Of a stretch of DNA of 39,031 bases, positions 1 to 39,031 are shown one piece after another. The stretch is from a virus. The translations under genes and the position numbers were made by a program. Every line of letters begins with the position of its first letter. The stretch's first letter is position 1. The stretch is taken from positions 1 through 39,031 of the IMG/VR virus record IMGVR_UViG_3300028920_000151; one strand, 5' to 3'. Under the pieces are notes generated by a model, which had not been told where the DNA came from, made no database searches, and saw only the letters and a list, made by a program, of their open reading frames with translations.

Positions 1-165
1 TCACAAATGGTTTAGCAGCCACCGATTGGGTTCTGGCTCAGAACTACGTTACTGCTTCCATTACTAACGGTCTCGCTTCTACCAACTGGGTGCTGAGTCA
101 GGGTTATGTCACGGCCTCAATCACAAATGGTTTAGCTTCAACTTCGTGGGTGGTGAACCTACCCG
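1..165 (+). repeat. 60-bp period tandem coding repeat
   Basis: Three diverged copies begin at 1, 61 and 121. The first 16 bases at position 1 and at 121 are identical, exactly two periods apart, while the middle copy differs at synonymous positions. It encodes the 20-residue fibre repeat and continues beyond the left edge. Confidence 0.75.
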
Positions 166-731
166 TCAGTACGTTCACGAATGATGCTGGCTATGTAGGT
201 ACGTCTGATTTTAATGAAGGTGTTGTTAAGATCAATGCCAATGCAGATGGATCTGACCCACAATATTCCTTGTCAGATGGTGTCGAACAGCAACTCACTT
301 ATACCGCACCGCCTCAACTTGACCCGACATCAGATTTTCCAGAGAACGGTACAAACGACTGGAATGCCATATACTACACGAACGGTGTTTCAACAAACAT
401 TTTCTTGGAGAATCAAGTTTTGGGACAAGCACAGTTCTGGAGAATGGACGTGTCGTGGTCAAACAAAGCAGTGAATTCTGCTGCTGGTTTGTCTTGGATA
501 ATTGAGAATCCGGTCAGTGGATTCCGTCGAACGATGCAGATAACGTTACCGAATGGTATTACTTCTGGACGAACTACTTTCCCGGTTATCTACACATACA
601 CAGATACGAATTCTGCGGCACCGCCTCTTGGTGGTGGGCTTGGTGGTTACGAGTTTTACTTGAGGGCTGACGATGATGATTTCGATGTAACAGTCAACGA
701 TGTTACAAGGCACTGTCCGCAGCATAATTAG
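1..731 (+). CDS. Phage tail-fibre-like protein, 5' truncated
   Basis: The reading frame is open from the left edge (first full codon at base 3) to TAG at 729-731, so the start lies outside the window. The N-terminal visible part consists of a 20-residue repeat of the type TNGLA-[AS]-T-x-WVL-x-Q-x-YVTASI, present about 2.5 times, followed by FTNDAGYV, a motif frequent in phage fibre repeats. The remaining roughly 180 residues are Thr/Asn/Gly-rich and look beta-rich, with no catalytic motif that I recognise. The gene ends 8 bases before the next one, suggesting a shared transcript. Codon use is more AT-rich than in genes after 2.1 kb. A structural fibre or spike role is an inference from repeat style and context; the exact product is unknown. 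Confidence 0.6.
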   Translation, partial: TNGLAATDWVLAQNYVTASITNGLASTNWVLSQGYVTASITNGLASTSWVVNLPVSTFTNDAGYVGTSDFNEGVVKINANADGSDPQYSLSDGVEQQLTYTAPPQLDPTSDFPENGTNDWNAIYYTNGVSTNIFLENQVLGQAQFWRMDVSWSNKAVNSAAGLSWIIENPVSGFRRTMQITLPNGITSGRTTFPVIYTYTDTNSAAPPLGGGLGGYEFYLRADDDDFDVTVNDVTRHCPQHN

Positions 732-739
732 GAGATGAA

Positions 740-2104
740 ATGAAGAAGTGGATTGGTATTGCTCTGTTACTCATGGTTTCGACTTCATTCTCAGCGGAGA
801 CCAATCCTCCAACTTGGTCAGCTAAGTATTGGGCCAGCACCAACGGTTTCACGGGTTCGTTGTCTGTAAAGCCTTCGTTTAGTGACAGTTACATGATTTA
901 TACCAACGGGATTAGCACCGGTGTACTGACAAAGGATATAGATCAAGATGCAGTGGCTGCTTTTAAGAACAGCCAGAACAAACCTGTGTCTGTCCTGATG
1001 CTAATCACACCGTCAGGTGATTTGATACCCGCCCATACGAACAGAGTGTGGAAGCTTCCCGACGAGAACGAGTTCAAGGTAGGGAAAGTGGACTCCAAAG
1101 AGATCGTTATCAATAATCACAAAGCTGTTGACGATGCCGATCTGAAAGAGAAGACATATGATCGTCCAAGAGATCTTCTTCTGTATTACGGTTATCTCAA
1201 CTCGTTCAATAGTGCAACTCACGGTTGGAATAATGAGAAGGTTGCTCAGGAGATGGCACAGTACAGTCTGTTCGTGTTTGGCAACGGTGTGACCGATCCC
1301 ACACATCCAGACTACAACAACGCTACCCAGATCATTCATCGTGTGAAGGCGTTGAATCCGAACGGTTTGATTTTTGGTTATGTTGCTGCTACGGAGACTT
1401 ACGAGAACTTTGTGACCAAGGCCGATCAGGTCAATGCTGTAGATGCTGATGGAGTGTTTATTGACAGTGCCGGCTATGACTATGGGGTGAACCGTTCCAA
1501 TTTCAATGTGCGGGTGGATTACATACACGGCCTGAGTGACGCCAATATGGCTTTCGCTAACGCTTGGAACACTGATCACATTCTTGGCACCAACAACGAC
1601 GCTTCGTATCCGAACGCAACGTGGAACCCGAATCTCTTGCAATCAAGTCTGCAAGCTGAGCAGGACTGGGTGCTGATGGAGAGCTTCCCGGTCAATACAA
1701 CAGCATGGGGTGATGGAGGCTACGAGGGGAAAGCCGAGTGGTATTCACGTGCCGCAAAGATGGTGACCTTGCGGAACGAGTATGACATAAAATTTGCTGG
1801 TTGCATAGTTATCAATAACGCCAACGTCAATGGACAGGGCCTCTTTGATTTCGGGTTCGTATCGGCTATGATGTGGTGCCTGGATGCCTTCGGTAGCTCG
1901 GACACAGCGTACGGTGCAAGCACAGCACAAGTGAAGTGGTGGGACAGACCTGACATTACAAGTATGGGTAAAATCTGGGACGTTGCGCCTGCGACGCTGG
2001 AAGACAAGAACGATGCTGACGTCTATATGCGGTACTCCGGGTGCGGTCAACTCAAGTTGGATTTCTCAACAGGAGCGCAGACAAACAGCATCACCAAGTG
2101 GTAA
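740..2104 (+). CDS. Secreted TIM-barrel glycoside-hydrolase-like protein
   Basis: A 454-residue protein with a typical Sec signal peptide: MKK, a hydrophobic core to about residue 15, then SFSA before the likely cleavage at residue 19. From about residue 145 the sequence has the look of a TIM-barrel hydrolase of the GH114/spherulin-4-like type: a DLLLYYGYLNS strand, LFVFGNG, a strand ending in GLIFGYVAA, then DADGVFIDSAGYDYG. The acidic residues at strand ends are possible catalytic positions. The family call rests on strand pattern only. AGGAG precedes the ATG by about 5 bases. It lies between fibre-type genes, so it may act on a cell-surface glycan. An export signal is unusual for a protein assembled into virions in the cytoplasm. 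The gene shares the AT-richer composition of the gene before it. Confidence 0.55.
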   Translation: MKKWIGIALLLMVSTSFSAETNPPTWSAKYWASTNGFTGSLSVKPSFSDSYMIYTNGISTGVLTKDIDQDAVAAFKNSQNKPVSVLMLITPSGDLIPAHTNRVWKLPDENEFKVGKVDSKEIVINNHKAVDDADLKEKTYDRPRDLLLYYGYLNSFNSATHGWNNEKVAQEMAQYSLFVFGNGVTDPTHPDYNNATQIIHRVKALNPNGLIFGYVAATETYENFVTKADQVNAVDADGVFIDSAGYDYGVNRSNFNVRVDYIHGLSDANMAFANAWNTDHILGTNNDASYPNATWNPNLLQSSLQAEQDWVLMESFPVNTTAWGDGGYEGKAEWYSRAAKMVTLRNEYDIKFAGCIVINNANVNGQGLFDFGFVSAMMWCLDAFGSSDTAYGASTAQVKWWDRPDITSMGKIWDVAPATLEDKNDADVYMRYSGCGQLKLDFSTGAQTNSITKW

Positions 2105-2122
2105 AATGTTGGAGTGAATACG

Positions 2123-4717
2123 ATGCGATACAAAGCTTTTCTTGGAGCGCTGGCCGCGGGCCTGCTCTTCCTTACCGGATGTGCCAGTGAAAAAGTATTC
2201 GTTGAGCGTTCGACCTACGTCGAAAAGATAGGCCGTGGTCCGGCCGCCGCCGCTGAATCGTCACCCGCTCCGAAAATCGAAATCCCGCGCTTCAGCGCCA
2301 TGCGCAGCCCCAACAGTATCTACTCACAGCTGGGGATCAGGGGCGTTACCGACCAGATCTACGGTACCAATGCATCGCTTTACGCCGGCTATCTTGTAAA
2401 GCTCGGGCCTACGGGCGAGTTCGACGTGTCTGTACTACCCAGCTCGCTGACGCCCACTGTCTGGAACAAGGTACTATATATTGACGGCACTAACGGCAAC
2501 GACGACACCAATTACACGGGGACCGTGAGCAATCCCTACAAGACGTTTACGAACGCCCTGGCCCATGCCGAGGACGAAACTGTATTCGTTTTCGCCCCAG
2601 GCACCTATGCCGGGACAACGGTTACCGACACCAACATCTACGACATTACCCTGGTCGGTCTCGATCCCACGAACACCTATTTCTCGTCTACGATTCGGTT
2701 CAACAACGACCTGGGCGGCCCCAAGAGCGCGAACCGTATCGACCTGTATCGGATCAATGTGTCGACGATCCGACAGCAGCAGTACCACCATTTGAACGTA
2801 CACCTTTACGACCGGGCCATTGTAGGCAACATCGAGCGTCAGTACCCGTCGGCGGTCAACAGCCACCTGACGGTGGAGCGCGACCCCTCAATTACTTTAT
2901 CGACGCCTATAACCGGTGTGACGAACAGCACAGAGATCCTGAGCCACAACGCGGAGGATATGGTGTACGACGCCAGTGTAGCGGCCGACTGGTGGACTAA
3001 CGTGTTCGGCGCCACCCCGACGACCATCGAGGGCGCCCTGGACAGCCTGGCGTCCCGAGCGCTTATCGTAGAGGGCACAAACGTAGGGCAGATGGCCTAT
3101 TGGAACGGCACGAATTGGAACCTGGTAGCTACGGGACGCGTGGACCAGGTACTGTACGGCGGCCCCGTACCGTTCTGGGACGAGATCGACATCACCTTTA
3201 CCAACGGCGTGCCCGGTAACTTTGTACCGGACCTTGACGGCGTCTATAGCCTGGGAAGCAGTACCCAACAATGGCTGAATCTATGGCTGTCGGGCACGGT
3301 AATGATCGACGGGACGAACATCTTCGACCTGTTGACCCTGGAACAAGTGTTATCGGCCGGCAATGTGGCGACCAACACGATCACCGCCGGCGGCTTCCGT
3401 ACAGAGGTCACGAACGTTATTGATCAGGTCGAACCGGCGGGTGCCATCTACGCGCTAGGCGGTCCGGTATCTTCGTGGCAATCGTTTACGCCCGCTCGAT
3501 CGGGCGTGCTGACGAACATCGTCTTCGCCTCCGCCGGGTCTTCGTGGACGCCGACGCTAAAGGTATACAGCGGACAGGGCACCGGGGGTACAGAGTTATA
3601 TTCTGCGGTGCATTCGAACTGGAGCGGTCCCCTGACGTACGTCTCCTTCACCTGCAATGTACCGGTAGTGGCGGAAAACACTTATACCTTCTACATCTCT
3701 GCACATGCTCCGGTGAACAACGACCCGGGTACGTATACCCGTGGGCGCTCCAATATAACGCCGACCCAGGATATCCCGTTCACTACATACATGCGTATCG
3801 GCCAAAATGTCGCGCCTACAGGCGGCGTCCTGACCTTGGATACATTTTATGTGACCGGCGACGTGTATTTTGACGCTACGAATACGTTCTATCTGGGCGG
3901 TGTGGACATTCACGACATATTCGGAGCGTTAAACGCGACCAATTACTGGAGCAACACCAACACGTTTGAGAAAGATATCATTTGCCAAGGTCTGATAGAC
4001 GCCCAGGATATGACGATGGAAGTCGACGCCTCAAACGATACCCAGGTCGTAAACCTGCGAACGTTGAGCAACTACGTGGGCAGTGCCGGGGGCATAACGT
4101 TGCACGGCCAGGGCGTCTGGCTATCAACGACGTCGACCGTTTACTACGGCACTATCTTCGACCACGAACCATATCCGGTGTGTACGCTGGGTGAAATCGC
4201 CGCTCAGCCGTACAAGATCCAGATCGTGGGGTCCGGTAAGGCCGGGTTTGAGTTCGTACTCTGGACGACAAATAATGTTATCGCAACCAACGCCTCCGGG
4301 ACTACGATTTACTGGCATTCCGGCGACGGCGGCATTGGACCCGGCGGCCAGGTCTACTCCACGGAGTCCGGTGGCCTTACAAATGAACTGTGGGTGACCA
4401 ATGGTGATTACACTAACCAAATGGGTCAGTATGTGTCAAGCCCGCCTGCCACAGCGCCAGCGGGCGTTACCAATGACGGCATCAATGTATACTGGAATGC
4501 GGCTACGAGTACCATTTACTACATCAATTCTGGCCTGGGGATTACCAACGAATGTGGCACGTACTACACGCCCGGCATCCCGGGTGACCCGTACACGGCC
4601 GTCGGCGATGCGGATTCGTTCCTGGTCGACTGGCAAAGCAACACGAGCACGGTCTACGTGGTATCGCCGAACCTGGAGTATCAGAACTTGATCGGAACGT
4701 ACGTGAGTGCGCCGTAA
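2123..4717 (+). CDS. Lipoprotein-signal beta-helix fibre-like protein
   Basis: An 864-residue protein. I chose ATG 2123 because GGAG at 2111-2114 is 8 bases upstream and overlaps the alternative GTG at 2114. The N-terminus is a lipoprotein signal: basic start, hydrophobic stretch, lipobox LTGC with Cys20. Residues about 120-200 (DGTNGNDD, NPYKTFTNALAHA, FVFAPGTYAGT) resemble the start of pectate-lyase-like parallel beta-helices (DUF1565 type). A segment DGVYSLGSSTQQWLNLW resembles phage fibre repeats. Residues about 450-560 look like a jelly-roll module (WQSFTPARSG to YTFYISAHAP). The C-terminal 200 residues contain diverged repeats around STSTVYYG, GTTIYWHSG, TSTIYYINSG and TSTVYVVS. I cannot assign an enzymatic activity. 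A lipid anchor on a fibre-like protein is unexpected; a surface-exposed host-modifying protein is an alternative to a virion role. Confidence 0.6.
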   Translation: MRYKAFLGALAAGLLFLTGCASEKVFVERSTYVEKIGRGPAAAAESSPAPKIEIPRFSAMRSPNSIYSQLGIRGVTDQIYGTNASLYAGYLVKLGPTGEFDVSVLPSSLTPTVWNKVLYIDGTNGNDDTNYTGTVSNPYKTFTNALAHAEDETVFVFAPGTYAGTTVTDTNIYDITLVGLDPTNTYFSSTIRFNNDLGGPKSANRIDLYRINVSTIRQQQYHHLNVHLYDRAIVGNIERQYPSAVNSHLTVERDPSITLSTPITGVTNSTEILSHNAEDMVYDASVAADWWTNVFGATPTTIEGALDSLASRALIVEGTNVGQMAYWNGTNWNLVATGRVDQVLYGGPVPFWDEIDITFTNGVPGNFVPDLDGVYSLGSSTQQWLNLWLSGTVMIDGTNIFDLLTLEQVLSAGNVATNTITAGGFRTEVTNVIDQVEPAGAIYALGGPVSSWQSFTPARSGVLTNIVFASAGSSWTPTLKVYSGQGTGGTELYSAVHSNWSGPLTYVSFTCNVPVVAENTYTFYISAHAPVNNDPGTYTRGRSNITPTQDIPFTTYMRIGQNVAPTGGVLTLDTFYVTGDVYFDATNTFYLGGVDIHDIFGALNATNYWSNTNTFEKDIICQGLIDAQDMTMEVDASNDTQVVNLRTLSNYVGSAGGITLHGQGVWLSTTSTVYYGTIFDHEPYPVCTLGEIAAQPYKIQIVGSGKAGFEFVLWTTNNVIATNASGTTIYWHSGDGGIGPGGQVYSTESGGLTNELWVTNGDYTNQMGQYVSSPPATAPAGVTNDGINVYWNAATSTIYYINSGLGITNECGTYYTPGIPGDPYTAVGDADSFLVDWQSNTSTVYVVSPNLEYQNLIGTYVSAP

Positions 4718-4734
4718 AAACAGGGAAAAAAGAC

Positions 4735-4764
4735 TTGCCGAGGGATTGAGCCCAGTGGTATAGT
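4735..4764 (+). promoter_or_regulatory. Candidate sigma70-type promoter for the Cys-rich fibre gene
   Basis: TTGCCG at 4735-4740 and TATAGT at 4759-4764 are separated by 18 bases. The site lies in the 77-base gap after the lipoprotein gene and 30 bases before ATG 4795, which has GAGAGGAG upstream. It would allow separate expression of the fibre. Confidence 0.4.
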
Positions 4765-4794
4765 AATGTCATTGACTGAGAGGAGTATACGACC

Positions 4795-6942
4795 ATGCCT
4801 AATATCGCCAAATTCCAATACGTCATTGCCGAAAATAACATATCGGTCGGCGGAGATATTTCAGTTGCTGGGGCCGTGTGTGCGGCCTGTCTCTACGGTG
4901 ACGGCTCCAACTTATCCGGTATTGTCGGCGGTGCCGACACTCAGATCCAATACAACAACGCGGGTTCACTTGCCGGGGATGCGGGCCTGGTCTATAACTG
5001 CGGCACAAACAAGCTGACTGTGGGTGGCGATATCGCAGCGACGGCGTTTTGTGGCCTTCATTGGGGTAGCGTTAAAGAAGCAACGTCGGTATGCAGCCCA
5101 GCTGCTACGCCTATGCTCATCTTCGCGGACGGTGGTGCGGCCCAAGTGCTTGTCAACGCAACCGATCTCAAGTCCTGCGGACTCCTCTGCGCGGGCGGCG
5201 ACCTCAACGTTGCGGGCGATATCAACCTCGCTGGTGGTGACATGTGCGTCCCCGTGAACACGGATATGTGCCTGTACATTACAACGGCCGGCTGTCATCT
5301 GTACGTAAGTGGCGGTGACCTGCGCATGGGCGCAAACAATATCTGTGCCACGGCCTTCTACGGCTCCGGGGCAAACCTTACGGCACTTGACCCCGCCAAC
5401 ATTGTGCAGGACGGCGCAACCGACGCCCAGGTCATGACCTGGTGCAACGCCTGCGGTTGCTGGACGCCAATGGATGTCTCGGTAACGCCGGGAGGGGCCG
5501 ATACCCAGGTCCAGTTCAACGACGGAGGATCGTTCGACGGCGACCCTGGACTGACCTGGAACAAGACACTGAATAGTTTAAGAGTCTTTGGGGATGTTAA
5601 AACATGTACTGTTTGGGGCACCGGCAATTTGCATTTGGGCGCTTGCTCCGGCTACGTGAACGTGTTTTGTAACTTCTGTGCAAGCTGCGGTGTAAGAACC
5701 AGCTTGGTTAGGGACACAAATTCTGATCTTGTTCTGGATTCCGCATGCGGGGTAATCTGTGCGGCCGCGCCTCTTTGTGCTAACTGTATAGATAGTTGTG
5801 AAATCTTTGGCGGCGTCTCGGGGCTCTACCTCACTGGGGACACATGTATTGCGGCGGGGGATCTTGATGTAGGCGGATGCGTGATCACCGAGAAAATCGT
5901 CGGGGATAACGATCTCATGCTCTGTTTAACTGCGGGTTACTTATGCGTGGCGGGCTGTGATCTTAGGGCAGGCGCAAACAATATCTGTGCCACGGCCTTC
6001 TACGGCTCCGGGGCAAACCTTACGGCACTTGACCCCGCCAACATTGCGCAGGACGGTGCTTCTCCCGGTGAGGTTCTGATGTGGTGTAGTGGTTGCTGGC
6101 AGCCGCAGGCCGCCGGCGGGGGAACCCCTGCTGGCGCCAATACCCAGGTCCAGTTCAACAACTCCGGATCGTTTGGGGCCAGTGCCGGGATGACCTGGAA
6201 TGGGTCATACTTGACTGCCCGCAATCTCGGTGCGACATGCAATGTGACCGCTCCCGACGGGTATTTGGGGTGTCTCCATGTGTCGGGAGGCTCAATTGAG
6301 TACGTCGGGTGTGGTGGGCAGATCAGCCTTGACACAAATGCTGCGGGCTCTTGGGTCTGTGCGATTGCCGGGAAGGGCTTCAAAGGCGCTTGTGTAGAAG
6401 CGACAATTGTGAAGGGCTCAACGTGCGTGGCTTCCGACAAGGTTAAGACAGACTGCCTGATCGGTTGTTCACCAATCAATGTATATGCCGACATGTGTAG
6501 TTGTGGCACAATATGTGCAACTGATATTTGCGCGTGCTCCGTCAGTGCGCCTAACGATCTCGTACTAAGTGGCGGTAACGTATGTATTGATCCCGGTCTA
6601 GGGGACGCGTATGTTTCGGCGGGCGACCTTATTTTGGCTGGGAACCTGATAGCCAATGGGGGCTCCGTCTGTGCGCCTGACGCTCTCACACTTACTGCAG
6701 GTGGCAGTAGCGTATGTGTGGGGAACGTTGACCTTCGGGGCCCCAGCGTAAAAGCTTGTTTCGAGTGCTTTTTTGCGGGGCAGAGTATTTGTGCCTGCGG
6801 TAATATCGAAGCCGTGTTTGACATCATGGCCTATGGCGCAGTTTGTGCAGATGGTTACTACACCGCTGGAAACATTCAGGGCGCAACCGGGGCTCGCTGC
6901 GGCATCTGCTTCTGTAACGGTATTGCAATCATTATCCCATAA
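4795..6942 (+). CDS. Cysteine-rich phage tail-fibre protein
   Basis: A 715-residue protein without a signal peptide. It contains three copies of a fibre motif, [PV]-x-GA[DN]TQ[IV]Q[FY]N[DN]xGS followed by a short strand (about residues 45, 240 and 450), and copies of YGSGANLT or YGDGSNLS, both typical of phage tail fibres. It has about 56 cysteines (close to 8%), many as CxxC, CxC or VCA/ICA at the ends of short beta-strands (ICATDICACSV, GICFCNG). Metal-binding motifs such as zinc ribbons do not recur in an ordered way, so the cysteines look distributed over a repetitive beta-fold. GGAG before the ATG supports the start. The fibre assignment is fairly secure. The purpose of the cysteines (disulfide cross-links, metal or mineral binding, receptor contact) is unknown. 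Confidence 0.75.
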   Translation: MPNIAKFQYVIAENNISVGGDISVAGAVCAACLYGDGSNLSGIVGGADTQIQYNNAGSLAGDAGLVYNCGTNKLTVGGDIAATAFCGLHWGSVKEATSVCSPAATPMLIFADGGAAQVLVNATDLKSCGLLCAGGDLNVAGDINLAGGDMCVPVNTDMCLYITTAGCHLYVSGGDLRMGANNICATAFYGSGANLTALDPANIVQDGATDAQVMTWCNACGCWTPMDVSVTPGGADTQVQFNDGGSFDGDPGLTWNKTLNSLRVFGDVKTCTVWGTGNLHLGACSGYVNVFCNFCASCGVRTSLVRDTNSDLVLDSACGVICAAAPLCANCIDSCEIFGGVSGLYLTGDTCIAAGDLDVGGCVITEKIVGDNDLMLCLTAGYLCVAGCDLRAGANNICATAFYGSGANLTALDPANIAQDGASPGEVLMWCSGCWQPQAAGGGTPAGANTQVQFNNSGSFGASAGMTWNGSYLTARNLGATCNVTAPDGYLGCLHVSGGSIEYVGCGGQISLDTNAAGSWVCAIAGKGFKGACVEATIVKGSTCVASDKVKTDCLIGCSPINVYADMCSCGTICATDICACSVSAPNDLVLSGGNVCIDPGLGDAYVSAGDLILAGNLIANGGSVCAPDALTLTAGGSSVCVGNVDLRGPSVKACFECFFAGQSICACGNIEAVFDIMAYGAVCADGYYTAGNIQGATGARCGICFCNGIAIIIP
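5329..5404 (+). repeat. 76-bp exact direct repeat, copy 1
   Basis: Identical over 76 bases to 5971-6046, 642 bases downstream in the same frame of the fibre gene. It encodes GANNICATAFYGSGANLT and continues through LDPANI. Flanking sequence differs, so this is a recent internal duplication or a gene-conversion tract. Confidence 0.9.
5971..6046 (+). repeat. 76-bp exact direct repeat, copy 2
   Basis: Second copy of the repeat at 5329-5404. Homology breaks at the base before the copy and at the base after it, with a short GCAGGACGG tract again shared downstream. It could mediate recombination that shortens or lengthens the fibre. Confidence 0.9.
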
Positions 6943-6951
6943 AGTATGGGA
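6935..6951 (+). terminator. Hairpin across the fibre-gene stop codon
   Basis: TCCCATA, loop AAG, TATGGGA: a 7-bp perfect stem that spans the TAA at 6940-6942. No U-tract follows, so it may be an RNA-processing or mRNA-end structure rather than an intrinsic terminator. Confidence 0.35.
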
Positions 6952-6994
6952 CGCAGCTTAAAATTACTTGCAATATACGCAACATGTGATAGGG

Positions 6995-7020
6995 TATATA
7001 AGATCAGATACGGTATCTGA
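6995..7020 (+). promoter_or_regulatory. AT-rich element followed by a perfect palindrome (operator-like)
   Basis: TATATA at 6995-7000 could be a -10 element (TTGCAA at 6968-6973 is 21 bases upstream, too far for a good -35). Immediately downstream, TCAGATAC at 7004-7011 and GTATCTGA at 7013-7020 form a perfect 8-bp inverted repeat around one base, the geometry of a dimeric repressor site. It precedes the start at 7043 by 22 bases. Confidence 0.35.
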
Positions 7021-7042
7021 AATAACGTATGGAGGAATGGAG

Positions 7043-7303
7043 ATGCCAAAGTTGACCCCGGAAGAACGGAAGGCCCTGCAGGAAGCACGCCGGGCAAAGC
7101 GCAAGGCCCTCAAGGACCTTGAAGAGTCAAAGAAGAATGACGCCCAGGTCAAGTCCCTGATCGAGACACGTGATCGGGCTAAAGCCGATCTCAAGGCCGT
7201 CCAGGAACTTGTGCGTCCGAAGCGTAAAGCCCTTCGGGAAGCGCAGCAGGCGTTGATTGCTAAGCTGACGACCTTCCTGCCGGCCGAACTCAAGAAGGTA
7301 TAA
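7043..7303 (+). CDS. Small charged helical protein (tandem paralogue A)
   Basis: An 86-residue protein, MPKLTPEERKALQEARRAK at the start. ATG 7043 is chosen because GGAGG at 7031-7035 is 7 bases upstream; the in-frame ATG at 7037 is only 1 base from it. The sequence is rich in Lys, Arg, Glu and Ala and should form long alpha-helices or a coiled coil. It is similar over its second half to the protein encoded next (spacing 2 bases): VRPKRKALREAQQALIAKL here against VARAKRRVVRETQKAVVAAL there, both ending FLPAELK or LLPDKLK. Function is unknown; a nucleic-acid-binding or scaffold role is conceivable from charge only. Confidence 0.7.
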   Translation: MPKLTPEERKALQEARRAKRKALKDLEESKKNDAQVKSLIETRDRAKADLKAVQELVRPKRKALREAQQALIAKLTTFLPAELKKV

Positions 7304-7305
7304 CG

Positions 7306-7572
7306 ATGCCCCGTCCTAAGGAAACAAAAGAAGAGCGGCGGGCCCGCTTCGAGAAACGACGTCAGCGACGTAAGAAGCTGAAGGAACTCGAACAAGAGAA
7401 GCAGGCTGAGCCGGAGTTCAAGGCCTTGCTCGACGCACGTACAGTCGCGCAGCAGGAATACAGGGCGGCATCCGACGTGGCCCGCGCCAAGCGTCGGGTT
7501 GTCCGAGAGACCCAAAAGGCCGTAGTAGCGGCCCTGGAGGACTTGCTACCAGACAAACTGAAAAACACGTAG
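7306..7572 (+). CDS. Small charged helical protein (tandem paralogue B)
   Basis: An 88-residue Lys/Arg/Glu-rich protein (MPRPKETKEERRARFEKRR), paralogous to the product of the gene just upstream. The ATG comes 2 bases after that gene's stop, and no clear ribosome site separates them, so translation is probably coupled. Shared features are a basic N-terminus, a central [AE]xF or xVK segment before a helix, then xRxKRxxxRExQxAxxAxL and a conserved Leu-Pro-x-x-Leu-Lys end. No domain is recognised. Confidence 0.7.
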   Translation: MPRPKETKEERRARFEKRRQRRKKLKELEQEKQAEPEFKALLDARTVAQQEYRAASDVARAKRRVVRETQKAVVAALEDLLPDKLKNT

Positions 7573-7614
7573 AACACGCTCGCATACGAAACAGCGAATT
7601 AACGTGAGGAAACT

Positions 7615-8358
7615 ATGGGAAAGCCGAAAACGACCCGCCTGGTATGTACCTGGGGGATACGCCGATCGGGCAACCGCGTAGTCGCGGCCTGGATCGCTAA
7701 CCAGTACGAGCCTCCGGTGCATAATCCCGTCAACCCGAGCATGGACTACCTGCTGAAATGCCATCGTGAGGGGAAACCCGCCGAGGGCCATCACAAATGG
7801 CAGGAAACCGTCACGGCCCGGGTCCTACCATTCGAAGACCACAAGATCGAGTCTGTGGCCGTTGTGGAACCTAATCGCGGTTTCTGCCGGGCTATCGGGG
7901 AATCGGAGAACACGCATCTTGCGGTGATTCTGCGCGATCCCTACAACCTGTTCGCGACTCGGGTTAAGCACTATGAACTGCTGTCGCCTACGGGTAAGTG
8001 GATCGATACGCGAATGGCCACGCGACAATGGGTAAAATACGCCCGGGCCTTTACCGGTGACGCGGAGCTGCCTGAGGGCACGCTGTGTGTCTCGTACAAC
8101 AAGTTCCTGGCCGACCTATCCTATCGGAAGGAGATCAGCAAGCGGGTTGGCGGTACATTCGATGACAGCAGCCTGGATATCGTTGACGACAACGGTGGGG
8201 GCAGCAGCTTCGATGGTACGGAATACAACGGGAGTGGCCGTGAGATGCCGGTTATGGAGCGTTGGAGGATTTACGCAGACAACAAGGCATTTCGCAGCCT
8301 CTTTACGAAAGAGATACGGGAGCTCTCGAAAGAGATCTTCGACTTTAACCCATTCTAA
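7615..8358 (+). CDS. Sulfotransferase-like P-loop protein 1
   Basis: A 247-residue protein with the layout of PAPS-dependent sulfotransferases: a strand plus 5'-phosphosulfate-type loop GIRRSGNRVVAAW (residues 14-26), and a 3'-phosphate-binding-type strand VILRDPYNLFATR (R107, D108). Near the C-terminus GGGSSFD (residues 194-200) is followed by M-x-x-x-RW. The same signatures occur in the protein at 26793-27518, so the two are paralogues. The acceptor is unknown; glycan, protein, lipid and modified DNA base are all open. The gene is followed 28 bases later by a GT9-like glycosyltransferase, suggesting a joint glycan-modifying function. GTGAGGA lies 5 bases before the ATG. Fold confidence is moderate and catalytic activity is inferred. 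Confidence 0.6.
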   Translation: MGKPKTTRLVCTWGIRRSGNRVVAAWIANQYEPPVHNPVNPSMDYLLKCHREGKPAEGHHKWQETVTARVLPFEDHKIESVAVVEPNRGFCRAIGESENTHLAVILRDPYNLFATRVKHYELLSPTGKWIDTRMATRQWVKYARAFTGDAELPEGTLCVSYNKFLADLSYRKEISKRVGGTFDDSSLDIVDDNGGGSSFDGTEYNGSGREMPVMERWRIYADNKAFRSLFTKEIRELSKEIFDFNPF

Positions 8359-8386
8359 AGATACGAAATTAAGGGGAGGAACAACA

Positions 8387-9382
8387 ATGGCGTCACGCAA
8401 GAAAACGACAAAGAAGGCAGCGTCGGCCGCTGCACCGACCGGGACCCAAGTCGACAAGGCGAAGTATGTGATCTTCATCGTCGACGGGGGCATTGGTAAG
8501 AACATCATGGCTACGGTGCCGATCCGCGGCATACGGGCCAAATACCCGGACAAGAAGATCGTCGTGGTATGCGGATACCCGGACGTCTTCAAATTCAACC
8601 CCAACGTCTACCGGGTACATCCGTTCCAGAATACGCCCGATTTCTACGACAACTACGTGGCCGATGAACAGGCGGTGGTGCTCAAGGCCGAGCCCTATCT
8701 GGACAATCGGTACGTCTACAAGCAGGGGCCCCTGCATTGCAGCCAGCTCTGGTGTGAAATGCTGGGCGTGCCGTTCGACGACTCAAAACCGGATCTTTTC
8801 CTCAACAAGAAGGAACTGAGCCAGGCCAAGAACTTCGTACAGAGCAAGAACCGGCCGGTCCTGCTCATCCAGTTCAACGGGGGTGTGCCTCCGCGGCCAA
8901 ATCCTCAGGATCCGAAACAGGTCGTGCCGGCACCCAAGATGTTCGCCCGAAACCTGCCGATGCAGACGGCCATGCACGTGGGCCAAGAGCTGAGCGAAAA
9001 GTATCACGTTATGGTGGCGGGAGCGGCTACACAGCCGGTCTGGGAGGGCGCTGAGCGCGTTTCCTACCCATTGCGCCAGACGTTCGCTATCGTCCCCCAC
9101 GTACACAAGCTGCTGCTCATCGATAGCATGATGCAGCACGTGGCGGCAGCCCTCGAAAAGCAGGCAGTTGTCTGTTGGTGCGGCACGAGTCCGGATCTCC
9201 TGGGCTACGAGAGTCACATCAACCTGCGGATGAAGGAGTGCCCGACACCCGAGTGTCACCGGCCCAACAGTTACCTGTGGGACCGGGATGCCAAGGGCCA
9301 GCCGTGGGACTGTCCGCATGGCGAAGCGTGTGTCTGGCACGATGAGGCCGACATTCTGGCAGCCCTGAAGAAGAGCAAATAG
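8387..9382 (+). CDS. GT9-like (heptosyltransferase-type) glycosyltransferase
   Basis: A 331-residue protein. ATG 8387 follows GGGGAGGA with good spacing; an upstream open frame overlapping the previous gene lacks a ribosome site. After a Lys/Ala-rich start, VIFIVDGGIGKNIMATVPIR (residues 28-47) corresponds to the N-terminal Rossmann strand and Gly-rich loop of ADP-heptose:LPS heptosyltransferases, and VVVCGYPDVF to the next strand. The C-terminal half has LLLIDSMMQHVAAAL and VVCWCGTSPD, the nucleotide-sugar-binding region of GT-B folds, equivalent to D[ST]-x-x-x-H[LV]A. A Cys/His cluster (CPTPECH, CPHGEAC) near the end is atypical. Donor and acceptor are unknown. It ends at the strong terminator before the convergent terminase gene. 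Confidence 0.65.
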   Translation: MASRKKTTKKAASAAAPTGTQVDKAKYVIFIVDGGIGKNIMATVPIRGIRAKYPDKKIVVVCGYPDVFKFNPNVYRVHPFQNTPDFYDNYVADEQAVVLKAEPYLDNRYVYKQGPLHCSQLWCEMLGVPFDDSKPDLFLNKKELSQAKNFVQSKNRPVLLIQFNGGVPPRPNPQDPKQVVPAPKMFARNLPMQTAMHVGQELSEKYHVMVAGAATQPVWEGAERVSYPLRQTFAIVPHVHKLLLIDSMMQHVAAALEKQAVVCWCGTSPDLLGYESHINLRMKECPTPECHRPNSYLWDRDAKGQPWDCPHGEACVWHDEADILAALKKSK

Positions 9383-9416
9383 GCCTGTTAATAAGTAGGC
9401 CAATCGCGTTATAAGT

Positions 9417-9474
9417 AAGTGAGAATGTTGAACGTGTGTTTCATAGCACCGCTCGGCGTTCTCACTTTCTTTTT
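9417..9474 (+). terminator. Rho-independent terminator after the glycosyltransferase
   Basis: AAGTGAGAA (9417-9425) pairs with TTCTCACTT (9459-9467). The stem extends inward through wobble and Watson-Crick pairs (TGTTGA with TCGGCG) and is followed by TCTTTTT. It separates the convergent glycosyltransferase and terminase transcripts. A smaller GGCCT/AGGCC hairpin precedes it at 9383-9401. Confidence 0.8.
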
Positions 9475-9491
9475 GGGTCTTTGTTTTTAGC

Positions 9492-11285
9492 CTAGACGTT
9501 GAGCGCGGCCAGAATGTCCGCCGGGTCGACGTGGTCGATCGACGGTGCGGTGCCTTCACCTTCCATGTCCTGGGCGCCCATGGCGTGGGACGGAACGATG
9601 TTGACGATATTGCTGTTCATCAGCCTCATGGCCAGCATTGTGGCAAAGCACAGGGCGTGTGCAAAGTCGTCGGGACGATTGGGGTTCCGGGCGAATCTAC
9701 GGTGCGTGAGACCCCCGCTTTCAATGAGTTCCTCATACGGGCTCAACAAGTCGTCGGTGTAGATCTTGAACTCGTCCTGCGGCGGGAACTGCAACCGACC
9801 GTACCTGATGGCCAGGAACATGAGCTCCAGGGCCGTTACCTTATCTACGGTCCACCGATGGTGACCCAGGATGGGGTTGTAGTTGAGCAGCCTATTCTGT
9901 TTCGTGTACATGATCTGTATGACGGGCAGCCCAAACTGGCGCTCCAGGAGGACGTTTTTGTCGAAACCGACACCGAAGTCTGCTGCGAGCATGCGGCAGC
10001 CATAATAGCGCTGGGCCTGGGTAATGGCCTTCAGCGTCTCATCGGGATCGAATCCGACGAATCGGCGTGCCCATAACACGTCGATCTTTCCATCGGGCTT
10101 GACGCCGATGATGGTGTGGACCGTGAAGGATTGGTGTTCTGCAATACCCCAGTCCACACCGCCGACAGTGAACACGTAATCACGTAGACGCTTCTGCAGG
10201 TCTTCGACGGAGGGCAATACGCTTTGCCGGGTGATATCTTCCTGGGTGATCAGCCGTGCTCCTATGGAGCATGATATGCCCAGGACTTCCTGCATGATAA
10301 TTGGAAGCGGCAGACGCAGGACCTTGCGCATGAGCGCGCTCCATTTTACCGGATCCTCGACGATGGCCGGCACCACAATCTGCGGAATGTGGAGGCCCCT
10401 GAACACGCTCATGCGGTCCGGATAAGCGGGGACGAACTGTCCCTGTCGTACATTCAACAGTTTTCCACACTTGACACAATGAACACCATCGGATCTTATC
10501 ATATTCAGCACGTCACCATCGACGTTTGGAATGTTCCAATGGTTGCAGCCCGAGCACTTCATGACCCACTCACACATCGAGCTGTCCTGCCATAGGGCCT
10601 CGATGGTGTTGTCTGTGGTCTTAGCGGTGCCCGTGAAACGGCGGAGCCCCCAGTCGGAGGCCGTCAGCGATTCCGAAATAATCGGGATGTTGTCGACCAA
10701 CTGGTCCTGAATTTCGTCAAAATCGATCCGGTCCGCGAAAATACCACGGGCACGGTCGGACGAGGTCTTCGCATAGGTAAGCTGTATGCCGGATCCATTG
10801 CCGAACGCCTGGTGGTGGACGGATTTGACGATTTGACCGTCCGACAGATGCGTGGCCGCATCGCTCTGCAGATAGTTGGCTCGCTGGCAGGACGTGATGG
10901 CTTCCCTAAGGTACAGTGTGCTATAGCGCTGGGTCTGCGCCTGCAGCGGCGCAACGAATAACAATTGAAAATGCGGTATCGAAATCAGATCCAACACCTC
11001 CGATCGGGACAGATTCATTGATTTCCCGATCTGACGACCACACATGAAAATCGTGTCCGGAGGACATTCCGACGGATACATCTCCCTGAACTGTGGGTAA
11101 TTTTCCAGTGAATAGGGTTCCCCGCGGAGCCTGAAGAGATACGGTAATACGTCGGCGCGGTGGATCTGTGTGATTACATCGTCGTACTCATTACCGCGAA
11201 GCAAATTACGCAGTTTGCCTATATCTAGGGAGGACGTCATGTCTGGAATTTGGAAACTATGGACTGATTTACTTGAAAAGTCCAT
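9492..11285 (-). CDS. terL: Terminase large subunit
   Basis: A 597-residue DNA-packaging ATPase/nuclease. Walker A is CGRQIGKS (C82-S89) and the Walker B region is RIDFDEIQD (D190, E191). A four-cysteine finger (CSGC at 244-247, CVKC at 270-273) lies between the domains, as in GpA-type terminases. The RNase-H-fold nuclease has GGVDWG (D378), LAADFGVGFD (D436) and RPDDFAHAL (D539, D540). It would cut concatemers and power packaging with a portal that is not in this window. It is the only minus-strand gene here and converges on the fibre/transferase block. ATG 11285 has no clear ribosome site but lies about 40 bases after a candidate promoter. Met16 (11240) is an alternative that would nearly remove the overlap with a possible plus-strand gene. 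No small terminase subunit is recognised nearby. Confidence 0.95.
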   Translation of the reverse strand: MDFSSKSVHSFQIPDMTSSLDIGKLRNLLRGNEYDDVITQIHRADVLPYLFRLRGEPYSLENYPQFREMYPSECPPDTIFMCGRQIGKSMNLSRSEVLDLISIPHFQLLFVAPLQAQTQRYSTLYLREAITSCQRANYLQSDAATHLSDGQIVKSVHHQAFGNGSGIQLTYAKTSSDRARGIFADRIDFDEIQDQLVDNIPIISESLTASDWGLRRFTGTAKTTDNTIEALWQDSSMCEWVMKCSGCNHWNIPNVDGDVLNMIRSDGVHCVKCGKLLNVRQGQFVPAYPDRMSVFRGLHIPQIVVPAIVEDPVKWSALMRKVLRLPLPIIMQEVLGISCSIGARLITQEDITRQSVLPSVEDLQKRLRDYVFTVGGVDWGIAEHQSFTVHTIIGVKPDGKIDVLWARRFVGFDPDETLKAITQAQRYYGCRMLAADFGVGFDKNVLLERQFGLPVIQIMYTKQNRLLNYNPILGHHRWTVDKVTALELMFLAIRYGRLQFPPQDEFKIYTDDLLSPYEELIESGGLTHRRFARNPNRPDDFAHALCFATMLAMRLMNSNIVNIVPSHAMGAQDMEGEGTAPSIDHVDPADILAALNV

Positions 11286-11436
11286 AGCGGTTGTAGTAAA
11301 CTACTCTTGTCAGCTGAATGCATTCTTGGGATTAGACTATCGGAATCTCGATGATTTGTCAATCCCCAATTGGCAGGAGTATGAAAATGAACAAGACAGC
11401 GATCGAGTACCGGAAGCTGAGATACATGCGGGATAG
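11239..11436 (+). CDS. Possible small protein overlapping the terminase start
   Basis: A 65-residue frame, MSGIWKLWTDLLEKSIAVVV at the start, with a strong GGGAGG 5 bases before the ATG. It would overlap the 5' end of the terminase gene on the opposite strand by up to 47 bases and the next plus-strand gene by 50 bases. It has a moderately hydrophobic amphipathic N-terminal segment and an acidic C-terminus. I recognise no family. The ribosome site is the main support; if the terminase truly starts at 11285 this frame may be fortuitous. Confidence 0.4.
   Translation: MSGIWKLWTDLLEKSIAVVVNYSCQLNAFLGLDYRNLDDLSIPNWQEYENEQDSDRVPEAEIHAG
11334..11362 (-). promoter_or_regulatory. Candidate minus-strand promoter for terminase
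   Basis: On the minus strand TTGACA (11362-11357) matches the -35 consensus exactly. 17 bases later comes TAGTCT (11339-11334), a weak -10. Transcription would begin near 11327, giving a leader of about 40 bases to ATG 11285. A GTAGT/ACTAC inverted repeat at 11293-11304 lies inside this leader. Confidence 0.4.
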
Positions 11437-11551
11437 GTCACGGTGCCTTCCCGACTTGTCCGAAACCGCAACCCCACGGTTCGGAATGCGGGTGTTGAAC
11501 TCACATAGGCGGGGCCAAAAACGAATGAGTGTGTGGACAAAGAATGCTTGA
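11387..11551 (+). CDS. Small basic protein of unknown function
   Basis: A 54-residue protein, MNKTAIEYRKLRYMRDRSR at the start. ATG 11387 is preceded by CAGGAG at a spacing of 7 bases; ATG 11381 is too close. It is rich in Arg and Lys with no membrane segment. Its stop overlaps the ATG of the next gene (ATGCTTGA arrangement), suggesting translational coupling into the cluster of small membrane proteins that follows. No family recognised. Confidence 0.5.
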   Translation: MNKTAIEYRKLRYMRDRSRCLPDLSETATPRFGMRVLNSHRRGQKRMSVWTKNA

Positions 11552-11681
11552 CGTATTACTGGTTGCGGGCGGTATCTATATTATCTTCAGGTTAAGTAGA
11601 CTTGCCCGCCGCATTGGAAAACGTACGGAGGAAGCCTGCCGGAGCGATCTGGACAGGAGCTCCGCTAATACGAAAGGTTGA
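11544..11681 (+). CDS. Tiny membrane protein, 45 residues
   Basis: ATG 11544 lies within the last codons of the preceding gene and the frame ends with TGA at 11679-11681. The N-terminal residues MLDVLLVAGGIYIIFRLS form one transmembrane helix; the rest (ARRIGKRTEEACRSDLDR) is a charged, probably cytoplasmic tail. No independent ribosome site is evident, so expression would rely on coupling. The size, single helix and location beside other membrane proteins would fit a holin- or spanin-type lysis accessory, but nothing proves this. Confidence 0.45.
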   Translation: MLDVLLVAGGIYIIFRLSRLARRIGKRTEEACRSDLDRSSANTKG

Positions 11682-11695
11682 AAGGAGGTAAATCA

Positions 11696-11863
11696 ATGGT
11701 AGCCGCGATCATCTTCGTGGTGCTTGGTTCGGCTATCCTGATCTGCCGACTGGAAGCATTCGAAAATTACGGCGATCAGCTGCGGGAAGAGCTTAGGGCC
11801 GAACGGGAGACGGAGCAGCAGAGGGGAGAAACTGAGATCATCCCGCAGTCGAGGACAGTATAG
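11696..11863 (+). CDS. Small single-pass membrane protein
   Basis: A 55-residue protein. ATG 11696 has a strong AAAGGAGGT 7 bases upstream. Residues 1-18 (MVAAIIFVVLGSAILICR) form a membrane helix, followed by a highly charged helical tail (QLREELRAERETEQQRGE). The architecture of one N-terminal helix and a coiled-coil-like tail resembles i-spanins and small holins in general form only. It is part of the run of small genes between terminase and the DUF932-like gene. Confidence 0.6.
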   Translation: MVAAIIFVVLGSAILICRLEAFENYGDQLREELRAERETEQQRGETEIIPQSRTV

Positions 11864-11887
11864 TCCAACATCCAGGAGGAAGGGACC

Positions 11888-12442
11888 ATGGATAGCGGAA
11901 CGTTAATCATACTGGTCTGGCTCGTAATCACACTGCTGTTTGCGTGGCTGGATGGTGCGCTGGGCTTACTAATGCTTGGGCTGGTTGCAGCTCTGTTGGT
12001 ATACTTTACATTCGTCGGCTTTGCACGACGGCCTGGTTTATTTACCGCTACCCTGCATGAGATCTATCAACGCAAGGAACGGGAGATCCGGAACGAAGTG
12101 CAGCAAGCGCCGCCGAATTCCGACGAGCGAAAGCGCCTGGAGCACAAGGCGAAGAAGAAGATTGAGGCACTGATCAAGATCCGGGCCTTCGACGAGACCT
12201 GGATCCGCAGAGCCGCGGCCTTGTTCTTTCTTGCCACGCTTGCGTGTCCGTGGTTTGGTGCCGGAACGGTACTGTATCTGCTTTCCACCAGTGACAGGGT
12301 GGAGGGCTGGTTTACCAGTAACCTGCAGGCCTACCACGAACGGAAAACGGAGATCGGGGCAAAGGTAACACAAGCCGTTACCGACGTCCTGAAGCCGCAG
12401 GACACGGAGCATATGGATACGTCCAACGAGGAACAAACATGA
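11888..12442 (+). CDS. Membrane protein, about three helices
   Basis: A 184-residue protein; CAGGAGGAAGG precedes the ATG. Two closely spaced hydrophobic segments (LIILVWLVITLLFAWL and LGLLMLGLVAALLVYFTFV, residues 6-46) form a hairpin. A charged cytoplasmic or periplasmic helical region follows (residues 60-105, with ERKRLEHKAKKKIEALI), then a third hydrophobic segment (AALFFLATLACPWFGAGTVLYLL, about 108-131) and a polar tail. No named family is recognised. Candidates are a holin-like lysis protein or an envelope-acting exclusion protein. A pair of hairpins follows the stop, which may end this transcript. Confidence 0.65.
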   Translation: MDSGTLIILVWLVITLLFAWLDGALGLLMLGLVAALLVYFTFVGFARRPGLFTATLHEIYQRKEREIRNEVQQAPPNSDERKRLEHKAKKKIEALIKIRAFDETWIRRAAALFFLATLACPWFGAGTVLYLLSTSDRVEGWFTSNLQAYHERKTEIGAKVTQAVTDVLKPQDTEHMDTSNEEQT

Positions 12443-12443
12443 T

Positions 12444-12504
12444 GGCCATCCACGGCTAACCCCTGTGGATGGCCGCCCATCCGGGGAAGCGTAGCTTCCC
12501 CTTT
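12444..12504 (+). terminator. Two tandem intergenic hairpins
   Basis: First stem: GGCCATCCAC (12444-12453) with GTGGATGGCC (12465-12474), 10 perfect pairs and an 11-base loop. Second stem: GGGGAAGC (12483-12490) with GCTTCCCC (12494-12501), loop GTA, followed by TTT. They fill most of the 98-base gap before the DUF932-like gene. The second is the more terminator-like, though its U-tract is short. Confidence 0.6.
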
Positions 12505-12540
12505 AGGTATTACAGCGAACATGAATAAGGGAGAACGAAA

Positions 12541-13488
12541 ATGACGAAAGCAGCAGAGGCAATGATCAATTCCGACCCATTCTGCGCAGTGCGACTACAG
12601 CAAATCGAGAACAGCCGGGGCGACAAAACCGACAAGTTTATGATCGAACTCCAGGAACCAGCGCCCGACTACAAGGAGGAACAGCTGGAGGAGCACAACC
12701 TCGTACCATCAGAGCCCGGCTTCCGGGAGATCCCGGGTGTGGGCGTCGTCCACAGTGCTGATTACAAGCTGGTCACCAACCAGCAAGTGCACGACATGGC
12801 GCTTCAGGTTATCGACGACACGGGTATGACCTTCGAACCGGTCCCGAGCTTTGGTGCCGGCCATTCCCAGCCGTTGTTCTGGAACGGGCGGCGCTACTCC
12901 GAGAAGTGGTTTTGCAAGGATACCTCGGTGGGTGTGCCCGGCGGGTCCCAGATGATGCTCGGTATCGAGATCGCCAACAGCTACGACGGCAGCTGCAAGG
13001 TAGGCCTTGCCTTCTTTGCGATGCATCTCGTGTGCTCGAACCAGTTTTACAGCGGCAACATGTTGGGCCGCCCGTTTGAGTTCCCGCACGTGAATCGTGG
13101 CGGCGAGCTGGACGAGGACATTGGCGTGGCCATGCGCAAGATTCAGGAGAAATCCCGGGACTTCGCGAAAATCGTACCCAACATGAAAACGCTTCAGGAT
13201 ACCCGGGTGCGAAACGTGGGCGATTTCCTGGACATGCGGAACCGCCTGAAGGCCGGTACGGGTACCGAATTTCGGGACAAGCAATTGCTTGACGAACTCT
13301 CTGGAAATGGTATAACTAACCAGTTGAACATGAGAGATGTCACATACGACGATCCGTCGACTTATTGGAACATTGCTAACGCCTACACGGCGATTACTAC
13401 GCATGCTGTCGGAGGTCCCCGCGGCGCCAACCAGTCGGCCCGCGTCGTGGACTGGTTGCTTCGGGATGCGATCGAAAAGCAGAACTAA
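12541..13488 (+). CDS. DUF932-like phage protein
   Basis: A 315-residue soluble protein resembling the DUF932 (phage/plasmid-related) family. The N-terminal third has ADYKLVTNQQVHDMA and a stretch ending in QPLFWNGRRY. The centre has QMMLGIEIANSYDGSCKVG and HLVCSNQFYSGN, where the 'nS.DGs' and 'R/H-L-V-C-x-N' pieces are family hallmarks. The C-terminal third (RVRNVGDFLDMRNRL to ANQSARVVDWLL) is helical. The molecular function of the family is not established. GGGAGA precedes the ATG. The gene stands between two hairpin-marked gaps, so it may be expressed as its own unit. Confidence 0.6.
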   Translation: MTKAAEAMINSDPFCAVRLQQIENSRGDKTDKFMIELQEPAPDYKEEQLEEHNLVPSEPGFREIPGVGVVHSADYKLVTNQQVHDMALQVIDDTGMTFEPVPSFGAGHSQPLFWNGRRYSEKWFCKDTSVGVPGGSQMMLGIEIANSYDGSCKVGLAFFAMHLVCSNQFYSGNMLGRPFEFPHVNRGGELDEDIGVAMRKIQEKSRDFAKIVPNMKTLQDTRVRNVGDFLDMRNRLKAGTGTEFRDKQLLDELSGNGITNQLNMRDVTYDDPSTYWNIANAYTAITTHAVGGPRGANQSARVVDWLLRDAIEKQN

Positions 13489-13497
13489 ATCAACGGC

Positions 13498-13526
13498 TTA
13501 GGGGTGGAGCTATGCTCCACCCCTAA
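13498..13526 (+). terminator. Strong 13-bp hairpin after the DUF932-like gene
   Basis: TTAGGGGTGGAGC (13498-13510), loop TAT, GCTCCACCCCTAA (13514-13526): a perfect 13-bp stem without a U-tract. It occupies most of the 54 bases between the stop and the next ATG (13543) and sits directly upstream of that gene's GGAAGGAG. Confidence 0.65.
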
Positions 13527-13542
13527 ACTGTGGAAGGAGACC

Positions 13543-13914
13543 ATGCAAGCGGAACTCACATTGCGACTCAAGGACAACGTCGAGGTTGGCCGGGAGAAAA
13601 ACAAACCGGTCGTCGTGTCGCCCGAACATCTCCGGCAAATAAGTATGGCGACAGTGGGCCCCCGGGACGAATGCCAGCGGGCGTTCGAGCACGTTGTCAG
13701 TGATACGATTATGACCCTGATCGGTAGGACATTCGGCGAATTTGAGGGAAAGGTCGAAAAAGCCATTGCAGCGCATGAGGAAGAGCAGGCAAAGAAATCC
13801 AAGAAGAAAACGAAGAAGCCAGAGGACAAGCAGCCGGCTGAGAAGAAGCCCGGTGAAAAGGAACCGAAGGGCCAGCCGCCGGCCGAGACGAAGGACGGCG
13901 AAGAAGGAAAATAG
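13543..13914 (+). CDS. Protein with Lys/Glu/Pro-rich tail, unknown
   Basis: A 123-residue protein. ATG 13543 is chosen because GGAAGGAG is 4 to 5 bases upstream; a longer in-frame start at 13504 would lie inside the hairpin. Residues 1-75 look folded (LTLRLKDNVEVG, ISMATVGPRDECQRAFEHVV). Residues 80-123 are low complexity, alternating Lys, Glu, Pro and Gln (KKSKKKTKKPEDK), probably disordered. No family recognised. The stop is 3 bases before the following zinc-finger gene, so the two are cotranscribed. Confidence 0.6.
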   Translation: MQAELTLRLKDNVEVGREKNKPVVVSPEHLRQISMATVGPRDECQRAFEHVVSDTIMTLIGRTFGEFEGKVEKAIAAHEEEQAKKSKKKTKKPEDKQPAEKKPGEKEPKGQPPAETKDGEEGK

Positions 13915-13917
13915 GCA

Positions 13918-14532
13918 ATGGATCAATCCCAGCCGGCACGAAGGTGTAAGTACTGCAGACGGGTGTTGCCTCTCGACCAGTTCGAGATGCGCCCCAGCGG
14001 ACGCAGAGCCCGACGGTGCGATGCGTGCCGTGAGCAGGATGAGCGCGAAACCGCGGAGAAGGCGCGCTGGGATTGGGCGAAGGCGGTACGCAAGGCCGCC
14101 AGCATGAGCGCCCGCCACGCAGTTCGTACGCCTGAACGGCTTTTCAGCCAGTCGTTGACGTCCGAGGTGATCCATGACCTGATGCGCCTTCAGAACAATC
14201 GATGTGTGCTCACGGGCGAAACGTTCCTGTTACCCCCCGAAGATTACCCGTTGACCGTGCATAAAACCCTGGACAAGTGGCTCGAAAAGCTGCGGCCCAA
14301 GGAACGTGAGAATACGCCCGTACTGGTGCGCTTGAATATCGACGAGAACTGGGAGCCCGGCAATGTGATGTTGATCTGCCTACTGGTGAAACCACTATAC
14401 GAACGCTGCGGAGGCCTCGGACGTTTTCGTGAAACCATAGAGGAATGGAACAAACGCAGGAATAAACCGCCACGCCGGCACGAACTCGCAGAGGAAGGAC
14501 AAAGGAAGAGGCGCAAACGCGCCATAAGATGA
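13918..14532 (+). CDS. Zinc-finger protein with HNH-like C-terminal region
   Basis: A 204-residue basic protein. The N-terminus has a four-cysteine finger, CKYC (C10, C13) and CDAC (C34, C37). The middle (NNRCVLTGETF to WEPGNVMLIC) recalls HNH-endonuclease folds, in which a CxxG knuckle is followed by a strand and GN[VL]xxxC. However, no canonical His-His/Asn-His set is visible: the position normally carrying DH is VRLN. It may therefore be a diverged HNH nuclease or a non-catalytic DNA-binding relative. The tail is highly basic (RKRRKRAIR). It overlaps the RNase H gene by 4 bases (ATGA), placing it at the head of the recombination-gene chain. Confidence 0.5.
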   Translation: MDQSQPARRCKYCRRVLPLDQFEMRPSGRRARRCDACREQDERETAEKARWDWAKAVRKAASMSARHAVRTPERLFSQSLTSEVIHDLMRLQNNRCVLTGETFLLPPEDYPLTVHKTLDKWLEKLRPKERENTPVLVRLNIDENWEPGNVMLICLLVKPLYERCGGLGRFRETIEEWNKRRNKPPRRHELAEEGQRKRRKRAIR

Positions 14533-15071
14533 AACCCCATGCCTACCTATTTGTAGACGGTTCGTCCGCACACAAGGACGATATAGGTGCGTGGGCCGCC
14601 CTAGCGGCCACGATCACACAACGCAAGCTCCTGTACGGCGTCACTTACCCAACGACCATTAGTCGTTGCGAGCTGATGCCCATCGTTGAGGGGCTTCGCT
14701 GGATTAAGCAAAACTGGGTCAAAGGCCGTGGCTTCCGCATCGTCGTCTACTCGGACTCCGAGTACACGGTGAAGACGCTATCCGGCCTCTGCCAGCGGAA
14801 CAAGAACAAAGAGCTTTGGACTGCCCTGGATAAGGTCGCCGAAGGCCTGTGGGTGCGTTATGTGTGGCGGGAACGAAATACGCTGCCATACATGGAGCTC
14901 TGCGACGCCATGTGTGGCGGTCTGCGCAGAGCCACATACAGGGTAATGGAACAGTATTTCAAGGACCCTAAAAAACCGGAGGACGAGATTCCCTACGGGG
15001 CGCTTCCGGACGAAACCGAAGAACACGAAATACAGGGAGATACAACGAATGAAATTCATACACACGGCTGA
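14529..15071 (+). CDS. rnhA: Ribonuclease H (type I fold)
   Basis: A 180-residue RNase HI-like enzyme expected to remove RNA primers from RNA:DNA hybrids. The four carboxylates fit the family: D10 in LFVDGSS, E48 in SRCELMPIVEGL, D76 in VVYSDSEYT and D126 in LCDAMCGG. The length of the core (about 145 residues) is normal; the last 35 residues are an acidic extension (DETEEHEIQGD). The ATG overlaps the stop of the zinc-finger gene (ATGA), and the 3' end overlaps the Mre11-like gene by 23 bases. It is probably part of the lagging-strand machinery with the primase and polymerase encoded downstream. Confidence 0.8.
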   Translation: MKPHAYLFVDGSSAHKDDIGAWAALAATITQRKLLYGVTYPTTISRCELMPIVEGLRWIKQNWVKGRGFRIVVYSDSEYTVKTLSGLCQRNKNKELWTALDKVAEGLWVRYVWRERNTLPYMELCDAMCGGLRRATYRVMEQYFKDPKKPEDEIPYGALPDETEEHEIQGDTTNEIHTHG

Positions 15072-16131
15072 CTGGCATTACGGATACAGGCAATACGGGT
15101 TCCCCCAAAGGGAAGAGGACTTCTACATTGTCGGCCAGCACATCAAGAAGCGCGCCCTCGAATTGCAGGTCAACGCGCTTGTCATTGCGGGCGATATCTT
15201 CGATTCGCCTAAGCCGCCGGCGTATGCGGTGTGGCACGTATGTCAGATCGTACGCGAACTGCGAGAGGCGGACATACTCGTATACGGGATTGATGGCAAC
15301 CACGATGCAGCCAAGGGCTACTGGTTGGGCGTCTGTGGGATCCAGGAGCTGGGGCCCAAGGCTCACGTAGTGAAGGGCATTAAGATTGCGGGCGTACACG
15401 CCACGCGGCCTACGCTTTTCAAGAAGGCCCTGGAACAGATGAGCGCCAACAACTGGCATGCGGACGTGTTCGTGTTGCACCAGGCGCTTGGCGAATTCGC
15501 TGACTTTGAGGCCCAGGACCTGACGGCCCTGGAACTATCGGCACCGCTAGGTGGCCTGGGTGTACGCTACGTGGCAATGGGCGACATACACGATTACAAG
15601 GAGACCGTGGTCGGGGGCGTGCGCTTTGTATATCCAGGTGCACCGGAAATCAACGCGATCGACGAGCAGCACGACAAGAGTATATCGATCGTGGACATCA
15701 CCAAAGACGAGCTGAAGACCGCACTCGAACCCCTGCCGACGCGCTCCGTGCTGGAAACGCACCTGCAGGAGGAGAAAAACCTTGACAACCTCCTGGCGGA
15801 GATTGATAAGGCAAATCAGCCGCTGGCCGTCGTTTGGTATGACCCGGACGTGCGGGAGCTGGCGAAGCGGGCGGAGGCGATCCTGCGTGATAAGGACATC
15901 ATGTACAGGATCTGTCCTCTTTCGAGGGGAAAGTCCACGACGTTGGCCGCCCAACTCAATCGGCAGGGGTTCGAACGTAAGGGGTCCCTGGCACAGTTAA
16001 AGAGCGCCGTTGGGGCGTTCTTCGACGAAAGCAGTGATCAATACCAACTTGTGTTTCAGTTACTTGAGACACCCGACAGTGTTACAGACGTAGTGAAACA
16101 ATACCTACAGTCAAAAGGAGTAGGAACATGA
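15049..16131 (+). CDS. sbcD: SbcD/Mre11-like nuclease (T4 gp47-type)
   Basis: A 360-residue calcineurin-like metallophosphoesterase. The motifs occur in order: HTADWH (H5, D8, H10), AGDIFD (D49), GNHD (N84, H85, D86), LHQ (H144) and GDIHDY (D179, H181). These residues bind two metals and act as nuclease on DNA ends. A C-terminal capping region follows from about residue 220. Together with the Rad50-like ATPase encoded 0.9 kb downstream it should form the end-processing complex for recombination-dependent replication. CAGGGAG precedes the ATG, which lies inside the RNase H gene. The 3' end overlaps the next gene by 4 bases. Confidence 0.9.
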   Translation: MKFIHTADWHYGYRQYGFPQREEDFYIVGQHIKKRALELQVNALVIAGDIFDSPKPPAYAVWHVCQIVRELREADILVYGIDGNHDAAKGYWLGVCGIQELGPKAHVVKGIKIAGVHATRPTLFKKALEQMSANNWHADVFVLHQALGEFADFEAQDLTALELSAPLGGLGVRYVAMGDIHDYKETVVGGVRFVYPGAPEINAIDEQHDKSISIVDITKDELKTALEPLPTRSVLETHLQEEKNLDNLLAEIDKANQPLAVVWYDPDVRELAKRAEAILRDKDIMYRICPLSRGKSTTLAAQLNRQGFERKGSLAQLKSAVGAFFDESSDQYQLVFQLLETPDSVTDVVKQYLQSKGVGT

Positions 16132-16397
16132 ACGGCAAACAAGTAGAACAGATATGTAAGGACTATGGGGTGACGAAGGAACAGCTCAAGACCGCAGCGG
16201 CGGTCGAGCTCCTGGTCGGCAGCAAGATGGAGGGCGATGGGGACATCAGCGCTCTGGGTAGTAAACTGTTGAGAGTCATGGACGCCCCAGAAATGGCATC
16301 GACGATCCGCTGGGCGACCTGGGTGAAGCACGCCCAGGCAAACGACCTGGAGGGACAGGACGTCGAGAAACTTCTGGAGCTCCGGAAAGCGGGGTAA
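16128..16397 (+). CDS. Small helical protein between sbcD and sbcC, unknown
   Basis: An 89-residue protein (MNGKQVEQICKDYGVTKEQL at the start), predicted mostly alpha-helical with charged and Ala-rich helices. AAAAGGAG precedes its ATG, which overlaps the SbcD-like stop (ATGA). The first 25 residues (QVEQICKDYGVTKEQLKTAA) look like a helix-turn-helix-style pair of helices, but this is not conclusive. Position within the Mre11/Rad50 operon suggests a recombination-related or regulatory accessory role. No family recognised. Confidence 0.55.
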   Translation: MNGKQVEQICKDYGVTKEQLKTAAAVELLVGSKMEGDGDISALGSKLLRVMDAPEMASTIRWATWVKHAQANDLEGQDVEKLLELRKAG

Positions 16398-16398
16398 C

Positions 16399-16989
16399 AT
16401 GCAGAAAGACCTGTTCAAGGATATGGTGAAAATGCTCAAAAGCGATACGAAACTCGCTTTTGCGCGAATGCTCCTGAAGCGCGTCAGTCAGGCGCAAGCA
16501 CAGGAGCTGGTGAAGAAGTTTCCCCAATATTATCGGACAACAAAGGCGGGAGCCGTTGTGGCCCGGAGCAAACGGGATTACGAGCGGGCGGATCTCCAGC
16601 ACACGATGTCTCATGTGCTGGATGAGCTTGCACCTCAAGTGCTGGACGCTACAAAAGAAAAAGCGGTAAGCAAAGCGGTAAGCAAAAAAGAAAAAGCGGT
16701 AAGCAAGACAGTTGTACTCGGCGGTTACGGACACTTGGCTGGGGCTGAACGGGAATGCCAACAGTTCCTGCACCCGAATGTATTCCAGTACCAGAGCGCT
16801 ATCTTTCCGGACCCCCGGAATCATGGCGTCAAAGTCAGGATTACATCAGCCATACCGGTAACAGTGGAAAAACCCACCACGCCGCTCAACCCCTGGGGCG
16901 TACAACTGGCCCTGGAAGTAATGGGAGACAACGCAGCCACGTGGCTGAAGAAATTCGAAGACAGAATCCGCATTCAGCGGGCAACATAG
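16399..16989 (+). CDS. Unknown protein with KAVSK repeats
   Basis: A 196-residue protein. Residues about 1-80 are helical and basic (LFKDMVKMLKSDTKLAFARML). Residues 86-103 contain a low-complexity tract of repeated K-A-V-S-K units, a likely flexible linker. The C-terminal part (GGYGHLAGAERECQQFLHPN to WGVQLALEVMG) looks like a separate alpha/beta domain. It starts 1 base after the previous stop without a clear ribosome site (only GGGG nearby), implying coupled translation. It lies between the SbcD- and SbcC-like genes. No family recognised. Confidence 0.55.
   Translation: MQKDLFKDMVKMLKSDTKLAFARMLLKRVSQAQAQELVKKFPQYYRTTKAGAVVARSKRDYERADLQHTMSHVLDELAPQVLDATKEKAVSKAVSKKEKAVSKTVVLGGYGHLAGAERECQQFLHPNVFQYQSAIFPDPRNHGVKVRITSAIPVTVEKPTTPLNPWGVQLALEVMGDNAATWLKKFEDRIRIQRAT
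16653..16706 (+). repeat. Iteron-like triplicate of AAGCGGTAAGCAA
   Basis: The 13-mer occurs at 16661-16673, 16673-16685 and 16694-16706. A longer 21-base copy (AAAAG followed by AAAAGCGG and so on) is shared by 16653-16673 and 16686-16706. The repeats encode the KAVSK linker. The 10-mer CGGTAAGCAA recurs once after the SSB-like gene at 32485-32494. Confidence 0.75.
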
Positions 16990-17006
16990 TATAAGGGAAT
17001 ACGCGT

Positions 17007-19226
17007 ATGATACTGAAGAAGCTGATAGTCCATAACTACAAGCAGCACGCCCATCGGGAAGAAGATCTGTCGGGTAACGTCATCGGGGTCGTTGGCCCAA
17101 ATGGCTCCGGCAAGTCGAATCTCCTGGGCGCCCTGCAATTTGCGTTCGCTGGTGAGCAGCCGGGCTTCAACAAGCAGGACCTCCTGCGGTGGGGCACGGA
17201 TAGCGGTCGTGTCGAGTTGTTCTTTGAGCACAATGGGGTAGAGGCACACTTGGCGCGCTCCCTGCATTCAGCACACGCCAAGCTCGAATACGGCGACGAG
17301 GACCCGTGCACCGGCGCACAGAAAGTAGCGGCGAGGATCAGTGATCTCCTGGGGCTTGACCGGGACCTGATGCGCCAGGCGATATTCGTTCGCCAGGCCC
17401 ATATCGATTCGATCCTGTTCGAAGATCCGCGGGTTCGCGAACTGTCGTTCCAGAAGCTGTGTGGCATCGGCGATGCAGCCAAGATCCACAAAAAGTTGGG
17501 CGAAGAGCTCACGACGTTGAGCGTGCCGCCAAACTATGACGAGCAGATTGCAGACGGCAAGCAGCGGTACGAGGACATGCACAGCCGCCTGAAGCAGTTG
17601 CAGACGACAGCAGCGGCAGCACAACAGCAGCGCGAAAAGTGTCCCAATACACAGGACATCCAAGCGCAGCTGACTGGTTATACGCAGATGCTGGGCACGT
17701 TGGAACAGTACGGTGCGGCACTTATTACGCTCAACGACCACGAGGGAAATGTCGAGCGGACAAAGGCCGAGCTTCAGGCTATCGCGGCGCCCGATGTCAA
17801 GCTATCCGATTTGGACAAACAGCTCGACGATACACGGGGGCTATTGGTGGTAGCTGAAAAGTACCAGCGGCTTCTTCAGGAGTTCGAACAGAGTGGTAAG
17901 GCGCTTATGGAGCTGGGGGACAAACCCCAGGAAACAGAGGCGCCCCAGGCCGCACAATTGGACGAGCTGATGAAGGCCGCCAACGACCTCAGCAAGCGGT
18001 ACCAGGAAGCCGAGAACAACTTCCAGCTGTACGAGGGCCTGCTGAAGGCCGTACGTGAGCTTACTGCGGGTGCTGAATGCCCCGTGTGCGGCAACCAGAT
18101 TACCGATGCTGGCCGACTTGCCCGGAAGGCGCAGGAGGCCCGTGCAGCAATGGACGCCACAAACCCAGCCGATGCCAAAGAGAAATACCGGCAGGCGGCG
18201 TTGGCCGTTAACAACCATAGGGAAGCGTGTGCCCGGGCCATCACCGAGTACGAAGCGCGCCACAAGGGCTTGATGGAGCGCTATCAGCAGGCGGAAGGCG
18301 CATTGGACGCGGTTGAGAAGATCAAGCGCACGGTCCCCGAACTCAATACACAGATATCAGAGCTAGAGGCTACGCGGAAAGTCGTGATTGACGCCGCCAC
18401 GCAACGTACGACCTTGACGACGCGGATCGAAGCCAGCGAGAAAGAAATAACGCGGCTGAAGCAACAGCTCCAGGCGTTGAAGCAAAACATCGCAGTTCTG
18501 CCGGATGTGGGCAATGCGTTGGAGAAAGACAACGTAGCCGATGCCGAGGATCAGGTGAAGCAGCAAATACAGCAGTTCCAGACCGCCTTGCAGGAGGCCC
18601 AGCAGCTCGATCAACAGCTGGCGCAGCTTCGGGGCATGATACAGGAACTTGAAGCGAATACCAAGTCGTTGGAGAAGACGATTGCCACACTGGAATACAA
18701 GCGATCTCAGCTTGGCACTTATCAGGAAGTCCTGAAGACGCTGAACGAGACGCGGGATTGGTTCCACTACAGCAACGGGCCGCATACCCTGGCAACTTCC
18801 GTGCTTGCGGATATGACACAGGACGTCAACGATTTCCTGGGCCAGTTCGCCGCACCGTTCTCGGTGCAACACGGTGAGGATGTGTTGGGGTTTAACTGCC
18901 TGTTCCATGATGGGCGGCAGATGCCGTCCTCGGGACCACCCAACGCGGTGCACATCTCCGGCGGTGAGAAGATCCAGCTGGCCATAAGCTTTCGGTTTGC
19001 GAGCTACTGCATGTTCGCCAACAAGCTGGGGCTCCTGAGCCTCGACGAGCCGACGGTCTATCTGGATGATAACAACGTGGGACGCTTCTGCACACTCTTG
19101 GGCAAGATCAAGGAAGTGGCACAGAAGATGAACCTCCAGGTACTGATAGCCACGCATGAGCGGGCTGTAATGCCATTCATGGATACAGTGATTGACTTAC
19201 GCAGTGATACAGTGACATCCGAATAG
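17007..19226 (+). CDS. sbcC: SbcC/Rad50-like ATPase (T4 gp46-type)
   Basis: A 739-residue SMC-family ATPase. Walker A is GPNGSGKS (residues 30-37). Long coiled-coil arms (rich in Gln, Glu, Leu and Ala) flank a zinc hook CPVC at 358-361. The ABC signature is ISGGEK (650-655) and Walker B LLSLDEP (D680, E681), followed by the D-loop and ATHE. Q-loop residues lie near FVRQAHID. It partners the SbcD-like nuclease encoded upstream to process double-strand ends. The length is shorter than E. coli SbcC but usual for phage gp46-type proteins. AAGGGA precedes the ATG. Confidence 0.92.
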   Translation: MILKKLIVHNYKQHAHREEDLSGNVIGVVGPNGSGKSNLLGALQFAFAGEQPGFNKQDLLRWGTDSGRVELFFEHNGVEAHLARSLHSAHAKLEYGDEDPCTGAQKVAARISDLLGLDRDLMRQAIFVRQAHIDSILFEDPRVRELSFQKLCGIGDAAKIHKKLGEELTTLSVPPNYDEQIADGKQRYEDMHSRLKQLQTTAAAAQQQREKCPNTQDIQAQLTGYTQMLGTLEQYGAALITLNDHEGNVERTKAELQAIAAPDVKLSDLDKQLDDTRGLLVVAEKYQRLLQEFEQSGKALMELGDKPQETEAPQAAQLDELMKAANDLSKRYQEAENNFQLYEGLLKAVRELTAGAECPVCGNQITDAGRLARKAQEARAAMDATNPADAKEKYRQAALAVNNHREACARAITEYEARHKGLMERYQQAEGALDAVEKIKRTVPELNTQISELEATRKVVIDAATQRTTLTTRIEASEKEITRLKQQLQALKQNIAVLPDVGNALEKDNVADAEDQVKQQIQQFQTALQEAQQLDQQLAQLRGMIQELEANTKSLEKTIATLEYKRSQLGTYQEVLKTLNETRDWFHYSNGPHTLATSVLADMTQDVNDFLGQFAAPFSVQHGEDVLGFNCLFHDGRQMPSSGPPNAVHISGGEKIQLAISFRFASYCMFANKLGLLSLDEPTVYLDDNNVGRFCTLLGKIKEVAQKMNLQVLIATHERAVMPFMDTVIDLRSDTVTSE

Positions 19227-19238
19227 GAGCATAAGATC

Positions 19239-20759
19239 ATGAGCAATGAAGAAGTAAAACAAACGCAGGATATTGCTGCGTCTCTCATAGCGCTCCAAGG
19301 CGTACTTGGGAAGCTGGGCCCCGTACTGGAGACCCTGGCCGGCAAGGAAGCCAAGGAGACTAAGGAAAAGAAAACAGTGGAACCCGCACCAAAACGGCCA
19401 ATTGCGCCGAATTTGGTCGGGGAGTTCATTGAGTGGTTCATCAAATCACCGGAAGAACACTTGTACGATGTGAAACGTGGACAATGGGAATGTAAAACCG
19501 GGTACAAGACCTCGGATGTGGACAAAAAGGCGCATACGCTGATATTCCACACGAAACTGTCGCACAAGGTACAGAACGCATCCAATGTCATCTGCGTACG
19601 ACCCGTGGGCTCTGAGCTGGCCATTTTCAATGCCAGCCGGATCACCTACGGTACGTCGTGGTCCGCACAGAAGGAACCGCAGCGGGTGGCCGAGGCCGCC
19701 GGCGCGGTGCCCATCCCGTTCGAGAACGTGGTGCGGAAAGAAGAGGGTGCGGGCATGGACCTGAGTAAGCTGGAGGTCATCGAATGGGCGGGAACTGAGA
19801 GGATGATCATTCCCCCCGTTGAGCGCCGCCGGCAGTGGAGCGGTGACTTCTATGTCATCGATCGCCACTTTGCGGGCGCTACGGTGGTTCGCGTAGGAGA
19901 CGAGTACTTCCTGTTCGATACGGACCGGGAGGAGTTGATCCATCATGGATTCAACCCGTTCTTCACGCAGCTACCGCACGCGGTGGGTTCGCTGGAGGAG
20001 GCGTATGCTGCGCTGATGCCCGACGCGGTCAAGCAGGCCGTTGAGGATAAGCTGCCGGTGATCCGCCAAGGTGAATTCTTCTTCGTACCGGTCGACGACG
20101 ACACGGTGCGGGAACAGATGATCGGGGATCTCGATGACGAAACTTGCGATGCGTTTTTCTATGACCAGGTACGCAATCGACTTGTTGAGATGGGTGCCGC
20201 GGTAGTCAACTGCGCTCAGCAGAACCGTCTACGGCACGTGGACGCGTTCGTCGAACGTTGCGCCAACAACAACGGCGGTAAGCTGCCTGAGAGTGAGGCC
20301 GATGCCGAAGAAGCGTTGGCCAACTACAAGGAATCCCTTGAAGTTATGGTTGGCCCTGAACGGAGTCATCCACCCGAAGGGAAAGAAGCCAAAGACCGGT
20401 TCGGTAGCAGGCTGCCGGATGGCTCGAACCATGACGCTACACACCTGGATCACGTGAACAGGGAACTACAAGTTCGGCTGGCCTTTCAAGACGAGGATAG
20501 CCGATGGAGCCGGAACGGCACAGGTCCTGAGTCTGAATGGCGTATCCGCTACCAGGCACGTATTGGGTCTGACGGCGGAAATATTCGAGGACAACACCGC
20601 GCAACCAGTGTCTTCCAGCCGAGTGACGATGTGGCATATGCCATTGGTGCTGTGATCCACGAGGGTCGCGAACACCGCACGGTATACCTGCCCGGCTGGC
20701 ACCGGGTGTACCCGAACACGGCCGTGAACAATTGGACCGTGTCCGGCGACGTGGACTAG
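19239..20759 (+). CDS. Unknown 506-residue phage protein
   Basis: A large acidic soluble protein starting MSNEEVKQTQDIAASLIALQ. GGAG lies about 10 bases before the ATG. An N-terminal helical segment (1-45) with a Lys/Glu linker precedes a folded region from about residue 55. Around residue 280, LPVIRQGEFFFVPVDDD reads like a small beta-barrel strand pair. The last 100 residues contain ATHLDHVN, GQHRATSVF, AVIHEGREHRTVYLPGWHRVYPNT, a His-rich, beta-rich end. I know of no function for such a protein and give none. It is the last gene before the structured non-coding gap and probably ends the SbcC transcript. Confidence 0.6.
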   Translation: MSNEEVKQTQDIAASLIALQGVLGKLGPVLETLAGKEAKETKEKKTVEPAPKRPIAPNLVGEFIEWFIKSPEEHLYDVKRGQWECKTGYKTSDVDKKAHTLIFHTKLSHKVQNASNVICVRPVGSELAIFNASRITYGTSWSAQKEPQRVAEAAGAVPIPFENVVRKEEGAGMDLSKLEVIEWAGTERMIIPPVERRRQWSGDFYVIDRHFAGATVVRVGDEYFLFDTDREELIHHGFNPFFTQLPHAVGSLEEAYAALMPDAVKQAVEDKLPVIRQGEFFFVPVDDDTVREQMIGDLDDETCDAFFYDQVRNRLVEMGAAVVNCAQQNRLRHVDAFVERCANNNGGKLPESEADAEEALANYKESLEVMVGPERSHPPEGKEAKDRFGSRLPDGSNHDATHLDHVNRELQVRLAFQDEDSRWSRNGTGPESEWRIRYQARIGSDGGNIRGQHRATSVFQPSDDVAYAIGAVIHEGREHRTVYLPGWHRVYPNTAVNNWTVSGDVD

Positions 20760-20767
20760 AAAACGAG

Positions 20768-20912
20768 AAAAGGGGCAGTGGCGCGGTAGCCTGCCGGGCG
20801 CTGACGAACCGGGATCTGACGCTACGCGTGACGGCAACTAGCCCTAGGCAACCATTGCCTATATTCGCGAAAGCTTGAACCCGCCGGTGCACACCAGTGC
20901 CTGCCCCTTTTT
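20768..20912 (+). ncRNA. Candidate multibranched structured RNA ending in a U-tract
   Basis: The 238-base gap between 20759 and 20998 contains a consistent fold, found by eye. P1: AAAAGGGGCAG (20768-20778) with CTGCCCCTTTT (20901-20911), then another T. P2: 20781-20790 with 20821-20829 (CGC, bulged G, GTAGC pairing with GCTACGCG), enclosing P3: CCGG 20794-20797 with CCGG 20809-20812. P4: CGGC 20832-20835 with GCCG 20883-20886, enclosing P5: TAGGCAA (20845-20851) with TTGCCTA (20855-20861), and P6: a GAAA-capped stem at 20864-20879. P7: GCAC, loop ACCA, GTGC (20889-20900). P1 plus the U-tract would also terminate transcription. I do not recognise a known RNA class. Some helices are short and could be chance; P1, P5 and P7 are the firmest. 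Confidence 0.55.
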
Positions 20913-20925
20913 ATTCAAAAAAGTA

Positions 20926-20954
20926 TTGATCCCCTTGAGCGATTGGTGTATCTT
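20926..20954 (+). promoter_or_regulatory. Candidate promoter for the replication gene block
   Basis: TTGATC (20926-20931), a 17-base spacer, TATCTT (20949-20954). It lies directly after the U-tract of the structured RNA and 43 bases before ATG 20998. A TTGAGC hexamer 8 bases before the -10 is also present 7 bases before TATAGT at 4759, possibly a shared phage promoter element. Confidence 0.5.
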
Positions 20955-20997
20955 AGTAGATAGTCAGAAACGGAAATCGCACTCCAAGGGAGATAAA

Positions 20998-21498
20998 ATG
21001 AAAGACGTAAGGTTTACGCTCGAATTCACAACCCACGTCCTGGCCAACAGCGTGGGCCCTAACGACGAAAAAGACCACTTCCAACGCGACAGCGACGGCC
21101 ATCTCATCTGGCAGCAGAGCTGGTGGTATTCCGCGTTTACCCGCGCCATCGAGCTTGCCCACATCCGGGGCGTCAAAGCCGGTGACATCAACATGAATCT
21201 CTCCGTGAAGGCGGAGACTGATCTGTACAAGCGTCGCTATGGTGAAGGCAAGTTCCGTACGCATGAGGCAATCATGCCCGGCGCCGAAGTCACGTTCGAG
21301 GCGATCGTCGACGACCGCATCACGAAGTCGAATCTGGAGACCATTCTCGATCGGATGGGAAAGTACGTGGGGCTTTCACCCTACGGCTATCGGTTGGGTT
21401 TCGGTAAATTCAATGTGATCAGTGTAGAGGTAGCACCCAGTGAAGACAGTGAAGCAAGCGCTGAAGAACCTGCGCCTGAAGAAGAAGGCGGGGGTTGA
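20998..21498 (+). CDS. RAMP-like (Cas7-type fold) phage protein, function unknown
   Basis: A 166-residue protein. ATG 20998 is chosen for AAGGGAGA at a proper distance; the upstream in-frame ATG lies in the structured RNA region. The N-terminus FTLEFTTHVLANSVGPND followed by F-x-RD-x-DGHLIW is arranged like the first strand and loop of RAMP-superfamily (RRM-like) proteins. IMPGAEVTFEAIV and GLSPYGYRLGFGKFNV resemble the later strand and the Gly-rich loop of that superfamily. Phages encode small RAMP-like proteins outside CRISPR systems; their role is unknown to me. The acidic tail (EEPAPEEEGGG) is probably disordered. There are no other cas-like genes here. It is the first gene after a candidate promoter and overlaps a possible small gene. 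Confidence 0.5.
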   Translation: MKDVRFTLEFTTHVLANSVGPNDEKDHFQRDSDGHLIWQQSWWYSAFTRAIELAHIRGVKAGDINMNLSVKAETDLYKRRYGEGKFRTHEAIMPGAEVTFEAIVDDRITKSNLETILDRMGKYVGLSPYGYRLGFGKFNVISVEVAPSEDSEASAEEPAPEEEGGG

Positions 21499-21604
21499 TA
21501 CAGACACAACCTATGCAACGGGTTTTGTCAAAGCCTGTGCGGACCATAATGTGGATCCGCGCAAAGTACTCGAAGTTGCGGATACATTAGAGCTACATCT
21601 GTAG
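21440..21604 (+). CDS. Small protein overlapping the RAMP-like gene
   Basis: A 54-codon frame from GTG 21440 to TAG 21602-21604, overlapping the previous gene by 59 bases. The product begins VKTVKQALKNLRLKKKAGVD (Met at the first position in vivo), with a basic helix then FVKACADHNVDPRKVLEVADTLELHL, which reads like a compact helical domain. AGAGG lies about 10 bases upstream. Without it there would be 150 bases of non-coding DNA here, unusual for this compact genome. No family recognised. Confidence 0.5.
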   Translation: MKTVKQALKNLRLKKKAGVDTDTTYATGFVKACADHNVDPRKVLEVADTLELHL

Positions 21605-21653
21605 TCTCGGGCAAGCTATCTATAGCGGGTTACACACCCGTGGGGAACAAGGT

Positions 21654-23201
21654 ATGTCTGTGCGTGTCACCATTGAGTGGGGCGACGGCTATGTTGCGGT
21701 CAGTCCCATATTTCCCGAGGAGCTTACGAAGAAGCTGAGATACTGGCACCGTTCCCTGGAGCGGGACGACGCGCTGATGCGCATGGTAGCCACCGGTGAG
21801 TTTCGAGAGCTCTACAATATCCAGTCGTATATCGCCGAGGATCAGCAGTACGTGCGCAAACTGGTTACCATGCCGGGCTTCGTGCACAGGATTAAAACCG
21901 CGCTCACAGAGGCGGGTATGGAGTACACGCTCGTAGACACGCGTACGCCGGCGCCTGCGCCTGACTACGTTCGAGCATTTGCGGGCCTACGTGAATATCA
22001 GAAAGAATGCGCATACGTTGCCCTGGCCTCAGGGGGCGGCATCGTGGCCTGTCCCACGGGATGGGGAAAGACACACATCATCTCGGCCATCATCGACGCA
22101 TACAGTCATGATGAGCTGTGTGCGCGAAACACCCCGCTGGCGGTCGTGGCCACGCCCGAGAAGGACATTACGGCTAAGGACTATGAGGATTTGACCCAGC
22201 TTCTGCCCGAGCGGGAAGTAGGTATCGTTATGTCGGGGAAGAAGCGGTTTTCTGATGACGTGCAGGTGATTACATTGAATAGCCTGCACCTACTTCAAGC
22301 GGACGAGATCGGACTGCTGATAGTGGACGAAGTTCATACCGCTTCCTCGGAAAAGCGGTCAGAAAACTTACTGGCTGCACGCAAGGCCCTGAAGTGGGGC
22401 GTGAGCGCTACGCCCGACGGCCGATTCGACGGACGCGACCTCGTCACAGAGGGACTATTTGGCCCCATCGTCTACCGACGTACATACGCTGATGGTATTG
22501 CCGACGGCGCGTTGGTGCCCATCAAGGTCTTTTGGATCGCAGCGCCGCCGCCACACATCGGGATCGATAAGTACCACAACTACAAGAGCCGGACCGGCAA
22601 GTACCGTAACGGCGTGGATCGTAATCAGGCCCAGAACCAGGTAATTGCCGAGATCCTCCGGGACCTGTCGGACGATTACCAGACGATGTGCATCATGCAG
22701 CACCTGGACCAGATGAATCAGCTGGTGCCCCTGACCGATAATGTGCCGTGCGTTCATGGCCAAACACAGCAGAAAGCCCTGGTCAAGGACCGTTATCACA
22801 ACCTGGCAGCCGTATCAGCGGCGGAGCGCCGGGAAACATATGCCAAGATGCGTGAGGGAGAAATCAGGCAGATCCTGAGTACTCACGTGTACAAGCAGGG
22901 CGTCAACTTCCCGCAGTTGGAAATCGTAATCAACGCCGGCGGCGGGGGCAGCGACATTGTGGCCAAGCAAATCCCCGGGCGTGAGAGTCGTCTCATTGAA
23001 GGGAAACAAGAGTCGTATCTCATTGATTTTTGGCACAATTGGGACATGGAGCCAGACAAGAAGGGACGCCTTCGCCCCGGTCCCATTCACAGGGACGATC
23101 GTTCCCGTGAAAAGGCGTATACGCAACTGGGCTTTGAGCAGGTGTGGTTGGACCGTGCGGACGAGCTGCCATTTCTGAGGACTAAAGATGGACAGAACTG
23201 A
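21654..23201 (+). CDS. uvsW: SF2 DNA helicase, UvsW-like
   Basis: A 515-residue helicase. Motif I is PTGWGKT (residues 134-140), motif II DEVH (225-228), motif III SATPDG, a later segment STHVYKQGVNFP (motif V region) and QIPGRESR (motif VI, normally QxxGRxxR). An N-terminal domain of about 110 residues precedes the Q-motif-like LREYQKECA, as in T4 UvsW and its homologues. The expected role is branch migration, fork regression and control of recombination-dependent replication. The ribosome site is weak: AAGG lies too near ATG 21654, and GTG 21660 would be better spaced. The 3' end overlaps the next gene by 14 bases. Confidence 0.85.
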   Translation: MSVRVTIEWGDGYVAVSPIFPEELTKKLRYWHRSLERDDALMRMVATGEFRELYNIQSYIAEDQQYVRKLVTMPGFVHRIKTALTEAGMEYTLVDTRTPAPAPDYVRAFAGLREYQKECAYVALASGGGIVACPTGWGKTHIISAIIDAYSHDELCARNTPLAVVATPEKDITAKDYEDLTQLLPEREVGIVMSGKKRFSDDVQVITLNSLHLLQADEIGLLIVDEVHTASSEKRSENLLAARKALKWGVSATPDGRFDGRDLVTEGLFGPIVYRRTYADGIADGALVPIKVFWIAAPPPHIGIDKYHNYKSRTGKYRNGVDRNQAQNQVIAEILRDLSDDYQTMCIMQHLDQMNQLVPLTDNVPCVHGQTQQKALVKDRYHNLAAVSAAERRETYAKMREGEIRQILSTHVYKQGVNFPQLEIVINAGGGGSDIVAKQIPGRESRLIEGKQESYLIDFWHNWDMEPDKKGRLRPGPIHRDDRSREKAYTQLGFEQVWLDRADELPFLRTKDGQN

Positions 23202-23796
23202 CGAGCTGGGATACAGGGCATGGGACGAGTTCTACATCCAGATGGAACGGCGGTTCCGGATCAGCCGTGGCCGCGGCCAGTACTGGCAGAATCGTCACCT
23301 CAAGGCCTTCCGGAAGATCGGAGAGAAGTGTCTGAAGCACGGCATCGATCCTACGGACTACATCAATGTCAGCTTCGACGTCCTGGAAAAAAATCATCAA
23401 TATATAACTCCGAAGGACTTCAGCAGCGGAAAAGCACTCAACCGCTACCTCCAGCATCGATCGGCCTACGCCGACGACGTGTTGGCGAGCTGGGTCACGC
23501 AAGTAAATACTGTGACCGATATGGAATGTCGGCTCATACCGAAATTGTACGCAAACGAAGAGGATATCTTAATGAACATGGCGATCTCATTCGACGCTTG
23601 GTTTAGGATCCTCTATCCGTCCACGTTCAGCGATCGACTGTACGCGATCTACGGGCAACAGGCGTGGACAGAACTGCATGCAAACAGAAAGCTGTGCGAG
23701 TTCCTGCGGGAGCGACGCCCAGCCAACGTGAAGGAGCTGGAAAGCCGTATCGGGGATCTCGGTGACGGTATTTACGGTGCAGGAGGAACAAGATGA
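23188..23796 (+). CDS. Unknown protein upstream of the replicative helicase
   Basis: A 202-residue protein (MDRTDELGYRAWDEFYIQME). GAGGA precedes its ATG, which lies inside the helicase gene. It appears mainly alpha-helical with many aromatic residues (WFRILYPSTFSDRLYAIYGQQAW) and no metal or nucleotide motif. Overlap by 4 bases with the DnaB-like helicase gene suggests coordinated synthesis; a helicase-loader or assembly role is possible from position but has no sequence support. Confidence 0.6.
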   Translation: MDRTDELGYRAWDEFYIQMERRFRISRGRGQYWQNRHLKAFRKIGEKCLKHGIDPTDYINVSFDVLEKNHQYITPKDFSSGKALNRYLQHRSAYADDVLASWVTQVNTVTDMECRLIPKLYANEEDILMNMAISFDAWFRILYPSTFSDRLYAIYGQQAWTELHANRKLCEFLRERRPANVKELESRIGDLGDGIYGAGGTR

Positions 23797-25283
23797 GTAG
23801 TCTGTATACAAAGGACTTTCAGATCAACCTGATCGTCCACCTGGCCAAAGACGAGGAATTCTTCAAGTCGACGTTGAGCTATCTGCGACATGAGGATTTC
23901 GATCTGGCGCCCTGCCAACTGGTACTGGAGGCGCTACAGAGTTACTACGGCCAATACCGGGCATTACCGGACTTCAATACGTTGCAGGTACACGTATTGC
24001 GTACTCTGCAGAACGTCGATGGGCGAACACTTACGCTTGTCAAACCGGACGAGTATGAGGCGCTATCGTACGTAATGAACGCCATCGCTACGACGACGCG
24101 GCTGAACACTGACTATTACCGCAACGAACTATCGCAGTATCTGAAGGCCATGCGGGCTATGCAGATTGTGCGCGGCCACATGGACTACCTGTCCGAGGGG
24201 CAGAGTGTCGACGACTTTTTCGGCAAGATCCTGCAAGTCAACCAGGAGATTTCCACCCATACGGCTGAAGTAACGATCGACAGTATGGACGAGAATCCGG
24301 AGCCCATACTTGAGGCCACGGACGTTCGGCGCATCAATACCGGATTGAAGCCACTGGACAATCGGACTTCCGGTGGATTGGGTCTGGGTGAGATTGGAAT
24401 GATCACCGCATGTCCTGGCGTAGGTAAGACGACGGGACTCATTAACTTCATGTACGGCGCAATCCTGACCGGTATACGTTGCCTGTTCTTTACGTTGGAG
24501 CTGAGTGCCCGGCGAATTAAGCATCGCTACCAGGGTATTGCAGCGCATATCGCTGCCGGCACATTTAAGAAACCGGTGCGAGAATGGTCACCTGAGGAAC
24601 TGGAGCGTTATCAGTTCATCCTGAATCCGGAATACAAGTACTTCGGGTATGCGGATATCGCTGATATGTCAAAGCGCAGCTTCTCGGTCGAGGACATCGA
24701 CACATCCATTCAGCGTTGGCTGGAAAAGAATAACAAGAAGCACGACACCGTAAACAACTGCAAACTGGTCTGCGTGGACTGGCTGGACAAGCTCGATCCG
24801 GCGGGCATACGTATCAATAAGAACACGCGTGAAGACACGCTGCTCATGAAGCTGAATGAAAAGCTGGGTGAGCTGGCACGGCGTTATGACTTGGGTCTAT
24901 GGACCGCAACACAGGGCACACGTGAGGCCGACGGCCGCGAAATCCTGCAGATGCGGCATACGGCCCATGGTTACCACAAGAATGATCCCCTGGATATCAG
25001 CCTGGGCATCGGTGTAGTGAACGACGGGACGGAGGAAGCCGGCGACGAAGCACTGATCAGTCAGCAGACCGAGGACAGTGAAAACGCGCCGGTTTGTAAC
25101 CGTCAGCTGATGGGTTCAATCATGAAAAACCGGGACAACCCGCCGGGGTCGTTTCGATTCTACCAGGGCCCCACACTGCGATTTTGGCAGAGTGACAGTG
25201 AGGCTAAAAACAAAGACAGAGAAGCCAAAGAAGGCAGATACATCGGAACAATAGGCTACAGAAACCAAACACAGGTAACATGA
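23793..25283 (+). CDS. dnaB: Replicative DNA helicase, DnaB/gp41-like
   Basis: A 496-residue protein. Residues 1-110 resemble the DnaB N-terminal helical domain (FFKSTLSYLRHEDFDLAPCQLVLEAL). Residues about 180-460 form the RecA-like motor: GLKPLDNRTSGGLGLGEIGMI, Walker A PGVGKTT (208-214), LFFTLELSA (H1a-like), Walker B region KLVCVDWLDKL and WTATQGTREA (H3-like). A hexameric 5'-3' fork helicase working with the primase encoded directly downstream is expected. GGAGGAA precedes the ATG. It overlaps both neighbours by 4 bases (ATGA). Confidence 0.88.
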   Translation: MSSLYTKDFQINLIVHLAKDEEFFKSTLSYLRHEDFDLAPCQLVLEALQSYYGQYRALPDFNTLQVHVLRTLQNVDGRTLTLVKPDEYEALSYVMNAIATTTRLNTDYYRNELSQYLKAMRAMQIVRGHMDYLSEGQSVDDFFGKILQVNQEISTHTAEVTIDSMDENPEPILEATDVRRINTGLKPLDNRTSGGLGLGEIGMITACPGVGKTTGLINFMYGAILTGIRCLFFTLELSARRIKHRYQGIAAHIAAGTFKKPVREWSPEELERYQFILNPEYKYFGYADIADMSKRSFSVEDIDTSIQRWLEKNNKKHDTVNNCKLVCVDWLDKLDPAGIRINKNTREDTLLMKLNEKLGELARRYDLGLWTATQGTREADGREILQMRHTAHGYHKNDPLDISLGIGVVNDGTEEAGDEALISQQTEDSENAPVCNRQLMGSIMKNRDNPPGSFRFYQGPTLRFWQSDSEAKNKDREAKEGRYIGTIGYRNQTQVT

Positions 25284-26260
25284 GTACAATGAACCCCACC
25301 GTGCTGGAGCCCCTGTTAAGGCGAAAGTTCGGCACAGTAAAACGATCGCGGGGGAAGAACGGCCTGGAGTATATCGTTGATTGCCTCTTCTGCTCAAAAC
25401 GGCAGAAGCTGTACATCAACCCCAACCGTGGGCTGTACATTTGCTTCCGCTGCGGAGAAACGGGCCGTATTGAGGACATCCTCGGGCGAGGCAAGTATGC
25501 CCGTCCAGAGGTAGCGCCACCAGTACACGTTCCGCTACCTGAAGACATCGAGCCCCCGGGCGAACTGCAAAGCCTGCAAAGCCTGTCGCCGGACCATCCG
25601 GCCGTACAGTACATTAAGCAGCGTAAGTTCGATCTCGTGGAGCTGAACAACGTCTTCGGCGTGCGGTACTGCGCGTCGGGACGAGTCTTCGGTGGTATCT
25701 TCAACACCACCAACACACTAATCTTCCCCATCTGGATGGACGGCAAGCTCCGTGGCTGGCAGTCGCGGCTGCTCTACGATCCGGACAAGCTGGATGAAAA
25801 GCAGTGTGATGCCCTGGGGTTCATGCGCGACGAGGACGGCGACATTGTGCGTCCGCCCAAATACTTTACGGCCCCGGGCATGACCAAGGGCAGTGTGTTC
25901 TTCAACTACGATTGGGCCCGCAAAGGCGACCTGGTCGTGGTATGTGAAGGTACATTCGATGCCATGGCTGTCGGCCGCTGCGCTGTAGCCACGTTGGGCA
26001 AAGGACTCTCCGATGAACAGATGCGCCGGCTGCGTTGGAGCTGGCGTCTGGCTATCGTGCTCTTGGACCCAGGTGATGCGGACGGTGAACGTGACAAGCT
26101 GGCGCTGCGCCTGCAGTTCGGCCTGGACGCTGTCATCCGAATGGAATTAGACGGATACAAGGACCCTGGCGGTGCGCCCCGTAAAGAGATCTGGAAGCAA
26201 ATCGGAGAGGCAGCGCACGAACAGGGCATCGACTTATTCAGCTACAGGTTCATCATATGA
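25280..26260 (+). CDS. dnaG: DNA primase with zinc finger and Toprim domain
   Basis: A 326-residue primase. The zinc-binding part has four cysteines: CLFC (35-38) and CFRC (55-58), with the conserved aromatic NPNRGLYICFRCGETG context of CHC2-type fingers, although here all four ligands are Cys. The Toprim domain shows CEGTFDAM (E223, D227) and LLDPGDADG (D263, D266, D268), the metal-binding acidic set. It makes RNA primers at the fork with the DnaB-like helicase. The ATG overlaps the helicase stop by 4 bases and the stop overlaps the methyltransferase ATG, so the three are translationally coupled. The length is near that of T4 gp61-type primases. Confidence 0.88.
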   Translation: MSTMNPTVLEPLLRRKFGTVKRSRGKNGLEYIVDCLFCSKRQKLYINPNRGLYICFRCGETGRIEDILGRGKYARPEVAPPVHVPLPEDIEPPGELQSLQSLSPDHPAVQYIKQRKFDLVELNNVFGVRYCASGRVFGGIFNTTNTLIFPIWMDGKLRGWQSRLLYDPDKLDEKQCDALGFMRDEDGDIVRPPKYFTAPGMTKGSVFFNYDWARKGDLVVVCEGTFDAMAVGRCAVATLGKGLSDEQMRRLRWSWRLAIVLLDPGDADGERDKLALRLQFGLDAVIRMELDGYKDPGGAPRKEIWKQIGEAAHEQGIDLFSYRFII

Positions 26261-26790
26261 CGCGAAAGTACATGAACGACAGATGGTGCGTACGCTGCAG
26301 CCGGCTGGGTCCGACGCCGTACCTGCGTAACCACTGGCAGAAGCTACTACCTAGGAATGGTGCAGGCGAACACATCGTCTCCGCTAGAATCATGGATATC
26401 GGATGCGGCAACGGCCGCAATGTCGAGTTCATGCGTAGGCAAGGCTACACGAATACCGTGGCCTTTGACATGGCAAACGACTACGGATACAAGATCACGC
26501 TCGGGCGGGAAAGATTTCCCTTACTCGACGACAGTGTTTCAGTGGTACTCGCCAACTATGTTTTCATGTTCCTCGACCCCAAAGAACGTAAACAAGTAAT
26601 CAAAGAAATCAAGCGCCTGGCAGATCCCGGATATACGGGGTGCCGGATCATGGTCGAGCTCTACCCTGCCAAAGACAGTTTCGCAAAAACAGACGCGCAG
26701 TGCACCGCACTCCAGAAAGAACTTTTTGAACAATTGGGCTGGTACAAAGTACTGTACAGCAAACACAGATTTATCGCAAGGAACCACTAA
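26257..26790 (+). CDS. SAM-dependent methyltransferase (class I)
   Basis: A 177-residue protein. Motif I RIMDIGCGNGRN (residues 45-56) binds SAM; FDMAND is the acidic end of strand 2; SVSVVLANYVFMFL is motif IV, with ANYV rather than a [DN]PP[YF] motif, so it does not look like an N6A or N4C DNA methyltransferase. A short Cys pair (WCVRC) lies near the N-terminus. The substrate is unknown. It starts within the primase stop codon (ATGA) and is followed by a sulfotransferase-like protein and a glycosyltransferase, suggesting one modification pathway. The family is fairly secure, the substrate not. Confidence 0.75.
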   Translation: MTRKYMNDRWCVRCSRLGPTPYLRNHWQKLLPRNGAGEHIVSARIMDIGCGNGRNVEFMRRQGYTNTVAFDMANDYGYKITLGRERFPLLDDSVSVVLANYVFMFLDPKERKQVIKEIKRLADPGYTGCRIMVELYPAKDSFAKTDAQCTALQKELFEQLGWYKVLYSKHRFIARNH

Positions 26791-26792
26791 CA

Positions 26793-27518
26793 GTGAAACT
26801 CTACCTCCAACTCGGAATGGCCCGGAGCGGCTTACATGCGGTGGGTAATTGGATCCGGTTACAGCATGGCGACATAACGTATTACAACGACGTGAAGATC
26901 GAAGATAACAAGTTCACAGGGGGCGTTCTATGTCACGGTAAGACAGCAACCTTTCTCGGGTTCGAGGACTTCGATATGCAGGAGTGGGAGAAGAACCGCT
27001 TCCCAGAACGCCTTGCGCGCTTTGAGCGCGTGTACGCCATAATCGTTATGCGAGACATACGCAACTGGCTGGCCAGTTGCTACAAGGCCTATCGTGTGAA
27101 TAAAGGGATCAGGTGGCGTCGGCGGATGATCGAGAACCTGGGAGGCAAAGACGGAAGGATAGCTCGTTGGGTCCGGCTTATGGCTGAGTACCTGGGTCAG
27201 GGAATGATCAGCAACCCGGTTCCTGTTTCGTTCAACAAATGGTTTGTCGACAGAGAATACCGGCAAGTGTTGGCCACAGCATTGGACGTTCCGTTTACCG
27301 ATGAGGGCAAGGACACAGTCTACGCCAGCGGCCGTTTCGGCGGCGGCGGAAGTAGCTTCGATCAGAAGCGTTTCGACAGTCGAGCCAGTGAGATGGATAT
27401 CCTGAATCGCTGGCGCGTGTTTGAACACGAGCCAGAATATCAGGCACTCCTGGACGAATACGAGGACATCGTGGGACTGTCCGACCTGCATCTAGGAACA
27501 CCGGGAAATTGGAAATGA
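26793..27518 (+). CDS. Sulfotransferase-like P-loop protein 2
   Basis: A 241-residue protein starting at GTG 26793, 2 bases after the methyltransferase stop; only a weak AAGGA lies upstream. It has the same signature order as the protein at 7615-8358: phosphosulfate-type loop GMARSGLHAVGNW (R11-G13), a strand VMRDIRNWLASC (R87, D88), GGGGSSFD (183-190) and a C-terminal M-x-x-x-NRW. N-terminal LQLGMARSGLHAVGNW is close to family consensus. Sulfate transfer from PAPS is inferred; an unrelated group-transfer activity on this fold cannot be excluded. The stop overlaps the following glycosyltransferase ATG. Confidence 0.62.
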   Translation: MKLYLQLGMARSGLHAVGNWIRLQHGDITYYNDVKIEDNKFTGGVLCHGKTATFLGFEDFDMQEWEKNRFPERLARFERVYAIIVMRDIRNWLASCYKAYRVNKGIRWRRRMIENLGGKDGRIARWVRLMAEYLGQGMISNPVPVSFNKWFVDREYRQVLATALDVPFTDEGKDTVYASGRFGGGGSSFDQKRFDSRASEMDILNRWRVFEHEPEYQALLDEYEDIVGLSDLHLGTPGNWK

Positions 27519-28276
27519 ACATTGTAACTATCTGTAAGATCGACGAGTGGATACCGACGCATCTGGCTCGGTTCGTATACTTCGCCAGGCAGGCCGTGAA
27601 AGATGTTAAGATCCACGTGGCGATTCCTACGAGAGGTGAGTCCGAAGAAGTACTAGCTGCCGTAGCCAGGCCGCTTCGGGCAGCGGGTCTCAATCTCCGG
27701 TTCATCAAACAACAAGACGTGGCGGGGCGGCTGCTCTACTTCGACATGCTGCGTTCGGCGGCCACGGAACTGTTTGGTCTGGACGAATGCCTGTACGCTG
27801 ATCCGGACATAGATATCGTGGAAGACATCAGCGACATTACGCAATACGACGGAGATCTGTTATGGGTGCCAAATCCGATAACGATATCGCACCTGGTGCC
27901 CCAGTTCAAAAAGCTAAACCTGCAGCCGCCTTATATGGAGCCTGGCTTCATGTATATGCGCAGCTCGTTCAAAAAGGACTTTGAGAAGTGGCTGAACGAT
28001 CCGGCAATAGATCGAGGCAGCTTTGCGCCCGGGTCAGTGATCTGGAGCGCTATCAGCGCCGGCGTGGGCAGCCCTCCGATACCACAGTACTACAACGTGA
28101 CGGGGTGGGCGGCAGATCAGCTATGCACGGCCAAAAGCATACACTTTACAGGGCCGTTCGCCAAGCAATGGCGGCCGTACATTTCCTACGAGCACCAGCC
28201 TTGTAGACGCATGATCATAAATCCGAAACCCGTTGAGGACGGGATTCCAGATTTAGACTATAGGAGGCACCTATGA
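27515..28276 (+). CDS. GT-A glycosyltransferase (GT8-like)
   Basis: A 253-residue protein; ATG 27515 overlaps the previous stop (ATGA). It shows the GT-A pattern: N-terminal MNIVTICK strand, FDMLRSAATELFGLDECLYADPDID with the metal/nucleotide-sugar DxD (D96, D98), GFMYMRSSF in the acceptor region, and a C-terminal IHFTGPFAKQW, close to the HFxGxxKPW motif of GT8-type enzymes. Donor and acceptor are unknown. The gene is sandwiched between the sulfotransferase-like gene and the DNA polymerase gene, overlapping both. Candidate substrates are a modified base in phage DNA, virion proteins or host glycans. Confidence 0.68.
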   Translation: MNIVTICKIDEWIPTHLARFVYFARQAVKDVKIHVAIPTRGESEEVLAAVARPLRAAGLNLRFIKQQDVAGRLLYFDMLRSAATELFGLDECLYADPDIDIVEDISDITQYDGDLLWVPNPITISHLVPQFKKLNLQPPYMEPGFMYMRSSFKKDFEKWLNDPAIDRGSFAPGSVIWSAISAGVGSPPIPQYYNVTGWAADQLCTAKSIHFTGPFAKQWRPYISYEHQPCRRMIINPKPVEDGIPDLDYRRHL

Positions 28277-31044
28277 CCGAAGAACAAGAGCAGATACCGA
28301 CCCAGTTGGATCACACACGTGTAATCGGAGGACTGAAGTGGGTTCGCGGATACCCGGAACCCAGTAAGGACGGGCTTCCGGCCGAGACTATGGTCATTGG
28401 AGACCATCCGGGTCCCGAGGAGACCAGAGACGGTAGCGTCTTTCGGGGTCCTAGCGGGACAAAGGTTCTGTGGCCGACTTGTAACAAGCTGGGATTCGAT
28501 TACGCTCCGGGCAAGGCCTATTTCACGAATGCGGTGAAATACGAGCCGCCGGGTAAGCGAGCGGTGAACGCCGGGGATATCAAGCGCTGCAAACCCGTGC
28601 TGGAGGACGAGATCGAGCGTGCGGGACCCCGGGTCATTGTGTGCCTGGGCGCCAACGCACTGAAGGCCATCATGGGCCGTTCGTACACGCTGAACGAGTA
28701 TCGGGGCGTGGTCCTCGAACATCCGGAGCGCTCCGGCGTGAAGGTAATAGCGGCCTACAATCCGGCATACGTATTGCGCAACCCCGAGGCAATCGATATC
28801 TACGAGGAAGACTGGCGTACGGTGGTGCGTTTACAGAGAGGTCAGGCGGTCGAAGAGCAAGATACACAATACGTCGTATTGCAGACCGCCGATCAGGTGC
28901 GGGCGTTCAAGGACGAGATGCTACAGCAATCGAGTCCGCTGCTATCTATTGACTGTGAGTGGAATGGTGCGACCTGGATGTCGCCCGATCGCTATGTGAG
29001 GCTTGTCCAAATCGGATTCAAGCCCGGCTATGCGGCCGTAATCGAATTGTACGATGAGGGTGTAGTGCCCGAGGGCGAACTCTGGACGCCGGCGTGTAAG
29101 CGCAGGGTCATGGGCGACGAACAAGGTGCTTGGGCAGCTATCAAAGAATTGTTTGAGTATCCGACCGTGCAGCTCATGGGTCAGAACATCATCGCAGACG
29201 GTCAATGGCTGATGTCCTACGGCATCGACATACGGGACCGCGTGGTATTCGACACGATGCTGGCCGAGCACCTGATCCGGGAGACTGGGCCCTTCGGCCT
29301 GGAGCGCCTAACAGTCAAGTACACGAAACTCGGCCGCTACGATATACCGGTAATGCGATGGGTGAAGGACCACAAGCTGGAGTGCGTGCATGGTTACGGC
29401 CCGGTGCCCCGGGACCTGTTGATCCCGTACGGTGCCAAGGACGTGGATGCGCCTATTCGGATTGCTCGGAAGCAGATGCCACTGCTGGCGGAATTTATGC
29501 AGCCACGCGGTAATTATCCCAGCCTGTGGGCAATCGTGATGCAGACCCAGCGTATCCTCTATGAGATAGAGGGTACGGGGCAGCTCGTCGACAAGGATAG
29601 ACTGGAGTCATTGATCAAGACCTACCGTGATCGCCTGACGGAGTTGGAGGGCATACTCGTTACGATGGCAACCGATCAGGGGCTACAGAACTTCAACCAC
29701 CGGTCGATATATGACGTGCGGAAGCTGCTGTACGACACGCTGCATTTGACGCCGATCAAGACCACGAAGGGCAAACCCTGGAAGATGGTGATGAACCAGA
29801 GCCCGGACCAGCAGGCCTTACATGCGCCCGCTGCCGATAAGGTGACACTGGAAATCCTGCAGGAGGAGCACCCCGCTGCAAAGGCGCTGCTGAATGTGCG
29901 TCGAGTACATACGGCCGTCAAGTACTTCTTGCGGGACGACGACGAGGCAGATGAAGCAAGCTCGGGGGGCGGCATTAAGGCCAAGGTGTGGGCGGACGGG
30001 CGTCTGCATCCCCATTTCTCCCAGCTCTCGGAAACCGGTCGTTTTCGGACCAGCAAACCGAACTGTCAGAACTGGCCGAAAAAGGTGGAGGGTGAGATGG
30101 TCGAAGCATTTGGCGCCAAAGAAAAGGTGCCGCCACTGATTCGATCGATCATTGTCCCAACGCCAGGCTACTATCTGATGGAAGCCGACTTTGTGCAGGC
30201 TGAGTTGTTTGTACTTGCTGCGTTGTCAGGCGACGAGCATATGTGGGAAGCGCTGACGACTCCCGGCAAGGACATGCACGATCTGACGGCCATAACGTCG
30301 TTCGGGTTGGCTGTCCTGGACAAGGACGGACACCCGGTATCGGAGGAACACATTCTCGACCTGGCGGCCCGAGATCGTAAAGCATTTGAAGACTATCAGA
30401 AGACTTTGATTTACGTGGACCAACGTGGTAAGCGGATGTCGCGTGGTGAGTTCAAGAACGGTATCAGGGTGTCGGCGAAGAACCTGAACTTCGGCATACC
30501 CTACGGGCGTGGTGCCCTGGACATTGCCCGGCAAGTCAAGGCAGAAACGGGATCTAAAACACCGATTGCGGAACTCCAGGATGAAATCCAGCAGATGATG
30601 GATGTCTGGAAAACCACGACCTACAAACAAGCCTGGGACTTCATGACAACCTGCGCGGCGGGGGCAAGTGATCCCGGGTATCTGACGAACCCGTGGGGAC
30701 GCAAGCGTCGATTTACGAAAGCGCAAACGAAAGAAAAGGAGGCAGGGCAGGAACGAGAGGCACAAAACTTCCCGATTCAAAGTACCGTAGCCGATACATG
30801 TATGATCGCGATGTGGCTCATGTGTGAATACCGAAAGCAGCACGGCCTGAAGTTCAGGCTTGTGAACCAAATCCACGATGCGATCATGGTCGAAGTACCC
30901 GAAGACGAAGTCGAAAGGACAAGAACCATGTTTAATGAAACAATGGGTAACATCGACATACCAATACCACACAGACAACCGCTACGTTTGAACATCGATA
31001 TTGATGTATTGACGCGGTGGGGACAGAAGAAAAAGGAGGACTAA
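28273..31044 (+). CDS. polA: UDG-like domain fused to A-family DNA polymerase
   Basis: A 923-residue protein. Residues about 30-190 resemble family-4-type uracil-DNA glycosylases: GDHPGPEE, FRGPSG, FTNAVKYEPPGKR, IVCLGANAL and AYNPAYVLR. The last has Asn163 where active members usually have His, and the N-terminal iron-sulfur cysteines are absent. Residues about 220-410 are a DEDDy 3'-5' exonuclease (D227, E229; GQNIIADGQW; YGAKD). The polymerase domain has motif A ADFVQAEL (D639), motif B R732/K736/F740 in RVSAKNLNFGIPYG and motif C HD (H868, D869). It is the replicative polymerase of this phage. AGGAGG precedes the ATG, which overlaps the glycosyltransferase stop. Confidence 0.92.
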   Translation: MTEEQEQIPTQLDHTRVIGGLKWVRGYPEPSKDGLPAETMVIGDHPGPEETRDGSVFRGPSGTKVLWPTCNKLGFDYAPGKAYFTNAVKYEPPGKRAVNAGDIKRCKPVLEDEIERAGPRVIVCLGANALKAIMGRSYTLNEYRGVVLEHPERSGVKVIAAYNPAYVLRNPEAIDIYEEDWRTVVRLQRGQAVEEQDTQYVVLQTADQVRAFKDEMLQQSSPLLSIDCEWNGATWMSPDRYVRLVQIGFKPGYAAVIELYDEGVVPEGELWTPACKRRVMGDEQGAWAAIKELFEYPTVQLMGQNIIADGQWLMSYGIDIRDRVVFDTMLAEHLIRETGPFGLERLTVKYTKLGRYDIPVMRWVKDHKLECVHGYGPVPRDLLIPYGAKDVDAPIRIARKQMPLLAEFMQPRGNYPSLWAIVMQTQRILYEIEGTGQLVDKDRLESLIKTYRDRLTELEGILVTMATDQGLQNFNHRSIYDVRKLLYDTLHLTPIKTTKGKPWKMVMNQSPDQQALHAPAADKVTLEILQEEHPAAKALLNVRRVHTAVKYFLRDDDEADEASSGGGIKAKVWADGRLHPHFSQLSETGRFRTSKPNCQNWPKKVEGEMVEAFGAKEKVPPLIRSIIVPTPGYYLMEADFVQAELFVLAALSGDEHMWEALTTPGKDMHDLTAITSFGLAVLDKDGHPVSEEHILDLAARDRKAFEDYQKTLIYVDQRGKRMSRGEFKNGIRVSAKNLNFGIPYGRGALDIARQVKAETGSKTPIAELQDEIQQMMDVWKTTTYKQAWDFMTTCAAGASDPGYLTNPWGRKRRFTKAQTKEKEAGQEREAQNFPIQSTVADTCMIAMWLMCEYRKQHGLKFRLVNQIHDAIMVEVPEDEVERTRTMFNETMGNIDIPIPHRQPLRLNIDIDVLTRWGQKKKED

Positions 31045-31046
31045 CA

Positions 31047-32480
31047 ATGGGACTGAATGATCAGGTACAAGGTATCGGCTCAAGTCAGGGGCGGAGACGG
31101 TTCATCTTCAAGGACGGTGTTCGTTTCAACCACATGACTGGTGACCAGCCAATGGCATTCAGGTTACTACCGGCGATCGATCCCAGTAATCAGGATATGA
31201 ACACGTCGTGGCTGCCGTTTGCTTTACCCGATGGTAAACTGACCGATTTCGCGCTTGTGCTATACATCGGCCGTTTCATCGGCCATGGCCGCGGGAAATT
31301 CGGGACGCGCCAAGATGTCCTGTCTCTCCGTTCCTTTGCGAAGGAGGGGGAAGACGTCTTTGATCCGATCGAGCACCTGCTCCGGTCGATCAGCCAGATG
31401 TCGGGAGACTGGGGCTATCTGACCGAGGACCAGGGTGAAGGCAAAGGCCGGGAACGCGCAGCGATCGGTAGACCGCTTGCACATTTGGTAGCCAACATCT
31501 GGGACTTGAACCAACCGACTGTCGGAGTACAGCTTGGTGTCTTCTCGTCCAGCGCGTGTAACTCACTGCTGGATCCGAAAGAAGGTCTAGTGTTCCAACG
31601 TAACGCAAACGCCACGCCCGACCGGGTGGCACAGAACTACCTGGAATCCTACGCAATGGGGGACTTGACTGATCCAAATAACGGGCCAATCCTGGTCTGT
31701 GCTAAGGGCAACGACCGGGGCGAATACTCGAAGTACCGGATCACCTGTGCGCTTGACGGACAGAACTTCGTCATGCGCCGGCCCCTTCAGCAGGGGATGA
31801 TGGCGGCACGCTACAACCTGTCCCAGGCGGAAACGTTCATCAACGTCCCGACTGAACAGGAGATCGTGGATACTCTGGTGCAATTGCTCAATATGCGCTC
31901 GCCACGTGGGTATCACGAGCACGCGTTGCTGAAGCAGGTATTCCCGCAGTTCGAAGTGCCGGAGCCCCCAGCAGCGGCCGCGACAACGCCACAAATTCAG
32001 GGTGGTTTTGGTGTCAGCCCGGCACAGATTCCGGGTCTGGCGCAGGCAGCCCCTGTAGGTGTACCCCCAGCGGGCGTGTCCCCAACAGGTATACCCCCAG
32101 CATCGGCGGTTCCGCCGGCTCCTGCGCAGGCAGCCCCTGTAGCCACTCAGCCGATTGTACCGCCAGCTGGTACTGGCATACCCCCTGCAACCGAAATGGC
32201 CCCTGTAGCGCCTCCTGCGGCCCCTGTAGCCCCTGTACAGGCCGCACAGGCTCCGGCGGCTGCCCCGGCGGCTGCCCCGGCGGCTGCCCCGGCGGCTGCC
32301 CCGGCGGCTGAGGCGCAGGGTGCAATGGCCAATATGGCAGCAGGGACGCCGTCGGTACCTGCGGCCCCCGAGGGCACGGCTCCGGCGACAGCGACCGTGG
32401 TTCCCGGCGACGTGAGTGCGGGGCCTGACTTCAACCCCCAGGCCTTTCTGGATAAGCTCCAGGGCATGGGACAGAAATAG
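31047..32480 (+). CDS. Probable single-stranded DNA-binding protein with Pro/Ala linker
   Basis: A 477-residue protein; ATG 31047 follows AAAGGAGG, 2 bases after the polymerase stop. Residues 1-300 are folded and beta-rich (RRRFIFKDGVRF, AFRLLPAID, YSKYRITCALDGQNF) and could be an OB-fold region. Residues 305-450 are a Pro/Ala/Val-rich linker with (AAPA)n and (PV)n repeats. The end (PDFNPQAFLDKLQGMGQK) is a short amphipathic tip, comparable in layout to SSB tails that recruit partners. The position between the polymerase and RecA-like genes fits a gp32-type role. No zinc ligands are seen. This is inference from layout and context; direct family similarity is not established. Confidence 0.55.
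   Translation: MGLNDQVQGIGSSQGRRRFIFKDGVRFNHMTGDQPMAFRLLPAIDPSNQDMNTSWLPFALPDGKLTDFALVLYIGRFIGHGRGKFGTRQDVLSLRSFAKEGEDVFDPIEHLLRSISQMSGDWGYLTEDQGEGKGRERAAIGRPLAHLVANIWDLNQPTVGVQLGVFSSSACNSLLDPKEGLVFQRNANATPDRVAQNYLESYAMGDLTDPNNGPILVCAKGNDRGEYSKYRITCALDGQNFVMRRPLQQGMMAARYNLSQAETFINVPTEQEIVDTLVQLLNMRSPRGYHEHALLKQVFPQFEVPEPPAAAATTPQIQGGFGVSPAQIPGLAQAAPVGVPPAGVSPTGIPPASAVPPAPAQAAPVATQPIVPPAGTGIPPATEMAPVAPPAAPVAPVQAAQAPAAAPAAAPAAAPAAAPAAEAQGAMANMAAGTPSVPAAPEGTAPATATVVPGDVSAGPDFNPQAFLDKLQGMGQK
32255..32310 (+). repeat. 12-bp tandem repeat encoding Ala-Ala-Pro-Ala
   Basis: GGCGGCTGCCCC is repeated four times exactly (32255-32302), followed by a partial fifth copy. A second short repeat, GGCCCCTGTAG or GCCCCTGTAG, is scattered at 32048-32240. 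Both lie in the linker of the SSB-like gene and are probable sites of slippage. Confidence 0.9.
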
Positions 32481-32499
32481 GATACGGTAAGCAAAACCA

Positions 32500-32521
32500 G
32501 GGGCGGGTACGCACCCGCCCC
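32500..32521 (+). terminator. GC-rich hairpin between the SSB-like and lipoprotein genes
   Basis: GGGGCGGGT (32500-32508), loop ACGC, ACCCGCCCC (32513-32521), then TT. A 9-bp perfect stem, with the GAAGGAG of the next gene 5 bases after it. The weak U-tract suggests a processing, attenuation or mRNA-stability element rather than full termination. Confidence 0.55.
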
Positions 32522-32539
32522 TTGCTGAAGGAGAACGAG

Positions 32540-33067
32540 ATGAAGCTACTGACCAGTGCATCGGCGCTTTGCGCCATTCTCATTGCGACCCTGGCCTTTG
32601 TGCCCGGGTGCCAGTTGACCCCGGAACAGTCGAAAACCATTGCGCAACAAACAGGCTTGTTTGCTGCCGTGGGCTGGATCGCGGCCGATAACCCGACTGC
32701 TGAGGAAATTGCGGCAGTTGAGACAATCGTGGATACCATTGTCACGAAGGCCGATGACGTAACGGCCGGCAAAACGTACACGGAGGTCGTGTATCCGGAA
32801 CTGGTGAAGGTTATTAACCAGATGCTTGAGCCCCAATACAAACCGTTGGCAAAGGCGGCGTCACTTTCGCTTCTGGGCAGTATCGACATGATGTTCGCGC
32901 TGCACCCCGAGTGGAAAGAGGATGAGGCTTTGGCCATCGATCTGGTAAAAGCATTCGTGACCGGTGCCAAACAGGGGCTTGGCCTTGACAGCGCACACCC
33001 GGCAATGAAGCGTGCCCGGGAAACCGCGGCCATGCGCCTGGATGTGCTGAGCAAGAGGGCGAAATAA
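32540..33067 (+). CDS. Lipoprotein of unknown function
   Basis: A 175-residue protein; ATG 32540 follows GAAGGAGAA. The signal is a lipoprotein type: MKLL, a hydrophobic core, lipobox VPGC with Cys24. The mature part is mostly alpha-helical (TPEQSKTIAQQTGLFAAVG, AAVETIVDTIVTKADDV, VINQMLEPQYKPLAKAAS) with no enzyme motif. It is placed between replication genes and flanked by a hairpin, so it may be expressed independently. Phage lipoproteins of known function include superinfection-exclusion proteins that block receptors and lysis Rz1 subunits; at this length and without Pro-rich composition it does not look like Rz1. The role is unassigned. Confidence 0.7.
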   Translation: MKLLTSASALCAILIATLAFVPGCQLTPEQSKTIAQQTGLFAAVGWIAADNPTAEEIAAVETIVDTIVTKADDVTAGKTYTEVVYPELVKVINQMLEPQYKPLAKAASLSLLGSIDMMFALHPEWKEDEALAIDLVKAFVTGAKQGLGLDSAHPAMKRARETAAMRLDVLSKRAK

Positions 33068-33069
33068 TC

Positions 33070-34392
33070 ATGGCGCCACGGAAGAAGAAAGCAGACCTGA
33101 AACCCAGCCCGCCGTTGACGCGGGCTGGGTCCCTCGCTGAGCGGTTGAGGGATAACCATGAGGGCGCACCCGTGTATACGGCCGCCGACATGATGAAGAT
33201 GTGGCGTTACATCGACTTCCACAATCCACTGATGCAGATCCCAAGCATCTCCCTTGAATGGCTGTTAGGTTGTCGGGGGTTGCTGGCGGGGCGCATCATG
33301 CAGCTCCGTGCAACGTACAGTAAGGGTAAGAGTTCGCTCATGTACCTGATCTATGCGGCGGCACAGATGCTGAGTGACGCTTTCTGCTATCACGTGGAGA
33401 CGGAAGGCGCCGGTTCACCCCCGGACTATATCGCATCCTTCGGTTGCGATCCGGAGAACCTGGTTGTCGACGAAATGGCCTCACTGGAAGAGTGTTTCGC
33501 TCGACTGGACGAGGTGGTGGCTGAGATCCGTGGAGGATTCGGCGGCAGTAAGAACAAAGAGGGACGTACCATCAAGACGAAGTTCGTCAACCCACTGGAC
33601 GAGGCGATGGCCGCGCCGATTGTGGCCGGTATCGATTCGCTGAGTGCTTTGGGCCTGGCGGACTATGTAGATGAGGACGTGGCCGACATGACGGGTACAC
33701 CGGCACTGGCTTCTCATTCGAGAAAAGTCCGGGACTACTTGCGTCGGCGTGTGGCGCGCTTCAAGCAGACACAGACGCTGCTGATGCTCACATCGCACGA
33801 AACGGCCAAGATCCAGTCGGGACGGAAATCGTTTGGCGGTCCCCAGAAGAGCGCGTTGGCACAGGAAGCCATTGGCATCCACGCTACGTACATCCTGGAC
33901 CTCGCAGCCAAAACCTGGATGAATAAGGATCGGGGCGAACGCTACGGCGACATTATCACGCTAACAACGTCGAAGAACAAGCTCTCGCCAAAGGGCCGTG
34001 TGCTGGACCTGTACCTTCACTGGAATCACGGTTTTGACTTGGTCACAACCGATACGGAGTTTCTGCTTCATCATCAGGCGTCTCCTCTAAGGGAGGTTAC
34101 CAGGCGTATTGGTGGACGTGCACCCGGTATCAAGTGTGAACCCTTGGGCGATGGAACGTTCCACACGGATGAAGAGTTCATTCGGGCCTTCTATGCTAAT
34201 GAGCAACTGCTGCAAGCATGCCGCGTTGCCCTGCGCATCCGCGGGTTCGGGTTCGACTTCGAAAAGAAGTACATACCGTCTCCTGAGGAGATCGAGGATA
34301 ACAAAAACTCAGAGGAGAGTGATATCGATGGGGTGGAAGGAAGCCCAGAAACGGTACAAGAGTCAACAGACGCTGGCGGATCAAAAGACTGA
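33070..34392 (+). CDS. uvsX: RecA/UvsX-like recombinase
   Basis: A 440-residue RecA-fold protein. Walker A is ATYSKGKS (residues 81-88), with Ala at the first position as permitted in [AG]xxxxGK[ST]. IDSLSAL (D189) is Walker B. ALASHSRKVRDYLRRR and LLMLTSHETAKI resemble the region of RecA loop L1 to strand 6. A basic N-terminus (APRKKKADLK) and an acidic C-terminal tail (NSEESDIDGVEGS) fit UvsX/RecA proteins. It should perform strand exchange with the SSB-like protein and the UvsW, Mre11 and Rad50-like proteins encoded in this window. The start follows the lipoprotein stop by 2 bases; the 3' end overlaps the next gene by 65 bases. Confidence 0.8.
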   Translation: MAPRKKKADLKPSPPLTRAGSLAERLRDNHEGAPVYTAADMMKMWRYIDFHNPLMQIPSISLEWLLGCRGLLAGRIMQLRATYSKGKSSLMYLIYAAAQMLSDAFCYHVETEGAGSPPDYIASFGCDPENLVVDEMASLEECFARLDEVVAEIRGGFGGSKNKEGRTIKTKFVNPLDEAMAAPIVAGIDSLSALGLADYVDEDVADMTGTPALASHSRKVRDYLRRRVARFKQTQTLLMLTSHETAKIQSGRKSFGGPQKSALAQEAIGIHATYILDLAAKTWMNKDRGERYGDIITLTTSKNKLSPKGRVLDLYLHWNHGFDLVTTDTEFLLHHQASPLREVTRRIGGRAPGIKCEPLGDGTFHTDEEFIRAFYANEQLLQACRVALRIRGFGFDFEKKYIPSPEEIEDNKNSEESDIDGVEGSPETVQESTDAGGSKD

Positions 34393-34852
34393 GGACCTGG
34401 TGGCGCGTAGAGTGTTGCGGGGCCTGGGTCTGGTACAACGCCAGCTACCGTATATCGAGCGCCTCTTGTTCTCCTGTGAGCCGGACTTTGATGAGGCCCT
34501 GTGGCCGCGGGTCCGGCGCGCTTGGGATCAGCTGCTTGTGAACACAGCGAACAGCCGGTACTTCCGTCTGCATCAGGTGGAGGTACTGGAGATACCGAAG
34601 AAGGACAAGCACAAAGATGTGCTTGACCGATTCGAGCTGATCGACTCTGACACATGGCCCAAACCGGTGTTTATGACGCGGATAAGGGGCACAACACAGT
34701 CCATTACATACAGCGCACAGTCGTCCGAGGGTCTGGGCGAAAACACACCGCCATTCTGGGTCGTTGCCTTGGTAAACGGTCTATTCATAGTGACCCAGGA
34801 CACAACGCAGTACGTGGAGCGCTTGGGCCCCTATAACGTGGGGTCAGGATGA
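34328..34852 (+). CDS. Unknown protein overlapping the recombinase gene
   Basis: A 174-residue protein (MGWKEAQKRYKSQQTLADQK). ATG 34328 is supported by GAGGAGAG 8 bases upstream, within the last 65 bases of the RecA-like gene; longer in-frame starts lack this. The first half is helical and charged (VARRVLRGLGLVQRQLPYIERLL, PRVRRAWDQLL), the second beta-rich (VFMTRIRGTTQSITY, FWVVALVNGLFIVTQ). No domain is recognised. The stop overlaps the next ATG (ATGA). The position would fit a recombination accessory, such as a UvsY-like mediator, but no sequence similarity supports that. Confidence 0.6.
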   Translation: MGWKEAQKRYKSQQTLADQKTEDLVARRVLRGLGLVQRQLPYIERLLFSCEPDFDEALWPRVRRAWDQLLVNTANSRYFRLHQVEVLEIPKKDKHKDVLDRFELIDSDTWPKPVFMTRIRGTTQSITYSAQSSEGLGENTPPFWVVALVNGLFIVTQDTTQYVERLGPYNVGSG

Positions 34853-35268
34853 ACGCTGAGAAATTCATGACCTTGCTATACATCGCTGATAATATGCAGC
34901 AGCAGTATCCCCAGGTGATCCTGTACGATGGGAACTGGAACGAGGATCTGTTCTACATTGTGCGCCAGATGCCTCTGGCAGAGATGTTGCACCCGGATCC
35001 CGCACAGCTTGCGGAGGATATCGTCGAGATAACGAATAGCCCCGAATGGCGCAACCGAAGCCGCCGGCCCGTAGGTGTCGGTGACATACTTTGCTGCGGC
35101 CTGTCTGCCTGGATATATGCACATACCAAGGTGGCCGAGGAAATTAACAAGAGAATCGCCAATCCTCTGCCGGCCGTGATGCTTCCATCCTGGCCGGATT
35201 TTACGATCATCAACCTACCGGTTTCCATTGACAGTGTGAAGGATATGCTATGCAAACTCTCGACTTAA
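34849..35268 (+). CDS. Unknown 139-residue protein
   Basis: It starts in an ATGA overlap with the preceding stop. MNAEKFMTLLYIADNMQQQY begins a helical N-terminus; DILCCGLSAWIYAHTKVAEEI is a second helix with a Cys pair. The overall composition is that of a small globular protein without metal or nucleotide motifs. The last 19 bases overlap the next gene. I see no family, and its coupling to its neighbours is the only contextual clue. Confidence 0.55.
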   Translation: MNAEKFMTLLYIADNMQQQYPQVILYDGNWNEDLFYIVRQMPLAEMLHPDPAQLAEDIVEITNSPEWRNRSRRPVGVGDILCCGLSAWIYAHTKVAEEINKRIANPLPAVMLPSWPDFTIINLPVSIDSVKDMLCKLST

Positions 35269-35999
35269 ACCAATTTGCAACCGTCTACATGACCACTATG
35301 GTGAACCATGAGCGCATCGCTGACTGCCCGCCCCTGCTCCCTTTTGCAGTCGAAGACCCGGACCGCCGGCGCGAACTGCTGGACAATGCCAAGAGCGGCG
35401 CCCACAACTATGACATGTACAAGGACATCGTACAGGTGTCTTTCCTGTATCAGGATAAGTTCACCCACCTGATGTACTGCGACGACCCGGAAGTCAAGAC
35501 GGAAAACGAGCTCGGTATAGGCCGAGACCTTATCGTCGTCGACTCCGAAGAACGGCTGGTCGCCGCTGCGGTCGGAACGATCCAGGACTTTTGTCCTGAG
35601 ACCCATGACGGCGTGCCCCTGGGGCGCGTGGTCCTTGGTGGTTGGAAGATCCGTACCGACCTGTGGCCAACGCTGGTGAACAAGGCATTTGCCCACGGCT
35701 ACAATATGCCCCGTGGGCTCTTGACAGATCCGCTTCAGCGCTTCTCAACAATCGACGGCTTGTTGGAAATCAGCAACATCTATACGCAGGGCATCAACAT
35801 GAGCATGCGCAAGCTGCCGGCGCTGGGAGATGTACTCCTATACTGGGGGTTCGATGACCCCGCGGACTGTTCGCGGAGGCACCTGCCTCCAGACAACGTA
35901 CGCGATTTGGTATGTACGAACCCCAAGAAGGCGGTGGACATCATCGAACCGTACCTCGAAGATATGCGGGATGCGGTTCATAAATACTACGCGAAGTAA
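35250..35999 (+). CDS. Possible degenerate DEDD exonuclease-like protein
   Basis: A 249-residue protein. Its middle and end follow the order of PolB-like 3'-5' exonucleases (RNase H fold): DIVQVSFLY, SEERLVAAAVGTI, then GGWKIRTDLWPTLVNKAFAHGY in place of the ExoII NGxxFDxPxLxxRAxxHG, then RFSTIDGLLEI and LPALGDVLLYWGF in place of ExoIII HIDLxDxL plus LxxLAxxLG, and finally EPYLEDM near the YCxxD site. The N-terminal DxE motif is not visible (the expected place reads HERIADCPP), so the fold may persist without catalysis. This is a by-eye alignment of moderate reliability. The ATG lies within the previous gene. Confidence 0.45.
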   Translation: MQTLDLNQFATVYMTTMVNHERIADCPPLLPFAVEDPDRRRELLDNAKSGAHNYDMYKDIVQVSFLYQDKFTHLMYCDDPEVKTENELGIGRDLIVVDSEERLVAAAVGTIQDFCPETHDGVPLGRVVLGGWKIRTDLWPTLVNKAFAHGYNMPRGLLTDPLQRFSTIDGLLEISNIYTQGINMSMRKLPALGDVLLYWGFDDPADCSRRHLPPDNVRDLVCTNPKKAVDIIEPYLEDMRDAVHKYYAK

Positions 36000-36017
36000 A
36001 CGAACGGAGGACACGAA

Positions 36018-36218
36018 ATGGCCGAACCGGAAAAAACACAGCAGGAAGAGGCAACGCGTGAACAATTGTTGGAGGCCCTCAGGGACGCCAACAGGCGGCT
36101 GATTGACGCAGAAGCCGCCAAGAAGCGGGACAACAAGCTGCACGGGGAGAATATCAAAGCGATCAAGGAGGAGATCGCTGAATACCTCGAACAGCTCAAG
36201 GGGCCCGACGAGGACTAG
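36018..36218 (+). CDS. Small coiled-coil protein
   Basis: A 66-residue protein (MAEPEKTQQEEATREQLLEA). It is rich in Glu, Lys, Ala and Arg and should form one long helix or coiled coil (LLEALRDANRRLIDAEAAK, IKAIKEEIAEYLEQL). CGGAGGA lies 8 bases before the ATG. Its stop directly abuts the ATG of the dNMP kinase gene, suggesting coupled translation. Function unknown. Confidence 0.65.
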   Translation: MAEPEKTQQEEATREQLLEALRDANRRLIDAEAAKKRDNKLHGENIKAIKEEIAEYLEQLKGPDED

Positions 36219-36809
36219 ATGAGTTCGATACGGGACAAACAGATAGTCGGGCTGGGATTCCAGATTGGCGTCGGAAAAGACACCGTCGCCGATATGCTGG
36301 TATCCCAGCACGGCTTCGTCAAAATGCGGTTCGCAGACGCCCTCAAGGAGGCCGTTTGCGCTATCTACGGCTGGAAGCGCGAACAGATGGAGGACCTCGA
36401 CTTCAAGATGGCCGAGGATCCATTCTGGCGTACCACGCCGCGGGAAGTACTACAGCGTTTCGGCACCGAGGCGTGCCGGGATATCATGCGTAAGGATATC
36501 TGGGTGAAGGCGCTTCAGCGCCGCATCCAAGACTCAGACCAGGGTAAGATCGTGGTCCCCGACGTGCGGTTTCTCAACGAGATTGAGTCCGTGCGGAAGT
36601 GGGGTGGACATGCGATCCGCATCACACGGCCCGGTTGGACGCCACCGGGTGCAAAACCAAATCAGTTAAGCCATTCCAGCGAAAGGGAACTCCTTTACTA
36701 CGAGGGCTGGGATTACAATATCGTCAACGACGGTACGCTGGACATACTCAATATACGCGTGGCTACGATCTACGACCAGATCAAGGCCCGGCAACTCATA
36801 GGTGCATGA
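36219..36809 (+). CDS. Deoxynucleoside monophosphate kinase (T4 gp1-like)
   Basis: A 196-residue P-loop kinase. P-loop GFQIGVGKDT (residues 13-22), FADALKEAV, TPREVLQRFGTEACR, W, and IVVPDVRFLNEI are the hallmarks of T4 gene 1-type dNMP kinases, which phosphorylate dGMP, dTMP and, in T4, hydroxymethyl-dCMP. The length fits the family. Such a kinase supplies triphosphate precursors and would be required if an unusual deoxynucleotide were incorporated. The DNA kinases that act on 5-hydroxymethyluracil in some phages are also P-loop kinases, so this alternative is worth noting. The start abuts the previous stop; the 3' end overlaps the next gene by 4 bases. Confidence 0.82.
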   Translation: MSSIRDKQIVGLGFQIGVGKDTVADMLVSQHGFVKMRFADALKEAVCAIYGWKREQMEDLDFKMAEDPFWRTTPREVLQRFGTEACRDIMRKDIWVKALQRRIQDSDQGKIVVPDVRFLNEIESVRKWGGHAIRITRPGWTPPGAKPNQLSHSSERELLYYEGWDYNIVNDGTLDILNIRVATIYDQIKARQLIGA

Positions 36810-37510
36810 AGACAGAACAAGCAGTAGAGCACATTGACAGTGTACAGGACCATGAAGTAGAACGCTATACCCGCTACCTGCAGAGCATCATGCCGGAGTC
36901 CCCGGAGGACCAGTTTCGTAGGTGGTTGTTCACCTATGCCAGCGTCCACACAGGTTGGCAGATGAACTGCAAGCTGTACCGATGCCTGGAGGACCTCACG
37001 TGGCTCGGCAACGAGGAGGCACTCAAGCAGCGTATCGTCGGCAGTCGGGCCGGTATGCATAACAATCGCACAAGGTACATCTATGACTTTAGCGAATTCT
37101 ATTGGGCACACCCACATTGGTTTCGAAAAAGTCGACACGAAGACTGGATGGCATACCGCCGTAGGCTTCAAGGTGCCGCGCTGGGGATCGGACAGGCAAA
37201 GGCAGCATTCTGGGTCGAACTCACGTACCCAATCGCGGCCGACGTCATCTGCGTAGATACCCACGTGCTTCAGCTCTACGGATTCACACCCAAGGAAATC
37301 AATGCACGTGGTGTCCCAAAGCGCGTAATGGACACTGTTGAGGGTCACTGGGTTGCCGTGTGCCGCGCCAAGGGCGTGCCGCCCGTGATAGCCCGGTGGC
37401 TTTACTGGGACAGAAAACAAGGCCATTCCGACAGTCGGTATTGGTCCTTTGTATTTGAAAAGGAGAACTACCATGTCAAGCTTGCAGAGCTTGCGCGAAC
37501 TCCAGGATAA
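36806..37510 (+). CDS. HhH-GPD DNA glycosylase-like protein 1
   Basis: A 234-residue protein; ATG 36806 overlaps the kinase stop (ATGA). YRRRLQGAALGIGQAKAAFW (residues 117-135) matches the helix-hairpin-helix loop GxGxxKA. AADVICVDTHVLQLYGF (145-160) contains the Asp (D151) at the catalytic position of HhH-GPD glycosylases. An alternative within the same fold is the phage alpha-glutamyl/putrescinyl-thymidine pyrophosphorylase type, which modifies rather than removes bases. The C-terminal PPVIARWLYWDRKQGH is an unfamiliar extension. A second, diverged HhH-GPD protein is encoded about 300 bases downstream. The fold call is reasonable, the reaction open. Confidence 0.6.
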   Translation: MKTEQAVEHIDSVQDHEVERYTRYLQSIMPESPEDQFRRWLFTYASVHTGWQMNCKLYRCLEDLTWLGNEEALKQRIVGSRAGMHNNRTRYIYDFSEFYWAHPHWFRKSRHEDWMAYRRRLQGAALGIGQAKAAFWVELTYPIAADVICVDTHVLQLYGFTPKEINARGVPKRVMDTVEGHWVAVCRAKGVPPVIARWLYWDRKQGHSDSRYWSFVFEKENYHVKLAELARTPG

Positions 37511-37877
37511 CGCGCTGGTATTCCAAGACACGGCAAGTGCACCGCTGCCGGGTGCAATCGTACCCTGCCTGCTGTGTGCAAAACCGTTCCTCATGCGCCC
37601 TTTCATCGGCGACCCTGACCAGATCTGCCCAGAATGCTGGGAGACCTACAAGGACGCGGCACGTGTTGTATGCTGGAAGTGCCGAGTAACTATCTGTCGC
37701 CTGGTACCCAAAGTGCTGGATAATGGGTTCTACATACGGCCAAAGACAGTTTATCACTCTACGGGCTGCAACGTCTGTCAGCCCGGACTAAAGAAATCAA
37801 CAATCATTGAGGTGGATGAATGGGAGAAGAGTATCCGGCCAAAAAAGATCATAGTACCGGGTTCGAAGTATCGGTAG
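37473..37877 (+). CDS. Cysteine-rich zinc-binding protein
   Basis: A 134-residue protein; ATG 37473 is preceded by AAAGGAGAA, inside the end of the glycosylase-like gene. Cysteines are arranged as CLLC (32-35), CPEC (52-55), CWKC (67-70) plus C75, and CNVC (99-102). This is consistent with two zinc-ribbon units. The rest is basic and polar. No enzyme motif is visible. Position between two HhH-GPD proteins, overlapping both (by 38 and 58 bases), suggests a shared DNA-related task. Family not recognised. Confidence 0.65.
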   Translation: MSSLQSLRELQDNALVFQDTASAPLPGAIVPCLLCAKPFLMRPFIGDPDQICPECWETYKDAARVVCWKCRVTICRLVPKVLDNGFYIRPKTVYHSTGCNVCQPGLKKSTIIEVDEWEKSIRPKKIIVPGSKYR

Positions 37878-38779
37878 AAGACGCTCGAAGGTCGCCCACC
37901 TATAAGGCGGTGTGCCGGGTGCTTCACCTGTTGGGCTTTGAACGCTACGCAATACCGGAGGCCGATACGTTTCTGCGTCTCTGCGATGCGTTGTGCGGTT
38001 TGCGGCGGAATGCCTTCAGGTTCGACTCCAAGGACCCGGATGATCAACTGGTACTGAAGCAACACCTGGCGTTCACGCTCATGGTGCCTGGCGGACGTGC
38101 CGATCGCGCCCGTGAAGCGGTGGACATCATGACGACACGAAATGCGTTTTATCCGGAGAGTGTTGACAATGATGCGCTTTGGGAAGCGTTGCAATCAGTA
38201 ATACGCCCGTTTGTACGCTTCTATAAAACGAAGTTAAACTACGTGCGCGGCGGTCTCCGAAAGTGGGACGCCCTTGTTGCGCAGACGCGGCGGTGGCCTA
38301 AGGTAGCGGAGACAGACCCAGGGATGCGGCAGTGGCTTACGACACATATCAAGGGTATGGGCCTCAAGGCGGCGTCGCACTTCATGCGGAATGTAGGTCT
38401 GAGCCGGTCGACCAGTGCGTATCCCATTATCGATGTGCACATACATAAGGCACTGGATCGTTTCAACTTCGTACACGACGACTACGCAAGCGCAGAACAG
38501 TCGTTTGCCTGGTTGTCGAAAATGGTGAACGTTCCGATATTGACCTTGGATACAATGCTGTGGTGTGCCTATGCAAACAACTGGCATCCGGATACCGCGG
38601 ACTTTGACAATTTCGGAGCCGCGAAGTACGATACCGAGAGCCAACAACACGGACTGGTCCGGGTTTTTGGCGGAAAAACAACTTTGAGCTTACCGAAAGG
38701 AGATGCAGCGATGGGTAGGTCGTATCTCCCTTGTACCGGGCGCCCTGACGGGCGCCCCCTACCCCCAACAAAACAGTGA
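37820..38779 (+). CDS. HhH-GPD DNA glycosylase-like protein 2 (Ogg-type)
   Basis: A 319-residue protein. GAGGTGG lies 6 bases before ATG 37820. Residues 171-215 (LTTHIKGMGLKAASHFMRNVG and PIIDVHIHKALDRF) carry the helix-hairpin-helix GMGLKAASH with Lys183 and, 22 residues later, Asp205, the arrangement of the Ogg2/AGOG group of 8-oxoguanine DNA glycosylase/lyases. The N-terminal 130 residues are helical and unlike that family. The C-terminal 60 residues are low in structure; the last part is encoded by a GC-rich hairpin (38738-38757). It may repair oxidised bases or act on a modified base with the similar protein encoded upstream. Confidence 0.65.
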   Translation: MGEEYPAKKDHSTGFEVSVEDARRSPTYKAVCRVLHLLGFERYAIPEADTFLRLCDALCGLRRNAFRFDSKDPDDQLVLKQHLAFTLMVPGGRADRAREAVDIMTTRNAFYPESVDNDALWEALQSVIRPFVRFYKTKLNYVRGGLRKWDALVAQTRRWPKVAETDPGMRQWLTTHIKGMGLKAASHFMRNVGLSRSTSAYPIIDVHIHKALDRFNFVHDDYASAEQSFAWLSKMVNVPILTLDTMLWCAYANNWHPDTADFDNFGAAKYDTESQQHGLVRVFGGKTTLSLPKGDAAMGRSYLPCTGRPDGRPLPPTKQ

Positions 38780-38792
38780 AGGAGAACAGTGA
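38703..38792 (+). CDS. Possible 29-codon leader peptide
   Basis: ATG 38703 starts a frame overlapping the 3' end of the glycosylase-like gene and ending in TGATG shared with the start of the next gene. GAAAGGAG abuts the ATG, so spacing is poor; ATG 38711 is out of frame with it. Its message contains the hairpin at 38738-38757. It could be a coupling or attenuation leader, or chance. Confidence 0.2.
   Translation: MQRWVGRISLVPGALTGAPYPQQNSEGEQ
38738..38757 (+). terminator. GC-rich hairpin near the end of the glycosylase-like gene
   Basis: GGGCGCCC (38738-38745), loop TGAC, GGGCGCCC (38750-38757): an 8-bp stem, each arm itself palindromic. It lies inside the last 15 codons of the HhH-GPD gene and 22 bases before the AAGGAG of the next gene. 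There is no U-tract. Confidence 0.5.
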
Positions 38793-39031
38793 TGAGCAAT
38801 GAACTAAAGGAACTCGCAGGACTATTCAAGGAGCTGAACAGCAACTTGGAGAAAGTGCTCCAGGCTACAGTGCAACAGCCACAGGTCAATGTGACCACCA
38901 CCGTCACGGAGGGTATTGACGCCAGCGTACCGGGTCTGGGTGACATCAAAGACGGCATCGTTACCGACGAGGGCCCGACACAGGCGAACATCGACGCACT
39001 GGCGCTTGAAACACGGAAGATTGACGACTTC
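38792..39031 (+). CDS. Unknown protein, 3' truncated
   Basis: Eighty codons are visible before the right edge. AAGGAG and an ATG at 38792 support the start. The N-terminus is helical and acidic (NELKELAGLFKELNSNLEKV), then polar with Val/Thr strands (VNVTTTVTEGIDA). Its first residues, MSNE, and the helical opening are loosely like the 506-residue protein at 19239, but this is too short to call homology. Function unknown. Confidence 0.55.
   Translation, partial: MSNELKELAGLFKELNSNLEKVLQATVQQPQVNVTTTVTEGIDASVPGLGDIKDGIVTDEGPTQANIDALALETRKIDDF

Follow-up and report, generated by a model that had tools for sequence, protein, structure and literature searches.

The window analysed here, a stretch of 39,031 bases that makes up an entire IMG/VR record, carries three genes (MT, ST2 and GT) arranged head to tail, with a DNA primase on one side and a family A DNA polymerase (PolA) on the other (Table 1). 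The phage genome probably extends beyond the window, from which most of the late genes are absent; the terminase is similar to the terminases of phages of 130-190 kb, and also to those of smaller ones. The ATGA junctions reported at positions 26257, 27515 and 28273 in the preliminary description are all present, and further ATGA overlaps occur at 23793 and 25280, while MT and ST2 are joined by TAA CA GTG, i.e., by a 2-nt gap with no overlap. Four-base overlaps were found at 8 of the 35 junctions checked between same-strand genes, including five that do not belong to the trio, and PolA possesses its own AGGAGG Shine-Dalgarno sequence. Overlaps being common in this phage, and PolA having its own ribosome-binding signal, co-translation is weak evidence of a shared function or substrate. 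Similarly, SPO1-like relatives carry assorted genes 3' of the primase (e.g., dUTPase, sigma factor), so that the position of the trio is not by itself the mark of replication genes. The codon usage of the three genes is only slightly deviant (z values of -2.1, -1.3 and -2.0).

Table 1. Coordinates of the genes and features discussed in the text, in the window and in the related loci.
Feature	Record	Coordinates	Strand	Description
Tail-fibre-like protein	window	4795..6942	+	phrog_9942 tail fiber, 2.4e-11; upstream of the ST1 and GT9-like pair
ST1	window	7615..8358	+	same family as ST2; E 2.9e-13 in the genome search with ST2
GT9-like (ADP-heptosyltransferase-like) glycosyltransferase	window	8387..9382	+	start codon and Shine-Dalgarno; 28-nt gap 3' of ST1
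DNA primase (SPO1-type)	window	25280..26260	+	phrog_47, 1.4e-41; tblastn to SPO1-like phages; upstream flank of the trio
MT	window	26257..26790	+	177 aa; class I SAM-dependent methyltransferase, from sequence
ST2	window	26793..27518	+	241 aa, GTG start; predicted PAPS-sulfotransferase-fold protein of an uncatalogued family
GT	window	27515..28276	+	253 aa; probable GT-A (GT8/LgtC-like) glycosyltransferase
DNA polymerase I (family A), PolA	window	28273..31044	+	PF00476, 2.5e-52; PF03167, 5.1e-18; downstream flank of the trio
HhH-GPD gene, first	window	36806-37510		zinc-ribbon-like ORF between the two HhH-GPD genes
HhH-GPD gene, second	window	37820-38779		Ogg-HhH, 1.7e-17
Patatin phospholipase	L054	7352-8296		directly 3' of ST
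Lipase class 3	L056	2078-2845		directly 3' of ST
ST-family members	L062	6933-8394; 16526-17392		three members, two in tandem
Poly-serine tract	L066	7729-9999		Verrucomicrobiales
Poly-serine tract	L069	7578-11999		Verrucomicrobiales
Poly-serine tract	L070	5914-9999		Verrucomicrobiales
Poly-serine tract	L067	4074-4532		Verrucomicrobiales
Poly-serine tract	L072	494-1099		Verrucomicrobiales
Poly-serine tract	L015	1-384		Verrucomicrobiales

MT clearly reads as a class I SAM methyltransferase, as judged from its matches to the Rossmann-type profiles Methyltransf_25 (1.2e-8; 36 bits for a Pfam cut-off of 27) and Methyltransf_11 (1.2e-8), and from its motif I (DIGCGNG, residues 47-53). It also matched PHROG 4752, annotated "tRNA methyltransferase" (2.7e-10), and gave weak generic matches only in PADLOC. 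The motif IV of DNA amino-methyltransferases, searched as [DNS]PP[YFW] (DPPY/NPPY), is absent from the 177 residues of MT, the substrate of which is likely a small molecule or a sugar. As for GT, which has no Pfam match, its similarity to LgtC was not significant (phmmer E value of 0.11), and its single-sequence AlphaFold model was discarded (pLDDT 38). Nevertheless, GT is probably a glycosyltransferase, in view of weak GT8-like motifs comprising a DxD-like D-P-D (residues 96-98) and a C-terminal HxxGPxxKxW-like element (HFTGPFAKQW, residues 210-219). No GT relatives were found in cultured phages, in viral contigs or in 392 Planctomycetota genomes (a search with no positive control), and the two matches obtained in 338 Verrucomicrobiota (E value about 0.005) look spurious. 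The preliminary description thus assigned MT and ST2 to the right enzyme classes, and GT to a plausible one.

The predicted structure of ST2, modelled with AlphaFold from an alignment of 15 natural homologues (pLDDT 87.4; pTM 0.87), resembles PAPS-dependent sulfotransferases over most of its length. It aligned with SULT7A1 bound to PAP (VIA Z of 14.3 over 214 residues), the tyrosylprotein sulfotransferases TPST (Z about 13) and the heparan sulfate enzyme NDST1 (Z of 12.6), and a Foldseek search placed sulfotransferases on top, the best PDB entries being PAP- or PAPS-bound sulfotransferases. The motifs of ST2 are RSG (residues 11-13), RDIRNWLAS (87-95), YR (156-157) and GGGSSFD (184-190). Among the 15 homologues, R11, G13, R87, D88 and N91 are invariant and S95 is nearly so, and the elements R11-S/T-G13, R87-D88..N91..A94-S95 and the GxGSSFD loop are compatible with the 5'-PSB and 3'-PB sites that bind PAPS. 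From this predicted fold and these motifs, we propose that ST2 is a member of the PAPS-dependent sulfotransferase superfamily. The alternative of a P-loop kinase (such as an hmU-DNA kinase) was rejected, since the fold search ranked sulfotransferases ahead of guanylate and sugar kinases, and since the motifs are sulfotransferase-like. ST2 matched nothing above cut-off in Pfam, NCBIfam or PHROGs; its best Pfam sulfotransferase score was 11.6 bits, against a cut-off of 22.8, for Sulfotransfer_4, and none of the 15 family members matched a Pfam sulfotransferase model.

A second sulfotransferase-family gene, ST1, overlooked in the preliminary description, lies in the same window (Table 1). The ST1 and ST2 proteins share 31% identity, and ST1 is assigned to the superfamily by homology only. 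A recent duplication within this phage was not supported, since the tree left the position of ST1 and ST2 unsettled, on long branches with no supported sister relation. Downstream of ST1 stands a GT9-like gene, which scored just under the cut-off of PF01075 (E value of 6.5e-4; 19.5 bits for a cut-off of 22). This pair is far from the replisome genes, showing that the association of an ST with a GT is not confined to the replication region.

As regards the distribution of the ST family, twelve other viral records retrieved with a DNA pattern encoding the GGGSSFD-15aa-RW signature were found to carry members. Searches by tblastn with both ST proteins of the window confirmed 11 of the 12, the last one (L010) giving a short C-terminal match with ST1 only. 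A search of viral contigs with a two-sequence alignment returned no relatives, 50,697 cultured-phage records contained no relatives of MT, ST1, ST2 or GT, and IMG/VR, searched with back-translated peptides, yielded no close relatives of ST2, PolA or GT. In bacteria, the family was detected in 15 of the 240 Verrucomicrobiales genomes searched, and in 3 of 294 in the Planctomycetota. One of the viral records (L062) harbours three ST-family members, and its ST region also comprises PEP mutase, glycosyltransferase and methyltransferase genes.

The neighbours of these genes are recurrent. A single ORF encodes fused GT9 and ST domains in several Verrucomicrobiales (e.g., L066, L069 and L015) as well as in a virus (L058, 677 aa), and a GT2 domain is fused to ST in L012. 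PF01075 matched above cut-off (25.6-32.5 bits) in those tested, namely the fusions of L058 and L066 and the ST-adjacent GT9 genes of L076 and L067; the GT9 domains had no significant sequence match in the PDB. Upon inspection by eye, the Planctomycetota ST genes sit among glycosyltransferases and flippases, and a possible glycosyltransferase with no Pfam match occurs 0.7 kb 3' of ST in the phage L055. A methyltransferase gene stands directly upstream of ST in four phages (L054-L057), and such an adjacency also occurs in several bacterial loci. Overall, GT9 was found in 11 of the 67 proteins encoded no more than one gene away from an ST (STs included), versus at most 1 of the 104 genes located at least four genes away (Fisher p of 1.6e-4, an approximate value since related loci are not independent); in some loci, glycosyltransferases of other families are also present at greater distances. 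APS kinase, the enzyme that makes PAPS, is encoded next to the GT9-ST gene in L069 (PF01583, 6.6e-41), which indirectly supports PAPS as the putative sulfate donor. It is encoded in all four bacterial genomes tested and in none of the 13 viral records, where PAPS would therefore be made by the host.

In Verrucomicrobiales, genes with long poly-serine tracts, some of them fused to RHS-like repeats, lie at most about 1.2 kb from GT9-ST or ST genes (loci in Table 1). Their products could be substrates of O-glycosylation and sulfation, an association that is uncalibrated, as genomes devoid of ST also commonly contain poly-Ser-type tracts; the background pattern, WSN, matches other residues and was counted at overlapping positions, so that it gives no usable rate.

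Two other readings of the trio bear on these neighbourhoods. According to the first one, MT, ST2 and GT would be unrelated single cargo genes (morons), adjacent by chance and acting on different substrates. The conservation check suggested in the preliminary description, namely whether relatives keep the three genes together, gave a qualified yes: members of the ST family recurrently occur with glycosyltransferases and methyltransferases, although, in line with this first reading, no other record examined had the exact combination of MT, ST and GT lying between primase and polymerase. Furthermore, the methyltransferase of L054-L057 has no detectable homology to MT, and no homologues of GT were found. 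We nonetheless regard chance adjacency as unlikely, since the ST family is repeatedly beside or fused to glycosyltransferases, and often beside methyltransferases, in separate lineages, a recurrence that makes the combination unlike a random draw. According to the second reading, what the three enzymes make or modify would be neither DNA nor a surface glycan, but a small molecule, a lipid or a nucleotide-sugar. Many sulfotransferases of the same fold have small-molecule substrates, and genes for a lipase class 3 and a patatin phospholipase occur directly 3' of ST in two related phages (L056 and L054, respectively); the GT9, GT2 and Stealth partners point instead to glycans, making such a product quite improbable.

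The embedding of the trio among replication genes had led to the proposal that the three enzymes work on DNA. In such a scheme, a hydroxymethylated base would be glycosylated by GT and its sugar methylated by MT and sulfated by ST2, thereby protecting the phage DNA. In addition to the location of the trio in a replication operon, it is worth noting that the replisome genes are like those of SPO1-type phages, the DNA of which contains hmU, and that near the end of the record lie a dNMP kinase gene (36219) and, after it, a pair of HhH-GPD base-glycosylase-like genes (36806 and 37820) that may be involved in the handling of bases or of DNA damage. In known base-glycosylating phages, the hydroxymethylated base is made first, usually via a thymidylate-synthase homologue. 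There is also a precedent in phage SP-15, the teichuronic-acid-like genes of which are proposed to build a DNA hypermodification (PMC5977210, which also covers hydroxymethyluracil synthases). The following lines of evidence leave this scheme unsupported, and we give it little credence. First, PF00303 (thymidylate-synthase-type hydroxymethylase) was found in none of the 13 viral records including the window (9 of 14 in the control), and PF02511 (ThyX-type) is absent from the 39,031 bases of the window, itself probably a genome fragment; PF02511 occurs in 3 of the 13 records and thus does not discriminate. Second, neither HhH gene of the window matched the Pfam alpha-glutamyl/putrescinyl thymine pyrophosphorylase (ADDT) model at E<=1, and both resemble Ogg-type repair glycosylases. 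Third, MT lacks the DPPY/NPPY motif. Fourth, relatives of ST are fused to GT9 or GT2, are chromosomal in bacteria, where they also sit in clusters of glycosyltransferases and flippases, and in two phages lie beside lipase or phospholipase genes, while ST1, with its GT9-like neighbour, is remote from the replisome and downstream of a tail-fibre gene. Fifth, the uracil-DNA-glycosylase-superfamily (UDG) domain that forms the N-terminus of PolA appears to be no peculiarity of this phage, as tblastn alignments beginning in the UDG domain suggest that phages of Serratia, Pseudomonas and Yersinia have a similar UDG-PolA arrangement. That the phage DNA bears a base-linked sugar, sulfated and methylated by enzymes expressed together with the replisome, appears highly improbable; were DNA the acceptor, this would be a new DNA-modification chemistry, and we know of no earlier sulfated-sugar modification of DNA.

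We propose instead, as the probable explanation, that MT, ST2 and GT form a cassette tailoring a glycan or a glycoprotein, carried as cargo in an early replication operon. This proposal is based on the predicted fold and cofactor-type motifs of ST2, the repeated linkage between ST and glycosyltransferases, and the fact that this phage contains a second pairing of an ST with a GT9-like gene. In this scheme, GT would glycosylate an acceptor with a nucleotide-sugar as donor, ST2 would sulfate a hydroxyl group of the added sugar with PAPS supplied by the host, and MT would use SAM to O-methylate the sugar or the aglycone. Besides the assignment of GT as a glycosyltransferase, we infer the order of these reactions and the nature of the acceptor, the likeliest candidates being surface glycans and glycoproteins of the host envelope or the virion (e.g., a tail fibre), rather than DNA. 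For the location of the trio beside the replisome genes, the glycan-tailoring cassette offers cargo insertion as the sole reason.

As compared to known systems, the trio and the SP-15 cluster both consist of carbohydrate-type phage genes, those of SP-15 being proposed to act on DNA; the passages concerned (PMC5977210) assign ThyX-type synthases to SP-15, unlike the window, and note no sulfotransferase. The literature search returned no relevant paper joining phage, sulfotransferase, glycosyltransferase and DNA modification, and none on a heptosyltransferase with a sulfotransferase in Verrucomicrobia. GT has in common with the LgtC-type GT8 galactosyltransferases its DxD-like and C-terminal motifs, at the non-significant similarity given above. 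Like the GT9-ST genes with their poly-serine neighbours, the TibC/AAH autotransporter heptosyltransferases (BAHT) are heptosyltransferase-type enzymes encoded beside a putative protein substrate; the BAHT systems have no sulfotransferase (PMC4358343), and the protein acceptor is putative in the case of GT9-ST. Marine phages also encode sulfotransferases, matching Pfam Sulfotransfer_3, the function of which is stated to be unclear (PMC10580990); ST1 and ST2 differ from them in matching neither PF13469 nor any other Pfam sulfotransferase model above cut-off. The ST family, which is new to the profile libraries searched (Pfam, NCBIfam and PHROGs) and fused to glycosyltransferases in phage and Verrucomicrobiota, makes the role of phage sulfotransferases testable, in that sulfated glycans can be sought on virions or infected hosts, and the GT9-ST fusions are single-protein enzymes open to assay. 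Finally, ST2 has in common with the SULT, TPST and NDST enzymes a predicted fold that extends over the whole chain (Z of 12.6-14.3) and motifs of the 5'-PSB and 3'-PB types, but differs from them by its sequence (about 10% identity), its lack of a Pfam model, its phage origin and its tie to glycosyltransferases.
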